Positions 1 to 64,000 of a DNA stretch of 64,000 bases are shown one piece after another. This stretch comes from Bradyrhizobium ontarionense (GTDB taxonomy: Bacteria; Pseudomonadota; Alphaproteobacteria; Rhizobiales; Xanthobacteraceae), in NCBI RefSeq assembly GCF_021088345.1, contig NZ_CP088156.1, positions 6,324,001-6,388,000 of the forward strand, in the 5' to 3' direction. Within the stretch, counting starts at the first letter, position 1. Each line of letters starts with the position of its first letter. A program made the translations under genes and the position numbers. The notes below the pieces were generated by a model. It saw only the letters and a program-made list of their open reading frames with translations, was not told the DNA's origin and searched no databases.

Positions 1-1149
1 CATCGCGGTGCCGATCTCGCTTTCGGACGGTTGGAGAACGGCGGGCTGCGCTGCGCGTTCCATGGCTGGCTGTTCGACGCCGACGGTCAATGCCTGGAGA
101 CCCCCGCGGAACCGGCCGGTTCACCGCTATGCCAGAACGTCAGGCAGCGCTCTTATCCCGTGGTCGAGAAGGGCGGCATCCTCTGGGCCTGGCTCGGCGA
201 CGGTGCAGCCCCGGCGTTCCCGGATCTCGACTGCTTCGCCGCGCCTGAGACCTACACCTTCGCCTTCAAGGGCCTGATCGAGTGCAACTGGCTGCAGGCG
301 CTGGAGGTCGGCATCGACCCGGCGCACGCCTCGTTCCTGCACCGCTTCTTCGAGGACGAGGACACGTCGACCGCCTACGGCAAGCAGTTCCGCGGCGCCT
401 CCGCCGACAGCGAGCTGCCGATGACCAAGGTGCTGCGCGAGTATGATCGCCCGATCATCAATGTCGAGCGCACCGAATACGGCCTGCGCATCATCGCGCT
501 GCGCGAGATCGATGCCGAGCGCACCCATGTGCGCGTCACCAACCAGCTGTTCCCGCATGCCTTCGTGATTCCGATGAGCACGGAGATGACCATCACGCAG
601 TGGCACGTGCCGGTCGATGACGAGACCTGCTACTGGTACGCGATCTTCACCAGTTACGGCGTGCCGGTCGACAAGGCCAAGATGCGGGCGCAGCGGCTCG
701 AGCTCTATGAGCTGCCGGACTATCGCTCGCGCAAGAACAAGAGCAACGACTACGGCTTCGATCCGCACGAGCAGGCGACCGCCACCTATACCGGCATGGG
801 CAACGACATCAACGTGCACGACCAGTGGGCGGTTGAGTCGATGGGGCGGATCCAGGATCGCACCCGCGAGCATCTCGGCCAGTCCGACAAGGCCATCATC
901 CAGTATCGCCGGCTGCTGCGCGAGCAGATCGAGACCGTCGCGCGCGGCGAGCGGCCGATGCTGTTCCTCGACGCCGCCGAGGCGCGCAGCGTGCAGGGCC
1001 CGGCGACGATGGACGGCATCGGTCCGACCCGCGGCTGGGAGACCTACTGGATGGAGGTCGACGTGCGCCGCCGCCGTCGTGCGCCCTGGGCCGCGCCGGT
1101 GCCAGCGGATATCGTGCGTCTGGCGCCGCATCTGAGCGCGGCGGAGTAA
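1..1149 (+). CDS. Rieske [2Fe-2S] aromatic-ring-hydroxylating oxygenase, large subunit (5' end cut by window)
   Basis: Oxygenase component of a Rieske non-heme iron enzyme; family members dihydroxylate or O/N-demethylate aromatic compounds using electrons from a reductase. 382 residues are visible. The window opens on the His of the first Rieske motif (Cys-x-His-Arg-Gly), whose Cys lies just upstream; the second motif, Cys18-x2-His21-Gly-Trp, is intact. The mononuclear iron site shows as Asp106-x2-His109-x4-His114. The overall layout suits the phthalate-dioxygenase-like single-component alpha subunits, but the substrate cannot be read from sequence. A glutamine-synthetase-like ligase follows 205 bp downstream on the same strand, which suggests a shared role in catabolising an aromatic amine or acid (inference). 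The family call is secure; the substrate is unknown. Confidence 0.9.
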   Translation, partial: HRGADLAFGRLENGGLRCAFHGWLFDADGQCLETPAEPAGSPLCQNVRQRSYPVVEKGGILWAWLGDGAAPAFPDLDCFAAPETYTFAFKGLIECNWLQALEVGIDPAHASFLHRFFEDEDTSTAYGKQFRGASADSELPMTKVLREYDRPIINVERTEYGLRIIALREIDAERTHVRVTNQLFPHAFVIPMSTEMTITQWHVPVDDETCYWYAIFTSYGVPVDKAKMRAQRLELYELPDYRSRKNKSNDYGFDPHEQATATYTGMGNDINVHDQWAVESMGRIQDRTREHLGQSDKAIIQYRRLLREQIETVARGERPMLFLDAAEARSVQGPATMDGIGPTRGWETYWMEVDVRRRRRAPWAAPVPADIVRLAPHLSAAE

Positions 1150-1169
1150 AGATGCAACCGCAAGACCCT

Positions 1170-1325
1170 GTAGGGTGGGCAAAGGCGCGTTCGCGGCGGT
1201 GTTGCTGCTTTTGCGCTGACGGATGCTGCGAACGCGACGTGCCCACCGCCGCACCGGTACTCGTGAATGGTGGGCACGCCTTCGGACGGCGCGTCGCGCC
1301 GTTCCGACGGCTTTGCCCACCCTAC
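1170..1325. repeat. Intergenic palindromic repeat, family A
   Basis: The unit opens with GTAGGGTGGGCAAAG and closes with its reverse complement (CTTTGCCCACCCTAC), with further inner complementary stretches around GTGCCCACC and GGTGGGCAC. A second, shorter copy with the same ends lies at 43131-43218. No coding function is apparent. It fills most of the gap between the Rieske and glutamine-synthetase-like genes, so its transcript would form a long hairpin between them. Confidence 0.8.
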
Positions 1326-1354
1326 GCTTCTCACAATGCGTCACGGAGCCATCG

Positions 1355-2794
1355 TTGAGTTTCGTCGACAAGCATCAGCTGTGGACCGCTGAACAAACCG
1401 AAGCCGCAGTGCGCATGCGGCGGATCGTGGAAGAGCACGGCCTCACCACCATCCGCTTCTCGTTCCCCGATCAGCACGGCATCCTGCGCGGCAAGACGCT
1501 CACCGTCGATGCCGCGCTGTCCTCGCTGGAGGACGGCTGCTCGATCACCACGACCCTGCTCGCCAAGGACACCTCGCACCGCACGGTGTTTCCGGTGTTC
1601 ACCGCCGGCGGCGGCTTCGGCATGGCCGAGATGCAGGGCGGCAGCGATGCGCTGATGGTCGCCGATCCCACGACCTTCCGTGTGCTGCCGTGGGCACCCG
1701 GCACCGGCTGGGTGCTGTGCGATCTGTACTTCGCAAACGCGACGCCCGTGCCGTTCGCCACGCGCAATCTCTATCGTTCGGCGCTGACGACGCTCGCTCA
1801 GCGCGGCTATCAGTTCAAGGCCGGCCTCGAGGTCGAGTGCCACATCTTCAAGGTCGAGGATCCCAGGCTCGCGCCTGGTGATGCCGGCATGCCCGGGCAG
1901 CCGGGCGTGCCGCCGACGGTCAGCCTGCTGACGCAGGGCTATCAATATCTGACCGAGCAGCGCTTCGATCAGATGGAGCCGGCGCTCGAGATCATCAGGG
2001 CCAATCTCGCTGCGCTCGGTTTGCCCCTGCGCTCGATCGAGCTCGAATATGGTCCGAGCCAGTGCGAGTTCGTGCTGCAGCCCGGCATCGGCCTGGAGCC
2101 TGCCGACACCATGGTGCTGTTCCGCAGCGCCGTGAAGCAGATCGCGCAGCGCCACGGCTATCACGCCACCTTCATGTGCCGGCCGCGTATTCCCAACGTG
2201 ATGTCGTCGGGCTGGCATCTGCACCAGTCGCTGGTCGCGCGCGACGGCAGCAACGCCTTCATGACGGAGACCGCCGAAGGGCTGTCAGCGCTCGGCCGTC
2301 ACTACATGGCCGGCCTGCTGGCGCATGCGCGCGCGTCGGCGGTGTTCTCGACGCCGACCATCAACGGCTACCGGCGCTACCGGTCCTATTCGCTGGCGCC
2401 GGATCGGGCGATCTGGGGCCGCGACAATCGCGGCGTCATGATCCGCGTACTCGGCGGCGCGGGCGACGGTGCCACGCGCCTCGAGAACCGCATCGGCGAG
2501 CCCGCCGCCAATCCCTATCTCTATATGGCCTCGCAGATCGCAGCCGGCCTCGACGGCATCGATCGCAAGCTCGATCCCGGCCCGTCGGCTGACGTGCCCT
2601 ATGAGACCAAGGCTGACCTCCTGCCGAAATCTCTGGGCGAAGCGGTCGATACGCTGAAGAACGATGCGTTCTTCCGCACGGCGTTCGGCGCCACCTTCAT
2701 CGACTACTACACCTTCATCAAGACCGCCGAAATCGAGCGCTTCCAGGCGGAGGTGTCCGACTGGGAGCAGCGCGAGTATTTCGAGATGTTTTGA
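1355..2794 (+). CDS. Glutamine-synthetase-family ligase (probable gamma-glutamyl-amine type)
   Basis: ATP-dependent ligase of the glutamine synthetase fold, 479 residues. A TTG start is chosen because a GGAG ribosome-binding site lies 7 bases upstream; upstream codons in the frame run through the palindromic repeat. The metal and substrate ligands of the family are present: Glu159-x-Glu161, Glu231 and Glu238 in the second strand, Gly286-Trp-His288-Leu-His290, an Asn-Gly-Tyr-Arg-Arg loop and the late Glu-Asn-Arg motif. The N-terminal half is divergent from GlnA, and the protein resembles the GS-like ligases that glutamylate amines (for example in aniline or polyamine catabolism). Its position after a Rieske oxygenase fits a role in amine degradation, but the amine is not predictable. 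A housekeeping GlnA is unlikely. Confidence 0.85.
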   Translation: MSFVDKHQLWTAEQTEAAVRMRRIVEEHGLTTIRFSFPDQHGILRGKTLTVDAALSSLEDGCSITTTLLAKDTSHRTVFPVFTAGGGFGMAEMQGGSDALMVADPTTFRVLPWAPGTGWVLCDLYFANATPVPFATRNLYRSALTTLAQRGYQFKAGLEVECHIFKVEDPRLAPGDAGMPGQPGVPPTVSLLTQGYQYLTEQRFDQMEPALEIIRANLAALGLPLRSIELEYGPSQCEFVLQPGIGLEPADTMVLFRSAVKQIAQRHGYHATFMCRPRIPNVMSSGWHLHQSLVARDGSNAFMTETAEGLSALGRHYMAGLLAHARASAVFSTPTINGYRRYRSYSLAPDRAIWGRDNRGVMIRVLGGAGDGATRLENRIGEPAANPYLYMASQIAAGLDGIDRKLDPGPSADVPYETKADLLPKSLGEAVDTLKNDAFFRTAFGATFIDYYTFIKTAEIERFQAEVSDWEQREYFEMF

Positions 2795-2809
2795 AAGCGC
2801 TGTGGCCTC

Positions 2810-3514
2810 TCACACGCTGCGCGTCAGGCCGCCGTCGACGCGGATGTTCTGGCCGGTGATGTAGGCCGCACCTTCGGAGGCGAGGAAGGCGATGGTGGCG
2901 GCGATCTCCTCGGACTTGCCGTAGCGGCCCATCGGCACCGTCTTGCGGCGCTCCTCCGTCGCCGGGAGGCTGTCGATCCAGCCGGGCAGCACGTTGTTCA
3001 TGCGGATGTTGTCGGCCGCGTAGGTATCGGTGAAGATCTTGGTGAAGGCGGCGAGCCCGGCGCGGAACACGGCCGAGGTCGGAAACATCGCCGACGGCTC
3101 GAAGGTCCAGGCGGTCGAGATGTTGATGATCGCGCCGCCCTGCTGCGCCTGCATCACGGGTGTGACCAGGCGCGTCGGGCGGATGACGTTCAGCAGATAG
3201 GTGTCGAGCCCGCCGTGCCACTGCTCGTCGGTCAATTCCAGGATCGGCGCGCGCGGGCCGTGGCCGGCGCTGTTGACGAGCACGTCGATGCGGCCCCAGC
3301 GGGCCATCGCGCCGTCGACCAGGCGCTTCAGATCGTCGTTGGACTTGTTGGAGCCGGTGACGCCGAGGCCGCCGAGTTCGGCCGCCAGCGCCTCGCCTTT
3401 GCCCGAGGACGACAGGATCGCGACTTGGAATCCATCGGCGGCCAGACGGCGGGCGGCGGCCGCGCCCATGCCACTGCCGCCCGCAGTGACCAGTGCGACA
3501 CGTTGTGTGGCCAT
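2810..3514 (-). CDS. Short-chain dehydrogenase/reductase (SDR)
   Basis: NAD(P)-dependent oxidoreductase of the classical SDR type, 234 residues. The N-terminus carries a Rossmann glycine motif (TAGGSGMG), followed by NSAG, an active-site Ser in the NISTAWTF segment, and a C-terminal GQNIRVDGG strand. The usual Tyr-x3-Lys is not obvious: the segment after the Ser reads AMFPTSAVFRAGLAAFTK, so the catalytic Tyr appears to be replaced by Phe or Thr. It may therefore be a divergent or inactive SDR. The start was placed at the ATG encoding MATQRV, preceded by AGGAG; an upstream in-frame extension looks non-coding. It converges on the glutamine-synthetase-like gene with a 15-bp gap. Confidence 0.85.
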   Translation of the reverse strand: MATQRVALVTAGGSGMGAAAARRLAADGFQVAILSSSGKGEALAAELGGLGVTGSNKSNDDLKRLVDGAMARWGRIDVLVNSAGHGPRAPILELTDEQWHGGLDTYLLNVIRPTRLVTPVMQAQQGGAIINISTAWTFEPSAMFPTSAVFRAGLAAFTKIFTDTYAADNIRMNNVLPGWIDSLPATEERRKTVPMGRYGKSEEIAATIAFLASEGAAYITGQNIRVDGGLTRSV

Positions 3515-3795
3515 GACGATGACTCCTGCCTTGTAAGGATGATGCCGACAGCGATGTAGCGCATTCCGCCCGACGGCGTCGAGCGCCGGGGTATCCGAAT
3601 AGCTGTTGGATGTGTTCCCGCAAAGCGCGTCGCTTTTTCGTGAGCATCTGCTGCTGTTCACGACGCGCGCGTGCGCATTGCCGCGTTGCGGGAACCCGAT
3701 CCCACCGAGCGGCATATCGAGGGGCAGCATCGGCACGAGGCCGATTGCGGTTCGACGATGCGTCTCGCGATCCGGGAAGGGCGGAGCAGGGAAAG

Positions 3796-5400
3796 ATGTC
3801 AGACCAGAAGCCGCAGCGCGATCGTGCGGTCGTCGACAGCGGCGATGCGGCCGATCTGTCGTCGGAGCACCACGACATCTTCTTCGCCGCCGTCGAGACG
3901 ACGCGGATGCCGATGATCGTCACCGATCCGCGCCAGAACGACAATCCGGTCCTGTTTGCCAACCGGGCCTTTCTCGAAATGACCGGCTACAGCCTCGGCG
4001 AGATCGTCGGCGCCAATTGCCGTTTCCTGCAGGGACCGGACACCGACCGCGACACGATTGCGGCGATTCGTACCGCGATTGCCACCCGCCAGGATGTCGC
4101 GGTCGAGATCCTCAATTATCGCAAGAACGGCGCGGCGTTCTGGAATGCGCTGTTCATCAGCCCTGTCTACAATCGCAGCGGCGAGCTCGTCTATTTCTTC
4201 GGCTCGCAGCTCGACGTGTCGCGCCGGCGCGATGCCGAGAGCGCGCTGATCCAGGCGCAGAAGATGGAGGCGATCGGCCAGCTCACCGGCGGTATCGCGC
4301 ACGACTTCAACAACATTCTTCAGGTCATCATCGGCTACACCGAGACGCTGCAGAGCGCCGTCAGCGAGCTCGCTCCGCGCCATCGCCGCGCCGTCGACAA
4401 CATCCGCGCCGCCGCCAACCGCGCCGCGACGCTGACCCAGCAGCTGTTGTCGTTCGCGCGCAAGCAGCGGCTCGACAGCCGGCCGATCAACCTCAACAAC
4501 ATGATCGAGACCCTGGTGCAGATGGCGCGCCATACGCTCGGCGAAAGCGTGCGCATCGTCGTCAAGGCGCAGCAAGGCCTGTGGAACAGCCGGGTCGACC
4601 AGACCCAGGCCGAGGTCGCGCTGCTCAATCTGTTCGTCAACGCCCGCGATGCGATGCCGAACGGCGGCACGCTCACCATCCGCACCGAGAACAAGGAAAT
4701 TGCGGAGGAGGACATCGTGCAGTTCGGCGTGCCCAAGGGCGGACGCTATGTCGCACTGAAAGTGTCCGACGACGGCGTCGGCATTCCGCGCCGTATTCTC
4801 ACCCGCGTCGCCGAGCCGTTCTTCACCACCAAGGAGGAGGGCAAGGGCACCGGGCTCGGCCTTGCGATGGTCTATGGCTTCACGCGGCAGTCGGGCGGCA
4901 GCACCTACATCGACAGCGAGGTCGGCCACGGCACCACTGTGCAGCTGCTGTTTCCGGCCACCGAGCAGGCGATCGCACAGCCCTCGGTGCGTCCGCAGAT
5001 GGCGATGGATCGCACCGGCAGCGAGCGCATCCTGATCGTCGAGGACCGCCAGGAGGTGGCCGAGCTCGCGCGCTCGATCCTGGAGGATTTCGGCTATCGC
5101 ACCGAGGTCGCCGCCAACGCGCATGCCGCGCTGGAGTTGCTGGATTCGGCGGTGCGCTTCGATCTGCTGTTCACCGATCTCGTGATGCCCGGCGGCATGA
5201 ACGGCACGGTGCTGGCGCGCGAGGCGCGCAAGCGCCAGCCGAAGCTGAAGGTGCTGCTGACGACCGGCTATTCGGATGCCGCGGTCGAGCGCGCCGATGC
5301 CAACATCGGCGAGTTCGAGATCATCAACAAGCCGTACCGGCGCACCGATCTGGTCCGTCGCGTGCGGCAGCTGCTCGACGGCCCGACCGGCGTCACTTGA
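3796..5400 (+). CDS. LOV-domain hybrid sensor histidine kinase with receiver domain
   Basis: Predicted cytoplasmic blue-light receptor kinase, 534 residues. Residues about 25-145 form a PAS/LOV domain holding the signature GANCRFLQG, with Cys75 as the expected flavin-adduct cysteine. A HisKA dimerisation helix follows, with H-box [11 protein letters not shown], then an HATPase domain (N-box [11 protein letters not shown]1 DDGVGIP, G2 GKGTGLGLA). The C-terminal 120 residues are a receiver domain (IVEDRQE, phospho-acceptor Asp in LFTDLVMP, Lys in INKPYR). The LOV-HisKA-receiver order is that of the Pseudomonas syringae LOV kinase, not the HWE-type Brucella one. There is no transmembrane segment. 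The ATG follows AGGGAA at a good distance. No separate response regulator lies nearby, so its output is unknown. Confidence 0.93.
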
Positions 5401-5449
5401 CCGGACGAGTCGGTGCGCCGAAAGTCGGCGCTGCGAGCGGAGAGCTACG

Positions 5450-6487
5450 ATGCGCCACGTGACGAGGCAGACACCGGCCGACGCGCCGGCCGTTCAGGTT
5501 CGCAGCGAGCCGCCCGAGGCCGGCGTGGTCGCGGCGGGTGTCTACGCCAATGGCCGCCGCATCGCCGACATTGCGATCGAGGACGCGGGCGCCTGGAGCC
5601 AGCGGCCGGGCCACGTGGTGTGGATCGGGCTGCACGAGCCGGATGGTGTGCTGCTGCAGCGCGTCGCCGATCAGTTCGGTCTGCATGAGCTCGCGATCGA
5701 GGACGCGTCGAAGGCGCATCAGCAGCCCAAGGTCGAGCGCTATGGCGATGCGCTGTTCGTCGTCGCGCGCACCGCGCAGCTCGTCGACGGACACATCGTG
5801 TTCGGCGAAACCCACGTCTTCGTCGGCCCGGGCTTCGTCGTCTCGGTGCGCCACGGTGCCTCGACGTCCTATGGCGCGGTGCGCGAGCGCTGCGAATCCT
5901 GCCCAGGCTCGCTCGCCAAGGGCGAGGACTACATCCTGTATGCGATCCTCGACTTCATCGTCGACAATTATCGTCCCGTGACCGAGAGCATCATGGCCGA
6001 GGTCGAGACGCTGGAGGAGGCCGTGCTGCAGCGGCCGCTGGCGCGCCACGAGGTCGACCAGCTGTATCGTCTGCGGCGCGACCTGTTGCGGCTGCGCCGC
6101 GCCGTCGGCCCCGTGGTCGATGTCTGCAAGCGGCTGGAGCATGTCGACAACGTTGCGATCGATGCCGAGATGGCGCCCTTGTTCCGCGACGTGCTCGACC
6201 ATGCCAAGCGCGCCGAGGAGGACGCTGACTCCTTGCGCGAGATCCTCGCCTTCGTGTTCGAGGCCAGCATGATGGCGGGGCAGGCGCAGCAGACCGACAT
6301 CGCCCGCCGGCTCACAGCCTGGGCCGCGATCCTCGCGGTGCCGACCGCGGTTGCCGGCATCTACGGCATGAACTTCGAGCACATGCCGGAGCTGAAATGG
6401 CAATACGGCTACTACGCCGTCCTCGGCTTCATCGCGACCGTCTGCAGCGTGCTGTATTGGCAATTCCGGCGGCGCGGGTGGTTGTGA
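5450..6487 (+). CDS. corA: CorA-family divalent metal ion transporter
   Basis: Inner-membrane channel for Mg2+ (or Co2+/Ni2+/Zn2+) of the CorA family, 345 residues. The large N-terminal cytoplasmic domain is followed by a long charged helix (about residues 170-270) and two C-terminal membrane segments. The signature Tyr-Gly-Met-Asn lies at the end of the first segment in GIYGMNFEHMPE; a second hydrophobic stretch and the basic tail RRRGWL follow. The start ATG has GGAG upstream and lies 49 bp after the LOV kinase stop, so the two genes may be co-transcribed. CorA and ZntB share this architecture, so the transported ion is not certain. Confidence 0.92.
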   Translation: MRHVTRQTPADAPAVQVRSEPPEAGVVAAGVYANGRRIADIAIEDAGAWSQRPGHVVWIGLHEPDGVLLQRVADQFGLHELAIEDASKAHQQPKVERYGDALFVVARTAQLVDGHIVFGETHVFVGPGFVVSVRHGASTSYGAVRERCESCPGSLAKGEDYILYAILDFIVDNYRPVTESIMAEVETLEEAVLQRPLARHEVDQLYRLRRDLLRLRRAVGPVVDVCKRLEHVDNVAIDAEMAPLFRDVLDHAKRAEEDADSLREILAFVFEASMMAGQAQQTDIARRLTAWAAILAVPTAVAGIYGMNFEHMPELKWQYGYYAVLGFIATVCSVLYWQFRRRGWL

Positions 6488-6551
6488 AGGGCCGCCATCG
6501 CGCTATCGGCCGACCTTCTGCAATTGACGCGAACGACGTGCCACGCCGGCA

Positions 6552-6714
6552 GTGCACCCTCTCCCTTGTGGGAGAGGGTGGCATGATCGAGCGAAGCGCG
6601 ATCATGCCGGGTGAGGGGTCTCTCTCCACATCCGCCCGTGCGGATGGAAACCCTTCACCCGCCTTCGATGCTTCGCATCTCCGGCCCCCTCTCCCACAAG
6701 GGGAGAGGGGGCAC
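6552..6714. repeat. Intergenic palindromic repeat, family C (CCCTCTCCC type)
   Basis: A 163-bp unit whose ends are complementary: GTGCACCCTCTCCCTTGTG on the left and CACAAGGGGAGAGGGGGCAC on the right. Inner sub-hairpins include CGAGCGAAGCGCGATC and ATCCGCCCGTGCGGAT. It fills most of the 305-bp gap between convergent corA and the solute-binding-protein gene, and could act as a bidirectional terminator. A related unit lies at 19704-19825. Confidence 0.75.
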
Positions 6715-6792
6715 CGCCGTCGTGGCGAAAGATGTAGTCACGTCGCTGCGGAGCTGGGCCGCCGTTGCGTATTGACCTCATCCAATCAACAG

Positions 6793-8415
6793 CTACCCCT
6801 TCACGAACTGCCGATAATCCGGCTCGCGGTGGAACCAGAACTCGTAGCCGCTGACCGCCTTCTGCATCGCGACGTCGTGGATCGGCTGGTTGAGCGGGAC
6901 GACCGGCACCTCGCGCATGCACAGCGCGATGAAGTCCTTCACCGTGCTCTCATACTCCGCCGCATCCGCCGTGAAGCGCGCCTTCTCGATCAGCGCGTCC
7001 ATCTCCTTGCTCTGGTAGGACGAGATGTTGAAGATCGAATTGCGGCCGTGGAAATTCCAATAGAAGTAGTATTCGGGATAATCGAGCCAGCCGCTGAACC
7101 TGTTCAGCGCCATCGGCAGCTCCTTCTTGTTGAGCGTCGTGCGCCAGTTGGCGCCGGGGATCTTGTCGATGCCGGCCTTGATGCCGATCTTGGCGAGGCT
7201 CTCCTGGATCAGGATCGCGGTGGGCTCGCCGACCGTTGCGGTGCCGGCATCGAGCGACAAGCTCGTATCGAGGCCGGCTTCAAAGCCGGCCTCCTTCATC
7301 AGCGCCTTGGCCTTGTCGAGATCGGTCACATAGGGGAACGGCTGCGGCCATACCGGCTTGGTGACCTCGCTTGCGCCGCCATGCATCGGCACCGCGCGGC
7401 CAAAGAACGCGCTCGACTGGATCTGCTCATAGGGCATCGCCCAGGCGATCGCCTGGCGCAGCTTGACATTGTCGAATGGTGGCTTCGCCGTATTCAGTGC
7501 GACATACCACAGCGCATTCGGGATCGGCACGCCCGTGACCTTGACCTTGCCCTCCTTGATCAGCTGGTCGAAATCGCGCGGCGCGAAGCCGCTGGAGAGA
7601 TCCGCGTCACCGCGCTCGAGCATGGCGCGGCGCGTGCCGGCGGAGGGAATGTCGCGCGCGATCACGCGCTTGATCTTCGGCAACGGTCCGCATTTCCAAT
7701 TGTCGAACCGGCTCAGCACGGTCTCGGTGCCCGGCTTCCAGCTCTCGACCTTGTAGGCGCCGCCGCCGGCCTCGTTGTTCTTCAGCCACGTCAGCGCCCA
7801 CGGGTCCTCCGCGGTGACATTCTTCTTGGCGAGCTCCGAATTGATGATGAAGGGCACGACCACCGCGACGTTGAACAGCAGCATCTTGTCCTTGCGGATG
7901 TAGTCGATGCGGAAGGTGTGGTCGTCGACCGCCACGAACTGCTCCGGCTTCTCCAGCGATCCCGCCGACATCTGGAACGTCGGAAAGCCGCCGACCGAGA
8001 CGGAGCGGTCGAACGACCATTTGACGTCTTTCGCCGTGACCGGCGTGCCGTCGTGGAAGGTGGCCTCCTTGCGCAGCTTGAAGGTGCAGGACAGGCCGTC
8101 CGCTGCGACCTCCCAGCTCTCGGCGAGCTCCGGCGCCAGCGCGGCGCGGTCATAGGACGTGGTGCCGTCGGGCAAGGTCTTCGCGGCATAGCTGAGCAGC
8201 CGGTCGTAGCAGTTCCAGGCGAGTCCGTTCACGGTCTGGTTCGAGCCGATACCCTGCATGTCCAGCGAGTTCGGTCCGAGCTCCTGCACCACCAGCAGCG
8301 TCTCGGCGCGTCCCTGCGACCACGCGATGCCAGGTGCCAGCGTGGTCAGTCCGGCGGCGCCCAATCCCGCGAGCAAGACGTTGCGGCGTGTGACGTCGAA
8401 ATCCGAGCTGCTCAT
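6793..8415 (-). CDS. ABC transporter substrate-binding protein, family 5 (peptide/nickel type), Tat-exported
   Basis: Periplasmic binding protein of the SBP_bac_5 (DppA/OppA/NikA) family, 540 residues, a normal length. The N-terminus has a twin-arginine-like signal: [19 protein letters not shown], then a probable cleavage after AWS. The body carries family hallmarks such as [21 protein letters not shown] and LRQAIAWAM. The ATG is preceded by a strong GGGAGG. No permease or ATPase genes of the same system lie beside it: the neighbours are convergent corA and a divergent SDR. It is therefore an orphan binding protein or is served by a distant transporter. The ligand (oligopeptide, opine-like or other) is unknown. 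Confidence 0.9.
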
Positions 8416-8558
8416 GGGGCCTCCCTGCGGCGTGATCGATTGCCGTTACCAAGGCAAGGTGCGTGCCAGCATCCGCATGTGCTGGCGGCCGATTGGTCCC
8501 GACATCGCGGGCCGCCTTTGCTACGATCGTCCGCAAATCACGGTGGAGGAGGCAGGCG

Positions 8559-9287
8559 ATGGCGAGAGACCTCGAAGGCAAGGTGGCGGCGGTGACCGGC
8601 GCGGCTTCGGGCATCGGACTTGCCAGCAGCGAGGCGATGCTGGCCGCGGGCGCGCGCGTCGTCATGATCGATCGCGATGCCGCAGCATTGGCCGCACTCC
8701 GCGACAAGCACGGCGAGGCCGCGATCCCCGTGGTGATCGACCTGCTCGATGCGACGGATTGCGCCACCCTGCTGCCGCGCGTGCTCGATGCCGCCGGCCG
8801 GCTCGACATTTTCCATGCCAATGCCGGCAGCTATCTCGGCGGCGACCTCGTCGATGCCAGCGTCGATGCCATCGACCGCATGCTGACCCTCAACGTCAAT
8901 GTGGTGATGAAGAACGTGCGCGACGTGTTGCCGCACATGATCGCGCGCGGGTCGGGCGACATCATCGTCACGAGCTCGCTGGCGGCGCATTTTCCGACGC
9001 CGTGGGAGCCGGTCTACGCCTCGTCGAAATGGGCGATCGACTGCTTCGTGCAGACGGTGCGGCGCCAGGTGTTCAAGCACGGCATCCGCGTCGGCGCGAT
9101 CTCGCCGGGCCCGGTCGTCACCGCGCTGATCGCGGACTGGCCGGCGGAGAAGCTCAAGGAGGCGCGCGAGTCCGGCAGCCTGCTGGAGCCGTCCGAAGTG
9201 GCCAACGTGGTGATGTTCATGCTGACGCGCCCGCGCGGCATGACCATCCGCGACGTCGTGATGCTGCCGACGAATTTCGATCTGTAG
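8559..9287 (+). CDS. SDR oxidoreductase, possibly ribitol/polyol dehydrogenase-like
   Basis: Classical SDR of 242 residues with TGAASGIG cofactor motif, NAG, active-site Ser in VTSSLAAHF and Tyr-x3-Lys in YASSKWAI, so all catalytic residues are present. The C-terminus ([11 protein letters not shown]) lacks the common VDGG strand and resembles ribitol 2-dehydrogenase-like SDRs from memory; substrate assignment is weak. The start ATG follows GGAGGAGGCAGGCG. It is divergent from the solute-binding protein gene, with 143 bp between them that may hold both promoters, so the two may serve one pathway. Confidence 0.85.
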
Positions 9288-9427
9288 GGCGGCGTCATCG
9301 GAGCGGACCGAGGCCTGCATGGGCTGCGCCGATGACGACGGCCCCGCAAAATTACGGAAATCGAATTAAGCACAACTTTAATCATAGCGAACCTAGCGTT
9401 GTGGCGCCTCAAACCCGGAATTCAATC

Positions 9428-11503
9428 ATGAAGATCGGCCGCCTCTTCGCAATCTCGATGCTCTCGGTCACGGCCCTGGCCGTTCTTCCCGCTGCGCAGG
9501 TCGTCATCGAGCAGGTCAGGGCGGTGAGCGACAAGGCGGAAGCGATCAAGACCGTCGAGGCGTTCGGCGCGGTGCTGCTCTACGCGCAGGATGTCGTCGG
9601 CCATCGCGCGCCCTACATCACGCCCTTGTTCCAGGAAACTGCCGCAACGCCGGCGCAGCTCGAAGGTGTGCGCAAGATCAGGCAGTCGTCCGAGGCCTCC
9701 TTGGCAAAAGCGCGCGCGCAGCTCGCCAACGTTTCCGACAGCGAGGCGATCGCGCGCAGCCTGGATCAGGCGGCATCCAAGCTGTCCGGAATCCTCGCTG
9801 GCGTGGACCCCACGCTGACCACGCCGCTGAGCGCGCGCGACCTGGCTGTGATCAAGGGCTTTCTGCCCGGCGTGACCCAGGTGGCGATGGCGCTCGAGCC
9901 GATCCTGAATCGGCTGCAGAACCGGGTCGCGAATGTCGACGCGTCGCTGACGACGCTGCTCGACGTCGCCCGCACCGCGCAGGACCTGCGCGTCACCGCC
10001 GGCGGCCGCGCGGCCGCTCTGTCGCCGGCGCTCAGCGCCCGGCGCGCAGTGGCCCCGGCCGAGAAGGCGGCGATGGACCGCGCCCAGGGCCGCACCGAGA
10101 TCGACCGCGACCGCCTGGAGGCCGGCATCGACCAGCTCGGCAATCCGGAGCGCCTGCTGGCGGCCTTCAAGGAGGCCCGGGAGGCGTATTTCGGACGCGC
10201 CATTCCGATCGTCGACAAGGACATTGCGGCTGGGCTCGGCGATCTCAATTATTCCCTTAACGCGGATCAGCTGGCCGAGGTCGTGGTCCCTGCCGTGCAG
10301 AAGTTCTTCGTCGTGCGCGATGCCGCGATCACCGAGGCGCGCGACAGCGCGGTGGCCGCGCGCGACGCAGCGTACCTGATGCTCGCGCTGGCGACGGCGG
10401 TGGTCGTCGCCCTCATCGGCATTCTCGTGTTCGTCACGATGCTGCTGCGCCGCCGCGTCATCAATCCGATCGTGAGCCTGACCGGACTGATCGGCCAGAT
10501 GGCGGCCGGAAACGACGACGTCGCGGTGCCCACCAGTGATCGCGACGACGAGATCGCGGCGATGGCCGGCTCGCTGCAGACCTTCAAGGAGGCGCTGCTG
10601 GAGAAGAAGCGCGCCGAGCAGGCGGCCGCAGCCGAAGCGCAGGCCAAGATCGAGCGCGGCCAGCGCGTCGAGCGCTTCACGCGCGAATTCGAGGCCGCGA
10701 TCGGCGAGGTCGTCGGCGTCGTGTCGTCGGCGTCGGCCGATCTGGAACGCTCCGCCTCTTCGCTGACGACCACGGCGGGCCGCTCGCTGGAGCTCGCCAC
10801 GGTGGTCACCTCGGCCTCCGAGGAGGCCTCGACCAACGTGCATTCGGTGGCCGCGGCCGCCGAGGAGATGAGCTCGTCGGTCAACGAGATCAGCCGCCAG
10901 GTGCAGGACTCCGCGCGCATCGCCAACGAGGCGCTGGCGCAGGCGCGCAAGACCAACGACAATGTCGCTGAGCTCGCCAAGGCGGCCGCGCGGATCGGCG
11001 ATGTCGTCGAGCTGATCAATGCGATCGCAGGACAAACCAACCTGCTGGCGCTCAATGCCACCATCGAGGCCGCGCGCGCCGGCGAGGCCGGCCGCGGCTT
11101 CGCGGTGGTCGCCTCCGAGGTGAAGGCGCTGGCCGAGCAGACCGCGAAGGCGACCGGCGAGATCGGCCAGCAGATCGGCGGCATCCAGGCGGCCACCCAG
11201 GAGTCGGTCGGCTCGATCAAGGAGATCGGCGAGACCATCGCCCGGATGTCGGAGATCGCCTCGGCGATCGCTTCCGCCGTCGAGGAGCAGAGCTCGGCGA
11301 CGCGCGAAATCTCGCGCAACGTCCAGCAGGCCGCCCATGGCACCCAGCAGGTGTCGGCGAACATCGCCAGCGTCCGGCACGGCGCCGACGAGACCGGCTC
11401 GGCCTCGTCGCAGGTGCTGTCCGCCGCGAAGTCGCTGTCCGGCCAGAGCAGCCGCCTCCGAGACGAGGTCAGCCGCTTCCTGAACTCCGTCCGCGCGGCG
11501 TGA
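9428..11503 (+). CDS. Methyl-accepting chemotaxis protein
   Basis: Membrane chemoreceptor of 691 residues. A first membrane segment at about residues 5-25 is followed by a roughly 290-residue periplasmic helical sensor rich in Ala and Leu, a second membrane segment at about 315-340, a HAMP domain starting at RRRVINPIV, and a cytoplasmic signalling domain. The hairpin tip that binds CheA/CheW reads [20 protein letters not shown] near residue 540. The C-terminus has no CheR-tethering pentapeptide. The ligand is unknown. An AT-rich stretch just upstream (about 9350-9420) stands out from the GC-rich surroundings and probably holds the promoter. It stands alone, without che genes. Confidence 0.93.
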
Positions 11504-11625
11504 GCGCGCCTGAAGCGTCCTCCGGCCGTGAAGCTCGCGAGGGCGATTGCTTTTGACGAACAGGGCCATCCATCGCGGCGCGAACGCTTGTCAATTGGTT
11601 ACTCCGTCATGCCCGGGCTTGTCCC

Positions 11626-12896
11626 ACGGCTGTCCGGTTTAGAATGAGTGGACAAGGCGCATGGCGTGGATTCTTCTGCGGTCTTGAGCATCGCCAAATG
11701 TTCGAGACACGCCAGGAAGGTCCCGCCATGCGCCACCACAATACTGTATTTCACGCGCTGCAGAAGCTTGTTCCGTGGAGGGATTTCGACCGGCTTGTGG
11801 AAACACATCGGGCGAACAAGCGCGTGCGCCGGCTCAGTACCCAGAACCAGTTTCTCGCTCTGCTTTATGGCCAACTGGCTCGCGCGGAGAGCCTGCGTGC
11901 CATTGAAGCGTCCTTCGAGAGCCACGCAGCGCGGCTCTATCACGTTGGCGCAAAGGAGGTTTCGCGTTCCACGCTGGCTGATGCCAATGCTCGGCGGCCC
12001 TATGAGGTCTTCACCGGGCTTCTGGCCGAGATGATGAAAAGCTGTGAACGGAAGCTGGCAGGTGAAGTCGCGGATGCGGTCTATCTGATCGATTCGACCA
12101 GATTTTCCCTGAACTCGCTCAGTGCCGACTGGGCCAAGTTCAGCCGCGGCATCAACTGCTTCAAGCTGCACATCGTCTATAATCCAGATACCGAGAATCC
12201 AACCTCGGCTGAGTTGACCGCGGGAAACGTCAACGACATCACCATGGCGAAGTCTCTTCCGATCCGCCTAGGCGCCACCTACGTCTTCGATCTTGGTTAC
12301 TATGATTACGGCTGGTGGGCCGAGCTCAACAAGCAAGGGTGTCGTCTCGTTACCCGTCTCAAAGCCAATACCAAGCTCAGAAATGTGACCGAGAACAAGA
12401 TCCCGAAAGACTCTTCCGTCCTGTCTGACCGTGTCGGCCTCCTGCCTGCGAGGCTCGCAGCGTCCCGAAAGAACCCGTTCCAGGATCCTGTCAGAGAGAT
12501 CAGGATCTCTACGGAAACCGGAAAAATCCTGCGCATCGTCACCAATGATCTCGATGCATCGGCCGATGAAATCGCCGATCTCTATAAGCGCCGTTGGCAG
12601 ATCGAGCTGTTCTTTCGCTGGGTCAAACATACGCTGAAGATCCGCCACTTTCTCGGAACCTCCGAGAACGCCATTCGCATCCAGATCGCCGTGGCGCTGA
12701 TCGCTCATCTGTTGCTGCGCGCGACCCATAAGCTGCAAAACAGCGTCAAGAGCCTGCAGACGTTTACAGGTCTGATCACGCAAAACCTCATGCATCGCAA
12801 GCGGATCGATCGACTACTCGATCGGCCCCCGCCAGCCAGGCAAGATGACCGCCAGTTGAGCCTAAGTATATGCTAAAAACTAAACCGGACAGCCGT
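11626..12896 (+). mobile_element. IS4-family insertion sequence, copy 1
   Basis: A 1271-bp element with perfect 17-bp terminal inverted repeats ACGGCTGTCCGGTTTAG and one transposase gene. It is inserted in a dispersed palindromic repeat. Unlike copy 2 it has no direct target duplication: the 12 bases on the left (CGGGCTTGTCCC) are the exact reverse complement of the 12 on the right (GGGACAAGCCCG). The rest of the host repeat between these arms is missing. It differs from copy 2 by one coding change that I can see. Confidence 0.93.
11728..12876 (+). CDS. IS4-family transposase (copy 1)
   Basis: DDE transposase of 382 residues that cuts and pastes its own element. It starts with an IS4-associated N-terminal domain (MRHHNTVFHALQKLVPW), has the first catalytic Asp in YLIDSTRF, the second in YVFDLGYYDYGWW, and the IS4 signature Tyr-x2-Arg-x3-Glu-x6-Lys in LYKRRWQIELFFRWVK. 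The ATG encoding MRHH is preferred to the upstream in-frame start at 11644 because it has GGAAGG upstream and matches the family N-terminus. Codon use is plainer and less GC-rich than in the neighbours. It carries Pro where copy 2 carries Leu in KI(P/L)KDSS. It appears intact. Confidence 0.93.
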   Translation: MRHHNTVFHALQKLVPWRDFDRLVETHRANKRVRRLSTQNQFLALLYGQLARAESLRAIEASFESHAARLYHVGAKEVSRSTLADANARRPYEVFTGLLAEMMKSCERKLAGEVADAVYLIDSTRFSLNSLSADWAKFSRGINCFKLHIVYNPDTENPTSAELTAGNVNDITMAKSLPIRLGATYVFDLGYYDYGWWAELNKQGCRLVTRLKANTKLRNVTENKIPKDSSVLSDRVGLLPARLAASRKNPFQDPVREIRISTETGKILRIVTNDLDASADEIADLYKRRWQIELFFRWVKHTLKIRHFLGTSENAIRIQIAVALIAHLLLRATHKLQNSVKSLQTFTGLITQNLMHRKRIDRLLDRPPPARQDDRQLSLSIC

Positions 12897-12997
12897 GGGA
12901 CAAGCCCGGCCATGACGACGTGGAAACAGACGAACTTAACACGCAGAGCGCCATGTGCGATCACCCTGCCGCTTGCGGGGGGCGCAACGAGCTTCTC

Positions 12998-13558
12998 TCA
13001 CTCCGGCACCGGCACGTCGAAGGTATTGAGCGTGACCGACACCATGCAATAGACGCCGATCAGATAGGACAACTCGGCGGCGCCATGTACGCCGAACTGT
13101 TCGACCGCGGCCTTGTAGGTCAGCTCCGGCAGCACCCCGCCATTGACCAGCGCCGAGGCAAAATCATAGGCGACGGCCTCCGGCCGGGTGAGATCGGCCG
13201 GCCGCTGGCCCGCGACGATGGTGGCGAGCTTCTCGTCCGACAGGCCGCGCTGCTCGGCGACGAGCACATGCGCATAGAGCTCATAGGCCGAGCGGAAATG
13301 CGCGCCGGTGACCAGGATCGCGACCTCGCGCACCGTCGGCGACAGCGACGGCTTGTCGACCATCGCCTTCACCAGCTCCCACACCGGCTTGCCGAATTTC
13401 GGCTCGCGCAGCCACGGATTCCACGGCCCGAGCAGCGCGCCGTCGTCGCGGATGTTGATGAAGCCCTTGAAGCTCGCCTGAATGCCTTGCTTCATGTCGG
13501 CGTAAAGCGGCTTCTGCTCGTCGTTCAATGCGTCCGGGCTGACGATGGGTAGGCGCAT
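12998..13558 (-). CDS. Carboxymuconolactone decarboxylase (AhpD-like) family protein
   Basis: All-helical protein of 186 residues. The core CMD helix pair is recognisable around TVREVAILVTGAHFRSAYELYAH, with the Glu and His positions of the family. The Cys-x2-Cys redox pair of AhpD is absent, so alkylhydroperoxidase activity is unlikely; a decarboxylase or other role is possible. It begins MRLPIVSPDALNDEQ with an AGGAGACC ribosome-binding site upstream. It lies just inside the first IS4 copy, on the opposite strand, with no obvious operon partner. Confidence 0.85.
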   Translation of the reverse strand: MRLPIVSPDALNDEQKPLYADMKQGIQASFKGFINIRDDGALLGPWNPWLREPKFGKPVWELVKAMVDKPSLSPTVREVAILVTGAHFRSAYELYAHVLVAEQRGLSDEKLATIVAGQRPADLTRPEAVAYDFASALVNGGVLPELTYKAAVEQFGVHGAAELSYLIGVYCMVSVTLNTFDVPVPE

Positions 13559-13805
13559 GATGGTCTCCTGTTGTGATGACCCAGGCTATGACAGCGGCGC
13601 AGCGGCGCAAATGACGTTCGGGTGACGATCCAGTGTCATGGCGGCAGACCTGATGAAGATGCAGGCAGACCGGGCTGGCGCGATCGCACGGACGTCTCGG
13701 GATCGAGGGGCGATCGCGAAGATTTTCATCGGCCCCCGCATTCGGGTGTGATTACATTCCTCCGCAAAGCCTCGCGCCGTCCCCTCGCAACTGAATCAAG
13801 AAGTG

Positions 13806-14579
13806 ATGCGAATGCTCGCACGTCGAAGCGTTTTGAGCGGCGTCGCCGGTCTCATTTTCTCGTCTCCATCGCTCGCGCGAACGACCGCAGAGCTTCGCGT
13901 AGACGACTCGGAGGGCGGCGTAGCGTTGACCCGCTACGCGGCTGCCGGGGCCGGCAAGCGCCCCGGTGTTCTGATTCTCCACGGCGCGCGCGGTGTCGAG
14001 CTCAGGCGCCGCGCCTATGAGCGCTATGCCGATGCATTGGCGTCGGCCGGGACCGATGCCTACCTGGTCCGCTATTACAGCCCGGCGGACGATCGCGCGC
14101 TGGCGACGATCACCACGCGCGAGCAGCGGGTGGCCTACCAGACCGAGCGCTTCGATCGCTGGTTCGAGCGCGTGTCATCCGCCGCGACCGCGATCCTGGC
14201 GCAGCCGGAGAGTTCCGGGCGCGTCGGCCTGCTCGGCTTTTCGCTCGGGGGTTATGTCGCCGCCGGGACTGCGGCCCGCGACAACAGGTTTGCTGCGCTC
14301 GCGGTGCTGTATGGCGGGATGCCGGACAACGCCGCCTCTCGCGTGCGGCGTTTGCCGCCCCTGCTCGAACTTCATGGCGATGCGGATCAGAACGTGCCGT
14401 TGGCGCGGGGTGAGGCCTTGGTCAAGCTCGCGCGGGCGGTCGGGGCCCCGGCCGATCAGGTCATCTATCCCGGACGAGCCCATGGCTTCGATTTTTCGGA
14501 CGATGATCCGATGGCGGCGGACGCCACCGATCGCGTCGTGCGCTTCTTCCGGACCCGGTTGCAGGCCGCGCGGGAATGA
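13806..14579 (+). CDS. Dienelactone hydrolase family protein, exported
   Basis: Alpha/beta hydrolase of about 257 residues. The N-terminus looks like a Tat-type signal (ARRSVLSGVAGLIFSSPSLA), so the enzyme is probably periplasmic. After the HGARG oxyanion strand comes the nucleophile elbow Gly-Phe-Ser-Leu-Gly-Gly, with Ser where classical dienelactone hydrolases have Cys; the acid is in HGDADQNVP and the His in RAHGFDF. Three starts are close together (GTG 13803, ATG 13806, ATG 13812); the last has the best spacing from AAGAAG. The substrate is unknown; a carboxylic ester or lactone is likely. Confidence 0.85.
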   Translation: MRMLARRSVLSGVAGLIFSSPSLARTTAELRVDDSEGGVALTRYAAAGAGKRPGVLILHGARGVELRRRAYERYADALASAGTDAYLVRYYSPADDRALATITTREQRVAYQTERFDRWFERVSSAATAILAQPESSGRVGLLGFSLGGYVAAGTAARDNRFAALAVLYGGMPDNAASRVRRLPPLLELHGDADQNVPLARGEALVKLARAVGAPADQVIYPGRAHGFDFSDDDPMAADATDRVVRFFRTRLQAARE

Positions 14580-14592
14580 CGCGAGAAGGATC

Positions 14593-15168
14593 TCAGGATC
14601 GCACCGGCGATCTCGGCTCCCGCTGCTCGGCGATCGCCTTGATCGCGCCGAGCATGCGCCGCCGTATCAGGCCGCTTGCGGGACGGATCACCAGCCAATA
14701 GGGCATGAACATCAGCAACGAAGTGCGGTCGGGGCAGTGCACGCGCGTCTCGGTGACGAGCCGCGTCAGCTCGCCCTCCGGCTCCGCCGTGAAGCCGAGC
14801 ACGAGCTTCGGCGTGCGCGGCGCATTGAAGGCGATGAACGCCTCCGGGCTCGCGATGTGGACGAGGCCGAAATCGTTGCGCCAGAACTGTCCGATCAACC
14901 CGCCGACCATGGCGCGGTCGCCGTCGCGGCCGAGCGGGGTGAAGCTCTTCAGGCTGAACGGCTGCGGGGCCGGATGCCGCGACGGTGCCAGCGCATGCAT
15001 CAGCCGCGCCGGCATCTGCCGCAGCGCCATCGCGACGCCCGAGAAGCGGTCGCGCGGCGGCTCCCAGCTCTGGATCAGGTCGAGCAACTCGGCGGGCGGG
15101 CAGCGCACCAGCGTTTCGTGGCGCTCGGAGAACTGGTAGTTCGGCAGGAAGCGGTCGATCAGGGACAT
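14593..15168 (-). CDS. Conserved hypothetical protein (possible lipid- or ligand-binding fold)
   Basis: A 191-residue soluble protein beginning MSLIDRFLPNYQFSERHE. I do not recognise a named family with certainty. The pattern of beta-strands with an early Cys-Pro-Pro-Ala-Glu-Leu and a late FMPYWLVIRPASGLIRR is reminiscent of SRPBCC or DUF2867-like proteins, a weak resemblance. No signal peptide or membrane segment is visible. It is convergent with the dienelactone hydrolase gene, with 13 bp between the stops. Coding statistics match the host, so it is probably native. Confidence 0.7.
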   Translation of the reverse strand: MSLIDRFLPNYQFSERHETLVRCPPAELLDLIQSWEPPRDRFSGVAMALRQMPARLMHALAPSRHPAPQPFSLKSFTPLGRDGDRAMVGGLIGQFWRNDFGLVHIASPEAFIAFNAPRTPKLVLGFTAEPEGELTRLVTETRVHCPDRTSLLMFMPYWLVIRPASGLIRRRMLGAIKAIAEQREPRSPVRS

Positions 15169-15495
15169 GGGTTACCCGAATCTCGTATTTGTCCGCGGAG
15201 AGTTTTTGCCGTTGCGCCGTGAACAAAAATAGAACATTCTGTCTGTCGTTTCAGAACCGCGATCGCAAATCTTCCAGCGAGCGGCAGCGAGTAGCGTGGT
15301 CGGGAGGCTGAGGGGGCATCCGCAATCGTCGTGGCAAGTCCGCCTGAATCTGCCTCTCATGATTCTGCCAGGAGTGTGTAGGAATTCGCAGCGAAGCAGA
15401 TTCGCAGTCCGCATTTCTAAAGGCGCCTCGACGCGCGGAGCAGTACTTCAAATAGCTTTCTCCCGAGTAGAATCGGAAAAGAGGGAAGTGTCGTG
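15169..15495. other. Intergenic region, AT-richer, no gene seen
   Basis: A 327-bp stretch at the border between host-like DNA and the lower-GC TcmP pair. I see no convincing open reading frame, RNA or repeat. The last 30 bases (ending GAGGGAAGTGTCGTG) include the ribosome-binding site for the TcmP gene. The promoter of that pair should lie here. Confidence 0.5.
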
Positions 15496-16338
15496 ATGAA
15501 GCAATCCGACAAAATTGATCCTGCAGATGGTCTTGTCGTATCGGAAGTCGGGGAGTGGGCAGAAGAGAAGCATGCCCGGGTGAGACGATATATCGAGTTG
15601 GCGAGTGTTGCTCGCAAAGATTACCTGCCTCCGCCAGTTTGGCGGGCAGGAGCAAGCTACATTGAGCTGTTTTCTGGACCTGGACGCTCTCTGGTTAGGG
15701 ATACGGATCGGATCATTGACGGAAGTCCTTTAGTCGCCTGCAAAGCAGCACAAGCGAATAAAACCCCCTTCACCGAGATGCATCTGAACGATATGGAGTC
15801 TGCAAACTCGGCGGCAGTGGGGCAAAGATTAAAAGCTATCGGTGGAAATCCGATTTGTTACAGCCGCCCAGCTATCGCTGCAGTTGATGACATCATTGCA
15901 TCACTCAATCCAGGCGGTCTGCACTTCGCTTTTCTCGATCCGTTCAATTTGGAGGCTCTTTCGTTCGATCTAGTACGCAAATTATCGCAGCTGAAGAGAG
16001 TCGACATGCTCATCCACGTGAGCGTTCAAGATCTCCAGCGGAACAGCGACAAATACAGTGCGCCGGGAAGCAACGTGTTGGAGACATTTGCTCCAGGATG
16101 GCGGAAGGTGGTCGATCCTAGCCAGGCAAACAGACCGTTTCGTGCGGCGCTCATGGCTTATTGGATGCAGGAAATCGAAAAATTGGGAAAAGCGCCGGCC
16201 CGAGGGGTTGAGCTGGTCCGAGGTTCGAAGGATCAGCCCCTGTACTGGCTGGTGTTTGTCAGTGGACATCAGCTTGCGCAAAAATTCTGGGAAGCAATTC
16301 GGCGTGATCCTCGGGAGCAGAGGGAAATGGACTTTTAA
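15496..16338 (+). CDS. tcmP: Three-Cys-motif partner protein TcmP
   Basis: A 280-residue protein of the TcmP family, defined by being encoded beside a three-cysteine (DUF5131) protein, as here. It has features of a Rossmann-type methyltransferase: a glycine-rich SAM-like motif in ASYIELFSGPGRS (about residues 52-65) and a motif-IV-like strand HFAFLDPFNLEA. This is my reading and not a proven activity. The ATG is preceded by GAGGGAAGTG. Its stop overlaps the next gene's start by one base (TAATG), so the two are translationally coupled. GC content is clearly below that of the neighbours, a sign of transfer. Role: probably modification of a nucleic acid or another substrate together with its partner. 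Confidence 0.85.
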   Translation: MKQSDKIDPADGLVVSEVGEWAEEKHARVRRYIELASVARKDYLPPPVWRAGASYIELFSGPGRSLVRDTDRIIDGSPLVACKAAQANKTPFTEMHLNDMESANSAAVGQRLKAIGGNPICYSRPAIAAVDDIIASLNPGGLHFAFLDPFNLEALSFDLVRKLSQLKRVDMLIHVSVQDLQRNSDKYSAPGSNVLETFAPGWRKVVDPSQANRPFRAALMAYWMQEIEKLGKAPARGVELVRGSKDQPLYWLVFVSGHQLAQKFWEAIRRDPREQREMDF

Positions 16339-17087
16339 TGGCGGAAACTTCGATCGAGTGGACCGACGCGACGTGGAATCCGGTGGCGGGGTGTACTCTG
16401 CTTTCGCCCGGTTGCAGTAATTGCTACGCGATGCGCATGGCGGGACGGCTCCAGGCTATGGGGATGGAGAAATACCGTGGGCTGACGCGCAAGAGCGGGC
16501 ATCGTGCCGTTTGGACTGGAAAGATCCGTCTAGATAGGTCTGTGCTGGATACGCCGACCAAGTGGATGAAGCCGCGCCGGATATTCGTCAATTCAATGTC
16601 TGATCTGTTTCATGATGCTGTGCCCGACTCGTTTGTGCGCGAAGTCTGGTCGGTGATGATGCGAACGCCCAGGCATACGTATCAGATATTGACCAAACGT
16701 CCCGAGCGGATGGTTGAGTTTACTGCGGCTTTGCCAGAGCTTGGCAACGTATGGCTCGGGACGAGCGTAGAGAGCGCGGACTATCTGAGTAGGATTGATG
16801 CATTGCGCGGCGTTAGGGCTACTGTTCGGTTTGTTTCATTTGAACCGCTGCTGGGGTCGGTGGCGAATGTCGACTTGAGTGGCATTCAGTGGGCGATTGT
16901 TGGCGGAGAGAGCGGGCCGCGAGCACGTCCAATGATGGAAGCATGGGTTGATCAGATCGAGGCCGCGTGCAGGATGTCTGGAACGGCGTTCTTCTTCAAG
17001 CAGTGGGGCGGTTCTCGTAAAAAGGCGGCTGGCCGAGTCTATCGCGACCAAATCTTTGATGAGATGCCGAGGGCAACGATCGCTTAG
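16338..17087 (+). CDS. DUF5131 (phage Gp37/Gp68) three-Cys-motif protein, radical-SAM-like
   Basis: A 249-residue protein of the DUF5131 family, found in phages and mobile DNA. The defining three-cysteine motif lies near the N-terminus in GCTLLSPGCSNCYAMRM (Cys-x6-Cys-x2-Cys), the layout expected of an iron-sulfur cluster in a radical-SAM-like TIM barrel. Other conserved stretches are IEWTDATWNPVAGC, FVNSMSDLFHD, ILTKRPERM, WLGTSVES, FEPLLG and VGGESGPRARPM, followed by the C-terminal FFFKQWGG. It is coupled to tcmP by a one-base overlap. Its activity has not, to my knowledge, been established. Lower GC than the flanks suggests horizontal acquisition of the pair. Confidence 0.9.
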   Translation: MAETSIEWTDATWNPVAGCTLLSPGCSNCYAMRMAGRLQAMGMEKYRGLTRKSGHRAVWTGKIRLDRSVLDTPTKWMKPRRIFVNSMSDLFHDAVPDSFVREVWSVMMRTPRHTYQILTKRPERMVEFTAALPELGNVWLGTSVESADYLSRIDALRGVRATVRFVSFEPLLGSVANVDLSGIQWAIVGGESGPRARPMMEAWVDQIEAACRMSGTAFFFKQWGGSRKKAAGRVYRDQIFDEMPRATIA

Positions 17088-17284
17088 TAGTCGTCGGATG
17101 CTTTTCGCTAATCAGCCGCCGGCCGATATTTGCTCCGGTGATGTGGGATCAAAGACCTCGTTGATGCGCACGATAGTCGGCTTCTGAAGTACAGCGCGGA
17201 TGTACCGTAGTCGCATACCCGCCATGCCCAAACTGCCCGTCGTGCCAGTTTGTCGCACACTTTCGGCTTGCACCGTCGGGCAAA

Positions 17285-17685
17285 TCACCTTCACATTTCC
17301 GCCCGTCCCGCGCTCATCGAAGAGGGGCGCTTCGCGAGTCGTCACGAGCGTTGAATGTGGGATGCGATGGCCGGTGTGTCGCCAAGGCGCGTCAGCGCGA
17401 GATGGCTGGTGACATGTCGGACGGCGAAATCGTGTGGTCCTGGCCTCCCGACGCTGAGGCCAAGCTCGCTGGTGTGCTTCACGCGCATCGCGGGTGATGG
17501 GGGCAAGAAAGCCCGGTCCCCAGGGAGAGCGCGTATAAGTCGTAAAGCCATCGCGCAGGGAGGGCCGGGATGTCCCAGCCGAACCTGTGGTACCTGCCGC
17601 CTGCATTTCTTTCTGCAGGCGGGCCATGGGGGCGGCAGGCTCCCGGCCTTCCCTGCGCCCTCTATCGAGGAGGGCGGTGCTCACC
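17285..17685 (+). repeat. Dispersed ~400-bp structured repeat, copy A
   Basis: Homologous, in opposite orientation, to 29658-30031. Shared landmarks in order are CGGACGGCGAA, GTGGTCCTGGC, GGGGGCAAGA, GCGTATAAG, CGTAAAGCCATCGCGC, an AGGGCCGGGATGT / GGCTCCCGGCCTTCCC hairpin, and CGCCCTCT. The 817-bp gap between the DUF5131 gene and poxB consists largely of this unit. Reading frames through it are short and differ between copies, so it is probably not a gene. The conserved hairpin suggests a structured RNA or mobile relic. Confidence 0.7.
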
Positions 17686-17904
17686 GCAGAGCTCGGACGC
17701 AAAACGCGCCGCGAGGCTGGGGGCTCATGAACTGATGCTCTCATGAACTCATGCGCCGTGATCCGAGGCCTCTGCCCGAGCGCGTCGGAACCTTCGGCTG
17801 CGCGGGATTTTGATTCGGCCGCGACCACCGGCACGGGTAACACGGCATCAAAGCCTCGTGCGATACGCTCCCGGCGTCCCCTATCGTCAAAGGATCATCC
17901 GCGC

Positions 17905-19635
17905 ATGACCACCATTGCAGACCAGATCGTCGAGACGCTCGAAATTGCCGGCGTCAAACGCATCTATGGCGTCGTCGGCGACAGCCTCAACGGCCTCACC
18001 GAGTCGCTGTGCGTCCGCAAGACGATCGACTGGGTCCATGTCCGCCATGAGGAGGTTGCGGCGTTCGCGGCCTCGGGCGAGTCGCAGATCACGGGGGCGC
18101 TCGCGGTCTGCGCCGGCTCCTGCGGCCCCGGCAACCTGCATCTGATCAACGGTCTCTACGATGCGCAGCGCAGCCGCACGCCGGTGGTGGCGATCGCGGC
18201 GCAGATCCCCTCGGCCGAGATCGGCGGCGGTTACTTCCAGGAGACGCATCCGCAGAACCTGTTCCGCGAATGCAGCGTCTATTGCGAGCTGGTCTCCGAT
18301 CCCGCGCAGATGCCGTTCGTGCTGGAGAACGCGATCCGCGCCGCGACCGGCGAGCGCGGCGTGGCCGTGATCGTCATTCCCGGCGATGTCGCGCTGAAGC
18401 CGGCGCCGAAGCGCGCGCCGTCGCCGGGGCTGGGCCTGATGCCGCCGAAGCCGGTGGTGCGGCCGGCCGAGCCGGAGCTCGATGCGCTGGCGGAATTTCT
18501 CAACAAGGCGAGCCGCGTGACCTTGTTCTGCGGCCGCGGCTGTGCCGGCTCGCATGCCGAGCTGATGCGGCTCGCCGAGATCCTGCACAGCCCGATCGTG
18601 CACGCGCTCGGCGGCAAGGAGCATGTCGAGTACGACAATCCCTATGACGTCGGGCTGACCGGCTTCATCGGCTTCTCCTCCGGCTACGCCGCCATGCATA
18701 GCTGTGACGCGCTGGTGATGCTCGGCACGGATTTTCCCTACAAGCAGTTCATCCCTTCGGACGTCGGGATTGCGCAAGTCGACATCCGGCCGAGCCAGCT
18801 CGGCCGCCGCGCGCGGCTCGATGTCGGCGTGGTCGGCGACGTCGGCGAGACCTTGCGGGCGCTGTTGCCGAAGCTGACGGCGAAAACCGATCGGCGTCAT
18901 CTCGACGACAACCTCGCGCGCTACGCGGCGGCGCGCAAAGGCCTCGACGATCTCGCGGTAGGCACGCCGGGCCGCCGACCGATCCACCCGCAATATCTGA
19001 CGCGGCTCGTCAGCGAGAGGGCCGCCGACGATGCCGTGTTCACCTTCGATGTCGGCACGCCGACGATCTGGGCGGCGCGCTACATCGCGATGAACGGGCG
19101 CCGCCGCCTGATCGGCTCGCTGGTGCACGGCTCGATGGCCAATGCGATGGCGCAGGCGATCGGCATCCAGGCAGCGCAGGTGGGACGGCAGGTGATCTCG
19201 CTGTCGGGCGACGGCGGTTTTGCGATGCTGATGGGCGATCTCATCACCCTGAAGCAGGAGAAGCTGCCGGTGAAGGTCGTGATCTACAACAACGGCACGC
19301 TCGGCTTCGTCGCGCTGGAGATGAAGGCCTCGGGCTTCGTCGAGTACGGCACCGACCTGGAGAATCCGGATTTCGCCGCGATGGCCCGCGCGATGGGCAT
19401 TCACGCGCGCCGCGTCGAGGACCCCGGCGAGTTGCCCGGCGCGGTCGCCGACTGGCTCGCGCATGACGGCCCCGCCGTGCTCGACGTCATCACCGCCAAG
19501 CAGGAGCTATCGATGCCGCCGACCATCGGGCTCGAGCAGGTCAAAGGCTTCAGCGTCTGGCTGATCCGCGCCGTCATGAGCGGCCGCGGCGACGAGGTGA
19601 TCGATCTTGCGAAGGAGAATCTGTTGCCGCGGTGA
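17905..19635 (+). CDS. poxB: Thiamine-diphosphate-dependent pyruvate dehydrogenase (quinone) / pyruvate oxidase
   Basis: Peripheral-membrane flavoenzyme of the POX family that converts pyruvate to acetate and CO2, passing electrons to ubiquinone; 576 residues (E. coli PoxB has 572). The catalytic Glu lies in [13 protein letters not shown], and the thiamine diphosphate motif runs from SGDGGFAML (about residue 434) to VVIYNN. The central FAD-binding domain is present. The ATG encoding MTTIADQ is chosen; the frame upstream is repeat-derived. It stands alone, with an insertion sequence downstream. Members of this family can differ in substrate (other 2-oxo acids), but overall resemblance to PoxB is strong. 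Confidence 0.9.
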
Positions 19636-19703
19636 GGCTGGCTGGGCGAGCTGACAGTGGGGCAATCTTGCAGTCGAGGCGTACGCCTCTTGCCACGACG
19701 ACG

Positions 19704-19825
19704 GTGCACCTCTCCCGCTTGCGGGGGAGGTCGCATCGCATCTTCGATGCGATGCGGGTGGGGGGAGCCGCGAGCACTGCCGCTGGAGCTGCCCCCACCC
19801 CAACCCTCCCCCGCAAGCGCAGGGC
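19704..19825. repeat. Intergenic palindromic repeat, family C-like
   Basis: Opens with a CTCCCGCTTGCGGGGGAG hairpin, contains GCATCGCATCTTCGATGCGATGC (a near-perfect stem), and closes with CCCTCCCCCGCAAGCGC. This is the same design as the unit at 6552-6714. It follows the poxB stop by 68 bp and may serve as its transcription terminator. Confidence 0.65.
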
Positions 19826-19903
19826 TATCGCATATGACGATAATGGCCTCCCGCAACGAGGACAGCCGTCAATTAGTTACTCGTCATGCCCGGGCTCCGT
19901 CCC

Positions 19904-21174
19904 ACGGCTGTCCGGTTTAGAATGAGTGGACAAGGCGCATGGCGTGGATTCTTCTGCGGTCTTGAGCATCGCCAAATGTTCGAGACACGCCAGGAAGGTC
20001 CCGCCATGCGCCACCACAATACTGTATTTCACGCGCTGCAGAAGCTTGTTCCGTGGAGGGATTTCGACCGGCTTGTGGAAACACATCGGGCGAACAAGCG
20101 CGTGCGCCGGCTCAGTACCCAGAACCAGTTTCTCGCTCTGCTTTATGGCCAACTGGCTCGCGCGGAGAGCCTGCGTGCCATTGAAGCGTCCTTCGAGAGC
20201 CACGCAGCGCGGCTCTATCACGTTGGCGCAAAGGAGGTTTCGCGTTCCACGCTGGCTGATGCCAATGCTCGGCGGCCCTATGAGGTCTTCACCGGGCTTC
20301 TGGCCGAGATGATGAAAAGCTGTGAACGGAAGCTGGCAGGTGAAGTCGCGGATGCGGTCTATCTGATCGATTCGACCAGATTTTCCCTGAACTCGCTCAG
20401 TGCCGACTGGGCCAAGTTCAGCCGCGGCATCAACTGCTTCAAGCTGCACATCGTCTATAATCCAGATACCGAGAATCCAACCTCGGCTGAGTTGACCGCG
20501 GGAAACGTCAACGACATCACCATGGCGAAGTCTCTTCCGATCCGCCTAGGCGCCACCTACGTCTTCGATCTTGGTTACTATGATTACGGCTGGTGGGCCG
20601 AGCTCAACAAGCAAGGGTGTCGTCTCGTTACCCGTCTCAAAGCCAATACCAAGCTCAGAAATGTGACCGAGAACAAGATCCTGAAAGACTCTTCCGTCCT
20701 GTCTGACCGTGTCGGCCTCCTGCCTGCGAGGCTCGCAGCGTCCCGAAAGAACCCGTTCCAGGATCCTGTCAGAGAGATCAGGATCTCTACGGAAACCGGA
20801 AAAATCCTGCGCATCGTCACCAATGATCTCGATGCATCGGCCGATGAAATCGCCGATCTCTATAAGCGCCGTTGGCAGATCGAGCTGTTCTTTCGCTGGG
20901 TCAAACATACGCTGAAGATCCGCCACTTTCTCGGAACCTCCGAGAACGCCATTCGCATCCAGATCGCCGTGGCGCTGATCGCTCATCTGTTGCTGCGCGC
21001 GACCCATAAGCTGCAAAACAGCGTCAAGAGCCTGCAGACGTTTACAGGTCTGATCACGCAAAACCTCATGCATCGCAAGCGGATCGATCGACTACTCGAT
21101 CGGCCCCCGCCAGCCAGGCAAGATGACCGCCAGTTGAGCCTAAGTATATGCTAAAAACTAAACCGGACAGCCGT
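19904..21174 (+). mobile_element. IS4-family insertion sequence, copy 2
   Basis: A 1271-bp element with the same 17-bp ends as copy 1 and in the same orientation, 8.3 kb away. It has a clean 12-bp target duplication, GGGCTCCGTCCC, at 19892-19903 and 21175-21186, the size typical of the IS4 family. The target is the left arm of a palindromic repeat that resumes at 21175. Near identity to copy 1 shows recent transposition. Confidence 0.95.
20006..21154 (+). CDS. IS4-family transposase (copy 2)
   Basis: Identical in length (382 residues) and, apart from Leu for Pro in the KILKDSS segment, in sequence to the copy at 11728-12876. The DDE residues (YLIDSTRF, YVFDLGYY) and the Tyr-Arg-Glu-Lys signature are intact, so it should be active. 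The start is the ATG with GGAAGG upstream, as in copy 1. Lower GC than the host genes marks it as foreign. Confidence 0.93.
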   Translation: MRHHNTVFHALQKLVPWRDFDRLVETHRANKRVRRLSTQNQFLALLYGQLARAESLRAIEASFESHAARLYHVGAKEVSRSTLADANARRPYEVFTGLLAEMMKSCERKLAGEVADAVYLIDSTRFSLNSLSADWAKFSRGINCFKLHIVYNPDTENPTSAELTAGNVNDITMAKSLPIRLGATYVFDLGYYDYGWWAELNKQGCRLVTRLKANTKLRNVTENKILKDSSVLSDRVGLLPARLAASRKNPFQDPVREIRISTETGKILRIVTNDLDASADEIADLYKRRWQIELFFRWVKHTLKIRHFLGTSENAIRIQIAVALIAHLLLRATHKLQNSVKSLQTFTGLITQNLMHRKRIDRLLDRPPPARQDDRQLSLSIC

Positions 21175-21252
21175 GGGCTCCGTCCCGGGCATCCACGTCT
21201 TTCCCGGCACTCCGAACGACGTGGATGGCCGGGACGGAGCCCGGCCATGACG
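21175..21252. repeat. Palindromic repeat, family D (target of the IS4 element)
   Basis: Two complementary arms: GGGCTCCGTCCCGGGCATCC and GGATGGCCGGGACGGAGCCC, with a second inner pair ACGT/ACGT. With its left end CGTCATGCCC at about 19883-19891, now 1.27 kb away, this was one repeat before IS4 copy 2 split it. The same family, with GGGCTTGTCCC in the arm, surrounds IS4 copy 1. Confidence 0.75.
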
Positions 21253-21395
21253 GTGTGGAGGGAGCCGGCCACAAGCTTGGGTCCGCATATGCGATTGCCC
21301 CGCCCGTAAGCGGGGGAGGGAGCGCGCCGCGTGCTTGGCGGGCGCCGCGTTTAGAACTGCACGAGGATGTAACGTGAGGCGATCGGGGAGGTGGA

Positions 21396-21470
<75 letters not shown>

Positions 21471-21824
21471 AAAGGGACTCGCGGTTACAGGCCCGAAGGC
21501 CGCGACCAAGCGCGGGCGGTTCATGCCACAAGGTCCCCGCATGCGCAAGCGCGGCTCGCCCGGTTTTCGGGGAAAGACCTCGGCATGCCCCGTCGGAATG
21601 GCTGGAAAGACCTTCGAATCGGGTCGAAATCGCCCGCCCGGACAGCAATTCCCGGCCTTTGCCGTCGGGAGAACCGGAATGACGGCGGTCGTGGCCGCAA
21701 CTCCCCATCCGGGCAGGCGACGCCGAACCAGGCGGAACTTACCGTCTGCGTCGTCAACGCCTCTTGGCTTTCGCGTCCATGGCCCCAATTGTGCCTGTGG
21801 TAAGGGATGACCGGGAGGAGGGCG
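21471..21824. other. Intergenic region upstream of tRNA-Thr, no gene seen
   Basis: A 354-bp GC-rich stretch between the 5' end of tRNA-Thr (minus strand) and the small plus-strand gene at 21825. Several overlapping open frames run through it but none has a convincing start or composition. It must contain the tRNA promoter and that of the 21825 operon; the latter's ribosome-binding site, GGGAGGAGGG, is at the end. Confidence 0.4.
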
Positions 21825-22013
21825 ATGACGGATCAGACCAGGACATCGGCGCCCGCGAAGGGCGGGCGCGGCGAGCGGCTCAAGCAGGCGCTGCGCGAGA
21901 ACCTGAAGCGGCGCAAGGCGCAGAGTCGCGAGCGCGGCCAGGCGGCGGCGCCCGTCGAGAATGATGGCTTGGACGAGGCCCCGACCGGCGGCCCGGATGA
22001 CGTGACACGTTGA
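21825..22013 (+). CDS. Small basic conserved hypothetical protein
   Basis: A 62-residue, highly charged protein. The first half is a basic helix (GERLKQALRENLKRRKAQSRERG) and the tail is acidic and Pro/Gly-rich. A very strong GGGAGGAGGG site precedes the ATG. It lies directly upstream of the oxidoreductase and murA genes; similar short lysine/arginine-rich proteins sit in this place in other Bradyrhizobiaceae as far as I recall. The basic helix could bind nucleic acid, but no function is established. Confidence 0.7.
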   Translation: MTDQTRTSAPAKGGRGERLKQALRENLKRRKAQSRERGQAAAPVENDGLDEAPTGGPDDVTR

Positions 22014-22035
22014 GCAGATTGGAAGAGCGGGGACG

Positions 22036-23757
22036 ATGATGACGGTCGATGACGGGATGGCGGCTGATTCGGCGGCACGGCGGGCGGAGCTGGCGAAGAC
22101 GCTGCCGCGCTTCGAGCAGACCTTCCCTGAGCTCGCGGCGCAGGAGATCGCGCGTCTGCGCGGTTTTGGCGAGATCCGAACCTATCGCGACGGCGAGCTG
22201 CTGTTCGAGACCGGCAAGCCCGGCCCCGGCATGTTCGTGATCCTCAAGGGCCACGTCGCGATCACCCAGCGCGACGGCCTCGGCCATGTCACCCCGGTGA
22301 TCGACCAGGGGCCGGGCCAGTTTCTGGCCGAGATCGCCCAGCTCTCGGGCCGGGTCGCGCTGGTCGATGGCCGCGCCGAGGGCGATGTCGAAGTCATCCT
22401 GATTCCCCCGGAGCGGTTGCGTGCGCTCCTGATCGCCGAGGCCGAGCTCGGCGAGCGCATCATGCGCGCGCTGATCCTGCGCCGGGTCAATCTGATCCAG
22501 GGCGGCGCCGGCGGCCCGGTCATGATCGGACCGCCGCAATCGGCGGCGATCGCACGGCTGCAGAGCTTCCTCACCCGCAACGGCTTTCCGCACCATCTGC
22601 TCGACCCCGCCGTCGATCATGACGCGGCCGAGCTGATCGCGCGCTATTCGCCGACGCCGGCCGAGCTGCCGCTGGTCGTGGTGTCCGACGGCAGCGTGCT
22701 GCGCAACCCCACCGAGACCGAGCTGGCGCGCGCCGTCGGCATGATCGGCGGCCGGCGCGGCGAGAGGATCTACGATGTCGCGGTCGTCGGCTGCGGTCCG
22801 GCCGGACTTGCCACCGCCGTCTATGGGGCCTCCGAGGGTCTCTCGGTCGCGGTGCTGGATTCGCGCGCCTTCGGCGGCCAGGCCGGCGCCAGTGCCCGCA
22901 TCGAGAATTATTTCGGCTTTCCAACCGGCATCACCGGCCTCGCGCTGACCGCGCGCGCCTTCAACCAGGCGCAGAAATTCGGCGCCGACATCATGATTCC
23001 GGTATCGGTGACCGCGCTCGATTGCGAGCGCAAGAACGGCGCCTTCGTGCTGGCGCTCGATGGCGGCGACGAGGTGCGCGCGCGATCGGTCGTGGTCGCG
23101 AGCGGGGCGCTCTACCGGCGCCCGGATCTCGACCGGCTCAAGGAGTTCGAGGGCCGCGGCGTCTGGTACTGGGCCTCGCCGATCGAGGCGCGGCTGTGCG
23201 CGGGGCAGGAGGTCGCGCTGGTCGGCGGCGGCAATTCGGCCGGCCAGGCTGCGGTCTTTCTGTCCGGCCACGTCAAGAAGGTGCGCATGATCATCCGCGG
23301 CGGCGGGCTCGCCGCCTCGATGTCGCGCTATCTGATCGAGCGTATCGAGGCGACGCCGAACATCGAGCTCCTGTTCAACACCGAAGTGGTCGCGCTCGAC
23401 GGCGGCGCCGATACAGGGCTCGAGCGCATCACGCTGAAGAGCCGGCTGTCGGCCGAGCAGACGCCGGCCGAGATCCGCAATCTGTTTCTGTTCGTGGGCG
23501 CCGATCCGGCCACCGGCTGGCTCGACGGCTGCGGCATCACGCGCGATCGCGCCGGTTTCGTCGTCACCGGCGCGCAATCCGAGCAGAACGCGGGGCGGAT
23601 GGTGTCGCCGCTGGAGACCTCGGTGCCCGGCGTCTACGCCGTCGGTGATGTCAGGTCGGGCTCGGTCAAGCGCGTCGGCGGCGCCATCGGCGAGGGCGCC
23701 CAGGTGGTCGCCGCGCTGCACGGGTTCCTGGCCGATCCGCTGCTTCCGCCGGCCTGA
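22036..23757 (+). CDS. Fusion: cyclic-nucleotide-binding domain + thioredoxin-like domain + FAD/NAD(P) thioredoxin-reductase-like domain
   Basis: A 573-residue, three-part protein. Residues about 20-150 are a Crp/Fnr-type cNMP-binding barrel ([20 protein letters not shown]). Residues about 160-235 look like a glutaredoxin/thioredoxin fold without its cysteines. Residues about 245-570 are a thioredoxin-reductase-like flavoprotein with an FAD motif ([12 protein letters not shown]), NAD(P) motif ([11 protein letters not shown]) and the late YAVGD. Where thioredoxin reductase has Cys-Ala-Thr-Cys, this protein reads [12 protein letters not shown], so the redox disulfide is missing (about residue 376). 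It may instead pass electrons to a ferredoxin-like or other partner, under cNMP control. It lies 22 bp after the small basic gene and 160 bp before murA. Confidence 0.9.
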
Positions 23758-23917
23758 TTCGCGCCGCTCGCAATCGCCGCGGCGCCGCGGGCTGGAGAGT
23801 TCCGGGATGAATCCCGCGGCGATGCGACCTGCCGTTGCGAACCCATCAAATCGCCGTAATGTCGGTCCTGTTGCGCCAACCTTACCGAAATCTCCCGGCC
23901 AGCCCAGCAGGACCAGT

Positions 23918-25207
23918 ATGGATCGCATTCGTATCGTCGGCGGCAACCCGCTCCACGGCATCATCCCGATCTCGGGGGCGAAGAATGCCGCTTTGCCGCT
24001 GATGATCGCCGGTCTGCTGACCCCGGAGACGCTGATCCTGGACAACGTGCCGCGGCTCGCTGACGTCGCCCAGCTGCAGCGCATTCTCGGCAATCACGGT
24101 GTGGACATCATGGCGGTCGGCAAGCGCCCCGGCGACGGCCAGTACCAGGGCCAGACGCTGCAGATCTCGGCCGCCGACATCATCGACACCACCGCGCCCT
24201 ACGAGCTGGTGTCGCGGATGCGGGCGAGCTTCTGGGTGATCGCGCCGCTGCTGGCGCGCATGCACGAGGCGCGGGTGTCCTTGCCCGGCGGCTGCGCCAT
24301 TGGCACCCGTCCGGTCGACCTCCTGATCATGGCGCTGGAGCGGCTCGGCGCCGGCATCGACATCGCCGCAGGCTATGTCGTCGCCAAGGCCCCGGGCGGC
24401 CTGCGTGGTGGCACGATCGACTTTCCCAAGGTCACGGTCGGCGGCACTCACGTCGCGGTCATGGCCGCGAGCCTCGCCAAGGGCACGACCATCATCACCA
24501 ACGCCGCCTGCGAGCCTGAGATCACCGATCTCGCCGACTGCCTCAACAAGATGGGCGCGCGGATCGCCGGCGCCGGCACGCCCCGCATCGAGATCGAGGG
24601 CGTGGCGTCGCTGCACGGCGCGCGGCACACCGTGCTGCCCGATCGCATCGAGGCCGGCACCTACGCCATCGCGACCGCTATGACCGGCGGCGACGTCCGG
24701 CTCGCCGGCGCGCGTCCCGAGCTGTTGCAATCCGCGCTCGACGTGCTGGCCGAGGCAGGCGCGGAGATCAGCAGCGATGCCGAGGGCATCCGCATCGTCC
24801 GCAATGGCCACGGCATCCGCCCCGTGCAGGTCACGACCGCGCCGTTTCCCGGTTTTCCGACCGATCTTCAGGCCCAGCTGATGGCGCTGATGGTGCGCGC
24901 GCAGGGCGCCTCTGAGATCACCGAGACCATCTTCGAGAACCGCTTCATGCATGTGCAGGAGCTGGCCCGCTTCGGCGCCCGCATCAGCCTCGACGGCGAG
25001 ACCGCGCGGATCGAGGGCGTCGGCACCCTGCGCGGCGCGCCCGTGATGGCGACCGATCTGCGCGCCTCGGTGTCGCTGGTGATTGCCGGGCTTGCCGCCG
25101 AAGGCGAAACCATGATCAATCGCGTCTACCATCTCGATCGCGGCTTCGAACGGCTGGAGGACAAGCTCAAGGCCTGCGGCGCCACGATCGAGCGCATCCG
25201 CGAGTGA
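23918..25207 (+). CDS. murA: UDP-N-acetylglucosamine 1-carboxyvinyltransferase
   Basis: First committed step of peptidoglycan synthesis: transfers enolpyruvate from PEP to UDP-GlcNAc, in the cytoplasm. 429 residues, normal for the family. The start [14 protein letters not shown] leads into the substrate loop [11 protein letters not shown]; the catalytic cysteine that fosfomycin alkylates is Cys126 in [11 protein letters not shown]. The frame is open far upstream, but the ATG at 23918 matches the family N-terminus. It heads the conserved run murA, DUF2948, hisD, UPF0262, phosphatase. Confidence 0.97.
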
Positions 25208-25234
25208 GGGCCGTTCCGCCAAGAGGATGATGCC

Positions 25235-25678
25235 GTGACCGACCGGCTCAAACTGATCGCGCTCGATGCCGACGACCTCGCCGTCATCTCCACCCACGTG
25301 CAGGACGCGCGGGTGCAGGCGGCCGACATCATCTGGCGCCAGGCCGAGAAGCGGCTGGTGATCGGCATGAACCGGCTCGACTGGGACCAGGCCCTGCACG
25401 GTCAGGCCGAGCCGCGCCGTTTGCTGGCTGCGCTGCGGTTCGACCGGGTGCTGGCGTGCAAGTCGCGCCGGATCGAGCTCGATGCGCCCGCGGCCGTGCT
25501 GGAGCTGATCGGGATCGAATTCCATCCCGGCGCCGAGCCGCCTGCTGGCAGCGCGCTTCTGCTGTTCTCCCATGGCGGCGCGCTGCGGCTGGATGTCGAA
25601 TGCCTGGAATGCGAGCTGACCGATCTTGGGGAGGATGATCTGGGCGCCGGCGACGATGGGCCGACGCTGTCGGGATAG
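25235..25678 (+). CDS. DUF2948 family protein
   Basis: A 147-residue protein of a family almost confined to Alphaproteobacteria and nearly always encoded between murA and hisD, as here. Recognisable stretches are LKLIALDADDLAVISTHVQDA near the start, IGMNRLDW, and the C-terminal LRLDVECLECELTDLG. A GTG start is used, with AAGAGGA seven bases upstream, 27 bp after murA. Function unknown; conservation of context suggests a housekeeping role. Confidence 0.92.
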   Translation: MTDRLKLIALDADDLAVISTHVQDARVQAADIIWRQAEKRLVIGMNRLDWDQALHGQAEPRRLLAALRFDRVLACKSRRIELDAPAAVLELIGIEFHPGAEPPAGSALLLFSHGGALRLDVECLECELTDLGEDDLGAGDDGPTLSG

Positions 25679-25765
25679 GCCCCGTTCTGAGGGTTGACGG
25701 CCCCGCGCTGCCACGCCATTGAGCAGGAGATCGGGGGTGAGCCGCCCCTTCGGAAAGCGCCAGAC

Positions 25766-27061
25766 ATGCCCATTCGTCTCACCCGCGACAGCGCCGATTT
25801 CGACCAGAAGTTTCGGCAGTTTCTCGCCGCCAAGCGCGAGGTCTCCGCCGACGTCGAAGCCGCCGCCCGCGCCATCGTCGACGACGTCGCGAAACGCGGT
25901 GATGCGGCGCTGATCGAGGCGACGCGCAAGTTCGACCGGCTGGAGCTCGACGCGTCGTCCCTGCGCGTCACCGCCGCCGAGATCGAAGCGGCGGTCAAGG
26001 CCTGCGATGCGGCCACGCTGGACGCGCTGAAATTCGCGCGCGACCGTATCGAGGCCTTTCATCTGAAGCAGCTGCCGCAGGACCAGCGCTTCACCGACGA
26101 AGCCGGCGTCGAGCTCGGCTGGCGCTGGAGCGCGATCGAGTCGGCGGGGCTGTATGTGCCCGGCGGCACCGCGGCCTATCCGTCCTCGGTGCTGATGAAC
26201 GCGATTCCCGCCAGGGTCGCAGGCGTGGCGCGCCTCGTGATGGTGGTACCGGCGCCTGACGGCAAGCTCAATCCGTTGGTTTTGGCCGCCGCCCAGCTCG
26301 GCGGCGTCTCCGAGATCTACCGGGTCGGTGGCGCCCAGGCCGTGGCCGCGCTCGCGCATGGCACGGCGACGATCGCGCCGGTGGTCAAGATCGTCGGGCC
26401 AGGCAATGCCTATGTCGCGGCCGCCAAGCGGCTGGTGTTCGGCAAGGTCGGCATCGACATGATCGCCGGGCCCTCCGAGGTGCTGGTGATCGCCGACGAT
26501 AGCGGCAATGCCGATTGGATCGCGGCGGATCTTTTGGCCCAGGCCGAGCACGACGCCAGCGCGCAGTCGATCCTGATCACCGACAGCCGCCGCTTGGCCT
26601 CCGACGTCGCCCGCGCCGTCGAGGGCCAGCTCAAGACCCTTCCGCGCGCCGCCATCGCCGGCGCCTCCTGGGCCGATTTCGGCGCCATCATCGAGGTCGA
26701 CCATCTCGACCAGGCCGTGCCGCTCGCCGATGCCATCGCCGCCGAGCATCTGGAGATCATGACCGCTGATCCCGATGCGTTCGCGGCCAAGGTCCGCAAT
26801 GCCGGCGCCATCTTCCTCGGCGCGCACACGCCGGAGGCCATCGGCGACTATGTCGGCGGCTCCAATCATGTGCTGCCGACCGCGCGTTCGGCGCGGTTCT
26901 CCTCCGGCCTTGGCGTGCTCGACTTCATGAAGCGCACGTCGCTGTTGAAATGCGGTCCGGACCAGTTGCGCGCGCTGGGACCAGCGGCGATGACTCTGGG
27001 CAAGGCCGAGGGTCTCGACGCCCATTCACGCTCCGTGGGAATACGCCTCAACCTGCCATGA
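25766..27061 (+). CDS. hisD: Histidinol dehydrogenase
   Basis: Last two steps of histidine synthesis: oxidises L-histidinol to L-histidine with 2 NAD+ through a zinc site. 431 residues (E. coli 434). Typical motifs: [75 protein letters not shown] (the zinc/catalytic region) and [19 protein letters not shown]. The ATG at 25766 fits the family start. The stop overlaps the next gene's start (ATGA). Confidence 0.97.
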
Positions 27062-27564
27062 CCCAGCACCCGCCAGGCGACGACCGGACCAATCGCATCG
27101 TGGCGGTGACGCTCGACGAGGAGTCGATCGGCCGCTCCGGTCCGGACATCGAGCATGAGCGGGCGATCGCGATCTACGACCTTGTCGAGGAGAACCTGTT
27201 CGCGCCGGAAGGCGCCGACGGCGCCGGTCCCTTTACCCTGCATCTCGGCATCACCGCCAACCGGCTGATGTTCGACATCCGCCGCGAGGACGGCACGCCG
27301 GTGGTCACGCATCTGTTGTCGCTGTCGCCGTTCCGACGGATCGTGAAGGACTATTTCATGATCTGCGACAGCTACTATCAGGCGATCCGCACCGCCACGC
27401 CCGACAAGATCGAGGCGATCGACATGGGCCGCCGCGGCATTCACGACGAGGGCTCGCATACCCTGCAGGAGCGGCTGAAGGGCAAGGTGCGGGTCGATTT
27501 CGAGACCTCGCGCCGGCTGTTTACGCTGATCACCGTGCTGCACTGGAAGGGCGAGGGCCAGTGA
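27058..27564 (+). CDS. UPF0262 family protein
   Basis: A 168-residue protein of the alphaproteobacterial UPF0262 family, function unknown. Conserved runs include [46 protein letters not shown] and [17 protein letters not shown]. It overlaps hisD by four bases (ATGA), indicating translational coupling. The same hisD-UPF0262 order is standard in Rhizobiales. Confidence 0.95.
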
Positions 27565-27642
27565 CGCCGCGGGCTTCCAATCGCGCGCCGCGCCCGGCTG
27601 AATTCTCCGCCGCCCACGCGTTCAAGGGGGGCGTGTAGGCGC

Positions 27643-28113
27643 ATGGCCGAGGGGCCGCCGCGCGCGCACCAGCCGCAGGCGGTGCTATTTGCCTGCGGCC
27701 AGAACAGCGTGCGCTCGCCGATGGCCGAGAGTCTGCTGCACCAGATGTTTCCGCAGGCGCTGTATGTGCGCTCCGCCGGCGTCAAGAAGGGCGAGCTCGA
27801 CCCGTTTGCCGTGTCCGTCATGGCCGAGCTCGGCCAGGACATCTCGCAGCACAAGCCGACCACCTTCGAGGAGCTCGAGGACTGGGAGGGGCTGAATTTC
27901 GATCTCATCATCACGCTCTCTCCCGAAGCGCATCACAAGGCGCTGGAGCTGACCCGCACCATCGCCGCCGACGTCGAATACTGGCCGACGCCCGATCCGA
28001 CCGGCACCGACGGCAATCGCGAGCAGAAGCTCGCCGCCTATCGCGAGGTCTGCGACGGGTTGTTCGCGCGCATCCGCAAGCGCTTCGGCAAGCCGGGACC
28101 TGCGGGGCTGTGA
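27643..28113 (+). CDS. Low-molecular-weight protein-tyrosine-phosphatase / arsenate-reductase-like protein
   Basis: A 156-residue protein with the P-loop Cys18-Gly-Gln-Asn-Ser-Val-Arg24-Ser (Cys-x5-Arg-Ser) near the N-terminus and the general-acid segment WPTPDPTG towards the C-terminus. This is the LMW-PTP fold, shared with thioredoxin-type arsenate reductases. The two later cysteines of ArsC are not obvious, so a phosphatase is more likely than an arsenate reductase. It lies 78 bp after UPF0262, in the usual rhizobial position. Confidence 0.88.
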   Translation: MAEGPPRAHQPQAVLFACGQNSVRSPMAESLLHQMFPQALYVRSAGVKKGELDPFAVSVMAELGQDISQHKPTTFEELEDWEGLNFDLIITLSPEAHHKALELTRTIAADVEYWPTPDPTGTDGNREQKLAAYREVCDGLFARIRKRFGKPGPAGL

Positions 28114-28299
28114 GTTGCCGACCCGGTTCCCGTGCTGGTGTCATCGAACCGAAACACCAGCGTCGTCCGCCGCTCAAACTGCCGCCGTAGAGCAGGCTGT
28201 CGCAGCCTTGTCGCACCCTGGCGGGTTGTGGAATGGCAGCCCTTCCGATAGGTTCCGCGCGCCCGCCCCACAGCTTTCGAATCCCTCAGCGAAATCAGC

Positions 28300-28929
28300 A
28301 TGCTCGGCCGTCCCAAAATCGTTCTTGCATCCGGCTCGCCGCGGCGTCTGGCGCTGCTCAACCAGGCCGGCATCGAGCCCGATGCGCTGCGCCCCGCCGA
28401 TGTCGACGAGACGCCGAAGCGTGGCGAGCTGCCGCGCGCCTGCGCCAACCGGCTGGCGCGCGCCAAGGCCGATGCCGCGCTGAAATCCGTCCAGCTCGAC
28501 GACGAGCTGCGCGGGTCCTTCATCATCTCGGCCGACACCGTGGTCGCGGTCGGCCGCCGCATTCTCCCGAAGGCCAATCTGGTCGACGAGGCCTCGCAGT
28601 GCCTGCGGCTGCTGTCGGGCCGCAACCACCGCGTCTACACCGCGATCACGCTGGTGACGCCGAAGGAGGCGTTCCGCCAGCGCCTGGTCGAGACCCGCGT
28701 CCGTTTCAAGCGGCTCAGCGAGGACGACATCCAGGCCTATATCGGCTCCGGCGAATGGCGCGGGAAGGCCGGCGGCTACGCCGTGCAGGGCATCGCCGGC
28801 TCGTTCGTGGTGAAGATGGTGGGCTCCTACACCAATGTCGTCGGCCTGCCGCTCTATGAGACCACGACCCTGCTCGCCGGCGAGGGGTTCCCGATCCGCT
28901 TCGGCTGGCTCAACACCGTCGCGGTCTGA
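28300..28929 (+). CDS. maf: Maf-family nucleoside triphosphate pyrophosphatase
   Basis: Hydrolyses non-canonical or modified nucleoside triphosphates to monophosphates (house-cleaning, linked to septum inhibition). 209 residues. Family signature at the N-terminus, [16 protein letters not shown]; catalytic Asp in IISADTVV; later [17 protein letters not shown] and the VVGLPLYET tail. A 186-bp gap precedes it, where some rhizobia have infA. It is followed 48 bp later by yacG. Confidence 0.95.
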
Positions 28930-28977
28930 GCGCCGCGGGGGTTTATCCGCCGGCGCCAACGCCTAAAATAGCTGCCG

Positions 28978-29175
28978 ATGTCAAACCAATCGCCCAAGCC
29001 GACCGCCGCTACGTCCGCCAAGCCCGTCCGCCGCTGCCCGATCTGCCGCCGGCCCGCGGCTGATGCGGTGCAGCCGTTCTGCTCGCCGCGCTGCCGCGAC
29101 GTCGACCTCCATCGCTGGCTGAGCGGCTCCTATGTCATCCCGGCCACCGAAGGCGACGAGGACGACGTCGAATAG
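28978..29175 (+). CDS. yacG: DNA gyrase inhibitor YacG, zinc-binding
   Basis: A 65-residue zinc-finger protein that binds GyrB and inhibits gyrase in E. coli. The four zinc cysteines are Cys20-x2-Cys23 and Cys35-x3-Cys39 (RRCPICRRP and PFCSPRCRDVDLHRW). The conserved WLSGSYVIP follows. Its acidic tail EGDEDDVE is usual. No clear ribosome-binding site precedes the ATG; translation may be coupled to maf. Confidence 0.95.
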   Translation: MSNQSPKPTAATSAKPVRRCPICRRPAADAVQPFCSPRCRDVDLHRWLSGSYVIPATEGDEDDVE

Positions 29176-29348
29176 TCTCGTATTTTCATGGTTTTGCCCC
29201 GCAGCACCGGCCGGCGCAGGCGGGCTCGCGCCGTTGTTGCGCGACTGCAAAAGGAATGTGGAAACTTGCCCCTCAGGGCGGTAGACAGCGCCGTCCCGGC
29301 CCACTATAACCCGCCGGCTCGTTGGGCTTTTTCGCCCTCAAGAGACCT

Positions 29349-29424
29349 GCCCAGGTAGCTCAGTTGGTAGAGCATGCGACTGAAAATCGCAGTGTCGGTG
29401 GTTCGATTCCGCCCCTGGGCACCA
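29349..29424 (+). tRNA. tRNA-Phe (GAA anticodon)
   Basis: Full cloverleaf of 76 bases including CCA: acceptor GCCCAGG/CCTGGGC, D-arm GCTC-AGTTGGTAGA-GC, anticodon arm TGCGA-CTGAAAA-TCGCA (anticodon GAA, phenylalanine), T-arm GGTGG-TTCGATT-CCGCC, discriminator A and encoded CCA. It marks the left border of the accessory region. Confidence 0.97.
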
Positions 29425-29482
29425 CGCTTCGCCCTTCGGGCTACGCGTGGCGCAGCCGCGCAGTGGCCCGAAGGGCGAAGCG
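29425..29482. repeat. Perfect 17-bp inverted repeat directly after tRNA-Phe
   Basis: Arms CGCTTCGCCCTTCGGGC (29425-29441) and GCCCGAAGGGCGAAGCG (29466-29482) are exact complements with a 24-bp spacer. The pair starts at the base after the tRNA's CCA. It could terminate or process the tRNA transcript, though there is no U-run. A further partial copy of the sequence follows (about 29486-29515). Confidence 0.75.
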
Positions 29483-29657
29483 TGCCCGGCGAAGCCACTT
29501 GGCGTAGCCGGGCGTGTGAGCCCCGCTTGCCCGCGCCTGAGCTGCGCTCTCTGATCCCAATCAACCCTGTCAAACAGCCTGCCGCTTCTTCGCAGCCTTG
29601 CTCACGGCCATGCCGCCGCGATCTCGCGGCCTGATAGGCCCGAGCTCTGCTGCAGTT

Positions 29658-30031
29658 GGCGTCCTCTTCGGTTGAGAGGGCGCGGGGAAGGCCGGGTGCT
29701 GGTCGCACCCGCGGTCCGCGTGCAGCAAGAAAGCACGCGGCAGAACCACAGGTACGGCCGAACATCCGGCCTTCCCCGCGCGATGGCTTTACGGCTTATA
29801 CGCGATCTCCCCGGGGACCGGCTGTCTTGCCCCCGTCGCCCGCTGCGCTCGTCATGAACGCCGCGACCTTGGCGCCAGCATCGGGACGCCAGGACCACGC
29901 GACTTCGCCGTCCGCACCTCATCAGTCGTCGCGCAAAAGCGCCTGACGAAGCCGCGGCCATCGCATCCCCGCCTCACGTGCCGTGACGATCGCGATACGT
30001 CCCTCTCGGCGAAGCAGGATGGCGGGATAAG
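29658..30031 (-). repeat. Dispersed ~400-bp structured repeat, copy B
   Basis: Reverse-strand homologue of 17285-17685. On the minus strand it reads CGGACGGCGAA, GTGGTCCTGGC, GGGGGCAAGA, GCGTATAAG, CGTAAAGCCATCGCGC, then a GGAAGGCCGGATGT / ACCCGGCCTTCC hairpin. Together with the small inverted repeat above, it accounts for most of the 831-bp gap between tRNA-Phe and the next gene. The remaining 30032-30255 shows nothing I can name. Confidence 0.7.
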
Positions 30032-30255
30032 ATCACTGATTTGGGGGCGGCGTCAAGATTTTTTCTGGTATTCGGAAGTTTCGGTCTGAGCCGTTGCCTT
30101 GCCGCGGCACATCGGTCGTCGTGTTGGCCGCCATCAAACTCACGGATGATGTCGACCTGCCTCCCGAGCGCGACGAATCATCGCTCGGCGCTGACCAGAA
30201 ACACGCGGCGAGAAAAGTGCATCGTCACCGTAATCGAAAGAGACACCGGATAACC

Positions 30256-31026
30256 TCAGCCGTTGCGCAGGCCCGGCGTTTCAACAAAGAACGGATATCG
30301 GAGATCGTCGATATCGGGAGCGTCTTTAAATTGAGCCACCAGCGTCATCAGCAGCTCCTCGCCGAAATACTTTCGGAAGATCGCCGCCGCAAACCCGAAC
30401 GAGAACTCCGATAGGTCATGCGCGACCGGAGCCAGCTCTCCGAGAAGCCTTTTGTGCGCCTCATTCACATCCGGCTCGCCGATAGCATTAGCCATCCCGT
30501 GTACAAGAACGAAATCGGAGACGAAAAAGAACACGTTAAGAAGCGCGTCGTTGAAGTAGATCGCCCAGTCGGCTTCCTCGCCTCCGTCATTTGAGCTTGC
30601 CTTCTGGAAGGCACCTTCCATTTCGTCGATGGTGGGATGGTGGAAAGCATAGCTGTCCCGAATCACCGTGAGCATATCGATCTTGCCAAACCGCATTTTG
30701 AGGCGATCCAGCGCTTCCGCGGCCGGCGCATCGAGCAACGGCAGATATTCCCGGCCAAGCGGCCGTTTCACAAACCGCCCCTCCACCAGCTTTAGCGCCT
30801 CGCGCATAGCCCCAATCGTCAGGCGCACGAAGATCTGGGTCTGGGCACCCTCCAGCCGCTGCTTTACCGGGTCGTTCTCTTCGCCATTCGTCAGGATGGT
30901 CACGAGCTTCCACAGGGCGTTCACCTGGTTCGACGCATATCCGAGCAGCAGGAAAAGGCTGCGCTCCTCCTTGGTCATCTTCAGCAGATGTTCCTTCGTG
31001 ACCGGCAGCCGAAGAATGTTGAGCAT
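30256..31026 (-). CDS. Hypothetical protein, helical, accessory island
   Basis: A 256-residue predicted soluble, largely alpha-helical protein that I do not recognise. The start is set at the ATG encoding MLNILRLPVTKEHLL because AGGAGGGTGG lies just upstream; an upstream in-frame ATG adds a basic, unlikely leader. Noticeable segments are KMTKEERSLFLLLGYASNQVN, DSYAFHHPTIDEMEGAFQ and FVSDFVLVHGM. The pattern of a dozen amphipathic helices with a conserved-looking His-His resembles proteins with HEPN-like bundles, but no Arg-x4-6-His motif is clear. GC content is below host average. It is on the same strand as the HEPN-like gene upstream (169-bp gap). Confidence 0.7.
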   Translation of the reverse strand: MLNILRLPVTKEHLLKMTKEERSLFLLLGYASNQVNALWKLVTILTNGEENDPVKQRLEGAQTQIFVRLTIGAMREALKLVEGRFVKRPLGREYLPLLDAPAAEALDRLKMRFGKIDMLTVIRDSYAFHHPTIDEMEGAFQKASSNDGGEEADWAIYFNDALLNVFFFVSDFVLVHGMANAIGEPDVNEAHKRLLGELAPVAHDLSEFSFGFAAAIFRKYFGEELLMTLVAQFKDAPDIDDLRYPFFVETPGLRNG

Positions 31027-31194
31027 CTTTTCCACCCTCCTGCGCCGGCCGTATCGGCAACCGCGCAGTCTATTCTTGATGCTGCCCCACAGCGATAAGA
31101 GCCGCTGAAATACTCCGTGCATTCTACCTTTTCCCCACGGAGCGCGGTTATCCGCTGGCCAGGCCGCTATGACGGCCGGTTGAACTGGAGCATG

Positions 31195-31740
31195 TCAGCG
31201 AGGAGAGCAAGATTCGTAGAACTCAATTGCCTCGGCCTCGCAGTCGGCGTAGAGGGCCGCGATGTCGTAGTCGAGGTCGGGTCTGTACGGGTCGTTCTGG
31301 TTCTCATTCGCTAGAAGGTAGCGGTGATAATAAATCGCCGCTTCTCTCGCCATGTCCATCACAGGGACGTCCATCTGCCTGCGTGAATCAAGATGGGCGA
31401 TAAACTTGTCCCGGTATGTGCGCATTTCGTTGATGTAATCATTGAACTGCGTTTCCGTGCAGGTGAGCTGTGCGAGCAGCCCCTGAAGAAATTGCGCTTT
31501 GTCTGTGACGACGTTCTGCCAGGCATGTTGTTCGGTGGCGACGAACAGCTTGAGCCATTCCAGCACCATGACGTCGAGAAAATTACCGTTGATAGAGCCG
31601 TGGATGCGGCTTCGTCTCCCGAAGCGCAGTTCGCCGCCGTTCCAGCCTGCGCGGTAATAGGCAAGATTGCGAATGCAGTGGCCGCATAATATCGCGGTCC
31701 TTCTCAGCCTCTCCCGGCGTGTCAGCGGCGCTTCCGTCAT
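31195..31740 (-). CDS. HEPN-like (AbiU2-type) protein, candidate RNase
   Basis: A 181-residue helical protein. The segment NEMRTYRDKFIAHLDSRRQM contains Arg110-x5-His116, matching the Arg-x4-6-His motif of HEPN ribonucleases, and its surroundings resemble the AbiU2 group of abortive-infection proteins. Many HEPN proteins cut RNA as toxins or phage-defence effectors; whether this one does is inference. It is divergent from the small gene at 32013 and the nuclease operon at 32333, within a lower-GC island. No adjacent nucleotidyltransferase (MNT) antitoxin is seen. Confidence 0.7.
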   Translation of the reverse strand: MTEAPLTRRERLRRTAILCGHCIRNLAYYRAGWNGGELRFGRRSRIHGSINGNFLDVMVLEWLKLFVATEQHAWQNVVTDKAQFLQGLLAQLTCTETQFNDYINEMRTYRDKFIAHLDSRRQMDVPVMDMAREAAIYYHRYLLANENQNDPYRPDLDYDIAALYADCEAEAIEFYESCSPR

Positions 31741-32012
31741 CGAACCTCTCTTAGTAAATTATACCGCGCCCGGCTTTCCGGCACGGCCAGCCTTTCTTGT
31801 TCTGTCCCCCATTTTCCTCCACTCGGCCTGCCGTCCTCGCGTCCTTTCATCCGTATTTAGCGATAGCTGCTTTGACCTGAAGCTGTCGCAAATGCCGAAA
31901 GCGGCATTCCTCCTCTCACGTTTCAGCCCTGACGGGTACACAGCCCGCCAAAGCCCTCCTGCCGTCCGCATGAGGCCGCGATGTCCGCGAGCCGAAGCCG
32001 ATGGAGGAAGAA

Positions 32013-32195
32013 ATGAGAGTCCTGACACAAGCCGAGATTGCCCGCTTAACGAAAACCGAGCTGCACGCGCTGCTGCGCGTGATCGCGGGCGAACTGCCGC
32101 GCCTGCCGGAGAATTCTCCGGAGCTGCGCGCGGCGCACTTTAATCTGCGCAATATCCGCCTCGCTCTCGCGCGGCCCGAATACAGGCCGCGTTGA
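32013..32195 (+). CDS. Small conserved hypothetical protein
   Basis: A 60-residue protein starting MRVLTQAEIARLTKTEL, with GAGGAAGAA upstream of the ATG (an in-frame ATG four codons earlier is possible). The sequence predicts two helices, ending in RAAHFNLRNIRLALARPEY. Short proteins of this design recur in rhizobial mobile regions as far as I recall. Function unknown. It lies 138 bp upstream of the two-gene nuclease unit on the same strand. Confidence 0.6.
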   Translation: MRVLTQAEIARLTKTELHALLRVIAGELPRLPENSPELRAAHFNLRNIRLALARPEYRPR

Positions 32196-32332
32196 TTGCG
32201 CCCGATGTCAGAAGCTGTAGGGCCGCGCTAGGTGATTGCCCAGCGCGAAACTATAAGTGTAGTATCGCAGAAAAAGGCAACCCAGGTTGCGTGCTCTATT
32301 GGTTATGAAAATTATTGCGGGGACAATTATTT

Positions 32333-33982
32333 ATGCAGGCAGAGACAGCATGGGTAAAGCCGCCCTTTCAAGTCGGCGGCCTCGATCATCTTGCGGTGCA
32401 AGCAACGTGCATAAATATATACGGACGTTTGCTGCCCGGAATTACGAATGTCACGGACAGAGCCCGGTATTATTCCTTCTACCCGTGGCTGATATGGGCC
32501 TTCGACAAGGCTGGGCATCGCGAATTTAACGACAATTTCGTCGAGCGCTTTCGCCGGGCCGATTGCTTGTTTTGCCTGGTTTCGCAGCGTCATGCCGATG
32601 TGTGTGGGGACGATGCGGACGATCACTCGGCGGCGATGGTGGGTAGCGACACCCTTGCGGACGTGGCAAGGGCGTTGGGAGCAGATGGTGTTATACGTCT
32701 ATCTGACTTTTCGTTGCGTGAAGGAGCGAAGAAACGTTATTTCGCGAACAAACTCGGGGGGCTCGGACAGTATTATCTCGGCGTTCTGAGGGAGCTTTCG
32801 ATCATTGACGGTGATGCGACCGCCGGCATTCGTTACACTCGGCAGCTGGGATCTGTGATCGCGGAACAAATGGATTGCAGCGTCAATCGCGCGCTTTTCA
32901 TGGAGGCGGTAGACACGGATCGGGTTACGGCAGCGGAGCTCGATGCCCTGCATGGCTTTTGCCCCTGCCAACTCTGCAACAACCCGGGCGAACAAAAGAT
33001 ACTTGGCGAACTGTTTTTTGTCCGGGATCGCTTCCGTGACACGGAGGCCCTGCCGCGGCAGAGATCGCTTAAAATAATTTTGCAGCTTGCCGATCTGCTT
33101 TACGCGAAGGGCGAGCAACTGTCCGAGCCATTGTTTCGGGCCTGCATATATTCAGGCAGCCTGCCGGGGGGAACTCCTTGGGCTGTGCCTTCCGCCCTCG
33201 CGAATACGCGAGAAAAATGGGCGATCTATGCTCGCAATGAGCTGCTGTCGATTGCCGTTCAAGGACTCTTCTATGCCTTGCTCGATGCCTACGAAGCATC
33301 CGGCCTACGGATGGATGCAAGTACCGATATCGCAAATTGGTTCACGGAGCAGCGTGAAGTTCTTGAAGCTTTGGACGAATTGGGCCAGCAAAGAACGTTT
33401 TCGGAATGCGTTGCAGACAGTAAGAGTTGGTTGCCTGCGCTGGCGGACTGGAGCGAGAAAATGCATGAAGTGCAGCTGACGGAACGGATCGCTGCACTCT
33501 CGCGTGGGATCAAGTCCGCCGAGAACCGCAAGCAAATCGTGTCTGCGGCTCTGAAAACGTTGATAGCGCTCGCGCGCAGAACCAATTCCGCGGATCGGCA
33601 ATATGCCGATCTGGTCTTTGAGCCGGACTATTTCCGATATTACCCGATCAATCTTGAGTCATTTGCCCGTCACGTCTCGGGAAGCTGGGCGTCTTCGACA
33701 ATTGGGGAAGTGCTCCGATGGCTCGCGATTAACTGGGGCCTGGAGATACATCTGCGCGTCGCCTTAAGGAAATTGAGAGGGCAATCGCAATCTACTTTCA
33801 GGATACGGCCCTCTGATCGCGGCATGGAAGTGATAGCAATTCCGCCCGCCGTTCACACAAGGCCGCGCTTCAATCAAGCGGTTCGGGTGCTTAAGGATAT
33901 CGGCGCACTTGAAAAGGCCCCGCTGGGCTGGCAGCTCAGCCCTATTGGGCGAGCGCAATTCGAGCTTGCAGATGCTCAATAA
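32333..33982 (+). CDS. Uncharacterised 549-residue protein, partner of PLD-type nuclease
   Basis: I do not recognise a named family. The start is the ATG after GGGGACAATTATTT; an in-frame TTG six codons earlier is possible. It opens PPFQVGGLDHLAVQATCI and continues ITNVTDRARYYSFYPWLIWAF, a strongly patterned N-terminal region that looks conserved. A cysteine cluster, Cys-Pro-Cys-x2-Cys, lies near residue 210 (GFCPCQLCNNPGEQ) and could bind a metal. The C-terminal 100 residues look like a winged-helix fold (FNQAVRVLKDIGALEKA, WQLSPIGRAQFEL), suggesting nucleic-acid binding. The gene overlaps the next one by 11 bases, so the two products are made together. GC content is well below host genes. 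Likely a recognition or regulatory subunit (inference). Confidence 0.8.
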   Translation: MQAETAWVKPPFQVGGLDHLAVQATCINIYGRLLPGITNVTDRARYYSFYPWLIWAFDKAGHREFNDNFVERFRRADCLFCLVSQRHADVCGDDADDHSAAMVGSDTLADVARALGADGVIRLSDFSLREGAKKRYFANKLGGLGQYYLGVLRELSIIDGDATAGIRYTRQLGSVIAEQMDCSVNRALFMEAVDTDRVTAAELDALHGFCPCQLCNNPGEQKILGELFFVRDRFRDTEALPRQRSLKIILQLADLLYAKGEQLSEPLFRACIYSGSLPGGTPWAVPSALANTREKWAIYARNELLSIAVQGLFYALLDAYEASGLRMDASTDIANWFTEQREVLEALDELGQQRTFSECVADSKSWLPALADWSEKMHEVQLTERIAALSRGIKSAENRKQIVSAALKTLIALARRTNSADRQYADLVFEPDYFRYYPINLESFARHVSGSWASSTIGEVLRWLAINWGLEIHLRVALRKLRGQSQSTFRIRPSDRGMEVIAIPPAVHTRPRFNQAVRVLKDIGALEKAPLGWQLSPIGRAQFELADAQ

Positions 33983-36521
33983 AATCTCGCTGATCGACGA
34001 ACTGAAGAAGGGCGGCTATGAAGCTTCGCTGATTACCACCTACAACGCTTATCTTCCCTTCTATGAAGAGGTGGTACTGCGGCGGCTCGCTAATGCCGGT
34101 GTCCGGCACAATGCTCTGCTGATGGATGCTCAGCAGTACGCGGCATCGCTCATCAGCCACCCGCCCCGACTTGCCGGCCGGCAATACACCCTTCTGCCCG
34201 TGAGCGTACCGGGAGCATTTCATCCAAAACTGATTTTCCTGGCGGGCAAGAGCAAAGGAGCGATACTCGTCGGCAGTCACAATATGACGCTTGCGGGCTT
34301 TGGATTTAATCGAGAGATAACAAACCTCGTTCAAATCCGGGAAAAGGACACGGCAGGAATTAACCTTGCTCAGGACGTCTGGAAGGAAATCGAATTTTGG
34401 CTGAATGACTTTACGGTTGGTGTTCCCGACCACGTCCGATCCATGATCCGCCGGGTCAAGGAATTCGCGCCCTGGCTGAACGGATCACCATCTGCGGACC
34501 CGAAAATCAGGTTACTTGCGGGACGCCCAGGTGGAACGCCCCTATGGCAACAGTTCACTGGGCTCTTGGACGGCGAGACCTCTCAATTTTCGGCGGGCGG
34601 AGCGTTCTTCGACCAGGAATTGAGTTTTCTCAAGCGCGTGAAAAGGGATTTGCAGCCGGGCAGGATAACTGTGGCGGTCGATCCCAAGACGGTTCAGATG
34701 CCTGTTCAGGCTCAAGCTCTCGAAGGCATGACGTTTGTCCAGGCGGGGCGCATTGGCTGTGACGAGAAATCCGACGAACCGTATCTCCATGCCAAGTTTG
34801 TCTTGGCGCAGCAGAAAGAAGGAATGTCCGTTTTTGCATCGGGCAGCGCGAACCCCAGCCGGCCCGCATGGCTGGCCGACGATGCCGGTGGCAACGTCGA
34901 GCTGATGCTCGCCCGCATTGGAGACGATGCTCTCAAAACGGCCAATTCACTCGGCTGCAGCGATATACACACCTTCCCGACCCTGACCCAAAAAAACTGG
35001 GAAGAGATTTCTATAAATCAGACTCAGTGGGAAAAAGCTCCTGCCACAGGCATACGTAGCGGTGTCGCTTTGGCGGAAGCAACACGCATCTTGTTCGACT
35101 TGGACTTGCTGAAGGGTTTCCGCGATTTGACTTTCGCGATAATTGCCGCTGATGGGAGCGCAATCAGTAATTCCGTTGACGTCGCTGTTGAGGATCGCTT
35201 CGCGGTCTTGAATTTCGCGACAAACGACATCGAAAAAGCCATCGCTCTTCAAGGATTCGACGCGAGCAAACTTGCATTGAATCTTGCCCTTCATCATGCG
35301 GGGATAGTCGAGGAGCAAGCCCGAAGCGGAACGCAGCGACGCCTTAGAGATGCTCTCGCGAGCCTAGACACCGACAGTCCGGATATCTCACTCCTGATTC
35401 AGTGCATCGATAAGATAGTTTTTGACGAGGACGACCCAGCCGCTGCGGCCCAGCCGGCGAAAAGGGCAGGTTCACGAAATTCGCAGCAGCCAACTGGACC
35501 CGATTCCGTTGCAACGCTGGAAATCGATGTCAGCGAAATGAGAAAAGGCGGAAAAAGGCAGCGGCTCAATCATTCTAGCGATTTCGCCTATTTGCTCGAT
35601 GCACTGATCTACCACTTGCGCCTGCATCAGGACAAATCACGCGAAGAGCTTGACCGGTTTGGCCGAACTGAAGAAGAGCAGATCGGCGCGGACGACGATC
35701 CTGACGCGGAAGTCGCTCTCACGCCGGACAAGCAGGCTGAGCTTCTGGTCGCGTGTCATTCAAAGGTCCGCACTGTTGTGAACAGAATGATTTCACAAAT
35801 GAAGGCCTACGCTGAAGGGAAGGTGGCACTTACCAAAATACTTATCCGTCTTCTGGGAGTGCTGGCCGTGCTCAGAGAGTTGCGGTCATGCGATGGCCGT
35901 GCCGCCTGGATCGAAAAGGGTAAAACAGCGGTGCCTAAAGATCAGCGACTGCGCCTCCTGGAAGCAGTCATGCTGAATATTTTTGAGCGCGAGCCGTCAA
36001 CGTCGTCGCTGCTTAGTCTTGAAGCGCTCGGAGAGGAGTTTAGTGAAAGTGATGACGTAGCCCGTCTGAAAGGATTGCTGTTGTGGCTGGCATGGGACTG
36101 TGGCCTGACCCTGAATTTGCATAAGCCATTCAGGGAGAGTCCGGAGGCGTGGGAGCAAAGACTGAAGCGGAACGCCATGATCGTTGCACTCGCACAGGTC
36201 ATACTTTCAGACGAGACCGTTATCGATGAGGCGCGGGAAAGTATCGGAAGCTTCACTGCAGGCGAACTGGACTGGCTAAGGGACATTCGTCGGTTGGCGG
36301 ATAGTTTCGCCACCCTACGCGCCGATAAGGGGGCATTGCGGCGGGGTGAATTGGCTGAAGCGGGTGACATCGCGTTCCATAAGACAGCCGAAGACTGGAT
36401 TGTCCGTATGGTTGCGGGCCGGAATGGCGGCAAAATTTCGCTCGTGGCTTTGAAAGAGAACAGGCCCCGGCTCACCTATCTGGCAGACCACCTTGCTGTC
36501 GCTTCACTATCGTCGGTATAG
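33972..36521 (+). CDS. PLD-like nuclease-domain protein, 849 residues
   Basis: The N-terminal 330 residues form a phospholipase-D-like domain with two HKD half-sites: His84-Pro-Lys86 with Gly-Ser102-His-Asn104, and His273-Ala-Lys275 with Gly-Ser292-Ala-Asn294. Two half-sites in one chain suffice for an active site; the Asp of the full HxKx4D is absent in both, as in several PLD nucleases. The remaining 500 residues are helical and unrecognised, with a charged low-complexity linker (DDPAAAAQPAKRAGSRNSQQ) near 480-500 and acidic EEEQIGADDDPDAE near 570. No helicase or ATPase domain is seen. The ATG at 33972 overlaps the upstream gene by 11 bases. In an island beside a HEPN-like gene, phage or plasmid defence is the likely role (inference). 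Confidence 0.85.
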   Translation: MLNKISLIDELKKGGYEASLITTYNAYLPFYEEVVLRRLANAGVRHNALLMDAQQYAASLISHPPRLAGRQYTLLPVSVPGAFHPKLIFLAGKSKGAILVGSHNMTLAGFGFNREITNLVQIREKDTAGINLAQDVWKEIEFWLNDFTVGVPDHVRSMIRRVKEFAPWLNGSPSADPKIRLLAGRPGGTPLWQQFTGLLDGETSQFSAGGAFFDQELSFLKRVKRDLQPGRITVAVDPKTVQMPVQAQALEGMTFVQAGRIGCDEKSDEPYLHAKFVLAQQKEGMSVFASGSANPSRPAWLADDAGGNVELMLARIGDDALKTANSLGCSDIHTFPTLTQKNWEEISINQTQWEKAPATGIRSGVALAEATRILFDLDLLKGFRDLTFAIIAADGSAISNSVDVAVEDRFAVLNFATNDIEKAIALQGFDASKLALNLALHHAGIVEEQARSGTQRRLRDALASLDTDSPDISLLIQCIDKIVFDEDDPAAAAQPAKRAGSRNSQQPTGPDSVATLEIDVSEMRKGGKRQRLNHSSDFAYLLDALIYHLRLHQDKSREELDRFGRTEEEQIGADDDPDAEVALTPDKQAELLVACHSKVRTVVNRMISQMKAYAEGKVALTKILIRLLGVLAVLRELRSCDGRAAWIEKGKTAVPKDQRLRLLEAVMLNIFEREPSTSSLLSLEALGEEFSESDDVARLKGLLLWLAWDCGLTLNLHKPFRESPEAWEQRLKRNAMIVALAQVILSDETVIDEARESIGSFTAGELDWLRDIRRLADSFATLRADKGALRRGELAEAGDIAFHKTAEDWIVRMVAGRNGGKISLVALKENRPRLTYLADHLAVASLSSV

Positions 36522-36830
36522 GGGCAAGCGAAGGTCGCGTTCGACCGCGCCCTTGCCGAAACGCGTCCGGAGGCGCGGATCACGCAGGAGAGGATCGCTT
36601 AATTCGTCGGGGTCATGCGGACGAATGTCCCGACGGGCGAAACGCCCTTCCGGAGGGCCTACATCCGAGTCGAGGTCGATCAGGTCGAGGTCGATGAATC
36701 CGCATCATCGGCAGGCGGACCGTGCTGGAACGCCTCGCGCCTCGTCATGGGCGGCGGGGTGATTCCGGCCGGAGTGCTCAGGTTTGCTCGCAAGTGGCGC
36801 ACCCGACATGATTCGAACGTGTGGCCTTAG
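36522..36830 (+). pseudogene. C-terminal remnant of a serine site-specific recombinase
   Basis: The frame reads AFDRALAETRPEARITQERIA, an in-frame TAA at 36600-36602, then FVGVMRTNVPTGETPFRRAY and VDQVEVDE, resembling the end of large serine recombinases. After that the expected IRIIGRRTVLE is found only in another frame, before the tail LVMGGG and RKWRTRHDSN returns. So at least one stop and a frameshift have killed it, and everything upstream (catalytic domain) is gone, replaced by the nuclease gene whose stop is adjacent. The last codons lie inside a tRNA-Arg remnant, as expected for a recombinase next to its attachment site. Confidence 0.65.
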
Positions 36831-36858
36831 CCTTCGGAGGGCGACGCTCTATCCAGCT
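36795..36858 (-). pseudogene. Truncated, decayed tRNA-Arg (CCG) remnant; probable attachment-site scar
   Basis: On the minus strand, AGCTGGATAGAGCGTCGCC leads to the loop CTCCGAA (anticodon CCG), then GGCTA where GGCGA is expected, T-arm ACACG-TTCGAAT-CATGT with one mismatch, and acceptor CGGGTGC-G-CCA. The first 13 or so bases of the tRNA (5' acceptor strand and D-stem) are missing. This is the usual shape of the 3' tRNA fragment left by a genomic island, here with two point mutations. The intact tRNA-Arg must lie outside the window. Confidence 0.75.
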
Positions 36859-37141
36859 CGTCAAACAGCCCATCGATCCGAAACGAATCGCCGACGCCGA
36901 CGATGTAGCTCGGCGAGTTATGGTTGAGGCCGAAGGAGTTGGGATTACGTTGACGCTGCACGAAACTACGCCAAGGGCGCCGAGGCGTCCGACACGCCGA
37001 GGCCCCCCGCGAACAAGCCGGCCGATCAGGAGCCGAAATAATCGCATGATGTCGATGTGACCTCTCTCACAGCCCGCCGCGCGATTGTGCGTCAATGTCG
37101 TCCCATGTGGTCCTGGCACGCCGAACAAGGGATGTGATGAC
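36859..37141. other. Gap after the island scar; no convincing gene
   Basis: Several frames are open for short stretches, for example one ending NYAKGAEASDTPRPPANKPA before TAA at about 37040, which might be the tail of a degraded gene, but no start is available in that frame. The last 15 bases (AAGGGATG) supply a ribosome-binding site for the next small gene. Confidence 0.35.
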
Positions 37142-37375
37142 ATGCGCTGGAGTGACTCAGCCAAGGGATTTGCGGTCGTCCTGGTGGTGACCGTCGCCGG
37201 ATACCTTTCCACGACCTATGTCGACCACCGATTTGCCGCGCTCGAGGTATCCTCGGATGCGACAACGAGCCCGCCCCCGACATCCTCCGCTTGCGTCGGC
37301 GAAGACGGCCGCTGGCGCAATTGGCCATGGGCGAACGTGCCGATGCTCTCGCCGGCGTGTCGGCACGATCGATAG
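37142..37375 (+). CDS. Small predicted membrane-anchored or exported protein
   Basis: A 77-residue product. Residues 8-27 ([20 protein letters not shown]) are hydrophobic, a signal anchor or uncleaved signal. The rest has a Thr/Pro-rich linker ([11 protein letters not shown]) and a Trp-rich segment, [12 protein letters not shown], with two cysteines that could pair in the periplasm. AAGGGATG lies upstream of the ATG. No family recognised; a real gene is likely but not certain. Confidence 0.5.
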
Positions 37376-37638
37376 ACCGTGCAAACGTCGTCGGCCCCAG
37401 CATTACGGTGACAGTGCATTTAATAGCTTTTCGAAATCGGGGCAGCCGTCGCAGCGCGCCTCGGATCAAATGCACTGGCGCGGCCATGTTCGTCGTGTTG
37501 AGGCCCAGGCCCGGGGCAAGCAACTCCCTCGCCGCCGCTGCGACTGCGCCTTTGACTCTGGGTTGCGGAAGTGATGATCTACACCTGATGGTGGGGCGAT
37601 CAAAATCGGGCCAATCACACGCACCCAGGGAGGCGATG

Positions 37639-38379
37639 ATGAACGGCAACGGCAATAGGCTCGTGGCGGAGGCGATCGGCACCTTCTGGCTCACATTCGG
37701 CGGCTGTGGCAGTGCGGTGATCGCTGCTGGGGTGCCTGATGTCGGGATCGGCATGCTTGGCGTGGCCCTCGCTTTCGGTCTCACGGTGCTGACCATGGCC
37801 TACGCGATCGGGCACATCTCCGGCTGTCATCTCAATCCGGCGGTGACGGTGGGGCTGGCCTGCGGCGGCCGGTTTCCGACCAGCCTGATCGTGCCCTACA
37901 TCATCGCGCAGGTCGTCGGCGCGATCGTCGCAGCTGCGGTGCTGTATGCGATCGCCAGCGGTGCCCCGGACTTCAGTCTCGCCGGCGGCTTTGCCGCCAA
38001 CGGCTATGCCGAGCATTCGCCCGGCAAATACGGGCTCGGCGCCTGCCTGCTCACCGAGTTCGTGCTGACCATGATGTTCCTGTTCGTCATCATGGGGTCG
38101 ACCCACGGCAAGGCACCGGCCGGATTTGCCCCGATCGCGATCGGTCTCGCCCTGACGCTCATTCACCTCATCAGCATTCATGTGACCAACACGTCGGTGA
38201 ACCCGGCGCGCAGCACCGGGCCGGCGCTGTTCGTGGGCGGCTGGGCGCTGGCGCAGCTCTGGCTGTTCTGGGTGGCGCCGCTGCTCGGCGGCGCGGCCGG
38301 CGGCTTCCTCTATAGCTGGCTCAGCCCGGAGCCGGCCGGCGATGTGACAGGTCAGAGCGTGATCGAGAGGAGTGCGTAG
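37639..38379 (+). CDS. aqpZ: Aquaporin Z
   Basis: Inner-membrane water channel of the MIP family, 246 residues with six membrane segments. The two NPA loops are HLNPAVTV and SVNPARS. The arginine after the second NPA, the Thr in [11 protein letters not shown] and the His in [10 protein letters not shown] match the narrow, water-selective filter of E. coli AqpZ, so glycerol transport is unlikely. Two ATGs are adjacent (37636 and 37639); the second has better spacing from GGGAGG. It is monocistronic. Confidence 0.95.
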
Positions 38380-38540
38380 GGATTTGTCCTTACGCGGTCA
38401 CATCGCGCAGAGTCGTTGGCCGGCCGAGTCCTGGTCATTTGACGTGTCGGCCATTGGATCGTCGGCCTTTGTCAGCTCTGGACGGGCCGCAAAGAGCGGC
38501 ATTGCCGTCCGCCGACCGATGTTCGGCTGGCGACCCGTCC

Positions 38541-38855
38541 TCACGGCACGACCGCGCGGGCCAGTTCCTCGAGTGCCGCGCGCCGGCTCTCGTTGAATTT
38601 GTCGAGGCGCCATTGCGGGATACTGCTCCAGTCCTGCCCGGCGAGATCGCAGGCGAGTGCGACGGGATCGTTGTGCAGCAACAGGTCGCGTTCGGCCCGC
38701 GGCGCCGCGTCGTAGCGCGACCAGAGCTCCCGCACCGCCCGCGCGGCGTCGTCCTGCGTCATTCCGAACACCTGAACCAGCGCGGCCTGCGTCATGGCCT
38801 GGTGGCGTTCGTGGATGCGGATGCGGGAGTCGTCGTCCAGCTGCTCGATGTGCAT
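38541..38855 (-). CDS. Small hypothetical protein, partner of DUF3990 gene
   Basis: A 104-residue acidic, helical protein beginning MHIEQLDDDSRIRIHERHQ. A GGAG site precedes the ATG. It starts 24 bp downstream of the DUF3990 gene stop on the same strand, so the two are almost certainly one operon. No DNA-binding domain is obvious. By position it may be the antitoxin or immunity protein of the pair, but the order (effector first) and lack of homology make this a guess. Confidence 0.65.
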   Translation of the reverse strand: MHIEQLDDDSRIRIHERHQAMTQAALVQVFGMTQDDAARAVRELWSRYDAAPRAERDLLLHNDPVALACDLAGQDWSSIPQWRLDKFNESRRAALEELARAVVP

Positions 38856-38879
38856 GGCCTGATCTCCAACGGGAGCCTC

Positions 38880-39383
38880 TCACGGGAACAGCGGATTGCC
38901 GGTCGCGATGCCGCCGACCGGCGCGCCCAGCGCGGCGACCGCGTTGGCCCCGATGCAGCAGATCTGATCGCAATTGGCGTAGGTGATCGACTGCGGAAAT
39001 GCCGCGACGGGGCCATGGACAAGCTCGTAAGCAGTGCCTCCGCTCCGGCCATGCGTCGCACTTCCGAGCCGATTGAATAGCACGAAATCATGATAGTCGC
39101 TATCGGCCAGGACGAAGGTGAGATGCTCGCAGGCCGCAGCCAGATCCCGGTCCATGTCGTAGCTCAGCACCGCCGCGACGCCGGTGGCGTGGGACGGCAG
39201 GTTTCTCACCTTCTGATTGGCCCATTGCTGGGCCTGATGCAGCGTCGTGGTGACATAGAAGCCCTGGCCGAAATCGGCGGCGCCGCGTCCGGCGCGCGGG
39301 TTGATGCCATGGCTCACGATCAGCTGCGCATTCGCCAGCGTCGTCCCGTGATAGACCCGCGCCGGTGCGTTGCTCCAAGCCAC
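38880..39383 (-). CDS. DUF3990 family protein (ADP-ribosyltransferase-like)
   Basis: A 167-residue protein whose N-terminus, VYHGTTLANAQLIVSHGI followed by GADFGQGFYVTTTLHQA-type spacing, matches DUF3990, a family with the ADP-ribosyltransferase fold: the His-Gly-Thr and the Phe-Tyr-x-Thr segments correspond to the first two parts of the NAD site. The third (Glu) part is not obvious; Asp-rich DSDYHDFV may stand in. A GTG start is used (GGAG upstream). DUF3990 proteins are usually encoded with small partners and are considered toxin-like; activity is unproven. Confidence 0.8.
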   Translation of the reverse strand: MAWSNAPARVYHGTTLANAQLIVSHGINPRAGRGAADFGQGFYVTTTLHQAQQWANQKVRNLPSHATGVAAVLSYDMDRDLAAACEHLTFVLADSDYHDFVLFNRLGSATHGRSGGTAYELVHGPVAAFPQSITYANCDQICCIGANAVAALGAPVGGIATGNPLFP

Positions 39384-39749
39384 AGCCGCATTTCTCCGCC
39401 CTGATCGCCGCCGATCGTATCACGGGTCGATTTCGTTTTGGCAGGAACGCCGCGCGCAATCCCGCTCCATGCCGGTCTTGCCGCCGGCGTTGCGCATTCC
39501 ATCGTGATCGAACCCTGCGGGCGCTTCGGCTGCACCGGCCTTAGGGATCTCGTCTTCCTGCCCGCCGGCAAGGCCCTGCTGTCGCGGCGCGCGAGGGCGA
39601 GCAGCAAGCGCCACGCGGTCGTCGTGCGTTTCAGCCGGACGCGCGGCCGGTACGAGCGGCAGGGGCTGCTGGTCGAGCCGCAGGTGCTGGCTGAGCAGGG
39701 TGAACGGATCGCGGGAGCGGCGCGGAGTCGTCGCCCGTTTTGGCCGCGC
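39384..39749. other. Gap between the FlgC-like and DUF3990 genes
   Basis: No gene with a usable start is evident. On the minus strand, the frame that continues past the FlgC-like stop codon (TGA at 39750-39752) stays open for about 110 codons, reading FTLLSQHLRLDQQPLPLVP, then AARPRAPRQQGLAGGQEDE, to a TGA near 39420. It has coding-like composition but no ATG, and could be a decayed 3' portion or chance in GC-rich DNA. Confidence 0.35.
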
Positions 39750-40160
39750 TCACACCTTCATGTCGATCACGGTCCGGCTCATCTCGTCGCTCGCCGTCAG
39801 CACGCGCGCATTGGCCGCGAAGCTGTACTTGGCGACCAACTGGCTGATCATCTCCTGCGCGAGATCGACATTGGGCGCGGCGACCAGGCCGTCCTTGTTG
39901 GCGAAGGGAGCCGTCGGATCGTAGCTCGCCGACGTCGCGGAGCTTGCGGTGGTGACGGTGGTCTGCGTGCCGCCGCCGGCTACATCGCTTTGCACCAGCT
40001 CGAGCGGCGAATAGGCTTTCGGCGCGTTCGCCGGCAGCGTGCCGTTGGCGTCGGGCAGCGCACCCGTGCTCCTGGCATTCGCGACGTTCGAGGCGGAGAC
40101 CTCGAGCCGGCGCGACGCCGCGTTCATGCCGGAGACTGCGATGGTGGCGATGCTGCTCAT
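39750..40160 (-). CDS. Orphan flagellar basal-body rod protein (FlgC-like)
   Basis: A 136-residue protein of the rod/hook family. The N-terminus MSSIATIAVSGMNAASRRL-EVSASNVAN has the conserved SxNVAN motif, and the C-terminus (MISQLVAKYSFAANARVL) has the helical rod end. FlgC normally has about 135-140 residues with the sequence LxISASGMxAQ at the start, so it is a divergent paralogue. No other flagellar genes lie nearby. The ATG at 40160 gives the canonical start; an upstream extension is unlikely. It may be an accessory rod subunit or an evolving relic. Confidence 0.8.
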   Translation of the reverse strand: MSSIATIAVSGMNAASRRLEVSASNVANARSTGALPDANGTLPANAPKAYSPLELVQSDVAGGGTQTTVTTASSATSASYDPTAPFANKDGLVAAPNVDLAQEMISQLVAKYSFAANARVLTASDEMSRTVIDMKV

Positions 40161-40397
40161 GCGTGCCTTGTCGAGGCGTGGTGGAACGCCAACTAAACCC
40201 TTCGCCCGGTAAGCAAGGGTCAAGCTCGACCGCAAAATCAGAACGATCGGAGCAAGGCTCCGTTCACCATTGGCCCTCGCGGCGCCGGCGTGTTTGGCGG
40301 CCCTTCGTCCTCACCGCGGCGCGGGTATGCGAGGCAGGCGCCACCATGTGACGGTCGGCCGCGAGACCCGATCATTGGACGGGTGCCGGGCTATTGC

Positions 40398-40416
40398 TCA
40401 TATCAAGGGCATATGA
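40398..40416. promoter_or_regulatory. Candidate operator upstream of the SorC-type regulator
   Basis: Perfect dyad TCATAT-CAAGGGC-ATATGA. The right half with its flanks, GGGCATATGATC, matches GAGCATATGTTC in the dyad at 41627-41657 in 10 of 12 positions. This suggests that the regulator controls its own gene and the uptake operon. The rest of the 406-bp gap (40161-40566) holds nothing else I can name. Confidence 0.45.
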
Positions 40417-40566
40417 TCTGCTGGATGGACGATGTCCGCCCGGTCTGGGGATGGCGGCCCGACGCTGTTCTCGACGCCGCGGCGGCCATGTCATAGAGCC
40501 GTCCGGTCAGCGGAAAAGCCGCCATGCAGGCGTGCGGGATATCTGGGAGGAGGCCGGCTCGGCGCC

Positions 40567-41517
40567 ATGGCGGGCAGCGATAGCGAAAAATCACGGCTCG
40601 ACGACGCCGCTCGCGCCGGCTGGCTCTATTTCATCGCCGGCCACACCCAGGACGAGATCGCCCGGATGCTCCAGGTGTCGCGCGCCTCGGCGCAGCGGCT
40701 GGTCTCGCTGTGTCTGGCCGAGCGGCTGATCACGTTCCGGCTCGAGCATCCCATCGCCTCCTGCATGGCGCTGGCGGCCCGGCTCAAGGAACGCTTCGCG
40801 CTGGTGCATTGCGAGGTGGTGCCGACCGACCCGGCCGCGCCCGCCGGCGCCGCCGGCATTGCCGAGCGCTGCGCCAACCTGCTCGAAACCACTTTGCGCA
40901 CCGAGACGCCCGTCATCATCGCGCTCGGCACCGGCCGTGCCGTGCGCGCCGCGGTCGAGCGCGTCTCGCCGATCGACCGGCCCGAACACCAGATCGTCTC
41001 GCTGGTCGGCAACATCCTGGCAGACGGCTCGGCGAGCTTCTTTGATACTGTGGGGCGCCTCGCCGACCGCACCGGCGCGCGGCACTATCCGATGCCGCTG
41101 CCGTTCCTGATGGGCTCGGAGGACGAGCGCGACCGCATGGTCCGGCTCGACGCGATCGCCAAGGTCAAGGCGGTGGCCGACAAGGCCGACCTGAAGCTGG
41201 TCGGCATCGGGCAGATGGACCAGAAGGCGCAGATGCATGTCGACGGCTTCGTCACCCGCGACGAGCTCACCGAAATGATGCGGCTCGGCGCCATCGGTGA
41301 GATCACCGGCTGGGCCTATGATGCCGGGGGCCGGGTGATCGCCGGCGGCACCAACCGGCGGCTCACCAGCATTCCGCCCGAGGTGCCGGCCCGTGCGATG
41401 ACGATCGCCGCGGCGCTTGGTCCGGCCAAGATCCCGGCGATCCGGGCAGCTTTGATTGGGCGGCTGATCAACGGCTTGATCACCGACGAGGCCACGGCGC
41501 GCGCCATTCTGGCGTAA
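40567..41517 (+). CDS. SorC/DeoR-family sugar-binding transcriptional regulator
   Basis: A 316-residue regulator. Residues about 10-60 form a helix-turn-helix (FIAGHTQDEIARMLQVSRASAQRLVSLC shows the recognition helix), and the rest is the SorC sugar-phosphate-sensing domain (GTGRAVRAAVE, LVGNILADGSASFFD, VGIGQMDQKAQMHVDGFV and GAIGEITGWAYD). Such proteins respond to phosphorylated sugars. It lies 165 bp upstream of, and in the same direction as, the polyol uptake operon, so it is the likely regulator of that operon, induced by a polyol- or ketose-phosphate (inference). Confidence 0.92.
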   Translation: MAGSDSEKSRLDDAARAGWLYFIAGHTQDEIARMLQVSRASAQRLVSLCLAERLITFRLEHPIASCMALAARLKERFALVHCEVVPTDPAAPAGAAGIAERCANLLETTLRTETPVIIALGTGRAVRAAVERVSPIDRPEHQIVSLVGNILADGSASFFDTVGRLADRTGARHYPMPLPFLMGSEDERDRMVRLDAIAKVKAVADKADLKLVGIGQMDQKAQMHVDGFVTRDELTEMMRLGAIGEITGWAYDAGGRVIAGGTNRRLTSIPPEVPARAMTIAAALGPAKIPAIRAALIGRLINGLITDEATARAILA

Positions 41518-41626
41518 CGGGTCGGCCACGCCGCTGCTCCCATTCTTCAATCTCAGGACTGATCCCCGTCGCGCCGCACAACCTGTAGGCGCCGGCGAAC
41601 GCTTGACAAAGCATGACCAGTGTTGT

Positions 41627-41657
41627 GAACATCAGCTCAGCCCGTGAGCATATGTTC
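41627..41657. promoter_or_regulatory. Candidate operator/promoter of the polyol operon
   Basis: Dyad GAACATCAGCTCA - GCCCG - TGAGCATATGTTC; 11 of 13 arm bases are complementary. It lies 26 bp upstream of the binding-protein start. A TTGACA box at 41603-41608 stands 18-20 bp before it, so a bound regulator would overlap the -10 region. It shares a half-site with 40398-40416. Confidence 0.55.
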
Positions 41658-41682
41658 AAAAGACACGGGAAGGGAGGACACC

Positions 41683-43014
41683 GTGAAGATCATCTTCACT
41701 CGGACGAGCATGCTTGCCGCCCTGATGGGCGCCGCCGCGCTGCTGACCGCCGCGCCCGCAATGGCCGAGACCAGCCTGACCATCGCCACCGTCAACAATG
41801 GCGACATGATCAGGATGCAGGGCCTGACGAGCGAATTCACCAAGGCCAATCCCGACATCTCCGTGAAATGGGTGACCCTGGAAGAAAACATGCTGCGCCA
41901 GCGCGTCACCACCGACATCGCCACCAAGGGCGGCCAGTTCGACGTCCTCACCATCGGCACCTACGAGGTGCCGATCTGGGCCAAGAAGAACTGGCTGGTG
42001 CCGCTCGACAAGCTCGGCGCCGACTACGACGTGGGCGACATCCTGCCGAAGATCAAGGATGCGGTGTCGGTCGACGGCAAGCTCTATGCGGCGCCGTTCT
42101 ACGGCGAGAGCTCGATGGTGATGTACCGCACCGACCTGTTCGACAAGGCCGGGCTGAAGATGCCGGAGAGCCCGACCTGGGACTTCGTGATCGACGCCGC
42201 CAAGAAGCTCACCGACAAGCAGGGCGGCGTGTTCGGTATCTGCCTGCGCGGCAAGGCCGGCTGGGGCGAGAACATGGCATTCCTGACCGCGATGTCGAAC
42301 TCGTTCGGCGCGCGCTGGTTCGACGAGAAATGGCAGCCGCAGTTCAACACGCCGGAATGGAAGAAGACGCTGTCGACCTATGTCGACCTGATGAAGGAAG
42401 CCGGCCCTCCCGGCGCCAGCTCCAACGGCTTCAACGAGAACCTCGCGCTGTTCAACTCGGGCAAATGCGCGATGTGGATCGATGCGACGGTTGCTGCCTC
42501 GTTCGTGACCAACCCGAAGGACTCCAAGGTCGCCGACAAGGTTGGCTTCGCGTTGGCGCCGAACACCGGCCTCGGCAAGAACGCCAACTGGCTGTGGGCG
42601 TGGAGCCTCGCGGTCCCCGCCGGCTCGCAGAAGGTCGAGGCGGCCGAGAAGTTCATCGCCTGGGCGACCAGCAAGGACTATCTCAAGCTGGTGGCATCCA
42701 AGGACGGCTGGGCCAACGTGCCGCCAGGCACCCGCACCTCGCTCTACAAGAACGAGGAGTACCTGAAGGTCGCGCCGTTCGCCAAGCTGACGCTCGCCTC
42801 GATCGATGCCGCCGATCCGAACAAGCCGACGGTGAAGCCGGTGCCGTATGTCGGCGTGCAGTATGCCGCCATTCCTGAGTTCCAGGGCATCGGCACGGCG
42901 GTCGGACAGCAGTTCTCCGCTGCGCTCGCCGGCTCGATGACGGTCGATGCGGCACTCGCGGCGGCACAGTCCTCCACCGAACGCGAGATGAAGCGCGCCG
43001 GCTACATCAAATAG
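41683..43014 (+). CDS. smoE: Sorbitol/mannitol-type ABC transporter substrate-binding protein
   Basis: Periplasmic binding protein of the family-1 sugar type, 443 residues, like the Rhodobacter SmoE/MtlE polyol-binding proteins. The signal peptide is LAALMGAAALLTAAPAMA, cleaved before ETSLTIATVN. A GTG start is used with GGGAGG upstream. Body motifs such as DVLTIGTYEVPIWAKK, APFYGESSMVMYRTDLF and ALFNSGKCAMWIDATVAASFV fit the family. It is the first gene of a seven-gene run. An exact polyol (sorbitol, mannitol, arabitol) is not determinable from sequence. Confidence 0.9.
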   Translation: MKIIFTRTSMLAALMGAAALLTAAPAMAETSLTIATVNNGDMIRMQGLTSEFTKANPDISVKWVTLEENMLRQRVTTDIATKGGQFDVLTIGTYEVPIWAKKNWLVPLDKLGADYDVGDILPKIKDAVSVDGKLYAAPFYGESSMVMYRTDLFDKAGLKMPESPTWDFVIDAAKKLTDKQGGVFGICLRGKAGWGENMAFLTAMSNSFGARWFDEKWQPQFNTPEWKKTLSTYVDLMKEAGPPGASSNGFNENLALFNSGKCAMWIDATVAASFVTNPKDSKVADKVGFALAPNTGLGKNANWLWAWSLAVPAGSQKVEAAEKFIAWATSKDYLKLVASKDGWANVPPGTRTSLYKNEEYLKVAPFAKLTLASIDAADPNKPTVKPVPYVGVQYAAIPEFQGIGTAVGQQFSAALAGSMTVDAALAAAQSSTEREMKRAGYIK

Positions 43015-43066
43015 GCGCGCCAAGGTTATCAGCTCGAAACCAAAACTCCTCCCGAGCTGATCACTG

Positions 43067-43103
43067 GCGGCCATCCCTCCCCACGGGGATGGCCGCATTT
43101 TCT
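43067..43103 (+). terminator. Intra-operon terminator-like hairpin after smoE
   Basis: Stem GCGGCCATCCC / GGGATGGCCGC (11 perfect pairs), a loop of 8, then ATTTTCT. It sits 53 bp after the binding-protein stop. Partial termination here would give more binding protein than permease, as is common in ABC operons; the short U-run makes it weak. Confidence 0.7.
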
Positions 43104-43130
43104 CTCCGATGGGGCCGGCATGCGAGCTTC

Positions 43131-43218
43131 GTAGGGTGGGCAAAGCGAAGCGTGTCCACCGCGCCCCGGCAAAGGTGAAGATGGTGGGCACGGCGTTTTG
43201 CGCCTTTGCCCACCCTAC
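43131..43218. repeat. Intergenic palindromic repeat, family A (second copy)
   Basis: Starts GTAGGGTGGGCAAAG and ends CTTTGCCCACCCTAC, exactly as the longer unit at 1170-1325. The inside (CGAAGCGTGTCCACCGC / GGTGGGCACGGCG) is different and shorter. It lies within the gap between smoE and smoF. Confidence 0.8.
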
Positions 43219-43233
43219 GCGAGTTATCAGCTC

Positions 43234-43315
43234 GTCATTGCGAGGAGCCCAAGGCGACGAAGCAATCCAGAGTCCCGCCCGCGACACTGGATTGCGTCGC
43301 TTCGGTCGCAATGAC
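43234..43315. repeat. Intergenic palindromic repeat, family B (GTCATTGCGAG type)
   Basis: Left arm GTCATTGCGAGGAGC, then GCGACGAAGCAATCCAG; right arm CTGGATTGCGTCGCTTC, then GTCGCAATGAC, giving two nested pairings. Copies of this family also occur at 57737-59088 (split by an insertion sequence) and 63989-64000 (cut by the window end). Here it abuts family A in the smoE-smoF gap, leaving 32 bp before smoF. Confidence 0.85.
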
Positions 43316-43347
43316 GATGCCGCTGTGCGCGAACGAGGACAACCAAC

Positions 43348-44220
43348 ATGGCCACCAGACAGACGCAAATCCTGGCCCGCGCGCTGCTGTCGCCCGCGGT
43401 CATCCTGCTGTTCATCTGGATGATCGTGCCGCTGGCGCTGACGGTCTACTTCTCGACCCTGCACTACAGCCTGCTCGATCCCGGCTCGGAGAGCTTCGTC
43501 GGCCTGGAGAATTTCGAGTACTTCCTCACCGACCCCGCCTTCCTCGCCTCGCTGCAGAACACGCTCGTCCTGGTCGGCTCGGTGCTGCTGCTCACGATCG
43601 GCCTCGGCATTCCCCTGGCGATCCTGCTCGACCAGCCGGTGATCGGCCGCAACATCATCCGCCTGATGGTGATCGCGCCGTTCTTCGTGATGCCGACCGT
43701 CAGCGCGCTGGTGTGGAAGAACCTGCTGATGCACCCCGTGTCCGGCCTGTTCGCGTGGATCGCGACCTCGCTCGGGATGACGCCGATCGACTGGTTCACC
43801 GACGCCCCGCTGCTCGCCGTCATCTTCATCGTCGCCTGGCAGTGGCTGCCGTTCGCGACCCTGATCCTGTTGACCGCGCTGCAGTCGCTCGACGAGGAAC
43901 AGAAGGAGGCGGCCGAGATGGACGGCGCCAGCGCGGTGTCGCGCTTCATCTATCTGACCGTGCCGCATCTGGCGCGCCCGATCACGGTGGTGATCCTGAT
44001 CGAGACCATCTTCCTGCTCACCGTGTTCGCCGAGATCTTCGTCACGACAGGCGGCGGGCCTGGATTGCAGACCACCAACATCGCCTTCCTGGTCTATTCG
44101 CAGGCGCTGATCCAGTTCGATGTCGGCACCGCCTCGGCGGGCGGCCTCGTTGCTGTCGTCATCGCCAACATCGTCGCCTTCTTCCTGGTCCGCATCGTCG
44201 GCCGCAATCTGGAGGCGTGA
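43348..44220 (+). CDS. smoF: ABC transporter permease (polyol), first subunit
   Basis: Inner-membrane permease of the MalF/SmoF type, 290 residues with six membrane segments. The cytoplasmic EAA loop that docks the ATPase reads EEQKEAAEMDGASAVSRF. The hydrophobic N-terminus (LLSPAVILLFIWMIVPL) acts as the first segment. It pairs with the permease at 44225 (4 bp apart), the ATPase at 45071 and the binding protein upstream. Confidence 0.93.
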   Translation: MATRQTQILARALLSPAVILLFIWMIVPLALTVYFSTLHYSLLDPGSESFVGLENFEYFLTDPAFLASLQNTLVLVGSVLLLTIGLGIPLAILLDQPVIGRNIIRLMVIAPFFVMPTVSALVWKNLLMHPVSGLFAWIATSLGMTPIDWFTDAPLLAVIFIVAWQWLPFATLILLTALQSLDEEQKEAAEMDGASAVSRFIYLTVPHLARPITVVILIETIFLLTVFAEIFVTTGGGPGLQTTNIAFLVYSQALIQFDVGTASAGGLVAVVIANIVAFFLVRIVGRNLEA

Positions 44221-44224
44221 GCTC

Positions 44225-45055
44225 ATGGCGCGCAAGGTCACCGGACGTCATGTCGTGATCTCGACGGTAGCCGCGTGGCTCGCCGGGTTCGTGATCTTCT
44301 TCCCGATCCTGTGGATGGTGCTGGCGAGCTTCAAGACCGAGCTAGAGGCGTTCGCGACGCCGCCATCGTTCCTGTTCTTCCACTGGACCACCGAGAACTA
44401 CGCCACCGTGCAGGAGCGCAGCGACTACCTGCATCACGCACTGAACTCGCTGATCGTCGCCGGCGGATCGACCTTGATTGCGATGTTGATCGCGATTCCC
44501 GCGGCATGGTCGATGGCGTTCTCGCCGACCAAGCGCACCAAGGACATCCTGCTCTGGATGCTCTCGACCAAGATGATGCCGCCGGTCGGCGTGCTCGTTC
44601 CGATCTACCTGATCTACAAGAACATGGGGCTGCTCGACACCCGCAGCGGGCTGGTCTTCATCCTGTGCCTCGGCAATCTGCCGATCGTGATCTGGATGCT
44701 GTTCACCTACTTCAAGGAGATCCCGAAGGACATCCTGGAAGCGGCGCGGATGGACGGCGCCACGATCGGCCGCGAGCTGATCTACGTGCTGACGCCGATG
44801 GCGATTCCCGGGCTGGCCTCGACCATGCTGCTCAACCTGATCCTGGCCTGGAACGAGGCGTTCTGGACCTTGAACCTGTCGACCCTGAATGCGGCGCCGC
44901 TGACGACCTTCATCGCCTCCTATTCGAGCCCGGAAGGCCTGTTCTGGGCGCGGCTGTCGGCGGCCTCCACGCTCGCGATCGCGCCGATCCTGATCATCGG
45001 CTGGTTCAGCCAGAAGCAGCTCGTGCGCGGGCTGACCTTCGGCGCAGTGAAATAA
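44225..45055 (+). CDS. smoG: ABC transporter permease (polyol), second subunit
   Basis: Inner-membrane permease of the MalG/SmoG type, 276 residues with six membrane segments. The EAA loop reads EIPKDILEAARMDGATIGREL. The start ATG is 4 bp after the smoF stop, so translation is coupled. The conserved LAWNEAFWTLNLS near the C-terminus is typical of SmoG-like permeases. Confidence 0.93.
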   Translation: MARKVTGRHVVISTVAAWLAGFVIFFPILWMVLASFKTELEAFATPPSFLFFHWTTENYATVQERSDYLHHALNSLIVAGGSTLIAMLIAIPAAWSMAFSPTKRTKDILLWMLSTKMMPPVGVLVPIYLIYKNMGLLDTRSGLVFILCLGNLPIVIWMLFTYFKEIPKDILEAARMDGATIGRELIYVLTPMAIPGLASTMLLNLILAWNEAFWTLNLSTLNAAPLTTFIASYSSPEGLFWARLSAASTLAIAPILIIGWFSQKQLVRGLTFGAVK

Positions 45056-45070
45056 CGAAAGGCTGGGACC

Positions 45071-46078
<1,008 letters not shown>

Positions 46079-46125
46079 GAGGTGACGCCCCCTCCGGGTG
46101 TCAACGACAACAACGGACCACGACG

Positions 46126-46899
46126 ATGTATCTGGAAAAATTCAAACTGAACGGCAAGACCGCGTTGGTCACCGGCGGCGGGCAGGGCATCGGCCTCGCC
46201 TGCGTGGAGGCGCTGGCGGAGGCAGGCGCCCGTGTCGTGATCGCCGATCGCGATGCCAAGGCGGCGGCGGACGGGCAGGCGGCGATGAAAGCCAAAGGCC
46301 TGGACACCGAGACCGCGCTGATGGACGTCACCAATTCGGCGCAGGTCACGGCGGTCGCCGACGATCTGGTCGCGCGTTACGGCAAGGTCGACATTCTCGT
46401 CAATAACGCCGGCATTGCGCGCAGCGAGACGCCGGCCGAGACCGTGACCGACGAGCACTGGCTCAACGTGCTCGACGTCAATCTCAACGGCACGTTCTGG
46501 TGCTGCCGCGCCTTCGGCAAGCACATGCTGACGGCCAAGAGCGGCAGCATCGTCAACATCGGCTCGATGTCCGGCTTCATCGTCAACAAGCCGCAGGAGC
46601 AGTGCTTCTACAACGCCTCGAAGGCCGCAGTGCATCATCTGACCAAGTCGCTGGCGGCCGAATGGGGCGCGCGTGGCATCCGGGTCAACGCCGTCGCGCC
46701 GACCTATATCGAGACGCCGCTCAACGCCTTCGTGAAGAGCAATCCGCGCATGTACGACGCCTGGATCGGTGGAACCCCGATGGGGCGCATGGGGCAGGTC
46801 GAGGAGATCGCCTCGGTGGTGCTGTTCCTGGCCTCGGAGGCGGCAAGTTTGATGACCGGCAGCGTCGTCGTTGTCGATGGCGGCTACACTTGCTGGTAA
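46126..46899 (+). CDS. SDR polyol dehydrogenase (sorbitol/arabitol/galactitol dehydrogenase-like)
   Basis: Classical SDR of 257 residues: TGGGQGIG cofactor motif, NNAG, active-site Ser in NIGSMSGFI, Tyr-x3-Lys in FYNASKAAV and VVDGGYTCW at the C-terminus. It occupies the place of smoS in the Rhodobacter operon, so oxidation of the imported polyol to a ketose is the likely reaction (sorbitol to fructose, or arabitol to xylulose). The start ATG is 47 bp after the ATPase stop. Confidence 0.87.
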   Translation: MYLEKFKLNGKTALVTGGGQGIGLACVEALAEAGARVVIADRDAKAAADGQAAMKAKGLDTETALMDVTNSAQVTAVADDLVARYGKVDILVNNAGIARSETPAETVTDEHWLNVLDVNLNGTFWCCRAFGKHMLTAKSGSIVNIGSMSGFIVNKPQEQCFYNASKAAVHHLTKSLAAEWGARGIRVNAVAPTYIETPLNAFVKSNPRMYDAWIGGTPMGRMGQVEEIASVVLFLASEAASLMTGSVVVVDGGYTCW

Positions 46900-46928
46900 G
46901 CTCTCGTCAAAATTGACGGGAGTGGAAC

Positions 46929-48572
46929 ATGCAGGCCTTTGTCGGTGTCGATGTCGGCACAACCAGCACGCGTGCCGGAGTTTTCGATGAGGCCGGCCGC
47001 CTGCTTGCCGCGGCGCGGCATCCGATCCGGACCTGGCACGAGGCCGGCGACGTCGTCGAGCAATCCTCCGACGACATCTGGCGCGCCTGTTGCGCCGCTG
47101 TCAAAGCCGCGCTGGCGGAAGCCGCCATCGCGCCGGACCTGATCAAGGGCATCGGCTTCGACGCAACCTGCTCGCTGGTGGTGCTCGACCGGGAAGGCGC
47201 GCCGCTGACCGTCAGCGGTTCCGGTGATGCCCAACGCAACGTCATCGTGTGGATGGATCACCGCGCGCTGGCCGAGGCGCGCGATATCAATGCGACCGAG
47301 GACGAGGTGCTGCGCTATGTCGGCGGCTCGATCTCGCCGGAAATGGAGATGCCGAAGCTCTTGTGGTTGAAGCGGCATCTGCGGACGAGCTTCGACGCCG
47401 CCGGGCACTTCTTCGACCTCGCCGATTTTCTCACCTTTCGTGCGACGGGCTCGCTGGCACGCTCGATGTGCACGGTCACCTGCAAGTGGAACTATCTCGC
47501 CCACGAGACGTGCTGGAGTGCGGCGTACTTCCGCCGAATCGGGCTCGACGATTTCGTCGCGGAGAATTATGCGCGGATCGGCACCGAGATCGTTGCACCG
47601 GGCACGGCGCTCGGCCACGGGCTGTCGCGGGACGCGGCGAAGGAGCTTGGGCTCGTGGCGGGCACGCCGGTCGGCGCCGCGCTGATCGACGCCCACGCCG
47701 GCGGCATCGGCGCGATCGGCGGCCGCGCGGCTGACGGTGGTGAGGTTGAGGTCTGCGACCGCCTCGCCTACATCATGGGGACATCGGCCTGTATCATGGC
47801 CACGACGCGGGCGCCGTCCTTCGTGCCGGGCGTGTGGGGCCCTTATTATCAGGGCATGGTGCCCGGGCTCTGGCTCAACGAGGGCGGCCAGTCCGCCGCG
47901 GGCGCTGCGATCGATCATCTGCTGCGCTCGCATCCGGCGTCTGCCGAGGCGACCGCTGCGGCCCGCGCCGAGGGGCTTGATGTCATCAGCTTCCTCGAGA
48001 AGCGGATCATGGCGCGCACCAACGGCGCCGGTGTTGCTGCGCTGCTCGCGCGCGACCTCCATATCCTCCCCGAGTTCCTGGGCAACCGCTCGCCCTATGC
48101 CGATCCGGCCTCGCGCGCCGTCATCGCGGGCCTCGATCTCGACGCTGATATCGGCGCGATGGAGCGGCTGCTCGTGGCCGGGCTGTGCGGGCTCGCGTAC
48201 GGCCTGGCCGACGTGATCGACGCCTTCGCCGCCAACGGCGTGACCAGCCGGACCCTGGTCATGGCTGGCGGCGCCTCGCGCAGTCCGCTGGTGCGCCAGA
48301 TCATGGCCGATACGACCGGGCTGACGGTGGCGCTGCCGGGCACCCAGGAACCGGTGCTGCTGGGTGCGGCCATGCTTGGCGCGGTCGCCGGCGGCGCCTT
48401 CCGCTCGATCGGCGACACGATGGCCTCGATGTCCACGCTCGGCCGCCTCAGCGACCCGACCGATCCAGGCGTCGCCGCCTTCCATCGCCGCAAGCGGCGC
48501 ATCCATGGCCTGCTGCGGACGCTTGATCGCGAGAGCCGTTCCGTGATGCATGGGGCCGCTGGGGAGGCATGA
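46929..48572 (+). CDS. FGGY-family carbohydrate kinase (ribulokinase/xylulokinase-like)
   Basis: Sugar kinase of 547 residues that phosphorylates a pentulose or related polyol. N-terminal ATPase motif GVDVGTTSTRAGVFDEAGR; DATCSLVVLD; the FGGY signature region near MAGGASRSPLVRQIMADTTG; and GAAMLGAVAG. Its length and the ILPEFLGNRSPYADP segment place it with the FGGY pentulose kinases rather than glycerol kinase. It follows the SDR by 29 bp. The presence of both a pentulose-type and a fructose-type kinase suggests that the operon handles more than one polyol. Confidence 0.88.
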   Translation: MQAFVGVDVGTTSTRAGVFDEAGRLLAAARHPIRTWHEAGDVVEQSSDDIWRACCAAVKAALAEAAIAPDLIKGIGFDATCSLVVLDREGAPLTVSGSGDAQRNVIVWMDHRALAEARDINATEDEVLRYVGGSISPEMEMPKLLWLKRHLRTSFDAAGHFFDLADFLTFRATGSLARSMCTVTCKWNYLAHETCWSAAYFRRIGLDDFVAENYARIGTEIVAPGTALGHGLSRDAAKELGLVAGTPVGAALIDAHAGGIGAIGGRAADGGEVEVCDRLAYIMGTSACIMATTRAPSFVPGVWGPYYQGMVPGLWLNEGGQSAAGAAIDHLLRSHPASAEATAAARAEGLDVISFLEKRIMARTNGAGVAALLARDLHILPEFLGNRSPYADPASRAVIAGLDLDADIGAMERLLVAGLCGLAYGLADVIDAFAANGVTSRTLVMAGGASRSPLVRQIMADTTGLTVALPGTQEPVLLGAAMLGAVAGGAFRSIGDTMASMSTLGRLSDPTDPGVAAFHRRKRRIHGLLRTLDRESRSVMHGAAGEA

Positions 48573-48574
48573 CC

Positions 48575-49522
48575 ATGATCCTGAGTTGCGGCGATGCGCT
48601 GATCGATTTCGTCCCGGCCAGACTGGCCGACGGGCGCGATGTCTTGCGGCCGGTGGTCGGCGGCTCCTGCCTGAACGTTGCGGTCGGAGTGGCGCGCCTG
48701 GGCGCGCCGACCGGATTCGTCGGCGGGATCTCGACCGACCTGTTCGGCGCCATGATCGCAGCGCATGCGCAAGAGTCGGACGTCGACCTCGGCTACACCA
48801 CCCGCAGCTCCGACCAGACCACGCTGGCCTTCGTCCGCCATGTCGGCGGCGAGGCGCAGTATGCCTTCTACGACGCGGAAACGGCGGCGCGGAAATGGAC
48901 CTGGCAGCCGGACAGCATTCCCTTTGCAAACATTGATGCCATCCATGTCGGCTCGACCACGCTGATCCACGATCAGGGCGCCGGAGAGACCCGTGCCTTG
49001 ATCGGCGCAGCCGGCGGCGCGGTGACGATCTCCTTCGATCCGAACTGCCGGCCGAACCTCGTGCAGGACAAGGCAGCCTATCGCGCTCGGATGGACGAAT
49101 TTGCCGCGTCCGCGGACCTGATCAAGATGTCGGATGTCGATTTCGAGTATTTGCATGGGCACGACGATTATGCGGCGCGTGCCGACGCTCTGCTGGCGCG
49201 CGGCACGCACCTGTTCGTGGTCACCCGCGGCCCCAAGGGCGCGCTGGGCTGGCATGCCGGTGCGGGAATGGTCGAGGTCGCGGCTCCCGCCATCGACGTC
49301 GTCGACACGATCGGGGCCGGCGACAGCTTCCAGGCCGGGCTCCTGTTCGCGCTGAATAAGCTCGGCCGGTTGGGCAAGAGCGGGCTCGAGGCGCTCACCA
49401 CGGTCCAACTGCGTCGCGTCCTCGCCTTCGCCGCCGCGTGCGCAGCCGTGACTTGCGCGCGCGAAGGCGCCGACCCGCCGCGCTGGGGCGAGATGGCCAC
49501 GACCTGGGCCGACCTCGACTGA
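48575..49522 (+). CDS. PfkB-family sugar kinase (fructokinase-like)
   Basis: Ribokinase-fold kinase of about 315 residues. N-terminal [28 protein letters not shown], and the C-terminal anion hole [12 protein letters not shown] with the catalytic Asp. Two ATGs are close: 48569 overlaps the upstream stop (ATGA) but is too near GGGGAGG, so 48575 (MILSCGD) is preferred. Fructokinase (MtlZ-like) completes the route polyol to ketose to ketose-phosphate. Confidence 0.9.
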
Positions 49523-49655
49523 AGCCCATTGCACTCAGCATTGGGAACTGGTTGGCTGTTCCCCCGTCATATGTGAGGACCGGAAGCGGCGGATGACCGA
49601 CGTTGCTCCCGTGACCGACATCATGACGCGACAACGAGTTGCAGGGAGGAGAACC

Positions 49656-50921
49656 ATGGCACCCGCCGCACGGACCGAGCCGCTGTCCCGTCACGCGCTG
49701 GCCTTCGTGTTGGCCGGCGGACGCGGCAGCCGGCTGCTGGAGCTGACCGACCGTCGCGCCAAGCCCGCCGTCTATTTCGGCGGCAAGTCGCGCATCATCG
49801 ATTTCGCGCTGTCGAACGCCGTCAATTCCGGCATCCGTCGCATTGCAGTGGCGACGCAGTACAAGGCGCACAGCCTGATCCGGCACCTGCAGATGGGCTG
49901 GAACTTCTTCCGCCCCGAGCGCAACGAAAGCTTCGACATCCTGCCCGCCAGTCAGCGCGTGTCGGAGACGATGTGGTACGTCGGAACGGCCGACGCCGTA
50001 TATCAGAACATCGACATCCTCGAGACCTACAATACGAAATACATCGTCGTGCTGGCCGGCGACCACATCTACAAGATGGACTACGAGCTGATGCTGCAGC
50101 AGCATGTCGACCAGCGCGCCGACGTCACCGTCGGCTGCCTGGAGATGCCGCGCGAGGAATCCTCAGGCTTCGGCGTCATGCACATCAATGAGGACGACAC
50201 GATCCGCGACTTCATCGAGAAGCCGGCCGATCCGCCGCCGATGCCGGGTAAGCCCGACAAGTCGCTCGCGAGCATGGGCATCTACGTGTTCGACGCCAAA
50301 TTCCTGTTCGAGGAGCTGAAGCGCGACGCCGGCGATCCAAACTCCAATCATGATTTCGGCCGCGACATCATTCCCTACATCGTCAAGAACGGCCGCGCCG
50401 TCGCCCACCAGTTCTCGCGCTCCTGTGTCCGCGCCGGTCTGGACGAGCGCAGCTATTGGCGGGATGTTGGAACGGTCGATGCCTATTGGGCGGCCAATCT
50501 CGACCTGACAGACGTGCTGCCTGAGCTCGATCTCTATGATCGCTCGTGGCCGCTCTGGACCTATTCGGAGATCACGCCGCCGGCCAAGTTCGTTCACGAC
50601 GAGGACGGCCGGCGCGGCGAGGCGACCTGCTCGCTGGTGTCGGGCGGCTGCATCGTCTCGGGCGCCTCGGTGCAGCGCTCGCTGCTGTTCACCGGGGCTC
50701 ATCTGCATTCCTATGCCAAGTTGCAGAACGCCGTGCTGTTGCCCTACGTCAATGTCGCCCGTCACGCGCGGCTGACCAACGTGGTGGTCGATCGCGGCGT
50801 GCAGATTCCGGAAGGGCTCGTGGTCGGCGAGGATCCGGAATTCGACGCCAAGCGGTTCAGGACCACGGAGACCGGCGTGACCCTGATCACCCAGCCGATG
50901 ATCGATGGGCTCAATTCATGA
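49656..50921 (+). CDS. glgC: Glucose-1-phosphate adenylyltransferase
   Basis: Makes ADP-glucose from glucose-1-phosphate and ATP, the committed step of bacterial glycogen synthesis. 421 residues, like Agrobacterium GlgC. Motifs: [16 protein letters not shown], the regulatory/substrate [37 protein letters not shown], a FIEKPADPP loop and the left-handed beta-helix domain at the C-terminus. The ATG at 49656 is preceded by GGGAGGAG and fits the family; a longer start at 49593 is less likely. It overlaps glgA by four bases. Confidence 0.96.
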
Positions 50922-52378
50922 CGCCACTGCGTGTTCTGTCGGTTGCGTCGGAGGTTTATCCGATCGTCAAGACGGGCGGCCTCGCCGACGTCGTCGGCGC
51001 GTTGCCGTGGGCGCTCATGGCGGAGGACGTCGAGGTCCGCACGCTGATTCCCGGCTATCCCGCGGTCATGGCGGCGTTGGAGCAGACGACCGAAATCAGC
51101 TCGCTGCCGAATTTCTTCGGCGGCAACGCCCGGCTGCTCGGCGGCAGCCACGGCGCGCTCGATCTGTTCGTGCTCGATGCGCCGCATCTCTACGACCGCG
51201 AGGGCAACCCGTATCTCGGGCCGGACGGCAAGGACTGGCCGGACAACGCGTTCCGTTTCGCGGCCCTGGCGCGCGCCGCCGCCTATATCGGGCTCGGCGC
51301 GGTGCCGGCCTTCGTGCCGGATGTCGTTCATGGCCATGACTGGCAGGCTGCGCTCGTGCCGGCCTATCTGCTGTACAGCCACCGGCCACATCCTGGCGCG
51401 GTCATGACCGTGCACAATCTGGCGTTCCAGGGGCGCTTTCCGCGCCACTACCTCGCGCCGCTCGGCCTGCCGCCGGAATCCTTCTCGATCTATGGCCTCG
51501 AATATTACGGCGACATCAGCTTCCTCAAGGCGGGGCTGCAGTTCGCCGACAAGATCACGACGGTGTCGCCGACCTATGCCCGGGAGATCCAGAGCGACGA
51601 GCATGGCATGGGTCTCGGCGGCCTCCTTCGCCAGCGCGCGCGTGACCTGGTCGGTATCCTCAATGGCATCGATACGACCGTCTGGGACCCGGCAGCCGAT
51701 GCTGCGCTCGCATCCAACTACAGCATCGAGCGGCTCGAGGCGCGGGCGCCCAACAAAGCCGCGTTGCAGGCGCGCATGGGCCTGCAGGCCTCGCCGGACA
51801 CGTTCCTGCTCGGCGTTGTCAGCCGGCTGACCTCGCAGAAGGGGCTCGACCTGTTGCTGGCATGCCTGCCGACGCTGACCGGCAGCGGCATTCAACTGGC
51901 CGTGCTGGGCGACGGGGATGCCGAGCTGCGCGATGGCTTCCGGGCGGCGGCGTTGGCGCATCCTGGTCAGATCGGCGTCGTCACGGGCTATGACGAAACG
52001 CTCGCCCACCAGATCCAGGCCGGCTGCGACGCGCTGGTGGTGCCGTCGCGCTTCGAGCCGTGCGGGCTGACGCAGCTCTGCGCGCTGCGCTACGGCGCGC
52101 TGCCGATCGTCGCCGCGGTCGGCGGCCTTGCCGACACCGTGATCGACGAGAGCGAGGCCGGCGTGGCGGCCACCGGCTTCAAGTTCAGCCCGGTCACGGC
52201 CGAGGCGCTCGACCACGCGCTGCGCCGGGCCGCTGCGGCGTTCTATGCCACGCGCAGCAACGCCTCGAACTGGCCGCGCATGCAGCTCAACGCGATGCTG
52301 ACCGACGTGTCGTGGCGGCACCGGGCCGGCCGTTATGCCGAGCTGTATCGGCAGATCGTCGCGCAGCGCGGAGCATGA
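50918..52378 (+). CDS. glgA: Glycogen synthase
   Basis: GT5 glycosyltransferase that adds glucose from ADP-glucose to alpha-1,4-glucan; 486 residues. The N-terminal ADP-glucose loop [13 protein letters not shown], then [43 protein letters not shown] and the late [11 protein letters not shown] active-site stretch. The start overlaps the glgC stop (ATGA), so they are coupled. The pair links the kinases upstream to carbon storage. Confidence 0.96.
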
Positions 52379-52427
52379 GGCTGCGCGCTGCGTCGGCGGA
52401 GACATGCAAGCCAGCAGGCCTCGCGCC

Positions 52428-53465
52428 TCATGCCTCGATCAGGACCTTCAGCGCGTGCGTCTTGGCGGCGGCGCCGAACGTCTCATAGGCATCGAGAATC
52501 TGATCGAGCCTGAAACGATGGGTGATCAGCCGCTTCGGTTCGAGCTTGCGCGACTGTACCGTCTTGAGCAGCATCGGCGTCGTCACGGTATCGACCAGCC
52601 GCGTCGTGATCGCAATGTTGCGGTCCCACAGCTTCTCGAGATGCAGGTCGACCTTGACCCCGTGCACGCCGACATTGGCGATCACGCCGCCGGGGGCGAC
52701 GATGTCTTCGCAGGTCACGAACGTCGCGGGGACGCCGACCGCCTCGATCGCGGTGTCGACGCCGCGGCCGTTCGTCAGCGCCATGACCTTGTCGACCGCC
52801 TTGCCGTCGGTGTTGTTGATGACGCTGGTGGCGCCGAAGCGGGCGGCGACCTCGAGCCGGTTGTCGTCAAGGTCGATCATGATGATCTCGGCCGGCGAAT
52901 AGAACTGCGCGGTCAACAGCGCCGCCAATCCGATCGGACCCGCGCCCACGATCGCCACCGTCGCGCCCGGCTCGACCTTGCCATTGAGCACGCCACATTC
53001 GAAACCGGTCGGGAGGATGTCGCTCAACATCACCAGCGCGTCCTCCTCGGTGCCCGCGGGCACGTGGTAGAGGCTGGTGTCGGCGTGAGGCGTGCGCACG
53101 TACTCCGCCTGGGTGCCATCGATCTTGTGGCCGAGGATCCAGCCGCCGTGGCGGCAATGCGAGTACATGCCGCGGCGGCAATAGTCGCAGGTCCCACAGG
53201 CTGAGATGCAGGAGATGATGACGTGATCGCCCGGCTTGAAGGCGCGCACCGCGCTGCCGACCGCGTCGACCACGCCGACACCCTCATGACCCAGAATGCG
53301 ACCCGGCGTGCAGGTCGGAACGTCGCCCTTGAGAATGTGGAGGTCCGTGCCGCAGATCGTGGTCTTCAGAATTCGGACGATTGCATCGCCGGGCTCGATG
53401 ACTACGGGCTTGGGTCGCTCATCCAGGGATTTCTGGCCGGGGCCATGATAGACCAGTGCTTTCAT
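52428..53465 (-). CDS. Zinc-dependent alcohol dehydrogenase (MDR family)
   Basis: Medium-chain dehydrogenase of 345 residues. Catalytic zinc ligands: Cys38 in TTICGTDLH and His-Glu in GHEGVG; structural zinc from CGTCDYCRRGMYSHC. The NAD motif is VGAGPIG. Sequence features resemble the zinc alcohol dehydrogenases that act on isopropanol, 2,3-butanediol or sugar alcohols. It converges on glgA (49 bp apart). A good GGAGG lies before the ATG. Substrate unknown. Confidence 0.92.
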   Translation of the reverse strand: MKALVYHGPGQKSLDERPKPVVIEPGDAIVRILKTTICGTDLHILKGDVPTCTPGRILGHEGVGVVDAVGSAVRAFKPGDHVIISCISACGTCDYCRRGMYSHCRHGGWILGHKIDGTQAEYVRTPHADTSLYHVPAGTEEDALVMLSDILPTGFECGVLNGKVEPGATVAIVGAGPIGLAALLTAQFYSPAEIIMIDLDDNRLEVAARFGATSVINNTDGKAVDKVMALTNGRGVDTAIEAVGVPATFVTCEDIVAPGGVIANVGVHGVKVDLHLEKLWDRNIAITTRLVDTVTTPMLLKTVQSRKLEPKRLITHRFRLDQILDAYETFGAAAKTHALKVLIEA

Positions 53466-53718
53466 GATGTTCCTCCGCAGGGTTGCATCTCGAAGCTTGG
53501 CGCAGATGAGGTTGTGCTCCGTTGAGGCGTATCAACCGAGGCGACGATCCGCATCACTATCGTGTGTTGATTGTCACCAGCGCGCCAATGCCGGGATAGG
53601 AAGCTTGGTGGCCGCGACGATTTGCAGTCCAGCCCGGCGCAGATCACATGCGGATCGCGCTGGACGCTTCGACACGGCTCGCGGATAGTCCTGCGGTTCC
53701 CAGCAAGACCGAGACCTC

Positions 53719-55209
53719 ATGACCGACATCCCGAATTCGCCCGCGTCTTTCGATCTCATCATCCGCGGCGGCACCGTCGTCGACGGCACACGCGCACCAC
53801 GTTTCGAGGCCGATGTCGGCATCAAGGATGGCCGCATCGTTGCGATCGGCGAACTTGAAGGCAAGGCGGCGCACCGCGTGATCGACGCCACGGGGCGCAT
53901 CGTCGCGCCGGGCTTCATCGACTCGCACACGCATGACGACAGCGCGGTCCTCGTCGATCCCCAGATGACCTGCAAGGTCTCGCAAGGCGTGACCACGGTG
54001 GTGACCGGCAATTGCGGCGTCAGCATCGCGCCGCTGAAGCCGGGCACCTCGCGGCCGATGCCGCTCGGCCTGCTGTCGGCCGGCGAGGGCCGGGCCGTCG
54101 AATATGCCGCTTTCGCCGACTACGTCGCCGCGTTGCATGCGGCGCCTGCTGCGGTCAACGTCGCGCCGATGGTCGGCCATACGTCGCTGCGCGCCTCGAT
54201 CATGCGCGATCTCGGCGGAGCCGCGACCGAGGCGGAGATCGTCGAGATGCGCGCCTGCGTGCAGGAGGCGCTCGATGCCGGCGCCATCGGCGTTTCGACC
54301 GGAACCTTCTATCCGCCCGCGGAGGCGGCACCGACCGAGGAGATCATCGATATCTGCCGGCCCCTCACCGGCAGCGGCGCGGTCTATGCGACGCATATGC
54401 GCAACGAGGCCGACGAGGTGATACGGTCGCTGGAGGAGAGCTTCGCGATCGGCAAGGCGCTCGACGTCCAGGTCGTGATCTCGCATCACAAGGTGGTGGG
54501 GCCGGCGAATTTCGGGCGCACGAAGGAGACGCTGCCGCTGATTGCGAAGGCGATGAGCTGCCAGTGCGTCGCGCTCGACTGCTATCCCTACAATGCTTCC
54601 TCGACAATGCTGCACACCGATCCGGCCAAGCTGCAGGTCAAGGTCGTCGTGGCGGCGTCAGGTCCGCATCCGGAAGTCGCGGGCCGCGATCTCGCCGACA
54701 TCGCAGCCAGCTGGGGCGTCGACCGGCTGGAAGCCGCGAAGCGGCTGCAGCCGGCCTCCGCGATCTACTTCGCGATGGACGAGGCCGACGTGCAGACCAT
54801 CCTGGCGTTCGAGCCGACCATGATCGGCTCCGACGGCCTGCCGTTCGGCGAGCGTCCGCATCCGCGTCTGTGGGGCACATTCCCGCGCGTGCTCGGCTAT
54901 TACTGCCGCGAGCTCGAGCTGTTCCCGTTGGAAACCGCGGTCTGGAAGATGAGCGGGCTGACCGCGCAGAATTTCGGCATCAAGGCGCGCGGCACCATCG
55001 CGGTCGGCAACCATGCCGACATCACGATCTTCGATGCGGCAAGCGTGCGCGACACCGCGACCTATGATGACCCGTGCGTGCCGGCCGCCGGCATCGAGGC
55101 CGTCATCGTCAACGGCGCGCTCACCTGGTGGCAGGGCGTGCACCAGAAGGCTCGCGCCGGCCAAGTGATCGCGCGCGCCGTAGGCACGGGCAAGAAGACA
55201 CTCCAATAG
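53719..55209 (+). CDS. N-acyl-D-amino-acid deacylase / D-aminoacylase
   Basis: Amidohydrolase-superfamily enzyme of 496 residues that removes the acyl group from N-acyl-D-amino acids. Zinc motif in FIDSHTHDD (His-x-His), the carboxylated or cysteine metal ligand in GVTTVVTGNCGVSIAP, VISHHKVVG with the paired histidines, and the catalytic Asp in IGSDGLPFG. A late GIEAVIVNGALTW is typical. It may act with the M24 peptidase homologue and dehydrogenase further on in using peptide or D-amino-acid derivatives (inference). The LacI-type gene is convergent, 3 bp beyond its stop. Confidence 0.9.
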   Translation: MTDIPNSPASFDLIIRGGTVVDGTRAPRFEADVGIKDGRIVAIGELEGKAAHRVIDATGRIVAPGFIDSHTHDDSAVLVDPQMTCKVSQGVTTVVTGNCGVSIAPLKPGTSRPMPLGLLSAGEGRAVEYAAFADYVAALHAAPAAVNVAPMVGHTSLRASIMRDLGGAATEAEIVEMRACVQEALDAGAIGVSTGTFYPPAEAAPTEEIIDICRPLTGSGAVYATHMRNEADEVIRSLEESFAIGKALDVQVVISHHKVVGPANFGRTKETLPLIAKAMSCQCVALDCYPYNASSTMLHTDPAKLQVKVVVAASGPHPEVAGRDLADIAASWGVDRLEAAKRLQPASAIYFAMDEADVQTILAFEPTMIGSDGLPFGERPHPRLWGTFPRVLGYYCRELELFPLETAVWKMSGLTAQNFGIKARGTIAVGNHADITIFDAASVRDTATYDDPCVPAAGIEAVIVNGALTWWQGVHQKARAGQVIARAVGTGKKTLQ

Positions 55210-55212
55210 GCC

Positions 55213-56280
55213 TCATGAGGCTGGGCGCGGCGCTGCCGTCGAGCCGCGTATGATCAGCCTCGGCGGCAGCATGAGATGCTCGCGCGAGCCGGCGGGATTG
55301 GCGATTCGGCCGAGCAGCAGGCGTGCCGCCGCCTCGCCCATGTCGCGCTGCGCGATCCGCACCGTCGTGAGCGGCGGCGAGACCATATCGACGAAGGGCA
55401 TGTCGTTATGTCCGGCCACCGATACGTCATCCGGGCAGGCGAGGCCGCGCGTGGCCAGCGCATCATAGACGCCGAGTGCGAGCAGATCGTTGGCGGCAAC
55501 GATCGCAGTCGGCCGCGACTTGCGCGTGAGCAGGCGTAGCGCTGCCTCGCGTCCGGCCGCGCGCGTATAGGCCGAGGCAGTTTCGACCAGGGCATTGCGC
55601 GTCGCGAGTCCGGCCTCCCTGAGGCTTGCCTCGAAGCCGGCCCGGCGCCGCGCGCCGGTCGATATCTCCTGTGGTCCGGCGACGTGGCCGATGCGCTTGT
55701 GACCCAGTGCAACCAGGTGATCGACGGCAAGCCGCATGCCCCCCTCATCGTCGCCGGCCACCGAAGGCAGCCGCGCGCCGCGGTCGAGCCGGTTCACCAG
55801 CACGACTGGCAGCGCGCTGTCCAGGCAATGGGTCACGATCGCGTCATCCAGCGTCACCGTCGCCAGGACGAGACCGTCGACGCCATGGGCGATCAGCCGG
55901 TCGACGAGATCCTGCTCCGAGCCCTCGCTACCGACATCGGCCACGATCGTCGCATAACCCTGCGCATGGAGATGATCGGCGATGCCGGACAGGACGGGCG
56001 GAAAGCCGGGGTCGGCGATATCGGGCGCAAGCACGCCGATCAGACCGCTGCGCCCGGTGCGCAGGCCCTTGGCCGCCATGTTGAGCCGATAGCCCAGCGC
56101 GTTGGCGGCCGCCTGAATCCGGTTCGCGACGTCAGCCGCGACGAGATGCTTCATCGCCGGGCTGAGCGCCCGCGATACGGTGGAAGGATGCACGCCGCAG
56201 CGCGCGGCGATGTCCTTGATCGTCGGCCGTGCCGGAGGCGCCATGCGCGCCTTGGCCGATCGCAGTCCCGTCCGCTTCAT
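55213..56280 (-). CDS. LacI-family transcriptional regulator
   Basis: Regulator of 355 residues. Its helix-turn-helix and hinge read TIKDIAARCGVHPSTVSRAL and AANALGYRLNMAAKGLRTG, followed by a periplasmic-binding-protein-like sensor (IGVLAPDIADPGFPPVLSG; NRLDRGARLPSV; VAANDLLALGVYDAL). The ATG encoding MKRTG is chosen; a longer frame adds 30 unlikely residues. It is divergent from the M24 gene, and the palindrome at 56366-56379 lies in the shared promoter region, so it probably controls both that gene and itself. The inducer is unknown. Confidence 0.92.
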   Translation of the reverse strand: MKRTGLRSAKARMAPPARPTIKDIAARCGVHPSTVSRALSPAMKHLVAADVANRIQAAANALGYRLNMAAKGLRTGRSGLIGVLAPDIADPGFPPVLSGIADHLHAQGYATIVADVGSEGSEQDLVDRLIAHGVDGLVLATVTLDDAIVTHCLDSALPVVLVNRLDRGARLPSVAGDDEGGMRLAVDHLVALGHKRIGHVAGPQEISTGARRRAGFEASLREAGLATRNALVETASAYTRAAGREAALRLLTRKSRPTAIVAANDLLALGVYDALATRGLACPDDVSVAGHNDMPFVDMVSPPLTTVRIAQRDMGEAAARLLLGRIANPAGSREHLMLPPRLIIRGSTAAPRPAS

Positions 56281-56365
56281 CCCGCCCCCGTCATGCCGCG
56301 GCGCAGCGACTTTTCGCCTGCGCCTTGCCTTGACACTCTTGTCGCAATGGCAATAAATCCCGATC

Positions 56366-56379
56366 TGCAATCGATTGCA
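56366..56379. promoter_or_regulatory. Perfect palindromic LacI-type operator
   Basis: TGCAATCGATTGCA is a perfect 14-bp palindrome that fits the LacI-family operator pattern TGnAAnCGnTTnCA at every fixed position. It is 24 bp before the M24 gene start and 86 bp from the regulator's start. Nearby CAATGGCAAT (56346-56355) may be a degenerate second site. Confidence 0.75.
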
Positions 56380-56402
56380 ATAATCGGCAAGGAAACGTCC
56401 AC

Positions 56403-57704
56403 ATGATAGCCAGCGCGCTGAAGCCGCATCTGGTCAGCCCGGAGCATCTCGATCCGCATTGGCGCTGGGGGCGGGCGATCCCGTCTCATGGCCACGTCTC
56501 CGTCGACTTCGAGCGCCGGGTCGATTTCGACCGGTTGCGGCGTTATCGGCTGGCGCGAGCCCGCGCGGCGCTGAAGGCCTCGGGCTACGGTGCGCTGCTG
56601 CTGTTCGATGTCAACAACATCCGCTACGTCTCCGGCACCAAGATCGGCGAATGGGAGCGTGACAAGCTGTGCCGGTTCGCGCTGCTGGCGGGCGATGGCG
56701 AGCCGATCGTGTGGGATTTCGGTTCGGCGGCCGTGCACCATCGTCTCTTCTGCGACTGGCTGGCGCCGGAGAATTGCCGCGCCGGCATGCTCGGGATGCG
56801 CGGCACCGTGCCGCCGGCCGTCGGACTGATGAAGGCGCATGCCGAGGAGGTGATGAGTCTGCTGCGCGCCGCCGGCGTCGCCGACATGCCGGTCGGGGTG
56901 GACCTTGCGGAAACCGCGATGTTCTTCGAGTTGCAGAAGGCCGGCATGAAGGTGGTCGACGGCCAGCAGGTCATGCTGGACGCGCGCGAGATCAAGAACA
57001 TCGACGAGATCATGCTGCTCAACCAGGCCGCGGCCATGGTCGACGGCGTCTACCACTCGATCTACGAGAACCTGAAGCCGGGCGTGCGCGAGAACGACAT
57101 CGTCGCGCTCGCCAACAAGATGCTCTACGAGATGGGCTCCGACGACGTCGAGGCGATCAACGCCATCTCCGGCGAGCGCTGCAATCCGCATCCGCACAAT
57201 TTCACCGACCGTATCTTGCGTCCCGGTGATCAGGCCTTCTTCGACATCCTGCAGTCCTATCAGGGCTACCGCACCTGCTACTACCGCACCTTCAATATCG
57301 GCCGCGCCACACCGGTGCAGCACGACGCCTACAAGCAGTGCCGCGAATGGCTCGACAATGCCATCGCGCTGATCAAGCCGGGCGTCTCCACCGACACCGT
57401 CGCCAAGGTCTGGCCGAAGGCCGAAGAGTTCGGCTTTCCGTCCGAGATGGCGGCATTCGGTCTGCAGTTCGGCCACGGTCTTGGCCTCGCGCTGCACGAG
57501 CGTCCGATCATCTCACGGCTGGTCTCGCTGGAGAACCCGATGGAGATCAAGACCGGCATGGTGTTCGCGCTGGAAACCTACTGCCCCGCCACCGACGGCT
57601 TCTCCGCCGCGCGGATCGAGGAGGAGGTCGTGGTCACCGACAAGGGCTGCCAGGTGATCACGCTGTTTCCGGCTGAGGAACTGCCGATCGCCAACCGTTA
57701 TTGA
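56403..57704 (+). CDS. M24-family metallopeptidase homologue (creatinase/prolidase-like) with altered metal site
   Basis: A 433-residue pita-bread-fold protein. M24 peptidases use five metal ligands (Asp, Asp, His, Glu, Glu). Here Asp281, His358 (QFGHGLGLALHERP), Glu391 (VFALETYCP) and Glu406 (ARIEEEV) are in place, but the second Asp is Cys292 in GYRTCYYRTF, where the family has GYxSDxTRTF. The N-terminal creatinase-like domain spans about residues 45-190. Changes at these sites are seen in non-peptidase relatives such as creatinase or the DMSP lyase DddP, so it may not be a peptidase. It is likely regulated by the adjacent LacI-type protein. Confidence 0.85.
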   Translation: MIASALKPHLVSPEHLDPHWRWGRAIPSHGHVSVDFERRVDFDRLRRYRLARARAALKASGYGALLLFDVNNIRYVSGTKIGEWERDKLCRFALLAGDGEPIVWDFGSAAVHHRLFCDWLAPENCRAGMLGMRGTVPPAVGLMKAHAEEVMSLLRAAGVADMPVGVDLAETAMFFELQKAGMKVVDGQQVMLDAREIKNIDEIMLLNQAAAMVDGVYHSIYENLKPGVRENDIVALANKMLYEMGSDDVEAINAISGERCNPHPHNFTDRILRPGDQAFFDILQSYQGYRTCYYRTFNIGRATPVQHDAYKQCREWLDNAIALIKPGVSTDTVAKVWPKAEEFGFPSEMAAFGLQFGHGLGLALHERPIISRLVSLENPMEIKTGMVFALETYCPATDGFSAARIEEEVVVTDKGCQVITLFPAEELPIANRY

Positions 57705-57752
57705 GCGTAAGGACAGTGAGGTAGTCGGGGTTTTTTGTCATTGCGAGCGAAG

Positions 57753-59020
57753 TGTTCAGCCCGGGGACATGGCTGACAGGTGTTCGGAGACATGGTTGAC
57801 ACGTCAAAATCGGCTCGATTCGTCAAGCAAAGGGGCGAGCGATGCCGTGGCGAGAGGTGTCTGTCATGGACCAACGACGAGAGTTTGTGATGCTTGCCAA
57901 GCAGGAGGGAGTGAACCGGCGGAAGCTGTGCCGGCAGTTCGGCATCAGCGCTCAGACCGGCTACAAGTGGATCCAGCGGCATGATGCCGGCGATACAACG
58001 CTGGCGGATCGGTCGCGGCGGCCTCATCGCAGTCCGGAGCGCACCGCAGCTGCGACTGAGCAGCAGATTGTCGCATTGCGCGATGCTCACCCAGCCTGGG
58101 GAGCGCGCAAGCTCGCGCGTCGTCTCGATCGCGACGGGCAAGCCGTTCCCGCGATATCGACGGTGCACAATATCCTGTGCCGTTACGATCGGGTGACGGA
58201 GCCTGCGGGCACGCCTGGGCAGCCCTACAAACGGTTCGAGAAGGATGCGCCCAATCAGCTTTGGCAAATGGACTTCAAGGGGCACAGCGCGCTGGAGAAC
58301 GGCGTGTCCTGTCATCCGCTGACGGCGTTGGACGACCACTCGCGCTTTTCCTTGTGCCTGGCAGCTTGTGACAACGAACGAGGCTCGACGGTACGAGGAC
58401 ATCTGGAGACGACGTTCCACCGCTACGGACTGCCGGATGCGATGTTCGTCGACAACGGCGGCCCCTGGGGCTTCACCCTTGAAGATCCCTGGACCACGCT
58501 GACAGTATGGCTTCTGAAGCTCGGTATCCGAACGATCCACAGCCGCCCCTACCATCCCCAGAGCCGGGGCAAGAACGAACGCTTCCATCGCACCCTGAAG
58601 GCCGAGGTCTTTGCCTTCAGGCGCTACCGCGACCTTGACGATGTCCAGCGGGCACTCGACGAATGGCGAGCCGTCTACAATCTCGACCGGCCGCACGAGG
58701 CGTTGGACTTCGATGTGCCGGCAAGCCGCTATCGACCCAGCCAGCGCACGATGCCGGATCGCCTTCCAACGGTGGAGTACGACGAGGGCGAGGTCGTCCG
58801 TTCCGTTTCTACGACGAAGGCCTACGTCAGCTTCAAGGGACGTCTCTGGAAAGTGCCGCAAGCCTTTCGTGGCGAGCGGCTCGCCATTCGCCCGCTCAGT
58901 AGCGACGGGAAGTTCGGAATATTCTTTGCCGCAAATCAGATCGCAGCCATCGATTTGCGCGACCCGAAAAGTGTCAACTATGTCTCCGAACAGGTGTAAG
59001 CTATGTGCCCGGTCTGAACA
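57753..59020 (+). mobile_element. IS481-family insertion sequence
   Basis: A 1268-bp element with long imperfect terminal inverted repeats (43 of 50 bases match) beginning TGTTCAG. Each end contains two tandem versions of a TGTTC...GACATGG.TGACA module, probably transposase binding sites. A 4-bp target duplication, GAAG, flanks it at 57749-57752 and 59021-59024. One transposase gene fills it. It sits inside a palindromic repeat, between the M24 homologue and the dehydrogenase genes. Confidence 0.95.
57842..58999 (+). CDS. IS481-family transposase
   Basis: DDE integrase-type transposase of 385 residues. An N-terminal helix-turn-helix (RRKLCRQFGISAQTGYKWI), then the catalytic core: Asp in LWQMDFKGH, Asp in MFVDNGGPWG, and Glu in GKNERFHRTLKAE, with the IS481-typical SRPYHPQSRGKNER. 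The N-terminus MPWREVSVMDQRREFV is usual for the family. It is complete, with the stop 21 bp inside the right end. Confidence 0.95.
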   Translation: MPWREVSVMDQRREFVMLAKQEGVNRRKLCRQFGISAQTGYKWIQRHDAGDTTLADRSRRPHRSPERTAAATEQQIVALRDAHPAWGARKLARRLDRDGQAVPAISTVHNILCRYDRVTEPAGTPGQPYKRFEKDAPNQLWQMDFKGHSALENGVSCHPLTALDDHSRFSLCLAACDNERGSTVRGHLETTFHRYGLPDAMFVDNGGPWGFTLEDPWTTLTVWLLKLGIRTIHSRPYHPQSRGKNERFHRTLKAEVFAFRRYRDLDDVQRALDEWRAVYNLDRPHEALDFDVPASRYRPSQRTMPDRLPTVEYDEGEVVRSVSTTKAYVSFKGRLWKVPQAFRGERLAIRPLSSDGKFGIFFAANQIAAIDLRDPKSVNYVSEQV

Positions 59021-59120
59021 GAAGCGAAGCAATCCAGGGCGGCGAACCTGACTCTGGATTGCTTCGTCGCTTCGCTCCTCGCAATGACGGGGTCGTGACA
59101 AGTAGGGTGAGGAGACTACA

Positions 59121-60086
59121 ATGACGGCGACGCATTCGCTCGGCTGGATCGGCATGGGGCGCATGGGCTATCCGATGGCCGAGCGCCTGCTCAAGGCCGG
59201 TCTCGAGGTCGCGATCTGGAATCGCACCCGCGCCAAGGCCGAGCCGCTTGCGGCGAAAGGCGGCGTGATCGTCGACCGTCCGAGCGATCTCGCCTCCCGC
59301 GAGATCGTGTTCACGATGGTGTCGACCGCCAAGGATCTCGAGCAGGTCTATTTCGGCGACAACGGGCTGGTCGCCGCGAGCCGTGGTCCGCGTCCCAGGA
59401 TTCTGGTCGACTGCTCCTCGATCGGCGTCGAACAGTCGGAGGCGATCGCTGCAAAGCTGAAGCAGCTCGATTGCGAGTTCGTGCGCGCGCCGGTGTCGGG
59501 CAACGGCAAATGCGTCAAGGCAGGCAAGCTGTCGTCGGTCGTGTCCGGCTCCAAGGCGGCGTTCGACGCCATCGAGCCGTACCTCGCCAAGATCGCCGTT
59601 TCCGGGGTGTCCTATGTCGGCGAGGGCGAGCTCGCGCGCATCTGCAAGATCGCGCACAACGTGTTCCTCGGCGTCGTGATCCAGAACCTCGCCGAGATCA
59701 CGATCCTGGCGCAGAAGGCCGGCGTGCCGCGTCACGCCTTCCTGAACTTCATGAATGCGAGCGTGATGGGCTCGACCTTCACCAGGTACAAGAGCAACGC
59801 GCTGGTCAATCTCGACTGGACCACGACCTTCACGCCGCCGCTGCTGCGCAAGGATCTCGATCTCGGCCTGTCGGCGGCGCGCCAGCTCGATGTCGCGATG
59901 CCGGTGACGGCGGCGACCCGCGAGGCGCTGCAGGCCCATGTCGGCGCGGCCTCGCTGCAGACCGATCCCGCCGCCTATCTGGAGAAGGATTTTGCGGCGC
60001 TGCTGGAGACGGTCGCGCTTGCCGCCGGTCTCAAGCTGCATCCTGAGAACGTGCCGATGCCGACCGGGCTGGAGACGGAGGGGTAG
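59121..60086 (+). CDS. 3-hydroxyisobutyrate-dehydrogenase-family NAD(P)-dependent oxidoreductase
   Basis: Beta-hydroxyacid dehydrogenase of 321 residues. N-terminal dinucleotide motif GWIGMGRMGYPMAERLL with NRT next; substrate motif VRAPVSGNGKCVKAGKL; catalytic Lys in RICKIAHNVFLG; C-terminal LLRKDLDLGLSAA. Its substrate may be a 3-hydroxy acid or aldehyde such as tartronate semialdehyde. Before the IS481 insertion it lay about 150 bp after the M24 gene, so the element may have broken a shared transcript. Confidence 0.92.
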   Translation: MTATHSLGWIGMGRMGYPMAERLLKAGLEVAIWNRTRAKAEPLAAKGGVIVDRPSDLASREIVFTMVSTAKDLEQVYFGDNGLVAASRGPRPRILVDCSSIGVEQSEAIAAKLKQLDCEFVRAPVSGNGKCVKAGKLSSVVSGSKAAFDAIEPYLAKIAVSGVSYVGEGELARICKIAHNVFLGVVIQNLAEITILAQKAGVPRHAFLNFMNASVMGSTFTRYKSNALVNLDWTTTFTPPLLRKDLDLGLSAARQLDVAMPVTAATREALQAHVGAASLQTDPAAYLEKDFAALLETVALAAGLKLHPENVPMPTGLETEG

Positions 60087-60092
60087 GCCGTC

Positions 60093-61406
60093 TCAAGTGT
60101 CGGTGAGCGCCCGCCAGCGCGTATCGCGCGCGGAGGGGCGGCGGTGCAGGCGGGCATCGAGCATGTCACGGGCTTGAGCCAATGCGCCGCTGCGGATCAG
60201 CGCCAGGATGTAGGTGTCCTCGATCACCGCGCGCTGCGCGTGGCTGCCGCCGATGCGGGCGAGATCACCGATGACAGGTGCAAGCTCGCGCGCGCAGCCG
60301 CGCCAATTGCCCTCAGCGAACGCGCGCAGGGCTCGCAGCATGTGCGGCACGATGCGGCCGGCTGCAAGATTGCCTTCGGCCAGCCGCCGCTCCATGGCCG
60401 CGAGCCGCCCCTTGAGGCCGGCGTTGTCATGCATCGCCGCTGCGATCATCACCAGGTGCATCTCCGCGAAGGCCAGCGTCGATCCGGCAAAACGGTTGTG
60501 CGCATAGGTCGACACCTCGGCCCAGGCGTCGGGTGGAATGGGCTGCTCTTCGGCCATCAGCCGCCACAGCAGCGAGGCGCAGTCGGACAGCGTGTTGAGC
60601 GGCGGCGCCGTGTCCATCGCCGGCCGGAGCACATCGGTGTAGACCGCCAGCGCCTTCGCCGCATCGCCCCGGTCCAGTGCGCCGAGCGCCTGGTGCCAGC
60701 AGATATGGCCGTGCAGCATGCCGGCGCGATCGTAGCCGCCGATCCAGTCCGTGACGAGCGCATCGGCCTCGTCCACCGAGCCGTCCTCGAACATGGCGTG
60801 CAGCAGCGCATGGACGGCGTAGGCGTTGTTCCGGCGCAGCGCGAAGGCGCGCGTGGTGATGTCGCGGCCTTTCGCGAGTTCGCCCGCCTCGGTCAGCGCC
60901 CAGCCATGGTTCGACATGAACCACCAGTCCTCGCCATAGGCGGCGGCAAAGCCGTCGCAGAGATCGCGCCGCGCCGTGTCGTGATCGGCGCGGCCGGAGA
61001 ACGCGAGCAGGCCGAACGCGCCCAGCAGCAACGCCATCACCATCGCGTCGCGCGGCCAGTTCGCAAGATGCGCCAGCGTCGCGGTCAACGCTTCCGCGCC
61101 GCGGCCCTCGATGGCGAGCGATAGCGTCGCGACATGGCTCTGTTCGCGGGCGGTGCCGCGTGTCGCGACGAGCTTGCGCGCGCGTCCGATCGTCTGCAGC
61201 GCAGGCTCGCGTTGCTGATAGATCGCGTGAATGCGCGCGCGCCCGGCATGCGCCAGCGCGAAATCCGGATCGAGCATGATCGCCCGCTCGAACGCGGCGG
61301 TGGCGCCGGGCCAGAAGGCGAGCAGCAGATCGATGCCCTCGCGATAGGCCGCGGCGGCCTCGGCGGAGGCGGTCGACAATTGCAGTCCGTAGCGATCCTC
61401 CTCCAT
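60093..61406 (-). CDS. Tetratricopeptide-repeat protein, TTC38-like
   Basis: A 437-residue all-helical protein built of TPR-like hairpins, for example AAFERAIMLDPDFALAHAGRARI near the start and RNNAYAVHALLHAMFEDGSVDEA in the middle. The arrangement resembles the TTC38 family, whose role is unknown. No signal peptide is seen. It is convergent with the dehydrogenase gene (6 bp gap). Likely a cytoplasmic scaffold or an enzyme-like helical toroid; function not known. Confidence 0.8.
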   Translation of the reverse strand: MEEDRYGLQLSTASAEAAAAYREGIDLLLAFWPGATAAFERAIMLDPDFALAHAGRARIHAIYQQREPALQTIGRARKLVATRGTAREQSHVATLSLAIEGRGAEALTATLAHLANWPRDAMVMALLLGAFGLLAFSGRADHDTARRDLCDGFAAAYGEDWWFMSNHGWALTEAGELAKGRDITTRAFALRRNNAYAVHALLHAMFEDGSVDEADALVTDWIGGYDRAGMLHGHICWHQALGALDRGDAAKALAVYTDVLRPAMDTAPPLNTLSDCASLLWRLMAEEQPIPPDAWAEVSTYAHNRFAGSTLAFAEMHLVMIAAAMHDNAGLKGRLAAMERRLAEGNLAAGRIVPHMLRALRAFAEGNWRGCARELAPVIGDLARIGGSHAQRAVIEDTYILALIRSGALAQARDMLDARLHRRPSARDTRWRALTDT

Positions 61407-61554
61407 GTCACCCCACGCGCGGCCTGCGATCAGGCATCAGATAGGAGTGATGGCATAGCCAGCGTTCTCGATGCGCGTCTAGATGAAATGGCGTACGTCT
61501 GAACACAGCAGTATCGATATCCATCGTCATAGAAGGTATCCTGATCTACAGCAG

Positions 61555-62793
61555 CTACTCAGTCTCATCGAGAATTGGCGTAACCTCCTCCACATCTTCC
61601 CGACTGAACTTCTTCAGAAAAAATGAATCGTCGATTTCATAGATTTCCACGGGGCGACGACGAATTCCTACCTGATGCTTAATGCAGAGGTCTAGCAGTC
61701 GTTTTCCATCGATCAGCGTTATCGGTGCTGCGCCCGGAAACAAGGCGCCTTCCTGTGCGCCCTTTGCAAAGCTACCAAGGCTGATGATGGTTCCTCGGAT
61801 GGCTTTATGATAAGGTAGCGCTCCTCGGAGTTCATCAATCTTTGGTCGAACTATTGTGCCTTCCGTTCTCTTTACCTGTACGACTTCAGTAATCTCGGTG
61901 ATGCCAAATTGTACGCGTGCAACAACGTCAACTCCCTTGTCACCACTAAACTTCGTGACGCGGACATCCTCGTAGTCCATGGCATCAAGAAGCTCTTTGA
62001 CGAAATGTTCGAATTGAACTGGCTCGAGTTGCATTAGACGAGCTCGAAATGCAGACAGTTGCTCTTCGTTGTGCGCATGGGCGGCTTCGGCGACCGTGGT
62101 GCGTTTAGGCGAAGGGGCTGCAATTGGAGTGCTGTCAATAGGCGTAGAAAAGCCTTTCAACCATCGAAGACCAAGATCAGTGATCGCATAGAAGTTGCCT
62201 TCTCGGGAAATTAGACCGCGCTCCACAGCCGCTATCAACCGGCGTCTGAGAGTGTCAGCGAAGGTGTTTGGAGTAGAAAATTGGGATACGGCTTTGAGAT
62301 AATCTGACCATGCCGGCAAAATATCTCCGCGCTTGCAGGGTGAACGCTCGGCAACAAGCGATAGCAGTTTTGGGATGCCTTCTGCTGCGTCCAGTTCCTG
62401 GAAAAGTCCTTCGTCTTGTGCTAGGAAATTTCTTCCTCGCTCGCCCAATTTGTAGATTCCATCAACTTGATCCAACAAGTTCATGCGATTTATAAACAGA
62501 TAGCAGCCATTCAGGTAGCGGGGATTTAATTCCTTATTGCTGCCTTCCCATATCTTCCGTGCGAGAACTTCGAGGTCACCAGCGAGGCGCTCGGCAATCC
62601 AAGAGTCTGGGGTCGACCAGTCTACGGGGTTCTGCGGGCTACCCATTTGGGCCGCGATTGCGCTGAGCATATCGCGCACCCGTTGGACGGGCTCGCCTTC
62701 GAGCAGCCGAATCGCATGAGCGATTTCGGAAAAGGGCGAATATAGGGGGGCCTGAACAATGGGTTCGGGCAACGTCGGCTCGGTCATCGACAT
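61555..62793 (-). CDS. mrr: Mrr-type restriction endonuclease
   Basis: A 412-residue protein. The C-terminal third has the Mrr/PD-(D/E)xK core: FVKELLDAMDYEDVRVTKFSG-DKGVDVVARV with catalytic Asp, then EVVQVKR (Gln-x-Lys). The N-terminal half holds winged-helix-like segments (GVYKLGERG-type: DGIYKLGERGRNFLA; and FYAITDLGLRWLKG) for DNA recognition. Mrr enzymes cut DNA with methylated bases. ATG options 62793 and 62787 are near each other, with weak ribosome-binding signals. GC content is much below the flanks, so it was probably acquired. No methylase is encoded nearby, as expected for a modification-dependent enzyme. Confidence 0.87.
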   Translation of the reverse strand: MSMTEPTLPEPIVQAPLYSPFSEIAHAIRLLEGEPVQRVRDMLSAIAAQMGSPQNPVDWSTPDSWIAERLAGDLEVLARKIWEGSNKELNPRYLNGCYLFINRMNLLDQVDGIYKLGERGRNFLAQDEGLFQELDAAEGIPKLLSLVAERSPCKRGDILPAWSDYLKAVSQFSTPNTFADTLRRRLIAAVERGLISREGNFYAITDLGLRWLKGFSTPIDSTPIAAPSPKRTTVAEAAHAHNEEQLSAFRARLMQLEPVQFEHFVKELLDAMDYEDVRVTKFSGDKGVDVVARVQFGITEITEVVQVKRTEGTIVRPKIDELRGALPYHKAIRGTIISLGSFAKGAQEGALFPGAAPITLIDGKRLLDLCIKHQVGIRRRPVEIYEIDDSFFLKKFSREDVEEVTPILDETE

Positions 62794-62868
62794 CACCAAT
62801 CACGGCATCGATTGAGTTGAGGATTCGGAGCATGCCACGTCGCCTCATAAATATCTATTCGGCATATC

Positions 62869-63924
62869 TTACTCCTTCCGCTTGAAGCTGTTGTTTTGCA
62901 TCCGGTAAGAGCTCTCGCTTGCCCGCGGCCTGCGGCCTTCGATCGGATAGGCCGGATCGTTGTAGCCAGGCGTCGAGGCGTGCCCGGTGACGACCAGACG
63001 ATCGATCAGCGCCTCGTCGTCGGCGGCAAAGGGATAGTCCAGCGCGCGGATGTAGTCGTCCCACTGCGCCTCGGTGCGCGGCCCCGCGATGACCGAGCTG
63101 ATGAAGGCCGAGTTCAGCACCCAGGCCACGGCGAACTGTCCCGGCGCAAACCCCTTGGCCTCGGCGTGGCGCTTGATCGCCTGCGCCAGCTGCAACGACT
63201 CCGGCCGCCATTCGGTCTGCATCATCCTGGTATCGTTGCGGCCGGCGCGCGTCTCCTTGTCGGGCGGTGCATCGGGGCTGTACTTCGCCGTCAGCACGCC
63301 ACGTGCCAGCGGGCTGTAGGGCACGACGCCCAGCCCGTAATAGCCGCAGGCGGGCAGATGCTCGACCTCGGGCATCCGGTTCATCGCGTTGTAATAGGGC
63401 TGGCTGACGACCGGGCGGTCGATGCCCATCGCGTCGCAGATGTTGCAGATTTCGGCGACGCGCCAGGCGCGGTAGTTGGAGACGCCGAAATAGCGGATCT
63501 TGCCGGCGCGCAGGAGATCGCCGATCGCGCGCACGGTCTCCTCCAGCGGCGTCGCGTGATCCTCCTTGTGCAGGTAGTAGATGTCGATGTGGCCGGTGCC
63601 GAGCCGTTTCAGGCTCTCGTCCGCCGCCTGCAGCACCCAGCGCCGCGACAGGCCGGCGCGGTTGGGATCATCGCCCATCGGATTGGCGAGCTTGGTCGCG
63701 ACGATCCAGCGGTCGCGTTCGCCGGCGATAGCGCGGCCGACCACCTCTTCCGATGCGCCCTTGTTGTAGGCATCGGCGGTGTCGATGAAGTTGATGCCGG
63801 CGTCGCGCGCCTTCGCGATGATGCGCCCCGAGGCCGCCTCGTCGGTGGGGCCGCCGAACATCATCGTCCCCAGGCAGATCGGGGAGACCTTCAGGCCGGA
63901 GCGGCCGAGCTGGCGATAGTTCAT
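62869..63924 (-). CDS. Aldo/keto reductase
   Basis: NADPH-dependent oxidoreductase of the AKR fold, 351 residues. Signature motifs: MNYRQLGRSGLKVSPICLGTMMFGG, catalytic Asp-Tyr in NFIDTADAYNKGASEEVVG, Lys in WIVATKLANP, His in IDIYYLHKEDH, and the late AVAWVLNSAFISSVIAGPRTEAQW. It resembles the YajO/Tas group. The ATG encoding MNYRQLG is chosen; a start seven codons earlier is possible. Substrate unknown. Confidence 0.93.
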   Translation of the reverse strand: MNYRQLGRSGLKVSPICLGTMMFGGPTDEAASGRIIAKARDAGINFIDTADAYNKGASEEVVGRAIAGERDRWIVATKLANPMGDDPNRAGLSRRWVLQAADESLKRLGTGHIDIYYLHKEDHATPLEETVRAIGDLLRAGKIRYFGVSNYRAWRVAEICNICDAMGIDRPVVSQPYYNAMNRMPEVEHLPACGYYGLGVVPYSPLARGVLTAKYSPDAPPDKETRAGRNDTRMMQTEWRPESLQLAQAIKRHAEAKGFAPGQFAVAWVLNSAFISSVIAGPRTEAQWDDYIRALDYPFAADDEALIDRLVVTGHASTPGYNDPAYPIEGRRPRASESSYRMQNNSFKRKE

Positions 63925-63988
63925 GAATGCCTCATTCCTGACCATATCCGCGCACGGACATGCAGGGGCACGATAGCCGTCTCAGCGC

Positions 63989-64000
63989 GTCATTGCGAGC
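63989..64000. repeat. Start of another family-B palindromic repeat, cut by the window end
   Basis: GTCATTGCGAGC is the exact opening of the family-B units at 57737 and (with one change) 43234. The remainder lies beyond the window, upstream of the aldo/keto reductase gene. Confidence 0.6.

Follow-up and report, generated by a model that had tools for sequence, protein, structure and literature searches.

DISARM typically includes the PLD endonuclease DrmC (PMC12458937). BfiI carries the active-site residues H105/K107/N125/E136 (PMC4081073), CglI has a PLD nuclease that acts with a separate protein subunit (PMC5737866), and an Argonaute system includes AgaP, a PLD protein that is toxic alone (PMC11442185). 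PADLOC lists two candidate systems of related composition: ZacABC, which consists of a DUF6361 protein, a PLD-type protein and a helicase, and PDC-M27, in which the B component is a PLD protein and the C component a helicase. No paper naming ZacABC or DUF6361 was found in the open-licence literature searched, and the matches listed from that literature include no paper on the gene pair described here, which we call A and B. The pair lies in the window, by which we mean the whole 64-kb stretch of DNA that was analysed, and sequence comparison suggests that it is probably a little-studied defence unit.

Gene A (32333..33982, forward strand) encodes a mostly helical protein of 549 residues without a Pfam family. 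Gene B (33972..36521, forward strand) encodes a protein of 849 residues, in which an N-terminal PLD fold is followed by a helical C-terminal half. Both frames are open and intact, and the 11-base overlap between them (33972..33982, forward strand), which likely couples their translation, was verified. The low GC content ascribed to the pair was also borne out, at 0.53-0.56 in the 1-kb blocks of 32001-36000, while most of the window's blocks lie at 0.62-0.71. The best 120 relatives listed for each protein share 89% to 50% identity with A and 96% to 38% with B, some of them matching over a section of the query only.

Sequence and model show protein B to be a PLD enzyme of the nuclease-like H-x-K/N/E type that has two full half-sites in one chain. 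The residues are exactly those named in the original prediction, His84/Lys86/Ser102/Asn104 and His273/Lys275/Ser292/Asn294; these sites do not reflect chance, since the Pfam profile PLDc_2 matches B above its cut-off (E 2.4e-6, 27.9 bits versus 27) and A and B each have relatives over 100% of their length. Conservation was read from an alignment of 62 rows, including fragments and two duplicate loci. The first half-site, H84, K86, S102, N104 and E115 (34221..34316, forward strand), is kept in 48/48 rows with a residue there (K86 in 47/48), and the second, H273, K275, S292, N294 and E310 (34788..34901, forward strand), in 46/46. The exception at K86 is an Arg, in L028. B thus has both marks of the PLD superfamily, two HxK...GSxN half-sites and a two-lobed fold, the latter predicted for residues 1-355 (33972..35036, forward strand) as a single chain in a model with pLDDT 84.6 and pTM 0.74. 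Residues 585-845 (35724..36506, forward strand) are predicted from secondary structure to be helical with a small C-terminal beta part.

For protein A, the profile search gave no Pfam match, and its predicted structure (pLDDT 89.2, pTM 0.89) gave no convincing fold match. The view that A belongs to no known family therefore holds with respect to Pfam, but a short motif at residues 35-52 (PGITNVTDRARYYSFYPW; 32435..32488, forward strand) aligns with the DUF6361 stretch of ZacA and weakly ties A to DUF6361/ZacA. R43, R45, Y46 and Y47 in this motif are invariant in the aligned loci (57/57 rows with a residue there), and RxRYY is absent from three more distant A proteins examined. The CPCxxC cluster that had been noticed is present at residues 210-215, and its CPC part (residues 210-212; 32960..32968, forward strand) is conserved, with C210 in 41/50 and C212 in 40/50 rows with a residue; however, position 215 is Cys in only 3/50 rows, and a conserved zinc site was rejected for this reason. 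The three rows with Cys at 215 include the window protein itself. The winged-helix-like C-terminus claimed for A, residues 457-544 (33701..33964, forward strand), fits the predicted secondary structure (H457-483, E491-494, E497-500, H513-522, E526-529, E532-535) but is without a confirming fold match; three of its residues are conserved, K480 in 45/45, R479 in 43/45 and R482 in 41/45 rows with a residue.

A travels with B. In the 47 loci fetched with A alone, which were found by two peptide patterns in the A motif so that relatives without the motif are missed, B lies directly downstream of A in 39, including one in which B is split over two frames (L040) and two in which it is cut by a contig end (L024, L045); in the remaining 8 the A match is partial or the contig ends. 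Six more non-redundant genomic loci, found with A (L069, L074, L075), B (L072, L073) or ZacA (L076) as the query, all hold the pair. The pair is present on 8/9 plasmid records, the ninth carrying an A fragment only, and 4/9 of these records are conjugative. The A and B distances, computed without a correction for shared ancestry, correlate at 0.956 over 48 pairs, the best of 2000 permutations reaching 0.23; this calculation omits L036, L039, L042, L043, L047, L048, L051 and L052, which lack a complete pair, L070 and L071, regarded as duplicates of L022 and L032, and L024, L040 and L045, in which B is partial or broken. In L106 the pair is retained with the gene order reversed. Pairs were found in Actinomycetota, where the A match is weaker, and within the phylum of the window any A match at all occurs in 7/398 genomes, its own genome included, one of the 7 being short and weak. 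The two outcomes that the original prediction had named against itself did not appear: homologues of A and B occur together, and profile searches matched neither protein to a housekeeping family.

The proposal that the pair is a candidate for defence or DNA processing gains from its relatives, many of which lie in or beside known defence operons. HsdM is found near 10/45 non-redundant pairs, with 0.17 expected. The expectation was taken from a Pfam profile search of 100 genomes and the loci were scored by tblastn, and some loci are closely related (for example L023 and L037); because of these differing methods and close kin the Poisson P of ~5e-15 is too small, and 10 versus 0.17 is what counts. 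The gene order in L017 and L018 is HsdM-HsdS-(two genes)-A-B-HsdR, and a relative in Bacteroidota (Myroides) holds a related pair in a restriction operon, HsdM-HsdS-A-B-HsdR. A DrmMI/IIG-like methylase lies near 10/45 pairs; of these ten methylases, PADLOC was applied to those of L013 and L076 only, and the others are tblastn matches to the methylase of L013, the match in L045 being weak (23%). Some relatives adjoin DrmD/DpdE-like SNF2 genes together with DrmMI-like methylase genes, DrmD and DrmMI being components of class 1 DISARM. The plasmid pPNAP01 carries a Zorya-like operon with ZorA, OmpA, EH-signature, SNF2, A and B, and in L006, the closest genome relative, BilD lies 1.1 kb upstream of the pair. 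No partner of the counted types was found for 16/45 pairs.

The window itself is different. It contains no Helicase_C, UvrD, N6_Mtase, HsdM_N or Eco57I match; the nearest Helicase_C match is ~91 kb outside it, and all five HsdM_N and five N6_Mtase matches of this genome are likewise outside. Type I restriction genes thus stand beside the pair in relatives and not in the window, and the earlier statement that no helicase or methylase is present applies to the families searched in the window but not to the many relatives in which such genes adjoin the pair. The suggested link to a nearby HEPN-like gene was not upheld, as the window protein had no tblastn match at 1e-6 in the loci searched; compared with AbiU2, this gene scores 16.8 bits, below the cut-off of 26.8. 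A tblastn search of these loci with a window gene of 288 residues likewise matched nothing. The pair lies in a strain-variable segment whose left edge is a tRNA-Phe gene (29349..29424, forward strand; ARAGORN), and among the rows listed colinear homology with congeneric genomes stops at 29424-29431. To the right lies a partial tRNA-Arg(CCG)-like copy (36792..36858, reverse strand), whose parent tRNA-Arg is in the same genome and which is possibly the right-hand scar of the segment. A recombinase scar had been predicted here; no recombinase was found among the few small frames scanned, and the tRNA-Arg copy is what stands as a possible scar.

The reading that we favour on balance is that A and B function together as a mobile module of two genes that acts against phages or foreign DNA of other kinds, with A directing or restraining the nuclease B. 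The defence role is suggested by the fact that the pair is kept together in distant bacteria and is often in or beside anti-virus gene clusters; mobility is suggested by the conjugative plasmid records and by the variable segment in this genome. In such a module, B would cut DNA strand by strand and without a metal ion, by way of a covalent step at histidine like that of BfiI. A would be the targeting or licensing subunit, its C-terminal region binding DNA or a DNA structure, and would keep B switched off in the absence of foreign or damaged DNA. Many relatives carry the module plugged into operons with a DNA motor and a methylase (type I restriction, DrmMI/SNF2) or with a motor (Zorya-like); such partner operons would probably deliver DNA or a self/non-self signal. 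Here, where no partner of the families searched lies alongside, the pair would sense alone or borrow a host motor. A broader possibility, which we put forward only tentatively, is that the pair is a portable executor cassette of unrelated motor-driven systems (type I restriction, Zorya-like, DrmMI/SNF2, Bil), with A representing a novel family of adaptors that recognise a shared DNA intermediate, such as a stalled or displaced strand, and with some lineages, including this one, acting alone. If these proposals are right, several immune systems that have been studied separately have as a neighbour the same nuclease module, whose two genes are strictly paired and which in type I restriction operons even lies between hsdS and hsdR; this would point to a common downstream step. 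The pair would also offer a starting point for work on the DUF6361-like motif.

Other explanations need to be weighed. It is possible that A restrains a toxic nuclease B until a phage frees it and the cell's own nucleic acid is destroyed, as in an abortive unit of the toxin-antitoxin kind. The toxicity of AgaP alone in the Argonaute system (PMC11442185) would fit this, as would A being encoded first and overlapping B, with strict co-occurrence and co-divergence. The position of the pair between hsdS and hsdR in some relatives, however, suggests joint work with restriction, and the order of A and B is reversible (L106). A, with 549 residues and many invariant columns, is also unlike small antitoxins; we consider this explanation unlikely. 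Two further ones seem improbable to us. First, B could serve DNA repair or end processing as a phosphodiesterase resembling TDP1, removing adducts or trimming ends at damage to which A brings it. The closest structural neighbours of B include TDP1 and PLD3/4, and UvrD-type helicase genes lie near 6/45 pairs, although these helicases are common paralogues and thus weak evidence. The patchy spread (7/398 genomes), the carriage on plasmids and the association with restriction operons argue against repair, as do E115 and E310, which follow each Asn and fit BfiI; to our knowledge, TDP1 has no acidic residue after its Asn. Second, the pair could have lost its function here and be what decay has left of a once larger operon, ZacABC-like or of the restriction type; this would agree with the helicase and methylase families missing from the window and with L016, where short HsdM and HsdR remnants flank a retained pair. 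Yet both window genes are intact, with the checked catalytic and invariant residues, and L007, L009 and L069, from the same clade, also show no restriction gene in the flank examined. That B is a phospholipase D attacking membranes in an abortive response is very improbable, for although the viral F13 protein and lipid PLDs also turn up among its fold matches, its H/K/N/E pattern is of the BfiI type and its neighbours in several relatives act on DNA.

Considered as a mobile defence module, the pair shares with ZacABC an A-type protein adjoining a PLD-type protein, and ZacA has a PG..T.R.RY..F.PWL stretch in common with A; the PADLOC comparison matches A to ZacA at E 3.5e-4 over 43/396 positions. 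ZacA proteins, however, have 392-412 residues (five aligned) and are PF19888 members (two scanned), whereas A has 549 residues, shows no PF19888 match up to E 1 in the Pfam search and is not a full-length DUF6361 protein; hhalign gives a probability of 62 against DUF6361 over 42 columns only, a remote link. B matches ZacB at E 4e-12 in two stretches, the best covering 75/586 positions, the profile match being to the second PLD half only. No ZacC helicase lies beside the window pair, and ZacC-like matches occur elsewhere, one of them 206 kb away. B also matches PDC-M27B of PADLOC (5.5e-8 over residues 82-126), and in L014 the SNF2 gene near the pair has a match to PDC-M27C, but A has no PDC-M27A match and the window no Helicase_C match. 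The DISARM combination of the helicase DrmA with a class methylase was not found in the 64-kb window among the families searched (no Helicase_C, N6_Mtase or Eco57I match), and B matches DrmC at only 0.0082. The Argonaute system also places a PLD protein beside a partner in defence, and the HxK and GSxN of AgaP are ~50 residues apart (PMC11442185); no Argonaute domain is seen in A, which has no Pfam match. The B3-like domain of BfiI and CglI is not among the rows for B residues 360-849, a region that the whole-chain fold search barely probed. BfiI has the same spacing as the first half-site of B, H84/K86/N104/E115 (+2, +20, +31 in both), unlike the second (+2, +21, +37), and it builds one active site where two chains meet, whereas B carries both half-sites in one chain. 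At the level of sequence B is remotely related to ZacB and PDC-M27B, and since A has a weak tie to ZacA as well, the pair is of a kind not unknown to PADLOC.

Gene A (32333-33982, + strand; 549 aa, without a Pfam family) and gene B (33972-36521, + strand; 849 aa, with two PLD half-sites) overlap by 11 bases with both frames intact, and GC is 0.53-0.56 in the 1-kb blocks of 32001-36000, lower than in most blocks of the window; the original prediction was right on both points. The bacterium's own genome (8.4 Mb, single contig) holds one A and one B. A 60-aa open frame without a Pfam match lies 137 bases upstream of A (32013-32195, + strand).

A survey of homologues, as the original prediction had proposed, finds the two genes staying together. 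Among 47 genomic loci collected with A alone as query, B directly follows A in 39, including one with B split into two frames (L040) and two with B cut by a contig end (L024, L045); the other eight hold partial A matches (L036, L039, L043, L051) or contig ends (L042, L047, L048, L052). Six more non-redundant genomic loci all carry the pair, found via A (L069, L074, L075), B (L072, L073) or the PADLOC model ZacA (L076), and the non-redundant genomic pairs total 45. On plasmids, B adjoins A in eight of nine records with A, the ninth having an A fragment and then an unrelated gene. Pairwise distances of A and B over 48 pairs correlate at 0.956, the highest of 2000 permutations reaching 0.23. The order is reversed, PLD gene B first, on a Rhizobium plasmid (L106, 6061-10079; profile scores 1.2e-7 for A, 2.8e-18 for B), and Myroides (Bacteroidota; A 2.4e-30, B 1e-31) has a more distant pair, as do, with A scoring only 1.4e-4 and 1e-5 respectively, the Actinomycetota Streptomyces (B 1.7e-27) and Miltoncostaea (B 1.8e-22). 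Two weak A matches (L059, L061) show no B match within the 3-kb stretches examined. The A family is rare, with any match in 7/398 genomes of the phylum (own included, one short and weak) and none among 50,697 phage records. One relative, L028, is the sole aligned row in which K86 of B's first PLD half-site becomes Arg, the remaining site residues all being kept.

Restriction genes are among the neighbours. By tblastn, HsdM-like genes lie in the examined flank of 10 of the 45 pairs (L017, L018, L023, L024, L030, L034, L037, L046, L049, L072), where a background of 106 HsdM_N matches over 100 genomes totalling 370.7 Mb predicts 0.17; L029 and L040 have an HsdR-like gene only. The order in L017 and L018 is HsdM, HsdS, a PDC-S14-like protein, a fourth protein (its counterpart in L016 has a PIN domain), A, B and HsdR, and in Myroides, per annotation, methyltransferase, subunit S, A, B and subunit R. 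In L016, HsdM (82%) and HsdR (61%) are short remnants (8184-8300 and 14215-14346) flanking a pair accompanied by PDC-S14-like and PIN genes; judging from these remnants, the restriction genes were apparently lost and A-B retained. DrmMI or IIG-like methylases lie near 10/45 pairs (nine by tblastn, six of these with an SNF2 gene also, plus L076) and UvrD-type helicases near 6/45. In 16/45, the examined flank gave no match for HsdM/HsdR, DrmMI/IIG-like methylase, SNF2 or UvrD; among these, L010 has a PDC-S48-like, L044 a caspase-like and L011 a NERD-domain neighbour. On plasmid pPNAP01, A-B stands directly behind a Zorya-like operon that encodes ZorA followed by OmpA, EH-signature and SNF2 proteins. 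BilD lies 1.1 kb upstream in the closest genome relative (L006), and a Dsr1-like gene immediately upstream of A in L035. Judged by eye, partner types are dispersed over the A tree.

The pair appears to sit in a strain-variable segment starting at 29425, because homology ends at tRNA-Phe on the left and a tRNA-Arg(CCG) piece lies on the right. All 40 genomes compared, own included, gave some match; among the matches listed, from which the edge was read, colinear homology with other genomes of the genus stops at 29424-29431 (query 1825-1832), coinciding with the end of tRNA-Phe, and right of the break the listed matches fall on a repeat at about 29606-30067 (query about 2006-2468), which recurs at at least six other places of the own genome and in other genus genomes, a dispersed repeat family. 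The segment may end near 36790: a partial tRNA-Arg(CCG)-like copy of 67 bases (36792-36858, - strand), 94% like the intact gene of the same genome (G000:C1:5399236-5399299), is a possible integration scar. This edge is less firm than the left one, since the aquaporin gene further right has its matches in genus genomes at other places. Just outside the low-GC segment, a 167-aa protein (38880-39383, - strand; DUF3990 at 8.4e-15, PARP-domain match below cut-off) is a possible ADP-ribosyltransferase.

In line with the prediction, no helicase or methylase gene turned up beside the pair: Helicase_C, UvrD, N6_Mtase, HsdM_N and Eco57I, the five families searched, have no match within the 64-kb window, and Helicase_C is first matched some 91 kb outside it. 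The proposed association with a HEPN-like gene did not hold up: this 181-aa left neighbour scores 16.8 bits for AbiU2 (Pfam cut-off 26.8), and neither it nor the 288-aa left neighbour has a tblastn match in the loci searched, so membership in the A-B unit is not supported for either.

For A-B, the unit, its fold, its site and its context are established computationally. We propose a defence module, in which B would be a nuclease and A would target or restrain it. The strongest among the rival readings is a toxin-antitoxin form.

PADLOC's ZacABC (ZacA a DUF6361 protein, ZacB PLD-type, ZacC a helicase) comes into view from both genes, A matching ZacA at 3.5e-4 over 45 residues and B matching ZacB at 4e-12. 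Strong ZacA matches occur in 6/385 genomes of the class, and a seventh, weak one is actually the A-B pair L076. Both ZacA proteins scanned with Pfam are DUF6361 (PF19888). In L077 and L078, the genes for ZacA, ZacB and a helicase are preceded on the upstream side by one for a UvrD helicase with PD-(D/E)XK (identified by Pfam and by tblastn, respectively) and, in L077, by one for another PD-(D/E)XK protein, an arrangement reminiscent of AddAB. No paper on ZacABC or DUF6361 was found in the literature searched, nor one on A-B among the literature matches listed.

ZacA adjoins a PLD-type protein, as A adjoins B; the neighbour is assigned from HxK and GSxN-like motifs and profile comparison (of two scanned with Pfam, one scored 22.6 bits against a PLD cut-off of 27, the other had no match). 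In profile comparison, A aligns with ZacA over 42 columns only (38% identity, probability 62), and B with the ZacB profile in the second PLD half (probability 71). We read A-B and ZacA-ZacB, from these profiles, as two-gene modules in distant kinship, not members of one system. Since PADLOC already has candidate models remotely like this pair, and since several defence systems are known to use PLD nucleases (PMC12458937), we do not claim A-B as wholly new and call it a variant within a known kind. A PLD nuclease controlled by a partner, as proposed for B under A, would have precedents in CglI, whose nuclease acts with a separate helicase-like subunit (PMC5737866), and AgaP, a PLD protein acting with an Argonaute (PMC11442185).
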